From IMG/VR virus record IMGVR_UViG_3300033273_000075, positions 1-24,386 of that record: DNA of 24,386 nucleotides; one strand, 5' to 3'. Under the pieces are notes generated by a model. It had not been told where the DNA came from and ran no database searches. It saw only the letters and a program-made list of their open reading frames with translations. Source of the DNA: a virus. The stretch's first letter is position 1, and each line of letters opens with the position of its first letter. The position numbers were made by a program, and so were the translations under genes. Of this stretch, positions 1-24,386 are shown piece by piece.

Positions 1-237
1 CGGCGTTTTAAACCGTGTCGGCCAGACTGCGCAAATGCGTTCTGGCGTGCTGTAATATAGGCTTTCCCGTGTACGCTTAAATCCGCCGCTTTCGTGGTGC
101 GCTTGACCTAAAAGGTGTGCTGCACGGTTAGGGGTCAAGTCATAGTGTTTGGCGATTGCACGGGCCGTATTTGGGCCAAACGCGCCATCCGCTGTAACCC
201 CACATCTGGTTTGCAAGGCTTTCATCGCATCACTCAT
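1..237 (-). CDS. Endolysin, GH19 (chitinase/lysozyme-like) family, N-terminal 79 aa; runs off the window
   Basis: The protein should cleave peptidoglycan at the end of infection. Residues 1-35 look like a short peptidoglycan-binding-type repeat (MKALQT..GVTADGAFGPNTARAI). Residues 40-53 carry AAHLLGQAHHESGGF, the active-site helix signature of GH19-type phage lysozymes, with Glu49 the probable catalytic acid. The C-terminal remainder lies beyond base 1. The start is set by an ideal GGAGG seven bases before the ATG at 237. That ATG overlaps the stop of the 30-aa gene upstream (ATGA), so the two are translationally coupled. It is the last visible gene of the lysis block, directly after the holin. 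The family call is by motif recognition; which bond is cut cannot be decided from this fragment. Confidence 0.8.
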   Translation of the reverse strand, partial: MSDAMKALQTRCGVTADGAFGPNTARAIAKHYDLTPNRAAHLLGQAHHESGGFKRTRESLYYSTPERICAVWPTRFKTP

Positions 238-326
238 TTTTTTGCCTCCAAATATAAACGCCAACAATTAACCAAAGTGTTCAGGCTAACCGCTGAAAAC
301 AACATGATCCACTGCCACATTTCCAT
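234..326 (-). CDS. 30-aa single-pass membrane peptide between holin and endolysin
   Basis: This is a 30-residue reading frame beginning MEMWQWIMLF, with one hydrophobic stretch (residues 4-24, rich in W, L, V, A) and a basic C-terminus (LEAKK). It is too short for normal gene calling. Its ATG shares a base with the TAA of the 3-TM holin (TAATG at 326-328), and its TGA overlaps the ATG of the endolysin (ATGA at 234-237). It therefore fills the gap exactly and is coupled on both sides. GGGGG lies about ten bases before its ATG. It may be a second holin, antiholin or pinholin-like peptide, or a leader whose translation sets endolysin expression. The function is inferred from position and hydropathy only. 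Confidence 0.55.
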   Translation of the reverse strand: MEMWQWIMLFSAVSLNTLVNCWRLYLEAKK

Positions 327-715
327 TACTTTTTACCCCCGAAAAACTTAGTGGCCGACCGCACGGCAAATGACGCTGATACGATCACGCCCAAGGTGTA
401 TTGATACCATTGCGGCATTATTTCCAACGCTGCAAACCCCTCTGCAACGACTGTACGACCCCATTCACCGGTGAACACTAGGATTAACGGAATGCTAAAG
501 AGAATGACAAGATATTCATCTTTCCAGCTAGACTGCGAACCTTGCGCCATAATGCGTTCCCAATCTGCAACCGATGTTTCCTTGGAAAGCATTATCTTTG
601 CTTTGGCTTCCGCTTCAGTCAGTTTTAGCTTTGCATCTGCCGCTTGTGCATCAGCCTTGCCTTTTAGCCAACCGCCGGCCAATTCAGTCAGCGGCCCTAT
701 CAACGCTTGTATCAT
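326..715 (-). CDS. Holin of the GTA 3-TM type
   Basis: This 129-aa protein probably permeabilises the inner membrane for lysis. The N-terminus (MIQALIGPLTELAGGWLKGK) is a hydrophobic or amphipathic helix. It is followed by a charged Ala/Lys/Glu-rich helix (about 21-50), then a conserved-looking W-rich segment (ADWERIMAQGSQSSWKDEY), and two clear membrane segments at about 68-86 and 103-121, ending in a basic GGKK tail. This layout matches the 'holin of 3TMs, for gene-transfer release' family (GTA_holin_3TM), seen in alphaproteobacterial phages and GTAs. Its ATG overlaps the preceding stop (ATGA at 712-715). The call rests on architecture and motif memory. Confidence 0.75.
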   Translation of the reverse strand: MIQALIGPLTELAGGWLKGKADAQAADAKLKLTEAEAKAKIMLSKETSVADWERIMAQGSQSSWKDEYLVILFSIPLILVFTGEWGRTVVAEGFAALEIMPQWYQYTLGVIVSASFAVRSATKFFGGKK

Positions 716-936
716 TCTGATTTGCTCCCAACGCTTGTTTTGCTTAAAGCAAAGTATGCCCCCACCAAGCCGCTTAAAGCGATGTATTGCGTCATCAGCA
801 CGCTTTCGGCACCGGCCATACGCTGTGGATCAATGATGGTTGCAATCGTTGTGATCATCATCATACCCAAGGCCGACCACGCCATACGACGTTTGTTCAC
901 TTGGTAAGCCATCTTGTCAGGTATCAATTCGTTCAT
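712..936 (-). CDS. Small two-TM membrane protein, probable holin partner
   Basis: This 74-aa protein starts MNELIPDKMAYQVNKRRMAW and has two hydrophobic stretches (about 19-37 and 47-65) separated by a short polar loop (DPQRMAGAES). The C-terminus is polar. The start at 936 has a good Shine-Dalgarno AAGGTG six bases upstream. It overlaps the 3-TM holin gene by 4 nt. Small two-pass membrane proteins next to holins are often second holins or antiholins. The positively charged N-terminus (NKRR) suggests an N-in orientation. No family is recognised with certainty. Confidence 0.7.
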   Translation of the reverse strand: MNELIPDKMAYQVNKRRMAWSALGMMMITTIATIIDPQRMAGAESVLMTQYIALSGLVGAYFALSKTSVGSKSE

Positions 937-1060
937 TGTAACACCTTTCTGCTATACGCTTGTCAGTCGTTATTATAACCACTTTCCCGTTTTTGTATAC
1001 ACACCACACATTTGGCTTAATTTCGATCAACTGCAAAACATGCGATTGCTTGGCCGGCAT
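917..1060 (-). CDS. 47-aa hypothetical protein overlapping two neighbours
   Basis: This small reading frame, missed by length filters, starts at the ATG at 1060 inside the 3' end of the 54-aa gene and ends at 917-919 inside the 5' end of the two-TM gene. It spans the apparent 80-bp gap between them. The protein begins MPAKQSHVLQLIEIK and continues with an aromatic/beta-like core (NVWCVYKNGKVVIITTDK) and a helix-like end (RIAERCYNERIDT). That looks like a small folded alpha/beta phage protein, not random translation. A GGAGG lies 12 bases upstream of the ATG, rather far, with a closer GGTGA. No function can be assigned. Confidence 0.5.
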   Translation of the reverse strand: MPAKQSHVLQLIEIKPNVWCVYKNGKVVIITTDKRIAERCYNERIDT

Positions 1061-1181
1061 TTTTCACCATGACCTCCGCTTTGGCCTTTGCTCTATTACA
1101 ATGTGCCTCTGTGCCGAATGCGCCTAGCTGATAATACTGAAATTGACCATCAATGAAACTAAGCCACACCAGCACAAACAT
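1017..1181 (-). CDS. 54-aa small protein with hydrophobic N-terminus
   Basis: This 54-aa frame begins MFVLVWLSFIDGQFQYYQLG, has an alpha-helical middle rich in Ala and Lys, and ends CFAVDRN. The hydrophobic N-terminus (residues 1-11) could be a short signal or membrane anchor, and two cysteines (28 and 48) might form a disulfide if exported. The ATG at 1181 overlaps the TGA of the upstream gene by one base (TGATG), so translation is coupled. The layout (anchor, glycine turn, C...A-rich helix, C) is one I associate with short proteins in lysis regions of marine phages. An Rz/Rz1-like role is only speculation. Confidence 0.6.
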   Translation of the reverse strand: MFVLVWLSFIDGQFQYYQLGAFGTEAHCNRAKAKAEVMVKNAGQAIACFAVDRN

Positions 1182-1657
1182 CACCAGCTACCCCTTGCGC
1201 GGCCGACTGCCCAGATGATGAAAAAAAGAACGCCACCGCTAACGAAAAACAAGGTTAGGCCGATTGCCCAATTTATTAGGTTGTCAATGAACTCTTGCTT
1301 TTTGTAAGCGGCTTCCTTGCGGATGCGCCTTTGTTCCGCCTCAATTCGCAAAATTTCATCCCAAGCCGATGGCCCATATACGAAAGAAATATGATCCTTA
1401 ATGGATTTTCGCATTTCGTCCATTTTGCGCTTTTGGTTCCAAATCAAGATCGCCGTTTCTTCATCCGAACCTTTAAACGTTTTTTCCCACCAAGGCGGGT
1501 TTTTCTGGCGTTCTTCTAGTTTGTTAAAGTCGGAAAAGGCTTGGCCCCACGTTGCAATCGTGTTGCCCATTTCTTGAATGTCTTTGCCCGTGGAAATAGC
1601 TGCCTTGATGGTCTTATAAGCACCTGTCGCCAATGCAACGCAACTAACGGGGTCCAT
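1181..1657 (-). CDS. Conserved phage protein with C-terminal membrane anchor
   Basis: This 158-aa protein starts MDPVSCVALATGAYKTIKAA. It has an N-terminal Ala/Gly-rich helix and a soluble charged middle with NPPWWEKTFKGSDEE (about 52-67) and YGPSAWDEILRIE (about 94-107). A lysine/arginine-rich helix follows, then a strong membrane segment (about 128-152, ending FFIIWAVG). The NPP...K.F.GS.E..A and YGP.AW.E...E pattern is one I recognise from hypothetical proteins in the lysis or virion-protein regions of marine podo- and siphoviruses. The function is unknown; an internal virion protein or lysis accessory are the main options. It lies 3 nt after the XhlA-like gene. Confidence 0.7.
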   Translation of the reverse strand: MDPVSCVALATGAYKTIKAAISTGKDIQEMGNTIATWGQAFSDFNKLEERQKNPPWWEKTFKGSDEETAILIWNQKRKMDEMRKSIKDHISFVYGPSAWDEILRIEAEQRRIRKEAAYKKQEFIDNLINWAIGLTLFFVSGGVLFFIIWAVGRARGSW

Positions 1658-1660
1658 CGG

Positions 1661-1852
1661 TCAGCCCATCTTTGTCAACACCGCCACAAGCATTGCGATG
1701 ATGGTTCCGGCGGCACCAATTAAAATGGTTTCAAGCCGCTTGATGCGGGTGAACACTTCCTTGAACTGAATGTGAACTTCCGTTTCCAGCTTTGTCACCC
1801 TTGGTTCAATACTGTCAATGCGCTTGTGCGCCTCTGCCGTTGTCCGTGCCAT
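1661..1852 (-). CDS. XhlA-like coiled-coil membrane protein (lysis accessory)
   Basis: This 63-aa protein has an N-terminal charged helix (residues 1-40) with a heptad-like pattern (AHKRIDSIEPRVTKLETEVHIQFKE, about 8-32). One membrane segment follows at about 44-60 (ILIGAAGTIIAMLVAVL). Coiled coil plus a single C-terminal TM is the layout of the XhlA/haemolysin-associated family, which assists holins. It sits between the Ig-like fibre gene and the other lysis-region membrane proteins. Family assignment is by architecture only; a small phage spanin-like or virion-associated membrane protein is also possible. Confidence 0.65.
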   Translation of the reverse strand: MARTTAEAHKRIDSIEPRVTKLETEVHIQFKEVFTRIKRLETILIGAAGTIIAMLVAVLTKMG

Positions 1853-1860
1853 CTTAACGC

Positions 1861-2187
1861 CTATGTAATATCATCTGTTATTTCAACGCGGATATAGCCG
1901 TTGTTGGGGAATGTCTCAATCGTGCCGTCTGAATAGGTAACTTCAAATTCCGCCTGATATGACCCCACTGTGTCTGTGTCAGCCGCCACCCAATTATATT
2001 GCACAATGCCAGTGGCTTCAGTCACGATTTGTGCCGTGCTATCTGTTGTGACCGTTGTTTTTCCGATTTCCCGCAAGTGAAACCGACAAGTTGCGCCTGT
2101 TAGGTCAACCGCATCGCCGCTGCCGTTTTCTAGTGCGGCACGCAATGACGGCACCGTGTCATTTTGCTTGATATAAAACGTAGACAT
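1861..2187 (-). CDS. BppU N-terminal-like Ig-fold baseplate/fibre protein
   Basis: This 108-aa all-beta protein begins MSTFYIKQNDTVPSLRAALENG and contains VDLTGATCRFHLRE, GIVQYNWVAADTDTVGSYQAEFEVTYSDG and IETFPNNGYIRVEI. This is the signature of the phage BppU_N/DUF2479 domain, an Ig-like module used in baseplate-associated or fibre proteins. It here stands alone instead of being the head of a longer protein. The gene follows the repeat-protein gene directly (stop at 2188, start at 2187), suggesting that the two products assemble together. The role (connector or decoration of fibres) is inference. Confidence 0.75.
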   Translation of the reverse strand: MSTFYIKQNDTVPSLRAALENGSGDAVDLTGATCRFHLREIGKTTVTTDSTAQIVTEATGIVQYNWVAADTDTVGSYQAEFEVTYSDGTIETFPNNGYIRVEITDDIT

Positions 2188-3441
2188 TTATGCGGCCTCA
2201 TTATTTGCGTTTACAAGTATAGCATTATTTGGCTGATCTTGCGATAGGGTTGCGGCATTTGCAACATCGGCATATTCAAACCGTCTGGCGCGTCCGGCTG
2301 ATAGCGCGGCATCCTGACCGGTGACCGTGTAAACCTCGACGCCCTGAATGACAAGGAAATTGGCTAGGCCAGCAACTTGACCGGTAAGCGTAAATTGACC
2401 CGCTGCCGCCGGTAGCGTCAAAACAGGTTCCAAACGGACGGTTTCAGTTGTTATCGTAAACGTGCCGGTTCCAGCCGTTAAGACTTCCGTTTCAATGAAA
2501 CTGTTGTCTTGTTCAGTGACCGTGAATGAACCAGTGCCACCAAGCAAATATTTGTTGACCTTCAAGGCCGCATCTTCAGCACCAAAGGTAAATGAACCAA
2601 GTTCAGCAACAAAATTATCGCTTACGTCAAAGTTAATATCCTGACCGGTTAGCGTAAACGAGCCATTGTCAGCCCCTAGCACTTCGGCAAGTTGGAATGC
2701 CACATCTTGACCAGTTAGGACAAATGACCCGTTGCCCACGCCGCGCACAACGTCAACATCGGTATCAGGGAATGAAAGGCTAAATGAACCTTCATCAGTG
2801 ATCACCGCATAACCACGGTTGAACGTGACGTCCTGACCTGTCAGCGTGAATGACCCCTGACCGCCATCAACTATGACCTCTGGGAATAAGTCGGCATCCT
2901 GACCAGTTAGCGTGAATGACGCTTGGCCGGCAATGCGGTTCAATGTTGTGTTGGCGGCTTGTCCTGTTAGTGCATAGCTTTCTGCACCGGCCAGCATAGT
3001 GACGCCAAAGATGTTGGCTTGACCAGTTAGCGTAAATGATCCATTTGCCGCGTCTAGGTGGTGCTTGAAGCCGTTTGATTGGCCAGTAAGCGTAAATGTT
3101 CCTTCGTCGGCAACCTTGCTGATTGCTTTGGCGGCATCCTGTTCCGTGATGATATATGTGCCGTGCGAAATCTCTAGCGCACGGGTCAGCCCAAAGTCGG
3201 CATCCTGACCGGTTAGGCTGAATGTGCCGTTGACCGCCGTGATCGGACGGGTTGCGCCAATGTCGGCGTCTTGACCGGTTAAAGTAAACGCGGCTTCATC
3301 AGCGGTGACTTTAGGGGTAAATGTTAGCCCAACATCTTGGCCAGTAAGCGTGAAGGAACCGGCATTGACCGCCAATTCATATTCCTGAACACCAACATCA
3401 TCAGCTAGTGGTGCCGCTGCTATGGGGCCAAATGCCAGCAT
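2188..3441 (-). CDS. Tandem-repeat fibre-like protein, about 17 repeats of ~21 aa
   Basis: This 417-aa protein is built almost wholly of a 20-22 residue repeat with consensus G-S-F-T-L-T-G-Q-D-A followed by a variable 6-10 residue stretch. I count about 17 units between residues 22 and 395; a few have diverged cores (for example TYIITEQDA, FSLSFPDTD, FTFGAEDAA). The regular Thr/Ser/Gly/Phe pattern suggests stacked beta-strands, as in beta-solenoid or collagen-like phage fibres. The C-terminal 20 residues (about 398-417) are non-repetitive. Neighbours are a tail fibre assembly chaperone upstream and a BppU-like Ig protein downstream, which fits a virion surface fibre. Repeat number could change by recombination. 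The molecular function is unknown. Confidence 0.75.
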   Translation of the reverse strand: MLAFGPIAAAPLADDVGVQEYELAVNAGSFTLTGQDVGLTFTPKVTADEAAFTLTGQDADIGATRPITAVNGTFSLTGQDADFGLTRALEISHGTYIITEQDAAKAISKVADEGTFTLTGQSNGFKHHLDAANGSFTLTGQANIFGVTMLAGAESYALTGQAANTTLNRIAGQASFTLTGQDADLFPEVIVDGGQGSFTLTGQDVTFNRGYAVITDEGSFSLSFPDTDVDVVRGVGNGSFVLTGQDVAFQLAEVLGADNGSFTLTGQDINFDVSDNFVAELGSFTFGAEDAALKVNKYLLGGTGSFTVTEQDNSFIETEVLTAGTGTFTITTETVRLEPVLTLPAAAGQFTLTGQVAGLANFLVIQGVEVYTVTGQDAALSAGRARRFEYADVANAATLSQDQPNNAILVNANNEAA

Positions 3442-3452
3442 GGTTTATCCCC

Positions 3453-3923
3453 TTATGGCTTGGTTGGCCAATCGCTATCAGTTAAATTCGGCCAGTTATC
3501 ATTCGTCGGCAAGTCACGCAAGTTTTGACGGTAGGTAGCCCAAGCTGTTTTATCTTCGTTGGAAAGTGGGCTATCGTTCATCTGCGTCCAGTCGGATTGT
3601 CCCAAAAGAATATTGCGCTTTACACGGTTTTCACTTGCTTTTTCAATATTGAAAGTCGCCGTTTCGTCAGCCGTTTTGTTTGCCACCGACCAACCTAATG
3701 TCCAACTTCCATCAACCAATGTTGGGGTTTCATTTTTGACGGCACTTTGTGCGCTTTCATCAATGTTTGGCATATCTGTTCTGACAACAGGATAAATGCC
3801 ATAATCCTGTAGCATACTATCAGGAATTACCTTTGGGAATGATGTATTAGGATAATCACGAATTAACTGCCCAATAGAATAAGGGTATATATCAACCGTG
3901 CCGTTTGTGACTTTAACATACAT
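3453..3923 (-). CDS. Tail fibre assembly chaperone-like protein (copy 2)
   Basis: This 156-aa protein's C-terminal 55 residues (RVKRNILLGQSDWTQMNDSP...WATYRQNLRDLP...WPTKP) match the phage tail assembly chaperone family usually annotated Phage_tail_APC/DUF4376. The hallmarks are R..R...L...DWTQ, L....K..W..YR..LRDLP and a terminal WP.KP. The N-terminal 90 residues (MYVKVTNGTVDIYPYSIGQL) resemble the beta domain commonly fused to it. It probably helps fold or attach the adjacent fibres. It is paralogous in its C-terminus to the protein at 6226-6600 but has a different N-terminal domain. Confidence 0.75.
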   Translation of the reverse strand: MYVKVTNGTVDIYPYSIGQLIRDYPNTSFPKVIPDSMLQDYGIYPVVRTDMPNIDESAQSAVKNETPTLVDGSWTLGWSVANKTADETATFNIEKASENRVKRNILLGQSDWTQMNDSPLSNEDKTAWATYRQNLRDLPTNDNWPNLTDSDWPTKP

Positions 3924-3946
3924 ATTTGATTTCCTTCATATGCTAA

Positions 3947-4711
3947 TTATGTGAATGCCCCGACTTCACCGCCATCTGTTGCCGAACCAGAATTATAGAC
4001 AGTAAAATTACCAGCCGACCCCAAATTGTCCCCGAGATTAGAAACGCCAGCGGTATGATCCATTTTGAGATATACCAACGGTTGTGAACCAGTTACGTTT
4101 GAACCATCATCCCCTAAATCAACAGGCTTGTTGTCGCTGTCATAAAACTTAGCGCGATTTGATGCTTGGCTGAGATCAATATAACTATCATCAATAAACA
4201 GTTCAGCCATTGATCCGTTATAATTGCTATAAACAGATGACCCGCCTATCCGCGTATCAATTCGACCTGTTGTCCATGGGATAGTTCCGCTTGTCTTACT
4301 TGGCCCCTGACTTACACCGTTCAAATAAACATAAGCAGAAGTTCCATTCCAACTTCCCACCCAATGATTCCATTGACCGTCATCAGTTGAATTGGTGTCA
4401 GTGCTTTTCGCCATAAGTATTGAGCCTGACCAAGTATTAAGATCAAAGCCTGTAGCTTCAGACGAATTTTGCTGTAAATAAAAAGCTGGGTAAGCCCCAT
4501 ATTGACCATTCATTGCTTGGTGAACTAATGCGCCGCCGTTTGATGAACTATCCTTTTTAAACCAAAGGGACATTGTGAAATTGCCGCCATCAGCCCGTAA
4601 TGGTGTTGAGCGATCAAGGTAAGTGCTTCCATTTAAATCAACTCCGTTTGCAACATATGCACCACCCAGCGCACCCGCCGCACCTTGCATAACTAACTTA
4701 CTAGATGACAT
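3947..4711 (-). CDS. LamG/concanavalin A-like lectin domain tail protein
   Basis: This 254-aa protein probably binds host surface glycans. Residues 20-170 have the laminin-G/ConA-like jelly-roll pattern: YVANGVDLNGSTYLDRSTPL, then GGNFTMSLWFKKDSS, then GQWNHWVGSWNG and SAYVYLNGVSQGP. The later FYDSDNKPVDLGDDGS..GSQPLVYLKMD stretch (about 188-218) is a pattern I associate with this lectin domain in marine phage tail proteins. Base use looks more A/T-rich than in the neighbouring genes, hinting at recent exchange. It lies 3 nt from the Mtd-like fibre gene and is followed by a fibre chaperone gene. Confidence 0.75.
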   Translation of the reverse strand: MSSSKLVMQGAAGALGGAYVANGVDLNGSTYLDRSTPLRADGGNFTMSLWFKKDSSSNGGALVHQAMNGQYGAYPAFYLQQNSSEATGFDLNTWSGSILMAKSTDTNSTDDGQWNHWVGSWNGTSAYVYLNGVSQGPSKTSGTIPWTTGRIDTRIGGSSVYSNYNGSMAELFIDDSYIDLSQASNRAKFYDSDNKPVDLGDDGSNVTGSQPLVYLKMDHTAGVSNLGDNLGSAGNFTVYNSGSATDGGEVGAFT

Positions 4712-4714
4712 GCC

Positions 4715-5365
4715 TTACCCCATCGCCTGACCAAGAACAAACCCGTAGTATGTAGTCCCGCCATCAATCGTAATGAAGCCGAAAATATCAACCCCATCAT
4801 TTGTGGTTGTCAGCGTTGGCGCAGTTGCCGCATTCCAATCTACGCTTGTCGGCCAAGTGATTGTTCTTGCCGTTGATCCTTGGATAACCTTAAGAATGAA
4901 ACAAGATGCGCGGCCTGATGCGGCTGGATTGCTAAATGTATAAGTGACGTTTTCAGTCAAGTCATGTTCAAACACATTACCATCACGCAAGTTAATTGTC
5001 GCCGCATTTGAACTTGATGTGATTGATGTGACTTCCTCAATCGTGCCATTGTCAAAGCTAACGACGCCATTGCTGTCAGCCGTGACAACTTTGCTTGCCT
5101 CCGACAAACCTTCAGTGGTTACGTCAAGACGGTTTACATCAGCAAGTGCGCCCGTAAACCCGTCTAGCACGTTCAATTCGGCGGCGGTTGCTGTGATTGC
5201 GGATAAATCGGAAAGCTGCCTGACTAATGGAAAACCGCCAGCCGTTGAGCCATCATGCACAACGACAACATCTTTGTCCGTATCAACTGTGATTTCACCA
5301 ACGGCACCCGTAAATGTACTATGTTCACTTGTCGTGCCGCGTCTAAATTGAACCTGTTTTGCCAT
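4715..5365 (-). CDS. Tail fibre protein with Mtd-type N-terminal domain
   Basis: This 216-aa protein's N-terminal 45 residues (QVQFRRGTTSEHSTFTGAVG then EITVDTDKDVVVVHDGSTAGG) match the N-terminal domain of the Bordetella phage major tropism determinant family (Mtd_N), which mounts receptor-binding proteins on tail fibres. The middle contains TATAAELNVLDGFTG, a linker-like repeat common in marine phage fibres. The C-terminal 90 residues form a beta-rich domain (NVTYTFSNPAASGRASCFIL). No C-type lectin domain, template repeat or reverse transcriptase is visible, so diversification by a retroelement is not suggested. Its start abuts the end of the gene at 5365-5730. Confidence 0.75.
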   Translation of the reverse strand: MAKQVQFRRGTTSEHSTFTGAVGEITVDTDKDVVVVHDGSTAGGFPLVRQLSDLSAITATAAELNVLDGFTGALADVNRLDVTTEGLSEASKVVTADSNGVVSFDNGTIEEVTSITSSSNAATINLRDGNVFEHDLTENVTYTFSNPAASGRASCFILKVIQGSTARTITWPTSVDWNAATAPTLTTTNDGVDIFGFITIDGGTTYYGFVLGQAMG

Positions 5366-5730
5366 TATGCTAACGCTCCATAGTCATCTTGATTGTCTAC
5401 CGTTCCAGTGATCAGGCCATAATCTTCATCTTGAAATAAATCTTCAGCCGCCGCCGTGATCATGACATAAGCTGAACCAGATAAATTTATGGCCGCATCT
5501 GAATTATTGCTTTCGCTTACTGTGCGTGAAAGCGTTGTGCCGCTTGCGGTATATGTCCCGCTGCCGATTTCCCAATTGCTACCATCTTCAATCAGATAGC
5601 GCACAATATCGCCATCAGAAACACCCCCGTCGGCAAAAGACTGATAACCAGTTTCAGCCGATCCAAGGGTGATTGTGCCGGTTCCTGTTGTCGCCGTGGC
5701 AACCTTTACGCGATTTGCTAGAACGACCAT
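5365..5730 (-). CDS. Small beta-rich phage tail/fibre structural protein
   Basis: This 121-aa protein begins [20 protein letters not shown] and contains [41 protein letters not shown] and a short C-terminal tail ([12 protein letters not shown]). This combination recurs in hypothetical structural proteins of marine and alphaproteobacterial phages encoded next to tail fibres. The fold looks all-beta. The exact role (fibre hub or adaptor) is unknown. The start at 5730 lies 8 nt downstream of the previous gene's stop, and its stop overlaps the next start by one base. Confidence 0.7.
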
Positions 5731-5738
5731 GCGTCACC

Positions 5739-6176
5739 TTATGCGATTTGTAGAACACCATTTGCTGCGCTGAAGTCTACTGTAAGACTGTCGCCATCGT
5801 TTAGCGTCAATGATGAACCATAATCATAATAACCAATCAACGGGTCAGCCGGTGTGGTTACTGTGTCATTGTAGATGTAGACATAACGGAACGGGCCAGT
5901 TGAACCGCCTGATGATGTTAGCGTAATATCCGCCAAAACTAGCTTATATGTGCCAGATGTTTGGCTAGATGATGATGTTGTCACGTTGCGTGATGAAAGA
6001 TTTGTATAAGCCACTTCAGTCACGTTGCCCAATATACCATTGCCATCGGCTGATGGGTCAGATGTTTCAGATGATGGGGCTGTGTTTGATAGTGCTACAA
6101 CGACTTGATCGCTTTCTAAGTCCATATTATGAACCGCGTTCTTAACGAAATCGTTTACTTTGTTAAAGGTTGCCAT
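5739..6176 (-). CDS. Beta-rich phage tail appendage protein
   Basis: This 145-aa protein starts MATFNKVNDFVKNAVHNMDLESDQ. It has a Ser/Thr-rich beta-strand body (LSSRNVTTSSSSQTSGTYKL, PFRYVYIYNDTVTTPADPLI, GYYDYGSSLTLNDGDSLTVD). The pattern resembles marine phage structural proteins that describe a field-like strand, a display strand and a terminal beta hairpin. The ATG at 6176 has GGAG eight bases upstream. It begins the fibre cassette after the first assembly chaperone. No catalytic motif is visible; the role is inferred from position and low-complexity virion-like composition. Confidence 0.7.
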   Translation of the reverse strand: MATFNKVNDFVKNAVHNMDLESDQVVVALSNTAPSSETSDPSADGNGILGNVTEVAYTNLSSRNVTTSSSSQTSGTYKLVLADITLTSSGGSTGPFRYVYIYNDTVTTPADPLIGYYDYGSSLTLNDGDSLTVDFSAANGVLQIA

Positions 6177-6225
6177 ATTACGAACTCCGTAGTTTTAAGC
6201 ATATGCACACGCATTCTAGCGCATT

Positions 6226-6600
6226 TTAGGTTGGTTTACTAGGCCAAGTTGGGTTTCTGGGGTCGGTCGTGTTTGACGGCAAGGCACGCAACGCGCTTCT
6301 GTAATCCCGCCATTCTTGCTTTTTAGCATCTGTTAAAGGCGCATCACCGGCTTGCGTCCAATCGCAATCTGTCAAATAACCGTTGCGACGGTTGCGCAAT
6401 TCTATCCATGCACGGTCAATGTCCACTTGATCAATGTCGGTTTGCGACTTTCTAACCGGTGAACCGTCAACAATCGTGTATTCTTTTGCTGGATATTCGC
6501 CGGCAATGCATGGTTGATGAAGGTGCAATTCATCTGCACGCCCATCAAACGTATATTGGACCTGTCCGCTATCCGCGTCATATTTTGTGTATCGTGTCAT
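6226..6600 (-). CDS. Tail fibre assembly chaperone-like protein (copy 1)
   Basis: This 124-aa protein's residues 66-124 (ELRNRRNGYLTDCDWTQAGD then APLTDAKKQEWRDYRSALRA and a terminal WPSKP) carry the Phage_tail_APC hallmarks DWTQ, PLT, K..W..YR..LR.LP and WP.KP. The N-terminal part (TRYTKYDADSGQVQYTFDGR) is a beta domain typical of such proteins. It starts 4 nt before the J gene stop. It is likely an assembly helper for the J-type fibre or the fibres that follow. It shares its C-terminal domain with the protein at 3453-3923. Confidence 0.75.
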   Translation of the reverse strand: MTRYTKYDADSGQVQYTFDGRADELHLHQPCIAGEYPAKEYTIVDGSPVRKSQTDIDQVDIDRAWIELRNRRNGYLTDCDWTQAGDAPLTDAKKQEWRDYRSALRALPSNTTDPRNPTWPSKPT

Positions 6601-9491
6601 CTATACCGCCTGAATACTGTTATTTGACAATCGGCTGATGGGCTAGTGATGCCCGATAAGTTGCTGACATAAACATAAACGGTGCGCGAACCTGACGAAA
6701 CAGATTTTGAACCCGCCATTGAATGCAAACCAAGCAATCCCGATCCGGTATAATTGATGCCGGTCATTTCCGTGCCGTCAATGTATAGCTGAAATGTCGC
6801 AGTATCGCCCGAACCAGCCGTGCCAAACATTTCTATATTACCAAACGCCACAATATCACCGGCATAAGCCATGGTCACGCTTGTGCTGAATGTATATGGC
6901 CCATTCCCAGATTGTGTGGAAAAGTCGGTGAAATCGGTGATTGTAATGCTATCGCCGGCAACCTTTAGCGTATCAATAGCCGCATTCTGTATTTTGGCAT
7001 TTGTGATCAGTGCATTGTCAATCTGTGCCGCACTCGTAATGATGCCAGATGTGGCAAGCAATCCGCCCGTGATAGTGTTTGCCGCAATCTTGTTGCCTGT
7101 AATTGTTGACGCCGTAATTTTTGCTGCCGTAACTGCGTTTGCCGCCAGTTTAGGTGTAGAAATAGCACCATCCGCAATTTCAGTTGCCGTGATTTCACCG
7201 GCTCCAATAGTGGCATCAGCGGCCACCGTTTCCCACGCTGAACCTGTCCAATAATATAACTTATTGTCAGTGGTCAGAAACACCTGTTGATTGGTAAAGT
7301 CACCTAATGCCGGCAAAGATGAAACGGGTTCAATAATGTCTAATCCGCCATCAATGAATAATTGTCGCACCCCATTTTCAAAATCGTCATCATCCAAAAA
7401 CGTTGTGGTTGCCGAAACGCCAGTAGTGAACGCGGATGCATTGCCTGAATAATCGACTGATTTTAGGAAATAATACTTGGTTTCGTTTAGGCCAAGATTA
7501 GTGCGCGTGAATTGATCGCCGGCTGAAATGCCAACCTTGGTGGCACTAGCTGATGAATTAGTGGTGTTTTCGTATATCTCGACAAAGTTCAAATCGGCAT
7601 CGGTCGGATTAGTCCATTCAATCGTGATGTATTTGAACCCACCGGTTGCGCTGATGTTGGTTGGCAAGGCCGGTGCTGTCGTATCACCGCCACCTGTAAA
7701 GGTGGCTGTCACATATGGCCCACGCCGGCCCGTGTTGGTGACTGACCGCACCCTGATTGTGTATTCTATGCCGTCAATCAACGGGCTAAGTTCAATGCTT
7801 GTTTCCGACGTCGTGGTGGATGCATAGTTGCTGTCAGCGGTTGGTTTCCACTCCACATCATAATGACTGATGAATTTATTGGCCGGTGCGGTCCACGACA
7901 CAATCACACTGTTCACAAACGTGCCGTCGGACGTTGTACGGCCACCGCCAGACGTTGAAAGGCTTGCAATGGTTAGTGATGCCGTCGGATCAGTTAGGGT
8001 GCTGTCGTTGCCTGTTATATCGCTTTCTTCAGCGTTCCAATCAAACGCGGCTGATGATGTTTCACGCAAGGTTAAAGCAACGCGCAAATCTCCGGCATCC
8101 CCATCATTGCGGAATTTCCAGCCTACAACCTCAAATTCCTTTGCCGTCCATCCATAGCGGTCAATGGTCAGTGCAATAATATCACCGCATTCAACCTCAA
8201 ACGCTTCCAAGCCAAAATCAGCCGAAAACGTCATCTGTTCACGCGCACGGAATAGCGTCATTTTCGCCAAGCGTTGCGCCATGGCCGCTGATGTTGTCAG
8301 TGGCAACGCCAAATCAATCGCGCTTTCTACCCCATTATCATTGGTGATGAACGTAGATGAACGGATTTCTGGGTAATCGGCACGAATAAAACCTTGATCC
8401 GCATCATTAAATGTGCCGCGCACAATGTTAAAGTTGTCCCGCCGGCTATGCTTTGTGTCTAGGTTGATTGGCCCACGCAAGTCATCAAGAGTGAATGTTT
8501 TGACCGATGATGTATATTCGCCAACCTTTAGGTGCCATTCACCTTGACCCCAGAACAACGTGCCAGCGCACGCCGTCATCATGTCACCAAGTATGTCAGA
8601 CGGGCTTTGATCTAAGCTGATGACGCCATTGATTTCATAGCGGCTTTCTGTGCCGCTGCCGGCCAAGCTAACGCTCTCATCAGATGTGTTTGCCGCCGCT
8701 TGGAATGATGTGTCATTGGTATCACCTGAATTATCCAAGCCATAAGCCGACACAAGATAATCACGGATGCACAATGCCGCATTTGCCGAATAACTTGTTG
8801 TGGATGTGCGTGGATCATATACCTTTTTGCCCTGCACCTTGGCCGTAAATAGCGGAACACCTTCAGCAAATACATCCTGATCATATTCCATGCGCACATA
8901 AATATAGGCGATGCCCTCGCCTTTGAAATCGGATGTGACGGATGTTTCAATAACAAGATCGCCATCCGCCGTTTGGTTATCCGCGCCGGTATGCTTTTTG
9001 ATGCGGATTTTGGAATTGCTATCGCCGTCCTTCCACTTCGTATCAGTGACAAAACCGCTTGCATCTAGGGTCACGACTTCATCATTGATGTAAATGTCAC
9101 CAATGCTGTTGACCTCATGGCCAGCTAAAACAATCACTTGGTGCAAGTATTGGTTTGTATCACCGGTGCTTTCAATGAATGTGACCGTGCCACCCTTGCG
9201 GATTTCACCATACACGATCTGTTGTGCGGCTGTAGCTTCTCGTGCGTTGACCAGTAAACCCTGCGCACCCCCGCCACCAAACGACGGCTTTGGGGCCAAT
9301 GCACGCAACGCCCATGACGTCACGGCTGTTATGGCGATATAGCCGACGATATAAGTCGCAATCGCACTTGATGCCAAAGCTGTCGCGCCGATGCCTTTTA
9401 GGATAGCCGCACCAACGGCTGACGGCATACGGGGCGCACGATCCCAATCATTCCAATTTTGAATTGTATAATCGCCTAGCCTGTATTTCAT
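6597..9491 (-). CDS. J: Tail tip / host specificity protein, J-like, with two FN3 domains
   Basis: This 964-aa central tail-tip protein should contact the host and start DNA ejection. Residues 22-66 are two hydrophobic segments followed by RALAPKPSFGGGG, a feature of J-like/GTA gp15-like tail-tip proteins. Residues 75-480 form the J-type core (QQIVYGEIRKGG, PLFTAKVQGKKVYDPR, LIDRYGWT-like region near 443, FEVVGWKF). Two fibronectin type III domains follow at about 515-600 and 605-697 (SHYDVEWKP, YTIRVRSV, VEIYENTT). Residues 725-850 contain Ile/Ala-rich strand repeats (ATEIADGAISTPKLAANAVT) typical of trimeric fibre shafts, ending in a beta-rich tip. The start at 9491 overlaps the NlpC/P60-like gene by 4 nt. 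Confidence 0.88.
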   Translation of the reverse strand: MKYRLGDYTIQNWNDWDRAPRMPSAVGAAILKGIGATALASSAIATYIVGYIAITAVTSWALRALAPKPSFGGGGAQGLLVNAREATAAQQIVYGEIRKGGTVTFIESTGDTNQYLHQVIVLAGHEVNSIGDIYINDEVVTLDASGFVTDTKWKDGDSNSKIRIKKHTGADNQTADGDLVIETSVTSDFKGEGIAYIYVRMEYDQDVFAEGVPLFTAKVQGKKVYDPRTSTTSYSANAALCIRDYLVSAYGLDNSGDTNDTSFQAAANTSDESVSLAGSGTESRYEINGVISLDQSPSDILGDMMTACAGTLFWGQGEWHLKVGEYTSSVKTFTLDDLRGPINLDTKHSRRDNFNIVRGTFNDADQGFIRADYPEIRSSTFITNDNGVESAIDLALPLTTSAAMAQRLAKMTLFRAREQMTFSADFGLEAFEVECGDIIALTIDRYGWTAKEFEVVGWKFRNDGDAGDLRVALTLRETSSAAFDWNAEESDITGNDSTLTDPTASLTIASLSTSGGGRTTSDGTFVNSVIVSWTAPANKFISHYDVEWKPTADSNYASTTTSETSIELSPLIDGIEYTIRVRSVTNTGRRGPYVTATFTGGGDTTAPALPTNISATGGFKYITIEWTNPTDADLNFVEIYENTTNSSASATKVGISAGDQFTRTNLGLNETKYYFLKSVDYSGNASAFTTGVSATTTFLDDDDFENGVRQLFIDGGLDIIEPVSSLPALGDFTNQQVFLTTDNKLYYWTGSAWETVAADATIGAGEITATEIADGAISTPKLAANAVTAAKITASTITGNKIAANTITGGLLATSGIITSAAQIDNALITNAKIQNAAIDTLKVAGDSITITDFTDFSTQSGNGPYTFSTSVTMAYAGDIVAFGNIEMFGTAGSGDTATFQLYIDGTEMTGINYTGSGLLGLHSMAGSKSVSSGSRTVYVYVSNLSGITSPSADCQITVFRRYR

Positions 9492-9907
9492 GCCTTAACC
9501 CATGCATTCGTGATAAAGTCTATCTGTTGTGAAATTACACCTTTATCACCAAGAAAGATAGCCTTTGTGCCAATGGCAATGCCCAAGGCTTCGCCAATAA
9601 CCCATCGTCTAACCCGATCAGATGTGACCAACGCACCACGCGGTGGAATGTAATCAATGCGTGTCATCTTGCGGTCAATGGCTTCACACAACGTGTCAGC
9701 CTGAAACACCTTGCGTAATTCATTACGCTTCAAATACATGCCATCCTTGGTGTATTTGCCAACCCAATCATCTGCCCAACCTTCACCATACATGGCGTGA
9801 TAGGCATTATTGGTAAACATAAAACAATCATTTGTGTGCCACTGAAAAGGCACATTCCGCATCTTGCGGATATATTTGTTCAATGCGTCTAAATCAGGCT
9901 TCACCAT
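9488..9907 (-). CDS. NlpC/P60-like (DUF6950-type) tail-tip peptidase
   Basis: This 139-aa protein begins MVKPDLDALNKYIRKMRNVP. The motif FQWHTNDCFMFTNNA gives a putative nucleophile Cys28 preceding a helix, as in NlpC/P60 cysteine peptidases and the phage DUF6950 family. GEGWADDWVGKY follows and RGALVTSDRVRRWVIGEALG forms a later beta part. I chose the ATG at 9907 and not the longer frame back to 10012, because the extra 35 residues overlie the end of the hub gene and because the ATG overlaps that gene's TGA. In GTA-like tails this protein sits between the hub and J and is thought to locally open peptidoglycan. A clear catalytic His is not obvious, so activity is uncertain. Confidence 0.72.
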   Translation of the reverse strand: MVKPDLDALNKYIRKMRNVPFQWHTNDCFMFTNNAYHAMYGEGWADDWVGKYTKDGMYLKRNELRKVFQADTLCEAIDRKMTRIDYIPPRGALVTSDRVRRWVIGEALGIAIGTKAIFLGDKGVISQQIDFITNAWVKA

Positions 9908-10469
9908 TTTCAGTGGATCGCCCCCAAACAATCTGTTTATCTTGCAACTTTGTGACCCAATCAAAGAATGTGTCGCTGCCTGACAAACTTTTGGCCGTTC
10001 TAACGCCGGCATGGCTTTCCCGCGTATATCTGCGCACGTTTGGACGCTCCAAAACGATCAAGCGGCTTTCAACGGTTAGCTGAATTGTTGCCCCCTCTGC
10101 GCTGTCTTGGATGGTCATCTTGTCCATAAAGCCGCTGAACACTTCAACTGTGTTATTGCCGACGCCCCAATAAATCGTGACCAAACGACCCTGATATTCT
10201 TCAGTCAAAGCATATGTCACAATGGTGCCATCCAAGCCGTTCAATGTCAGCGTTGTGCCGCGTGCTGATAGGTCACTCGCTTCCTCTAGGCCGTCAATGG
10301 TCAGCAAATTGCCGCTGCCGGTGTAAGTGTTGCTGTTGATGGTTTTGTCACCGTAGCCCGTCCACAAGCGGATGTTGCTACTGTCAAAGGCCAGATCAAC
10401 GGCATAGAAAACATCAATTTCATCGCCATCAAGCGCGGTCAGTAATGCTGCCGGAACTGTTCTGCTCAT
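9894..10469 (-). CDS. Tail hub protein, DUF2163/GTA gp13-like
   Basis: This 191-aa protein begins with AALLTALDGDEIDVFYAVDL, which is characteristic of DUF2163-related baseplate hub proteins, followed by IRLWTGYGDKTINSNTYTGSG. The middle contains ARGTTLTLNGLDG and FSGFMDKMTIQDSAEGATI, with ESRLIVLERPNVRRYTRESH near the C-terminus (about 133-152). It lies between the Dit-like protein and the NlpC/P60-like protein, just as gp13 sits between gp12 and gp14 in the Rhodobacter-type GTA. It overlaps both neighbours by a few bases. It likely forms part of the tail-tip hub. Confidence 0.75.
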   Translation of the reverse strand: MSRTVPAALLTALDGDEIDVFYAVDLAFDSSNIRLWTGYGDKTINSNTYTGSGNLLTIDGLEEASDLSARGTTLTLNGLDGTIVTYALTEEYQGRLVTIYWGVGNNTVEVFSGFMDKMTIQDSAEGATIQLTVESRLIVLERPNVRRYTRESHAGVRTAKSLSGSDTFFDWVTKLQDKQIVWGRSTENGEA

Positions 10470-11077
10470 ATCGCTTCAAACGCTCCAAAGGTGATGCCGT
10501 ATATACTGGCCTCATTGACCGACCAGTTTTGTTCATTGCTTGCCAATCTGAACTTGCCTGTTGTGTTAACTATATTTACGCCGGCACTCGATTTGTCAGC
10601 GCGTAAAGCCGGCCAAATCTCAATATCCTGTGCCGCACCCGTGCCGGTCACATCTTCAAGCACCTTATGCAATGTCCTGTTAGCCGTCGTGCCAATCTGG
10701 ATATAATCACCGGCCAATAGCGTTTCACCTAATGTAATTGTGACTGAAATGGTTCTATCACCCGCGCTGCCGGTTGCTGAATTGACGTCTGTGTTGGTTG
10801 ATACGGTTCCCCGTGGTGCTGCCCCTGTTGGGTCGCCAAGATAAAACGTGCCACGCTGCCCACGCAAGCTGATCAGGAACGCAATCCATTGTTCTGCATC
10901 GGCACGCTTCATGGGGGGCAAAGTAATGTCAGCTTGCCACATTTCGCCGCTGTAAGCGTGCGCCTGACCCGCAAACGTAAAGGGTGATTGGCTGTATGCC
11001 ACCGCATTCACCGCACGCAATTCAATCTGCGCAATTCCAGTGTGTGACGGCAATGTTAAAGGGTAAGTAATAGCCAT
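10466..11077 (-). CDS. Distal tail (Dit-like) protein
   Basis: This 203-aa protein begins MAITYPLTLPSHTGIAQIEL and has QSPFTFAGQAHAYSGEMWQA and LPPMKRADAEQWIAFLISLRGQRGTFYLGDP, followed by a beta-rich half. The middle motif (SLRG..GTFYLGDP) is typical of tail proteins directly following the tape measure in marine and alphaproteobacterial siphoviruses. By position it corresponds to the distal tail adaptor (GTA gp12 equivalent) that joins the tube to the hub. Its ATG overlaps the tape measure stop by one base. The homology to true Dit proteins is inference from context. Confidence 0.68.
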   Translation of the reverse strand: MAITYPLTLPSHTGIAQIELRAVNAVAYSQSPFTFAGQAHAYSGEMWQADITLPPMKRADAEQWIAFLISLRGQRGTFYLGDPTGAAPRGTVSTNTDVNSATGSAGDRTISVTITLGETLLAGDYIQIGTTANRTLHKVLEDVTGTGAAQDIEIWPALRADKSSAGVNIVNTTGKFRLASNEQNWSVNEASIYGITFGAFEAI

Positions 11078-12537
11078 TATGCAAACGCCCTTCCATATGA
11101 ACCGCCACGCCGCTTGGCGTCTGCGACTGCCGCTTTCGCGCTTTCCGCAATCTGTGGCATCAGTGATTTAATTTCAGTGCGCACGGTTTGCTGCACGCCG
11201 GTTGATACGTTGATGGTTTGGTTGACCACTACCGCACCGCCGTTTGTCATTTTGTCGTTAGGCACGATAGAACCCGTGCGTGACGGCACAAACAATTCAG
11301 GCCCACGTTCACCCACAACATAAGGGTTTCCGCGCTGTACGGGGCCACCTATGGCTTTCATGGGTGTGCCGCCAAATGATGGGAATGCCGATGTGATCGC
11401 GTCTGTGATAAAGCCGGTCATTTGCTTAACGACAAACACGCGGTAAAGGTCCTTGATAATGTCAGCGGCCATTACCTTGAATGCATCTTTGGCCTTACGG
11501 GTTCCGTCAACCATAGACATGAACGCATCACCAAACTTGTCACCGATCATATCAGCAACGGTTTCAACCTTTGCGCCGGTTTCTTCAGTCTCTTTACGCA
11601 CTCGCTTGAAATATGAGAATATGTCAATTTTTTGTATATTAGCAAGTTCATCTTTCAAGTTGGTTATGCTTGTATATGGTGCGTCTAAATCGGAACGGAT
11701 CATTGCGATTGACGGGCCAATACCGATCATTTCGTGATTTATATCTTCTAAAGTGTCTTTTAGCTTATCAAAGCTACCTTCCCCAATGTCATCAGGGAAT
11801 TCGACGCCAAATTTTTTCAATTCATTACTTAGGGTAACGGTCGCTTCTCTAAATCGACCAACAATCCCAACAAGCATTTCAAAGAACTTTTTGCGAATGT
11901 TAAGGGTCATATATGTGAAATTTAATTCAAATATCTGTATCCGCTTAAACATTCTGTCAAACGCTTCACGCACTACAGCGGGGATGTTACTGACCACAAT
12001 GGCAAAGTAATTGATGCCAAACACCAAGCCATTGATTGCGGCCATCGCGCCACGCTTTAACAAATCAAAACCGCGCTTCACCAGATCAACTGCCGGCCTG
12101 ATGAAATCAATGAACGGCTGGAACGCAGTTTTCATATCCGCGCCAAACCGTTTGAAGTCAAATGATAGCTTAGTTGTCTTATCGCCCATCATTGCGATGG
12201 CACCGCCAACCGCGACCAGCGCACCAACGATCATTCCTTTAGGGCCAAAGACAGATGCAAGTTGTGGACCTTGCATGGTCATAATGCGCAACGCATCCGT
12301 TCCCATTGACGCCTGAACCGCAATATCTTGGAACTGCAAAGACGCCATGCCCAAGTTACGGGTCATGTTCTTATTGGCGCGACCCAAGTTTTGCATCCCA
12401 CGAACCTGTCGGTTCATGTTAGCCGTTGATTTCTGCATAGTCTTATCAAGTGAACCAAGCTGCGCCTGTACCTTTTTCATTTCAGGCACGGCATTGCCGA
12501 CGGCATTCATTTCAAACGTTAACTTTTCAACCGCCAT
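11077..12537 (-). CDS. H: Tail length tape measure protein, short
   Basis: This 486-aa protein should set tail length and pass into the cell envelope during ejection. The N-terminal 100 residues are a helical/coiled-coil region (MKKVQAQLGSLDKTMQKSTA). A hydrophobic segment sits at 101-117 (GMIVGALVAVGGAIAMM). Further helical and hydrophobic stretches cover 150-250. The C-terminus has GGPVQRGNPYVVGERGPELF followed by P..TGSIVPN, the very common closing motif of tape measures. At about 0.15 nm per residue it would specify a tail near 70 nm, short for a siphovirus (inference from a rule of thumb). The start ATG at 12537 overlaps the frameshift extension of the chaperone. The stretch at 11600-11960 looks more A/T-rich than the rest. 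Confidence 0.88.
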   Translation of the reverse strand: MAVEKLTFEMNAVGNAVPEMKKVQAQLGSLDKTMQKSTANMNRQVRGMQNLGRANKNMTRNLGMASLQFQDIAVQASMGTDALRIMTMQGPQLASVFGPKGMIVGALVAVGGAIAMMGDKTTKLSFDFKRFGADMKTAFQPFIDFIRPAVDLVKRGFDLLKRGAMAAINGLVFGINYFAIVVSNIPAVVREAFDRMFKRIQIFELNFTYMTLNIRKKFFEMLVGIVGRFREATVTLSNELKKFGVEFPDDIGEGSFDKLKDTLEDINHEMIGIGPSIAMIRSDLDAPYTSITNLKDELANIQKIDIFSYFKRVRKETEETGAKVETVADMIGDKFGDAFMSMVDGTRKAKDAFKVMAADIIKDLYRVFVVKQMTGFITDAITSAFPSFGGTPMKAIGGPVQRGNPYVVGERGPELFVPSRTGSIVPNDKMTNGGAVVVNQTINVSTGVQQTVRTEIKSLMPQIAESAKAAVADAKRRGGSYGRAFA

Positions 12538-13020
12538 CGTTCTTTTGCTCCGACTTGATCTTAAAGTATGCGACCCATTCGTTGTATTCTGAAAGGCTGA
12601 TTTGCTCTATTTCCTCAATGGTTTTGCCAAGCAATTCAGCCAATGCAATCAGATTAAATCTAAACGGGTCGCTCCTTAGTTTTTTTCGTGTTCCTCTATC
12701 GTCACACTTTCAAGAACCGCACCAAAAACCTTGGCAATCAAATTCAATGGTTCACCCAATAGGATTGATTTATCTTCAAGCGTGAAAGCCTTTTCACCGG
12801 CTTCATCTTCACACTTGCGGATGATCATATCAATCATGGCCGACATTGTTGGATTGTTAATAAAGTCTTTGTGCTTACGTTGTATCTGTTCCATGTCACG
12901 CGCAGAAACCGTAGTGAAATAAAGGCGAAGCGATTCATCCGCTTCACCCCATTCATCCACATCAACAAAAGAACGCTGTTCTTCAGCGCGTTTTGCCGCA
13001 ATGCGTTTGCCCAAACTCAT
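12527..13020 (-). CDS. Tail assembly chaperone, -1 frameshift product (GT-like, 164 aa)
   Basis: Reading the chaperone gene through the A AAA AAC site with a -1 shift adds 50 residues to the 114-aa protein. The first in-shift codon is CTA, the stop TGA is at 12527-12529. The added domain (LRSDPFRFNLIALAELLGKT, then IEEIEQISLSEYNEWVAYFK) has the LG...EIE.....E...W.AY layout of the second tail chaperone domain. It overlaps the first 11 bases of the tape measure gene. No independent start with a suitable ribosome site was found for this second frame. The lambda G/GT system and many siphoviruses use the same arrangement between tube and tape measure genes, where the long form recruits the tape measure and the short form the tube protein. 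Confidence 0.8.
12676..13020 (-). CDS. Tail assembly chaperone, short form (gpG-like, 114 aa)
   Basis: This 114-aa protein begins MSLGKRIAAKRAEEQRSFVD and is largely alpha-helical. It contains DESLRLYFTTVSARDMEQIQ and an MSAMIDMIIRKCEDEAGEKA helix, ending ESVTIEEHEKN. It lies between the tail tube gene and the tape measure gene, the invariant position of the siphovirus tail assembly chaperone. The last codons before TAA are GAA AAA AAC, which contain the slippery heptamer used to make the long form. It starts 1 nt after the tube gene stop. Confidence 0.8.
   Translation of the reverse strand: MSLGKRIAAKRAEEQRSFVDVDEWGEADESLRLYFTTVSARDMEQIQRKHKDFINNPTMSAMIDMIIRKCEDEAGEKAFTLEDKSILLGEPLNLIAKVFGAVLESVTIEEHEKN
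12680..12686 (-). other. Programmed -1 ribosomal frameshift site A AAA AAC
   Basis: The minus strand reads G followed by seven A and C at the end of the chaperone gene; in frame this is GAA AAA AAC TAA. The heptamer A AAA AAC is a canonical X XXY YYZ slippery site. A -1 shift opens exactly the reading frame that encodes the expected second chaperone domain. The zero-frame stop TAA follows immediately, and AAGGAG lies just downstream. Confidence 0.8.
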
Positions 13021-13021
13021 G

Positions 13022-13426
13022 TTACGCTACCGTGGTTTTTGTTAGTGCGCCGTCACCCTGCAAAGTCAATGACGCTTCAACCAAACCATCAAATGATGAA
13101 TTGATGGTGATGCCGGTAACAATGGCCGTGCCGCCATAGTAAGTGTCACCAGTTGTCGCACCCTCTGGGTAAAAGTTGATTGTAACCTCTGCGCCAATGG
13201 TCAATGCGCCTTGTCCACCTGTATCCGTTTCATCCCAGAACACATCAACGGACCCCGTGAATTGTGTTAGTGATGGCGAATAAGTGCGTGCGCTGTCGCC
13301 CATAGTTGTTGTTTCAAGTGTATCCGCTGTTTCTTCAATGCTGAAGGTGCGGATTTCTGCAATTACTGTGTCAGAACCAGCCGTGCCGACTTTTACGGTT
13401 CCTTCACTTCCTGTGTGTGTCGCCAT
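13022..13426 (-). CDS. V: Major tail tube protein
   Basis: This 134-aa protein polymerises into the tail tube. It begins MATHTGSEGTVKVGTAGSDT and contains IAEIRTFSIEETADTLETTTMGD, GSVDVFWDETDTGGQ and INFYPEGATTGD, with a final GITINSSFDGLVEASLTLQGDG. The EIR.FSIEE.ADT.E.T.MG and F.G..EA.LT.QG.G features are typical of the compact lambda V/TTP-like tube proteins of alphaproteobacterial siphophages. There is no additional Ig domain. It sits between the U-like tail terminator and the chaperone. Confidence 0.85.
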   Translation of the reverse strand: MATHTGSEGTVKVGTAGSDTVIAEIRTFSIEETADTLETTTMGDSARTYSPSLTQFTGSVDVFWDETDTGGQGALTIGAEVTINFYPEGATTGDTYYGGTAIVTGITINSSFDGLVEASLTLQGDGALTKTTVA

Positions 13427-13437
13427 TGTTGGAACTC

Positions 13438-13881
13438 CTACTTGGCTGTTTCTACGTCATTGATAGCTGTAACATATCTGATTGAATATGTCAGCTTGGC
13501 TATTCCAAGAATTTGGTCAGCTTCACCGTCAAATTGTATTTCAGTTGATGTTAAAACGCTGAACTTAGCAAGGCCATTCAATGTAAAATCACCGGCTAAG
13601 GCTTCCTCAACTTGGACCGCTATCGCATCCACATCATCATCAAACTTACTCGTTTCCCTAACATATATATCAATATCAAGGGTAAGTTCTCTGATCATGT
13701 CAGTAACGCCAGCATTCATGCGTTCACTAGCTTCAGAACCAGTGTAAACACTAATAGCCGGCAAATTCGTATCATTTAATGGGTGAACCCGTGTCGTATA
13801 TACACGACGTTTCACAAGCCCAACATCGGCTTTCAAGATGGTCGCCACACGATCCCTGATTTGCTTGCGGACATGCGCCAT
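13438..13881 (-). CDS. U: Tail terminator, minor tail protein U-like
   Basis: This 147-aa protein begins MAHVRKQIRDRVATILKADV. Its motifs are VHPLNDTNLPAISVYTGSEAS and RELTLDIDIYVRETSKFDDD, then a helix AIAVQVEEALAG, and FDGEADQILGIAKLTYSIRY near the end. This alternation (basic N-terminal helix, LPAI.VY, L.....Y........D..D....V) is the signature of the lambda U/tail terminator family, which caps the tube and joins it to the head. It lies between the head-tail joining gene and the tail tube gene, matching that role. Confidence 0.8.
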   Translation of the reverse strand: MAHVRKQIRDRVATILKADVGLVKRRVYTTRVHPLNDTNLPAISVYTGSEASERMNAGVTDMIRELTLDIDIYVRETSKFDDDVDAIAVQVEEALAGDFTLNGLAKFSVLTSTEIQFDGEADQILGIAKLTYSIRYVTAINDVETAK

Positions 13882-14196
13882 CTATTGTTTCTCCAAGTGA
13901 ATGACGGTCACACCAGTGCCATCATGCAACCATGCAACAACGCGATATTGAACGCTAGAAATGACAAGAAAATCATCTTCAGCAATATAAGGCACATCCG
14001 TTGTGCGGCATGTAAATCTTGGCTGTTCCTGATGCACCATGGCAATTCCGCCGGCATCCATTGGAACTGTTTCGTTATCAAATACACCCGTGATGGTGCT
14101 ATCGCCTAAACCTAGCTTGCGCCGATAAGTCACTGATGACGCAAATTCATCAACGCTTAACATCAAATCCAAGTCATCAGCGAAAGGGATAGCCAT
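13882..14196 (-). CDS. Head-tail joining protein (gpFII-like)
   Basis: This 104-aa protein begins MAIPFADDLDLMLSVDEFAS and contains VTYRRKLGLGDSTITGVFDNETVPMD, PRFTCRTTDVPYIAEDDFLV and VQYRVVAWLHDGTGVTVIHLEK. The short beta barrel pattern with a C-terminal V..W.HDG.G.T...L is typical of lambda FII/Phage_attach-type head-tail joining proteins. I used the ATG at 14196, since the three extra bases beyond it read TTG. The ATG shares one base with the upstream TGA (TGATG). It would dock the tail to the filled head. Confidence 0.75.
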   Translation of the reverse strand: MAIPFADDLDLMLSVDEFASSVTYRRKLGLGDSTITGVFDNETVPMDAGGIAMVHQEQPRFTCRTTDVPYIAEDDFLVISSVQYRVVAWLHDGTGVTVIHLEKQ

Positions 14197-14408
14197 CAAT
14201 CATCACTTTCCGGTGTTTCAAGCTGAATGTCGGTCTTTTCTAAACCAACACTGCGCGTTGTCTTTTTGGGTGCCGACTTTTTCACGGCTTCCGCATAGCC
14301 ACGATCAATCAGCTTTTCTGCAATACGATCATGGATGTCATATTCATTTCCAGCCTCTAGGCTTTGGCCTGTACCCGCTGAACATCTTTTGATTATCTTA
14401 ATTTTCAT
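14196..14408 (-). CDS. Small conserved phage head-region protein, 70 aa
   Basis: This 70-aa protein begins MKIKIIKRCSAGTGQSLEAG and has NEYDIHDRIAEKLIDRGYAE at 21-40, followed by a basic and then acidic tail (KKSAPKKTTRSVGLEKTD, ...TPESDD). The first 45 residues follow the common phage pattern KV.......G..L..G.......D..A..LI..G.A, a small SH3-like or Mu FluMu_N-like domain found after capsid genes. The disordered acidic tail recalls lambda FI, but the similarity is loose. It lies 53 nt after the capsid stop, downstream of the hairpin. Confidence 0.65.
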   Translation of the reverse strand: MKIKIIKRCSAGTGQSLEAGNEYDIHDRIAEKLIDRGYAEAVKKSAPKKTTRSVGLEKTDIQLETPESDD

Positions 14409-14429
14409 TTACCTAACCCCGATGGGAAA

Positions 14430-14451
14430 GATGGGGCATTTCTGCCCCACC
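14430..14451 (-). terminator. Hairpin after the capsid gene (9-bp stem, GAAA loop)
   Basis: On the minus strand GGTGGGGCA pairs with TGCCCCATC around a GAAA (GNRA) tetraloop, giving nine pairs with one G-U. It begins about ten bases after the capsid stop. It is followed by TCTTTCCC, not a clean U-run, so it may act as a partial terminator or as an mRNA-stabilising 3' end for the capsid message. The same arms (TGGGGCA/TGCCCCA) recur in the hairpin at 24256-24289. Confidence 0.6.
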
Positions 14452-14461
14452 GTTTGATTTA

Positions 14462-15781
14462 TTATGATGGATCAACTTCGTCTGTGATTGCGAAGCTAAC
14501 CGCGTGACGTACTGCAACATCTAGTTCAGCATGTAGAACCAGACGCACGGAACCGGCACGGCTGTTTGTGTATGGGTCAACCAAGATTGATGGTGCGCCA
14601 AACTGTGCAATCATCAACTGTGAGAAATCACCAAAGATCAGTGCGGATGCGTCATTTCCAGCATCGCCCGGATTTAGGTTGGTTGGCACGTTTGATGTGA
14701 ACGCCGCTGGATAACCATAGATGTTGTTCCATGGGTCATTCATAATCATCACACTGTCAGTTGATGCAACTTTGGCTGTTGATGCTAAGGCCGCTTTTAC
14801 TGATGGGTGAGACAAGAAACCAGCCGCTTGTGCATTCACAATGCCGTTATCTTCTTCAACCAGTTTGACCAGATCAGTGATGTCATCCCATGTCAAAGCC
14901 GCACGGTCTGTACCTGTTGAAATATCAAGGTTGTTTACACCTGATGTGTTCAAGATACCTGTCGGTTGGCCTGATGAACCTGAACCCTGAATTGCGTAGA
15001 ACTCAGTGCGATCTGCCGCTGATGACAATAGGTCATTACGGATGATCTGTTCAATCGCTGGAACGCTTTCCATCATCAGCAAGCGTGACATGTCAACAAA
15101 CGCACCCATTGTGCGTGGCTGAAGTGTTACGCCGCCATCTGTTCCTGCACCGTCTGCAACATCGCCTAGTTCCTCAACGAATGCAGCATTTGCACCTGTT
15201 GCTAGTTTAGGCATTTTGATGCGACCAGTTAGGCCGGACATGTATGTTGTACCCAAGCCACCCAACACTTGACGCGCACGCAATGCTTCAATGAACAAAT
15301 CGCCGCGATGTGCTGTTGGAACGAAATCATCAAAGACAACCTCAGACGCAGAACCGCCTGTTGCCGCTGTTGATAGTGGACCACGCTGTTGCCATGCGAA
15401 ATCTGGAACGTAAACACCTTCCGCTTCACGGCCAATGCGTGACGCGATTTCGTCGTTTACTTCACGTTCAAAGCCGGCTTTGCGCCAATCGCCTGTTACT
15501 TGCGCTTGGATCATGCGACCTAGTGAATACTCGCGCTTTTCTTTAACAGATGCCTCGACGTTTGCCGGTGCAATGTCTAGTGGTTTTTCGCCAATCGCTT
15601 CAAGCAATGTGCCACGGAACGCATCCACTGACATGCCTTTTGCAATCGCTGTTTCACCAAGATCACGCTTGTTGTGCTTGGCCGCTAGTGCCAAGATTTC
15701 TGCGTCATTCTTGCGTGCGGCACGAACTGCTTCAGCCTTTACCGCATCAAGATCGACGTCGTTTTTGACTTCATCAGTCAT
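14462..15781 (-). CDS. Nested major capsid protein from an internal start (439 aa)
   Basis: Inside the fusion gene, an ATG at 15781 is preceded by a perfect GGAGG with an eight-base spacer. It lies exactly at the boundary between protease and capsid parts. The product begins MTDEVKNDVDLDAVKAEAVR, an acidic helical delta-like region of about 110 aa. It continues into the HK97-fold capsid (PLSTAATGGSASEVVFDDFV, MPKLATGANAAFVEELGD, AFVDMSRLLMMESVPAIEQI). A 439-aa length is typical for a stand-alone HK97-type major capsid protein. Most capsid subunits, needed in hundreds of copies, are probably made from this start, while full-length fusion supplies the protease. This is inference from the ribosome site and domain boundary. 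Confidence 0.72.
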   Translation of the reverse strand: MTDEVKNDVDLDAVKAEAVRAARKNDAEILALAAKHNKRDLGETAIAKGMSVDAFRGTLLEAIGEKPLDIAPANVEASVKEKREYSLGRMIQAQVTGDWRKAGFEREVNDEIASRIGREAEGVYVPDFAWQQRGPLSTAATGGSASEVVFDDFVPTAHRGDLFIEALRARQVLGGLGTTYMSGLTGRIKMPKLATGANAAFVEELGDVADGAGTDGGVTLQPRTMGAFVDMSRLLMMESVPAIEQIIRNDLLSSAADRTEFYAIQGSGSSGQPTGILNTSGVNNLDISTGTDRAALTWDDITDLVKLVEEDNGIVNAQAAGFLSHPSVKAALASTAKVASTDSVMIMNDPWNNIYGYPAAFTSNVPTNLNPGDAGNDASALIFGDFSQLMIAQFGAPSILVDPYTNSRAGSVRLVLHAELDVAVRHAVSFAITDEVDPS

Positions 15782-17080
15782 TTTAACATCCTCCAAAGAT
15801 GGTTGAGATTTAGGTTCTGCTGGAACGGATCGCCCCACACCGACTAGACTTGACTGATCCGCCGGCACACTGACAATACTTATTTCCATTGGTGTGGTGG
15901 CAACCCGATAATATTCTTCAGGGTCATCATCACGATTGACACGGCCATCAATACGATAACCGACACTGATGTTTTGTCTGATGCCATCAGTTACATCATT
16001 GAACACCTCCGAAGCCAATTCGCCTTTTCCAAAACGAACTATTGCGCGTAGACGTCGCGCATCTTCATCAAGTTCAACCCCTTCAATCACGCCAATTTGC
16101 TTTTGCATATCGTGATCAAGCAAAAGCGGTGCGCGACCACTATTCAAGAAATCAAGGTTCATGCTGCCTTTGGTGTGGTCGATCACTTCCATCCCAAATG
16201 AGCGTTCAACGGGTTCCTCTGTAGAAACCCCAACCTTGACGCGGCGGGTTTCTTCATCAATAGACTTTTCACCCATGTGAACCGCACGCTGTTTCATTTC
16301 TTCGCGTGAAAATCGTTCTTCTTCCATGACTTCATTTTCTTCATGGATTTTGGAATACGTTATGACATATGTGTCATCCGTTTCCTGAATATCTATGATA
16401 TGGCGTTCTTCCATACCTTCAAACAAATCGTCGTTTGCCATGACTTCATTCCTTTTTGATGACATGGGATGACCCTTTGGCAATAAATCCGTGTCATGTT
16501 TTCCTGATCTAAACTTACCATTTCTCAGCACATAAAGAAAGCTGTTCACCCGCGCATAGGCCCATTGCTCCGGTGAACTAACGTTTGGCCGCACGCTTTG
16601 CGGGTTTGTCTTGTATGCGCCAACACCACGATTGAACACGGCTGATAGCGTGCGCAAGTTGGTTCTTTTACTTGCTACGTCACCAACCTTTTCATTGTGA
16701 TCCTTGACCTTTTTCTGCAATCCTTCCCGAACTGCACCGCTGATTTCACGCAATCCGCGTTCTTCTTTCTCTAACCGGTCGCGGATACGCTTGGACCAAC
16801 TATAACCGGCATCACCACCCCATAAGGCCCACGCAATCCGCCCGTTTGACGGATAGCCATCTTCACCTTGGCTAAACCCTTCAGCCTGTTTATCGACTTC
16901 ATGGCGGCTGAAAAACGAATACATCCGTTTGACTGTAACCTCTGACAAGTCTTTGTCATTCACAATGTCACGCGCACGGGCTATGCCAACCGCCGTTCCG
17001 CCACGGCCAAATTCAGATCGCCAAGCCAAACCGCGTTCAGCTTCATCCCTCATGCCTTGTGTTGGTTTATACGTCGCCAT
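14462..17080 (-). CDS. Prohead protease-major capsid fusion, 872 aa
   Basis: This is one uninterrupted frame of 872 aa from the ATG at 17080; a GTG at 17089 is an alternative. Residues 1-105 hold a helical domain (RGLAWRSEFGRGGTAVGIAR, NGRIAWALWGGDAGYSWSKR), and 115-205 a second domain (KRTNLRTLSAVFNRG, QWAYARVNSFLYVLRNGK). I recognise both from marine phage head proteins. Residues 280-410 are an HK97-type prohead protease: APLLLDHD with likely catalytic His323, QNISVGYR with likely Ser372, and MEISIVSVP with Glu399 as a candidate third residue. From about 434 comes a scaffold-like helical delta region, then an HK97-fold capsid domain ending AELDVAVRHAVSFAITDEVDPS. The start overlaps the portal stop. 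Separate protease and capsid genes are the more usual arrangement. Confidence 0.85.
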   Translation of the reverse strand: MATYKPTQGMRDEAERGLAWRSEFGRGGTAVGIARARDIVNDKDLSEVTVKRMYSFFSRHEVDKQAEGFSQGEDGYPSNGRIAWALWGGDAGYSWSKRIRDRLEKEERGLREISGAVREGLQKKVKDHNEKVGDVASKRTNLRTLSAVFNRGVGAYKTNPQSVRPNVSSPEQWAYARVNSFLYVLRNGKFRSGKHDTDLLPKGHPMSSKRNEVMANDDLFEGMEERHIIDIQETDDTYVITYSKIHEENEVMEEERFSREEMKQRAVHMGEKSIDEETRRVKVGVSTEEPVERSFGMEVIDHTKGSMNLDFLNSGRAPLLLDHDMQKQIGVIEGVELDEDARRLRAIVRFGKGELASEVFNDVTDGIRQNISVGYRIDGRVNRDDDPEEYYRVATTPMEISIVSVPADQSSLVGVGRSVPAEPKSQPSLEDVKMTDEVKNDVDLDAVKAEAVRAARKNDAEILALAAKHNKRDLGETAIAKGMSVDAFRGTLLEAIGEKPLDIAPANVEASVKEKREYSLGRMIQAQVTGDWRKAGFEREVNDEIASRIGREAEGVYVPDFAWQQRGPLSTAATGGSASEVVFDDFVPTAHRGDLFIEALRARQVLGGLGTTYMSGLTGRIKMPKLATGANAAFVEELGDVADGAGTDGGVTLQPRTMGAFVDMSRLLMMESVPAIEQIIRNDLLSSAADRTEFYAIQGSGSSGQPTGILNTSGVNNLDISTGTDRAALTWDDITDLVKLVEEDNGIVNAQAAGFLSHPSVKAALASTAKVASTDSVMIMNDPWNNIYGYPAAFTSNVPTNLNPGDAGNDASALIFGDFSQLMIAQFGAPSILVDPYTNSRAGSVRLVLHAELDVAVRHAVSFAITDEVDPS
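15790..15794 (-). promoter_or_regulatory. Internal ribosome binding site for the capsid protein
   Basis: GGAGG on the minus strand, eight bases before ATG 15781, is in the middle of a coding frame at the protease/capsid junction. It is as good as the strongest site in the window (the endolysin start). Confidence 0.72.
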
Positions 17081-18569
17081 CAGCTTCACCCACTTCCGGT
17101 TGCGCCGGTGCTTTCATGCCAAATGGTTCAAACGCCATTTTGAGGCCATATCGTTCAGCCATTTCCTTATCAGCCTGAATTTGACTGAACAATTCCTCAA
17201 CATCCCGCCCATAGTTGGCCGCAATGTCATTCATGCTAACAATACCGTTTGAAAGTGCCGTGACATTCGCATTGATTTCACGTTGCGGGTCAACCCAAGA
17301 AAACCCACGGCCACGAAAATGCAAGTTATCAGCGAACTTGTCATATTTGGAAATCGGGATTGGAATATCACCAAACGACAACGCGCTTTGTAGCCATGCG
17401 CGGAACACCGGTTCACAAAAATGCTCAATCACAAACGACTGTAACATTTTGTAATGATCGCGTTCTTCAATCGTACCTTGACGGATTGATGAATATGAAA
17501 CGCCCTTTAAGTCGTTTGATAAACTTGTATAGGAAACGTTTAACCCTGATGCGATACCGCGTAAAACCGCTTCCTCAAAATCAGCAAATGCCGACGTCGG
17601 ATGCGCTGGGTCAATCATCTTAAAGTCATGGCCAGCCGGTAACTGATAGACTGAAGCCGGTGCCATGTCGATCACTGGCACATCATCATCAGTCATGTCA
17701 TCGCCGGCAAATTCGTCACCGTCTGGCGTCGTAATGATACCAAATTTAGCCGCCGCCGCACGCGCTGCAATAAGTTCAGCTTCACGATAGCCGTGCAACA
17801 TCTTCAATGACGCAATCGCCGGTGCCATAAATGGTTCACCGCGTGTTTGATGCGTCCGATTTGGAACAAACAAATGCAGCATTTCTTTTGCCGGCACACG
17901 AATGTGTTTGTAATTCGCCTTGGTTGCGAAATTCAGCGTATCATTTGGGTGTGCGGTCAGCACATAATAGGCAACTGGCCTATGATATGTGTCCAATTCA
18001 ACGCCCATTCTGATCTGATTGCCGTTTTCAGCCGTACCATTCTTATCCTGATCGACCAAATCAGCTTCAATGAACTGCAATGAAAAGCCGTCACGGAAAC
18101 GGTTGCTTTGCACCAGCTTTACGAAAACCTCACCATCACGGGCTAATGTTTCCGCAACAAAGCGTTGTGCGTCCAACCATGACATGCGACCTGTCACATC
18201 ACAGTTGCCCATCCGCCCCCAGACGCGGAACGCATTTTCAAGGATAGTATTACCAGCCGCGTCAAGTGAACGGTCATCATTGCGTGCGCGGACCTGAACA
18301 GTGAAACCTTTTTCGCCAACAACATTGGTTTTGATCAGGTTGAGAAACCGTTTTGCATACTCGTTATTACGGGCCAGATCACGCGATCTATTCCGCAATA
18401 CGGGCAATGATGCCCTGAGTTCACTATCAGCGGACGAACTAGAACCCACAAAATCAGTAAACAAACGCCCCTGATTTGCGCCGGCATATTGCCGACGTCG
18501 CCGCTTGCGTGGGGAAAATACGGCTTCCGGTTGGCTATCTTGGCGCGACAAAAAGTCAAACAACCCCAT
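17067..18569 (-). CDS. B: Portal protein, lambda gpB-like
   Basis: This 500-aa protein forms the dodecameric portal for DNA entry and exit. It begins MGLFDFLSRQDSQPEAVFSP and has a basic stretch (PRKRRRRQYAGA). The Phage_portal_2 features follow: LPVLRNRSRDLARNNEYAKR, FLNLIKTNVVGEKG, FVAETLARDGEVFVKLV, LQFIEADLVDQ, KEMLHLFVPNRTHQTRGEPF and LNVSYTSLSNDLKGVSYSSI. The last two are diagnostic of this family. The length is normal. It follows the head-completion gene by one base and overlaps the start of the protease-capsid gene by 14 bases when that gene begins at 17080. Confidence 0.93.
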   Translation of the reverse strand: MGLFDFLSRQDSQPEAVFSPRKRRRRQYAGANQGRLFTDFVGSSSSADSELRASLPVLRNRSRDLARNNEYAKRFLNLIKTNVVGEKGFTVQVRARNDDRSLDAAGNTILENAFRVWGRMGNCDVTGRMSWLDAQRFVAETLARDGEVFVKLVQSNRFRDGFSLQFIEADLVDQDKNGTAENGNQIRMGVELDTYHRPVAYYVLTAHPNDTLNFATKANYKHIRVPAKEMLHLFVPNRTHQTRGEPFMAPAIASLKMLHGYREAELIAARAAAAKFGIITTPDGDEFAGDDMTDDDVPVIDMAPASVYQLPAGHDFKMIDPAHPTSAFADFEEAVLRGIASGLNVSYTSLSNDLKGVSYSSIRQGTIEERDHYKMLQSFVIEHFCEPVFRAWLQSALSFGDIPIPISKYDKFADNLHFRGRGFSWVDPQREINANVTALSNGIVSMNDIAANYGRDVEELFSQIQADKEMAERYGLKMAFEPFGMKAPAQPEVGEADGDV

Positions 18570-18570
18570 A

Positions 18571-19152
18571 TCAGAACCTCATTAGAATTGTTGACCCGAC
18601 TTTCCGGCCATGTTTTATATCACTCTTGCGCTTTTGAACCTTTACCTCGCGGCGATAATAATCCCGCCAAGTCAAAAGCTCATCTGGTGACATTTTGGTC
18701 AATGACCGCCCCGCGATGCTATAGCTAGACAAATCACCATCCGCACGATTTTCCAACACGGCTTCAATCTTTTGCACCATCTTTTCCGCGTGCGTGCGTG
18801 GATCAACGTTTGTGTCAAGGTCGGATAAAACGTCAATTTCACCAGTATCAACGACAATCCGCGCACTATCGCTATTACGCAACACTTCAACTTGATAATG
18901 ATAATGATCGGCATCATAATCATCAGACGCCGTGCTAAGTATCGTGAACAAATAGTCATCATCAGATGCCGTTGCGACAACCTGAAATTCATTTGACCCG
19001 CCCCTAGCTGAACGTGCAATGAATGTGACGGTATATGCTGTGTTGGGATAATCAGTGCCTAAAATCGTGTTTTTCCACTGAACAAAATCGCCAACAACGA
19101 TTTCTCTTGGAACTTCAGTTGGTGCGTTTGCAGCGTCAAACAGATTGGCCAT
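18571..19152 (-). CDS. Head-tail connector/completion-like protein
   Basis: This 193-aa protein begins MANLFDAANAPTEVPREIVV. Its N-terminal 110 residues are an Ig-like beta domain (GDFVQWKNTILGTDYPNTAY). Its C-terminal 80 residues are helical, with HAEKMVQKIEAVLENRADGD and SIAGRSLTKMSPDELLTWRD, then YYRREV and a basic end. The C-terminal pattern (A...L..IEA.LE.RA..D..SY.I.GRSL....P.ELL..RD.Y..EV) is that of the gpW-like small head-joining proteins. The N-terminal Ig-like part is a known addition in phages with GpA-type terminases. It lies between terminase and portal, as gpW does. Confidence 0.72.
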   Translation of the reverse strand: MANLFDAANAPTEVPREIVVGDFVQWKNTILGTDYPNTAYTVTFIARSARGGSNEFQVVATASDDDYLFTILSTASDDYDADHYHYQVEVLRNSDSARIVVDTGEIDVLSDLDTNVDPRTHAEKMVQKIEAVLENRADGDLSSYSIAGRSLTKMSPDELLTWRDYYRREVKVQKRKSDIKHGRKVGSTILMRF

Positions 19153-19156
19153 TCTG

Positions 19157-21001
19157 CTAATATCCTGTCACAAAGTTATTAGGACGCGGCTTAAACGCAC
19201 GCCGTTTAGGTATTTGTTGGCCCGATTTTACACTATTTGCCCCCTGTCTGGCAAGGTGGTCAATATTTAAGCCCATCAACTCCAATGCGGCCATTGCATA
19301 CACACGGCAATCCAACGCTTCATTGCGTTGCCTAATCTTCACCCATTCCCGCTTTGGACGTCCCTTATAATACTTGGTCATTTTCTTTTCAGCGGTCAGC
19401 ATTCTAAAATATTCTTCACTGTGGTTGATGGAAAAGTGACAATATCCAGCCCCTTCATCCCGTATTTTCAAGCGTGCAAACATTAGTTCCTTGGCAGTGT
19501 CAACGCCAACCGGAAACAAATTGATTTTGCCGATGTTGTTTTTGCTAGGTTTACCGATGATCGGCTTTCCTTCGCCACCAATACCCTTGATCGCAAATAT
19601 TCGCTTGCCAGATCGCCGCCTGACATAGTTATAAACCTGTTGCGTATAGTGGCCCCCACTATCAATGCACGTTGAACGGATGATCATTTCACCGCGTTTA
19701 GGGTGGATGAAAGTTTGCGCCAATACTTCATCAAGCCGCTGCCAAAGTTCATCAGATGACGGATCACCATAGATTTCATCATACTGAATTGACCACGTTT
19801 CATGGCCGCTGCCCGTTGCCAGCACTTCAAATGCAAGCCGGTCATCCTGAACGTCAACACCAGCCGTTAAAACAACCGCGCCATCTGGCAAGTCATCTGG
19901 CCACACTTCACGCCGTTCATACAAATCATATTCATCAATCCGTTCCCCCTGTTCTTCAAAGGTTTCCCCAAGGGTCGTATTGATCCAAGTGCGCAATCTC
20001 ATTGGGTCATTCTTGGATTGAATGAAATCACGCACAATATCAGCTAGTGGCGTCCATGGAGAATATAAGCCTGACAAGTGGAAGCCGGCTGTTTTGCCGT
20101 CACCTTCAGCCGTCTTGCGCCATTCGCCGGCACGGATTGCACGCCATCTATCCGCGTCATTCCACAATGATCCGCAATGTTCACACGAATATTCCGCTGT
20201 ATTCGGATTGCTATCTGTCCACCGAACATTTGCCCACATCAATTCCTGATCTTCACCGCAATCCTTGCACTTCACAAAATACTTGCGCTGATCACTGTCG
20301 GCATAAGCCGCCTCAATTCGGCTTGCCCCTTTTTCAGTTGGCGTTGATACAAGAATGATTTTGCGGTTCCAAAATGTCGCACTACGCTTCCGCGCCAAGC
20401 TAACTGGATCACCTTCAGTGCCGGCCGATAGCGGGTATCTATCAACTTCGTCACAAAGAATAATGCGACAAGGCCGTGACGCCAATGATGATGGTGAATT
20501 TGCACCGCAAGCCGTAACATGCCCACCCGCAAATACTTTGTGCAAAGTCGTGTTGCCACTATCCCTTGATCTAGGGTCTTTTATCTTTTCCGACAAAGCC
20601 GGCGTGTCGCGTATGGCCGGCGCAAGTCTATCTTTTGACCATGTTTGCGCCATTTCCAAAGTCGGTTGAACCACCAACATTGGGGCAGGGTCTTGATGGA
20701 TGTGAAACCCGACAACATTGTTGATCAGTTCAGTTTTGCCAATCTGCGCTGCCGTCATCAACACCACGGTTTCAACATCTGGATCACTGACCGCATCCAT
20801 CATGCCGCGTTGATATTCCGCACGGCTAGTTGACCATCGGCCAGCTTCAGCCGAACTTTCTGATGACAGTTGCCGGTAAGTGTCAGCCCATTCGGAAACG
20901 GTCAGCTTTGGTGGTGGGGCCAAAGCCGTTGCCATGACTTCACGAAGCCGCCGGCGCAACTTCTCAGTCTGTTGTTTGTCTACCGTATCCGACCAATTCA
21001 C
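19157..21001 (-). CDS. A: Terminase large subunit, GpA family
   Basis: This 614-aa protein drives ATP-dependent DNA packaging and cuts the concatemer. The ATPase part has a Walker-A-like TAAQIGKTE (83-91) with PMLVVQPTLEMAQTWS after it and Walker-B-like LCDEVDRYP (182-190). A Cys cluster (C245, C248, C273, C276) forms a probable zinc ribbon. The nuclease part begins near 380 with AGVDVQDDRLAFEVLA and CIDSGGHYTQQVYNYVRRR (445-463), acidic residues likely coordinating metal. This is the lambda gpA/GpA family. The start is a GTG at 21001 with AGGA eight bases upstream; it overlaps the small subunit by 38 nt. Confidence 0.93.
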   Translation of the reverse strand: MNWSDTVDKQQTEKLRRRLREVMATALAPPPKLTVSEWADTYRQLSSESSAEAGRWSTSRAEYQRGMMDAVSDPDVETVVLMTAAQIGKTELINNVVGFHIHQDPAPMLVVQPTLEMAQTWSKDRLAPAIRDTPALSEKIKDPRSRDSGNTTLHKVFAGGHVTACGANSPSSLASRPCRIILCDEVDRYPLSAGTEGDPVSLARKRSATFWNRKIILVSTPTEKGASRIEAAYADSDQRKYFVKCKDCGEDQELMWANVRWTDSNPNTAEYSCEHCGSLWNDADRWRAIRAGEWRKTAEGDGKTAGFHLSGLYSPWTPLADIVRDFIQSKNDPMRLRTWINTTLGETFEEQGERIDEYDLYERREVWPDDLPDGAVVLTAGVDVQDDRLAFEVLATGSGHETWSIQYDEIYGDPSSDELWQRLDEVLAQTFIHPKRGEMIIRSTCIDSGGHYTQQVYNYVRRRSGKRIFAIKGIGGEGKPIIGKPSKNNIGKINLFPVGVDTAKELMFARLKIRDEGAGYCHFSINHSEEYFRMLTAEKKMTKYYKGRPKREWVKIRQRNEALDCRVYAMAALELMGLNIDHLARQGANSVKSGQQIPKRRAFKPRPNNFVTGY

Positions 21002-21422
21002 TAAGCGCGTCCTGAATGTTTATTTCAATTAATTCCTTGGCTTCCTTCACGTTTGCACTTGCGTGAACTTCCGCCGCTATCTTTGATGGAATAGCTAATA
21101 GTTTGGTTTTCGCTTTAAATAACTGCGTTTCAAACTCTTTGGCTACCTTTTCGATATACACCAAATCACCACGTTCAATGGCGTTTTCCATTTCCTTGGC
21201 GTCTGCCTGTTCTTTGGCTAATCTGGCCCTTTCCGCACCTAATTCAAGATTGTTGTTGTTATTGCCGGCAAGATTGCGGATGTGCTTCAGATATTGCAAA
21301 CGGACTTCATCAATGTCGTATTTGCCGCGATCCTGTTTATTTATAACGGATTGACGGATCAATGTCTGCAAAACCTTTGCATTAATCCCAAGATGATCTG
21401 CGCACGCTTCCAAACTAGCCAT
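20964..21422 (-). CDS. Terminase small subunit, Nu1-like
   Basis: This 152-aa protein begins MASLEACADHLGINAKVLQT. An N-terminal helix-turn-helix (3-30, ADHLGINAKVLQTLIRQSVI) is followed by KYDIDEVRLQYLKHIRNLAG and a charged helical part with RARLAKEQADAKEMENAIER. The end is a helical domain. This layout matches the Nu1-like terminase small subunits (phage DNA packaging protein family), which bind the packaging site and recruit the large subunit. The ATG at 21422 is used, as the codon before it is TTG. The gene overlaps the methyltransferase by 8 nt and the large subunit by 38 nt. Confidence 0.82.
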   Translation of the reverse strand: MASLEACADHLGINAKVLQTLIRQSVINKQDRGKYDIDEVRLQYLKHIRNLAGNNNNNLELGAERARLAKEQADAKEMENAIERGDLVYIEKVAKEFETQLFKAKTKLLAIPSKIAAEVHASANVKEAKELIEINIQDALSELVGYGRQTTD

Positions 21423-22119
21423 CAAATAACGCCCCTTGTGTCATTTGTTCATTGGTATCATTCGACCCACAAAACAAATCTTTTTGCTTACTTTGCTGAT
21501 ATACCCTTTCACATGCCACCTCAAAATAATCAGGATCGCGCTCAATTCCCGTACCTGATAAACCTAACTTTTCACATGCCACCAAAGTTGTGCCACTGCC
21601 CATGAATGGATCAAGAACCGTTCGCGCCTTTTCTGGCAAATGTCCTATGCACCATTCCATCACGCCAAGCGGTTTTTGTGTCGGATGTAGCCTTACATCA
21701 CTCCCTTTGCGGATCATCCCATTCCACAACCAATGAACACGTCGCACCGCTTTGCCCAGATTTGTCCATGCCATTTCACAATCCGCAAAATCATTATTAC
21801 CGTTTTGCTTGTCCCATATTAACCAGCACGGAGTCGGTGGCAAATCGTAATAATTACCACCAAATATGATCTGGGATTTACTAATCCCGCGTGCAAAATC
21901 TATGTGTTCATCACATGTTGTTTGATCCCATTCATCATTTTTATAATCGCCAACTTTTGCCAGCTTACCGCGTGACTTGTTCTTTTTGCCACCTTCGCCA
22001 ATTCCATAGGGTGGATCAGTTACCAACGCATCGAATTGCGATAAAATAGGCATGACTGACAAACAATCGCCAAGGATCAAACGCTGATTGCCAATTATTC
22101 TTTCCTTTATGATAGCCAT
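21415..22119 (-). CDS. DNA methyltransferase, beta-class adenine/cytosine-N type
   Basis: This 234-aa enzyme transfers a methyl group from S-adenosylmethionine to DNA. The catalytic motif DPPY is at 35-38, before the SAM-binding motif DPFMGSGTT at 170-178, so the motif order is that of beta-class N6-adenine or N4-cytosine methyltransferases. HPTQKP (145-150) is the usual motif just before the SAM-binding region. The stretch 45-140 should hold the target recognition part. No restriction endonuclease gene is adjacent, so it is probably an orphan enzyme that protects phage DNA from host restriction. The recognition sequence cannot be read from the protein. It overlaps the preceding small gene by 13 nt and the terminase small subunit by 8 nt. 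Confidence 0.9.
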   Translation of the reverse strand: MAIIKERIIGNQRLILGDCLSVMPILSQFDALVTDPPYGIGEGGKKNKSRGKLAKVGDYKNDEWDQTTCDEHIDFARGISKSQIIFGGNYYDLPPTPCWLIWDKQNGNNDFADCEMAWTNLGKAVRRVHWLWNGMIRKGSDVRLHPTQKPLGVMEWCIGHLPEKARTVLDPFMGSGTTLVACEKLGLSGTGIERDPDYFEVACERVYQQSKQKDLFCGSNDTNEQMTQGALFDG

Positions 22120-22307
22120 GCGAAAACCCTTCTTAAAATATAGGACCGCATAAAACTTAACACAAAGAAGAACAAAACGATTTCAACCGCTTGTGTTTTT
22201 GACGGCTCCAATCCCCAAAATGGGAAAAAATAATAAGTTGCGGCCCAAGAAACAAGCAATCCGATGAATGCATTTGCCAAGGCTTCACTAGCACTAAACC
22301 AATTCAT
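22107..22307 (-). CDS. Small two-TM membrane protein, DUF7220-like
   Basis: This 66-aa protein starts MNWFSASEALANAFIGLLVS. Hydrophobic segments lie at about 12-32 and 42-56, and the basic end RSYILRRVFAWLS closes it. The layout (SA.EA.AN..IG......A....FP..GL......A..I...F...S..RSY.LRR.F.WL) is a small phage membrane family I know as DUF7220. Function is unknown. The ATG at 22307 is preferred over the GTG at 22316 because AAGGTG lies six bases before it. It overlaps the methyltransferase start. Confidence 0.72.
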   Translation of the reverse strand: MNWFSASEALANAFIGLLVSWAATYYFFPFWGLEPSKTQAVEIVLFFFVLSFMRSYILRRVFAWLS

Positions 22308-22455
22308 TATGAACACCTTTCATTAACCCGACCCCTAATATGAATTTTGTCGCTAGAAATAATTTGCGGTCCGAATTACCCACAATGGTCATATTGCCAG
22401 AAGAACCTAAATGTTGGGGTATTAAAGCCCAAAAGCACAATATATAGTGCATCAT
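22294..22455 (-). CDS. 53-aa hypothetical protein
   Basis: This short frame begins MMHYILCFWALIPQHLGSSG, followed by a polar middle (NMTIVGNSDRK) and a hydrophobic end (LFLATKFILGVGLMKGV). The ATG at 22455 overlaps the TGA of the minor-tail-Z-like gene (ATGA), and it ends 14 bases into the next gene, so it exactly fills an otherwise empty 135-bp gap. It may carry a membrane segment at each end. Its family and function are unknown. Confidence 0.45.
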   Translation of the reverse strand: MMHYILCFWALIPQHLGSSGNMTIVGNSDRKLFLATKFILGVGLMKGVHNELV

Positions 22456-23165
22456 TTCAGCCTTGCCTTTCTTATCCCGTCACGCAACTGTTTTTGGAAG
22501 GTTCTAGGGAAAATATTGCGACCACCCGCGATCATTCTACGGCCAAATCGCAGAACACCACGGTAGTTTGGTGGTTGCTCATGCAAGTGCAAACGTTTCC
22601 GCACTTTATTCTTTGCCATACGTTGATAAACACCCGCACCATACTTTTGCGTCAACGGATGGTTTGGCTTTGGCACAAAATATTTGTTGTCAGTATTGCC
22701 CGATAATTTTTTTGCGTTTGCCCTGCTCAAATTCCCAAATTGATTTATGCTTTGTTGGCTTGTTGGCGTCGCGTAACGATAGCGACTTGCACCTTGAAGT
22801 GTTCCTGATAAGCGACGTTCAAACGCTTTTGACGGGCGCAACCCGCCACTATCTTGAACTTCTAAATAATGCTGTCGATTCGGTGTTACATTGGATGGCG
22901 TTCCACGAACTTTATTTTTCCTCAATATCCGCGTGATTGGCTTGTAAGGCTTCATCAAAGCTGGGTCGACCCTAAACGCTTTAAGCGTCCAATCAGTGGG
23001 ATTATCAAAGACACGGCGCATGTGGTTTGTATTACGTTCATTCAATGCTGTTGCTGTCTTTGTCAGCGCGGATACGATTGCAAAAGGGACTTCACGCGCA
23101 ACGGCACGCTGCATCTTACCTAAAACAATTTGTGCGTTTGATTGAAACTTAAAAGCTACCGGCAT
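22452..23165 (-). CDS. Minor tail protein Z-like conserved phage protein
   Basis: This 237-aa, very basic protein begins MPVAFKFQSNAQIVLGKMQR. It has REVPFAIVSALTKTATALNE (about 23-42), HMRRVFDNPTDWTLKAFRVD, FERRLSG, NQFGNLSRANAKKLSG, and near the end YFVPKPNHPLTQKYGAGVYQRM and PPNYRGVLRFGRR. VPFA...ALT.TA, RVFDNPT.WTL..., FERRL, GN.SR....LSG and YF....L..GVY.R are the ordered hallmarks of a phage family related to lambda minor tail protein Z (tail completion). It is unusual in lying before the terminase genes and not with other tail genes. GGGA lies seven bases before its ATG. Confidence 0.68.
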   Translation of the reverse strand: MPVAFKFQSNAQIVLGKMQRAVAREVPFAIVSALTKTATALNERNTNHMRRVFDNPTDWTLKAFRVDPALMKPYKPITRILRKNKVRGTPSNVTPNRQHYLEVQDSGGLRPSKAFERRLSGTLQGASRYRYATPTSQQSINQFGNLSRANAKKLSGNTDNKYFVPKPNHPLTQKYGAGVYQRMAKNKVRKRLHLHEQPPNYRGVLRFGRRMIAGGRNIFPRTFQKQLRDGIRKARLK

Positions 23166-23285
23166 GATCTATTCCCAAGTTGCCCGTGCGTCAGAAAGGC
23201 AGGGAGAGAACGCACGGGCTGTAGGGCAAAAACATAAGTGAACATGTTTTGATAGGGAGTATAAGACGCCCATGGCTTGAATATA
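23166..23285 (-). promoter_or_regulatory. Gap with 9-bp inverted repeat and weak possible promoter
   Basis: There is no gene in these 120 bases. GCCCGTGCG (23182-23190) and CGCACGGGC (23211-23219) form a perfect 9-bp inverted repeat with a 20-base loop in the leader of the Z-like gene; there is no U-run after it. Upstream on the minus strand, TATACT at 23258-23263 could be a -10 box, but no good -35 lies at the right distance. An operator, attenuator or processing hairpin are all possible. Confidence 0.35.
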
Positions 23286-23456
23286 TCACGATTTGTCATC
23301 ATTTCCCACATTTTCTTTTAATGCCTTTGCCATCTGCAAAATCATATGCGGAAATTCTTTTTGTGGAATGGTAGCTATTAATTCACCACCATCCCATATT
23401 TTTAACTTCTGCTCATGCGAATACACATGCCAATTATATCGCTTCTTGCAGTTCAT
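23286..23456 (-). CDS. 56-aa hypothetical protein
   Basis: This frame begins MNCKKRYNWHVYSHEQKLKI, continues WDGGELIATIPQKEFPHMIL and ends QMAKALKENVGNDDKS. Secondary structure looks like two or three beta strands and a C-terminal helix, as in a folded small protein. The ATG at 23456 lies inside the end of the upstream gene (overlap 23 nt), with GAGG close upstream, so it is translated by coupling. It is below usual length cutoffs. Function unknown. Confidence 0.6.
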   Translation of the reverse strand: MNCKKRYNWHVYSHEQKLKIWDGGELIATIPQKEFPHMILQMAKALKENVGNDDKS

Positions 23457-23931
23457 TGACCTCTAGCCTTAATGCGATCTGCTTTATACTTTCTACATCT
23501 ATATTCGCATTAAGTATAGCCACTTCAAATCTGCGGCAAAATGCATAAAGCGCACTAGCGGCCTCATTACGAAACTCAGCCATCATTTCTGCATCTTCAG
23601 GATCAAAGTGAACATAGCCACCGCCTTGGCTTCGTTTTGATACGGGTGATATTTGCAGTGGCTTTTCAACGACCTTGATATTCAACAATGATGTGTCAAT
23701 TTTCTTAACCTCATATCGAACCTTGAAGCTGCCAAAATTCTGCCTGAATATCTGTCGCCGCGCTTCGTGCGCTAGTGTCGCATCATCCTTTTGAAAGAAT
23801 ACTTTGTGCGTCGGATGATCCGGCTTTTCTTTTACCCAAGCAATAAAGTCATCAGCATTGATGATATTGTTTCCCGTTTCATTGCTGAAATCTTCTAATG
23901 CTTGCTTCTTGATTTCTTTAGTTAGTCTCAT
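23434..23931 (-). CDS. Conserved hypothetical phage protein, 165 aa
   Basis: This protein begins MRLTKEIKKQALEDFSNETG. The region DHPTHKVFFQKDDATLAHEA then RRQIFRQNF, and later RSQGGGYVHFDPEDAEMMAE, is a pattern (HP.H..F..DD..AAHE.R..QAR.F; GGGY..F.P.D) I recognise from hypothetical proteins of alphaproteobacterial phages and prophages; no function is known. The start is the ATG at 23931, which has AAGGAG about eight bases upstream. The frame stays open for 57 codons upstream, but those read through the GGNNN array and are not protein-like. Its leader therefore contains the repeat array, which may control this gene. Confidence 0.75.
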   Translation of the reverse strand: MRLTKEIKKQALEDFSNETGNNIINADDFIAWVKEKPDHPTHKVFFQKDDATLAHEARRQIFRQNFGSFKVRYEVKKIDTSLLNIKVVEKPLQISPVSKRSQGGGYVHFDPEDAEMMAEFRNEAASALYAFCRRFEVAILNANIDVESIKQIALRLEVNELQEAI

Positions 23932-23950
23932 TTTTATACTCCTTAAATTT

Positions 23951-24250
23951 GACCGCCTTGCCGGACCGAACCATAACCCAACATAACGAACCAGTCCCTG
24001 ACCGCCTAACCGTACCACGCCGCGCCGTGCCGTACCAATCCGTACCTCGCCTCGCCAAACCTCGACCGCCCTGAGATACCAAACCATAACCCAACACAAC
24101 AAACCAATCCATGACCGCCTAACCGTACCACGCCGCGCCGTGCCGTACCAATCCTCACCTGGCCTCGCCTAACCTCGACCGCCCCGCCAGGCCGTGCCCT
24201 GCCTAGCCCGACCTTACCTCGCTCCGTCCGACCACACCTTCCCTTGACCG
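23951..24250 (-). repeat. GGNNN pentamer array inside a 113-bp tandem super-repeat
   Basis: On the plus strand CC recurs every 5 bases (on the transcribed-sense minus strand, GG every 5). Perfect registers run from 24005 to 24061 (12 in a row), 24118 to 24174 (12 in a row) and 24182 to 24218 (8 in a row). The heptamer GACCGCC starts at 23951, 24000, 24064, 24113, 24177 and 24246. Segments around 23951-24063 and 24064-24176 are copies with a constant offset of 113 bp, including 43 identical bases (23999-24041 and 24112-24154). A partial third copy begins at 24177. The array fills the non-coding stretch before the gene starting at 23931. A period of five is not codon-compatible, so it is not a protein repeat. 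Confidence 0.85.
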
Positions 24251-24255
24251 CCTTG

Positions 24256-24289
24256 GGAATGGGGCAACCGTAGCTGCCCCAACCATTCC
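24256..24289 (-). terminator. Strong intergenic hairpin upstream of the GGNNN array
   Basis: On either strand GGGGCA pairs with TGCCCC around an eight-base loop. Outer arms GGAAT and ATTCC extend the structure after a small asymmetric bulge. It lies directly at the stop of the partial gene at the right edge. There is no U-run, so it may be a processing or stabilising element, not a standard intrinsic terminator. Its inner arms are identical to those of the hairpin at 14430-14451. Confidence 0.5.
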
Positions 24290-24386
24290 TATGCTGCACG
24301 CTTAACACGTTCCTCTTGCAACATTTCATAAAGTTCCGCTGTTTCAGCGTCGGCCATTTCAGGAACTTCCATGGCGTGCGTTTGCA
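24289..24386 (-). CDS. C-terminal end of an unidentified gene (partial)
   Basis: The last 31 codons are visible and end with KRAA and a TAG at 24289-24291. They read QTHAMEVPEMADAETAELYE and then MLQEERVKRAA, a helical, acidic then basic tail. The gene most likely begins beyond the window. A 27-aa version from the ATG at 24372 is possible but has no visible ribosome site. No function can be assigned. Confidence 0.5.
   Translation of the reverse strand, partial: QTHAMEVPEMADAETAELYEMLQEERVKRAA

What the first reader, a model, noticed from the sequence alone, without database searches (positions are those of the whole stretch)
23951..24250. Five-base GGNNN array with 113-bp higher-order repeat in a 5' leader
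For about 300 bases the sense strand carries GG every 5 nt with variable NNN, in unbroken runs of 12, 12 and 8 registers, with phase jumps only at GACCGCC boundaries. Copies repeat every 113 bp. The spacing is conserved while NNN varies, which points to selection on GG spacing and not only to recent duplication. In RNA, GG-NNN-GG-NNN-GG-NNN-GG is a ready two-tier G-quadruplex, and the G-rich transcript would favour R-loops. A 5-nt period also recalls proteins that read regularly spaced short RNA motifs (for example TRAP, which reads (G/U)AG repeats). It could be an attenuator for the gene at 23434-23931, a packaging or replication site (it lies about 2.5 kb before the terminase genes), or a decoy for an RNA-binding protein.
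Basis: partly seen in the sequence, partly recalled or inferred. Interest (0 to 1): 0.85.

Follow-up and report, generated by a model that had tools for sequence, protein, structure and literature searches.

The report
VIPR guide-RNA array in marine phage
The odd five-base repeat is a set of guide-RNA genes of VIPR, a CRISPR-like system that phages use against rival phages and that was first reported in a 2026 preprint; this is a new example, in a phage related to those of marine Roseobacter, and its targets are still unknown.

Summary
The array is real. It is best explained not as a G-quadruplex leader, attenuator or packaging site but as a VIPR guide-RNA (vrRNA) array (PMC13142463, preprint 2026). 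Read on the minus strand it is five blocks of YNNGG pentamers (13, 12, 9, 12, 9 units) separated by a four-base CGGT. Its two 113-bp copies differ at the NN guide positions (12/42) and hardly at the scaffold (2/71; P = 1e-4).

It lies between the 3' end of a vipr gene, cut by the contig edge, and a vap-like gene (165 aa). Of 80 viral contigs with a related Vipr, 53 carry the same GGCGGTC separators; block spacing is 5n+4 in 253 of 305 cases. A modelled Vipr of this subtype matches CRISPR Csm3/Cas7 RAMP subunits (Z about 10), and Vipr profiles hit the deposited SUSP1 Vipr chain.

The phage is a CRP-822-type roseophage. Two close relatives lack the cassette: homology stops near window position 23,360. 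By homology, Vipr coats the RNA and the NN letters select a DNA target with a one-base skip. No target was found for these five guides. Verdict: new member of a known, very recently described kind.

The parts
24289..24384 (-). 3' end of a vipr gene (last 31 codons and stop), cut by the contig end
   Evidence: QTHAMEVPEMADAETAELYEMLQEERVKRAA matches the C-termini of full-length Viprs over all 31 residues, 52-68%, best E 1.9e-7
24260..24281 (-). leader RNA hairpin, 9 bp, closed by a C(UACG)G tetraloop, between vipr stop and first separator
   Evidence: RNA fold; GC hairpins with UUCG or GNRA loops at the same place in L134, L136, L152, L155
24247..24250 (-). first CGGT separator
   Evidence: parse of the array
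24182..24246 (-). guide block A, 13 units; NN = AA AA GT CG GG GA AA CG TA AG AC CT GG; two units have an imperfect GG
24118..24177 (-). guide block B, 12 units; NN = GA TA GA CA GA TT AC AC GC GT AC TA
24069..24113 (-). guide block C, 9 units, some with GT for GG; NN = AT TT TT GT GG AT TT AT AG
   Evidence: GT is common at this position in the subtype
24005..24064 (-). guide block D, 12 units; NN = GA TT GA GA AC TT AC AC GC GT AC TA; differs from B only at NN
23956..24000 (-). guide block E, 9 units; NN = AG CT TC AT GG AT TC CC AA
23952..23955 (-). last CGGT separator, just before the ribosome-binding site AAGGAG (23939-23944)
23434..23931 (-). vap-like accessory gene, 165 aa, mostly helical in the model
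   Evidence: 39% identity, E 1e-29 to the gene near vipr in L134 and similar hits in more than 20 loci; model pLDDT 86.7
23286..23432 (-). small conserved phage gene next to the cassette (relative of CRP406_1); marks the edge of the cassette. Start codon not determined

Best explanation
The 300-bp array is the guide-RNA (vrRNA) locus of a VIPR system carried as a cassette by a CRP-822-type roseophage. Shown here: a cut vipr gene, five blocks of YNNGG pentamers (GT tolerated for GG) separated by CGGT, and a vap-like gene form one unit on the minus strand; the same protein families and separator recur in many other phages; relatives of this phage lack the unit. Inferred from homology to the SUSP1 and P. 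fulva VIPRs: the array is transcribed from the minus strand, Vipr subunits bind one pentamer each by holding GGY, the exposed NN pairs jointly find a double-stranded DNA target read as NNxNNxNN, and binding represses genes of competing phages or satellites. Inferred and untested: CGGT marks the boundary of each guide and the vap protein assists.
For: Pentamer array with constrained scaffold and variable NN. The dominant gene family beside such arrays in 68 viral contigs matches phrog_4652 in 57 of 57 aligned members and its profile hits PDB 36pp_D, SUSP1 Vipr protein, E 5.7e-41. The published vrRNA is 9-16 YNNGG repeats with hypervariable NN. Window vipr C-terminus E 1.9e-7 and vap E 1e-29 to loci with a full vipr. 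Same GGCGGTC separators in 53 of 80 such loci; spacing 5n+4 in 253 of 305. Modelled Vipr of the subtype matches Csm3/Cas7, E 1.1e-5 and Z 10.0. Cassette absent from L224 and CRP-406.
Against: Only the last 31 residues of the window's own vipr lie in the contig, outside the RAMP core. No target was found for any guide, and guides of the held loci show no excess of matches at skip 1 over shuffled guides. No separate structured 3' tail follows each block, unlike SUSP1 vrRNAs. Transcription was not tested; no sigma-70-type promoter was found on the minus strand.
Confidence: 0.93

Rival explanations
1. A VIPR array that has lost function: a relic whose guides are decaying in this phage.
For: Block A has two imperfect GG units, C has one (TATCT); no target found.
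Against: GT for GG is normal in the subtype (14% of units); differences between copies fall on NN and not on the scaffold, the reverse of decay; the vap gene is intact with a ribosome-binding site.
Confidence: 0.05
2. A cis element of the 165-aa gene: attenuator, G-quadruplex or R-loop leader.
For: It ends just before the ribosome-binding site; the RNA is G-rich.
Against: In L113, L115 and L118 the array follows the vap gene; GT units break a two-tier quadruplex; folding is only slightly better than shuffled (z -1.3); the 5n+4 rule and free NN have no role in it.
Confidence: 0.02
3. A packaging or replication site (iterons, cos or pac).
For: It lies within 5 kb of the terminase genes.
Against: L224 with 99% identical large terminase and CRP-406 with 85.5% show no such array; L224 shares sequence up to 23369 only.
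Confidence: 0.01
4. Assembly artefact or recent simple tandem duplication.
For: Contig-edge location and a 113-bp duplication.
Against: Many independent contigs and sequenced isolates (Donkeykong, UmaThurman) carry the same kind of array; the copies differ non-randomly.
Confidence: 0.01

Closest known systems
VIPR (Viral Interference Programmable Repeat) systems, PMC13142463, bioRxiv 2026.04.26.720920
   Same: Phage-borne; Vipr RAMP protein, accessory gene, guide RNAs of 9-16 YNNGG repeats with hypervariable NN.
   Different: Blocks are joined by a four-base CGGT and have no individual structured tail; GT is accepted for GG; blocks of 6-18 units. The preprint mentions staggered arrays with overlapping vrRNAs, which may be this format; its supplement could not be read.
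CRISPR-Cas class 1 effectors (Csm3 / Cas7 RAMP filaments)
   Same: Fold of the protein and the idea of a subunit repeating along a guide RNA.
   Different: No identical repeats around unique spacers; a five-base guide period instead of six (six from general knowledge and the preprint); no cas genes found among the ORFs tested.
TRAP-type RNA binding
   Same: A protein reading regularly spaced short RNA motifs (general knowledge).
   Different: TRAP attenuates in cis; here the variable letters carry the information and the protein family is unrelated.

Membership tests
VIPR | Guide RNA region of 9-16 tandem YNNGG units | tested here: met
   Blocks of 13, 12, 9, 12, 9 units on the sense strand
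VIPR | GGY conserved, NN hypervariable | tested here: met
   12 of 42 NN against 2 of 71 other differences between copies, P 1e-4; 173 blocks of the subtype
VIPR | vipr gene beside the array | tested here: met
   31-residue C-terminus matches Viprs of L145, L134 and others, E 1.9e-7
VIPR | RAMP core (RRM, G-loop) in the window's own Vipr | tested here: inconclusive
   That part lies beyond the contig end; present in relatives by model and profile
VIPR | Accessory (vap) gene in the locus | tested here: met
   165-aa gene has homologues beside vipr; assignment to vap1-6 not possible without the supplement
VIPR | Structured invariant 3' tail on each vrRNA (SUSP1 clade) | tested here: inconclusive
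   Blocks are separated by CGGT only; the preprint states that array architectures vary between types
VIPR | Targets read with a one-nucleotide skip | tested here: inconclusive
   No target found; no excess at skip 1
VIPR | vrRNA transcribed and bound by Vipr | not testable with these tools
   Needs RNA sequencing and pull-down
CRISPR-Cas | Identical repeats separating unique spacers, with cas genes | tested here: not met
   No such repeats in the array; no cas families among the ORFs scanned

The most novel reading that the evidence does not exclude
CGGT-separated arrays are an unpublished VIPR guide format: one transcript carries many guides without individual structured tails, the four-base CGGT unit itself serves as boundary, handle or processing mark, and GT is accepted for GG. 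Guide repertoires grow by tandem duplication of block pairs followed by change confined to NN.
Probability: 0.3. Interest if true: 0.55.

Novelty: new member of a known kind. Interest (0 to 1): 0.48.

Why it matters
It places a VIPR system in a family of marine roseophages with isolated members, as a cassette that is present or absent between close relatives. It gives a sequence rule (5n+4 spacing, GGCGGTC separators) that finds and parses this kind of array, and evidence that guide letters change while the scaffold is kept. It also shows that isolated mycobacteriophages and Gordonia phages carry arrays and vipr relatives annotated as hypothetical proteins, which gives material for bench tests.

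Tried and rejected
Target search. Guides were written as NNxNNx patterns. A degenerate B/D pattern and guide E gave no hit in viral contigs. An 18-base B/D core gave none in viral contigs and two hits in the 84,980 genomes, fewer than the roughly seven I estimated for chance; the better one (22 of 24) lies in a large protein of a bacterial MAG with no phage link. A 16-base core of A gave 16 hits that do not extend. Guide C was only compared with held loci.

Guides B/D read in codon phase as [DE]Y[DE][HQ][DE][FL]TTAVTY. The head-tail joining gene of CRP-821 and CRP-831 has LDV(E/D)DFATAVTY with 18 of 24 guide letters, but shuffled guides reach 16-18 in the same set, so I do not claim it. Testing 396 guides at skips 0-3 on held loci showed no excess of skip 1 over shuffled guides.

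Fold search of the vap model gave no significant PDB match. A single-sequence search of Vipr L134 against PDB was weak; only profiles reach 36pp. A viral scan with the window vap alone found no relatives; they came through the Vipr query. Relatives cannot be drawn for a virus record, so Roseobacter host genomes were not searched for targets with mismatches.

Full report
What is there. The window is a whole IMG/VR record of 24,386 bp. It carries one array, on the minus strand, between the stop codon of a gene cut by the contig end (24289) and the start of a 165-aa gene (23931). CC-phase runs of 4 or more units occur only here, and 2000 shuffles of the region never reach the observed run of 12. 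In the sense direction the array parses completely: A (13 units), CGGT, B (12), CGGT, C (9), CGGT, D (12), CGGT, E (9), CGGT. The 113-bp period is B+CGGT+C+CGGT. The two 113-bp copies differ at 12 of 42 NN positions and 2 of 71 other positions (P = 1e-4).

How common it is. Across their arrays the unit is CC-NN-R with free NN. Clustering the open reading frames around the arrays gave one dominant family in 68 loci on the GG strand and a second family in 19 loci that includes the window's 165-aa gene. All 57 aligned members of the first match phrog_4652, of unknown function, and its profile hits PDB 36pp_D, named SUSP1 Vipr protein, at E 5.7e-41.

Identification. A full-text search found the preprint PMC13142463. 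It describes VIPR: a phage-borne RAMP protein (Vipr), an accessory gene (vap) and guide RNAs of 9-16 YNNGG repeats, in which the NN pairs read double-stranded DNA with one skipped base between pairs. In the two clades analysed there, natural targets are mostly satellites and prophages that compete with the carrier, and the complex represses transcription. The anatomy seen here fits that description. No other paper in the library was found to describe it.

The window's own subtype. A query with a longer Vipr (L113) brought 80 relatives. The visible C-terminus of the window's cut gene matches theirs over all 31 residues (52-68%, best E 1.9e-7), and the 165-aa protein matches a gene close to vipr in more than 20 of them (39%, E 1e-29 to L134). 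Fifty-three of the 80 carry at least two GGCGGTCNNGG separators, and 68 carry these or YNNGG runs. The distance between neighbouring separators is 5n+4 in 253 of 305 cases. In 173 distinct blocks position 4 is G in 98% and position 5 is G in 82% or T in 14%, while positions 2 and 3 are free. So the CGGT unit and the tolerance of GT are properties of the subtype, not damage in this phage. A Vipr of the subtype modelled from 26 homologues (pLDDT 85.6) has CRISPR RAMP subunits as its nearest folds, Csm3 of type III-A and Cas7 of type VII (Foldseek E 1.1e-5; Z 10.0, rmsd 3.0 over 138 residues). Its profile hits 36pp_D at E 9.6e-5 and the first Vipr profile at E 1.8e-32.

Leader. Between vipr stop and the first separator the window has a 9-bp hairpin closed by C(UACG)G. 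L134 and L136 have GC hairpins with UUCG loops, and L152 and L155 with GNRA loops, at the same place and with different stems. This points to a conserved RNA hairpin ahead of the array. Six sequences are too few for a covariation claim, and its role is unknown.

The phage. The large terminase is 85.5% identical to that of Roseobacter phage CRP-406 and 74-75% to CRP-811, -821, -822, -823 and -831, the CRP-822-type family of PMC12629253, almost all of which lack an integrase gene. The four of these genomes examined carry no such array. L224, with 99% identical terminase, and CRP-406 share sequence with the window up to positions 23369 and 23357 and then differ; in L224 a primase/helicase-like gene lies a short way beyond. 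So vipr, array and vap appear as a cassette gained or lost within this family, beside a small conserved gene.

How it most likely works. By homology: transcription of the minus strand, assembly of Vipr subunits along the RNA at one pentamer each, display of the NN letters, binding of a DNA site NNxNNx..., and repression. Of these steps only the anatomy, the protein family and the selective pattern are shown here. I found no target for guides A-E in what I could scan. That leaves open whether the targets are absent from the databases or the rule differs in this subtype.

Verdict. Observation confirmed, mechanism re-assigned. It is a new member of a kind reported in 2026, of interest mainly for the separator rule, the evidence on guide change and the marine carrier.

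Noticed in passing
L304 (Mycobacterium phage Donkeykong NC_051648.1, about 36891-37210) and L305 (Gordonia phage UmaThurman NC_031249.1, about 33356-33650): Isolated phages carry YNNGG arrays beside vipr relatives; the arrays are annotated as protein genes (Donkeykong gp48, UmaThurman gp40) and the vipr relatives as hypothetical proteins. 25 Mycobacterium and 5 Gordonia phage records match the Vipr query.
   Followed up: partly
L015:2650-2900 and 4000-4380: Array blocks separated by hairpin spacers with a shared loop (CCGTAATTTCAGA-like) and different stems; may correspond to one of the other array formats named in the preprint.
   Followed up: no
window 21415-22119 (-): A 234-aa DNA methyltransferase ORF matches only part of longer phage methyltransferase families (for example phrog_67 positions 120-361 of 743), so it may be a short form or a fragment.
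   Followed up: no
L192:7337 guide against L022:4916: One guide of the same subtype matches 19 of 20 letters with a one-base skip in another phage contig (per-guide E 3e-4, about 0.1 after testing 396 guides).
   Followed up: no
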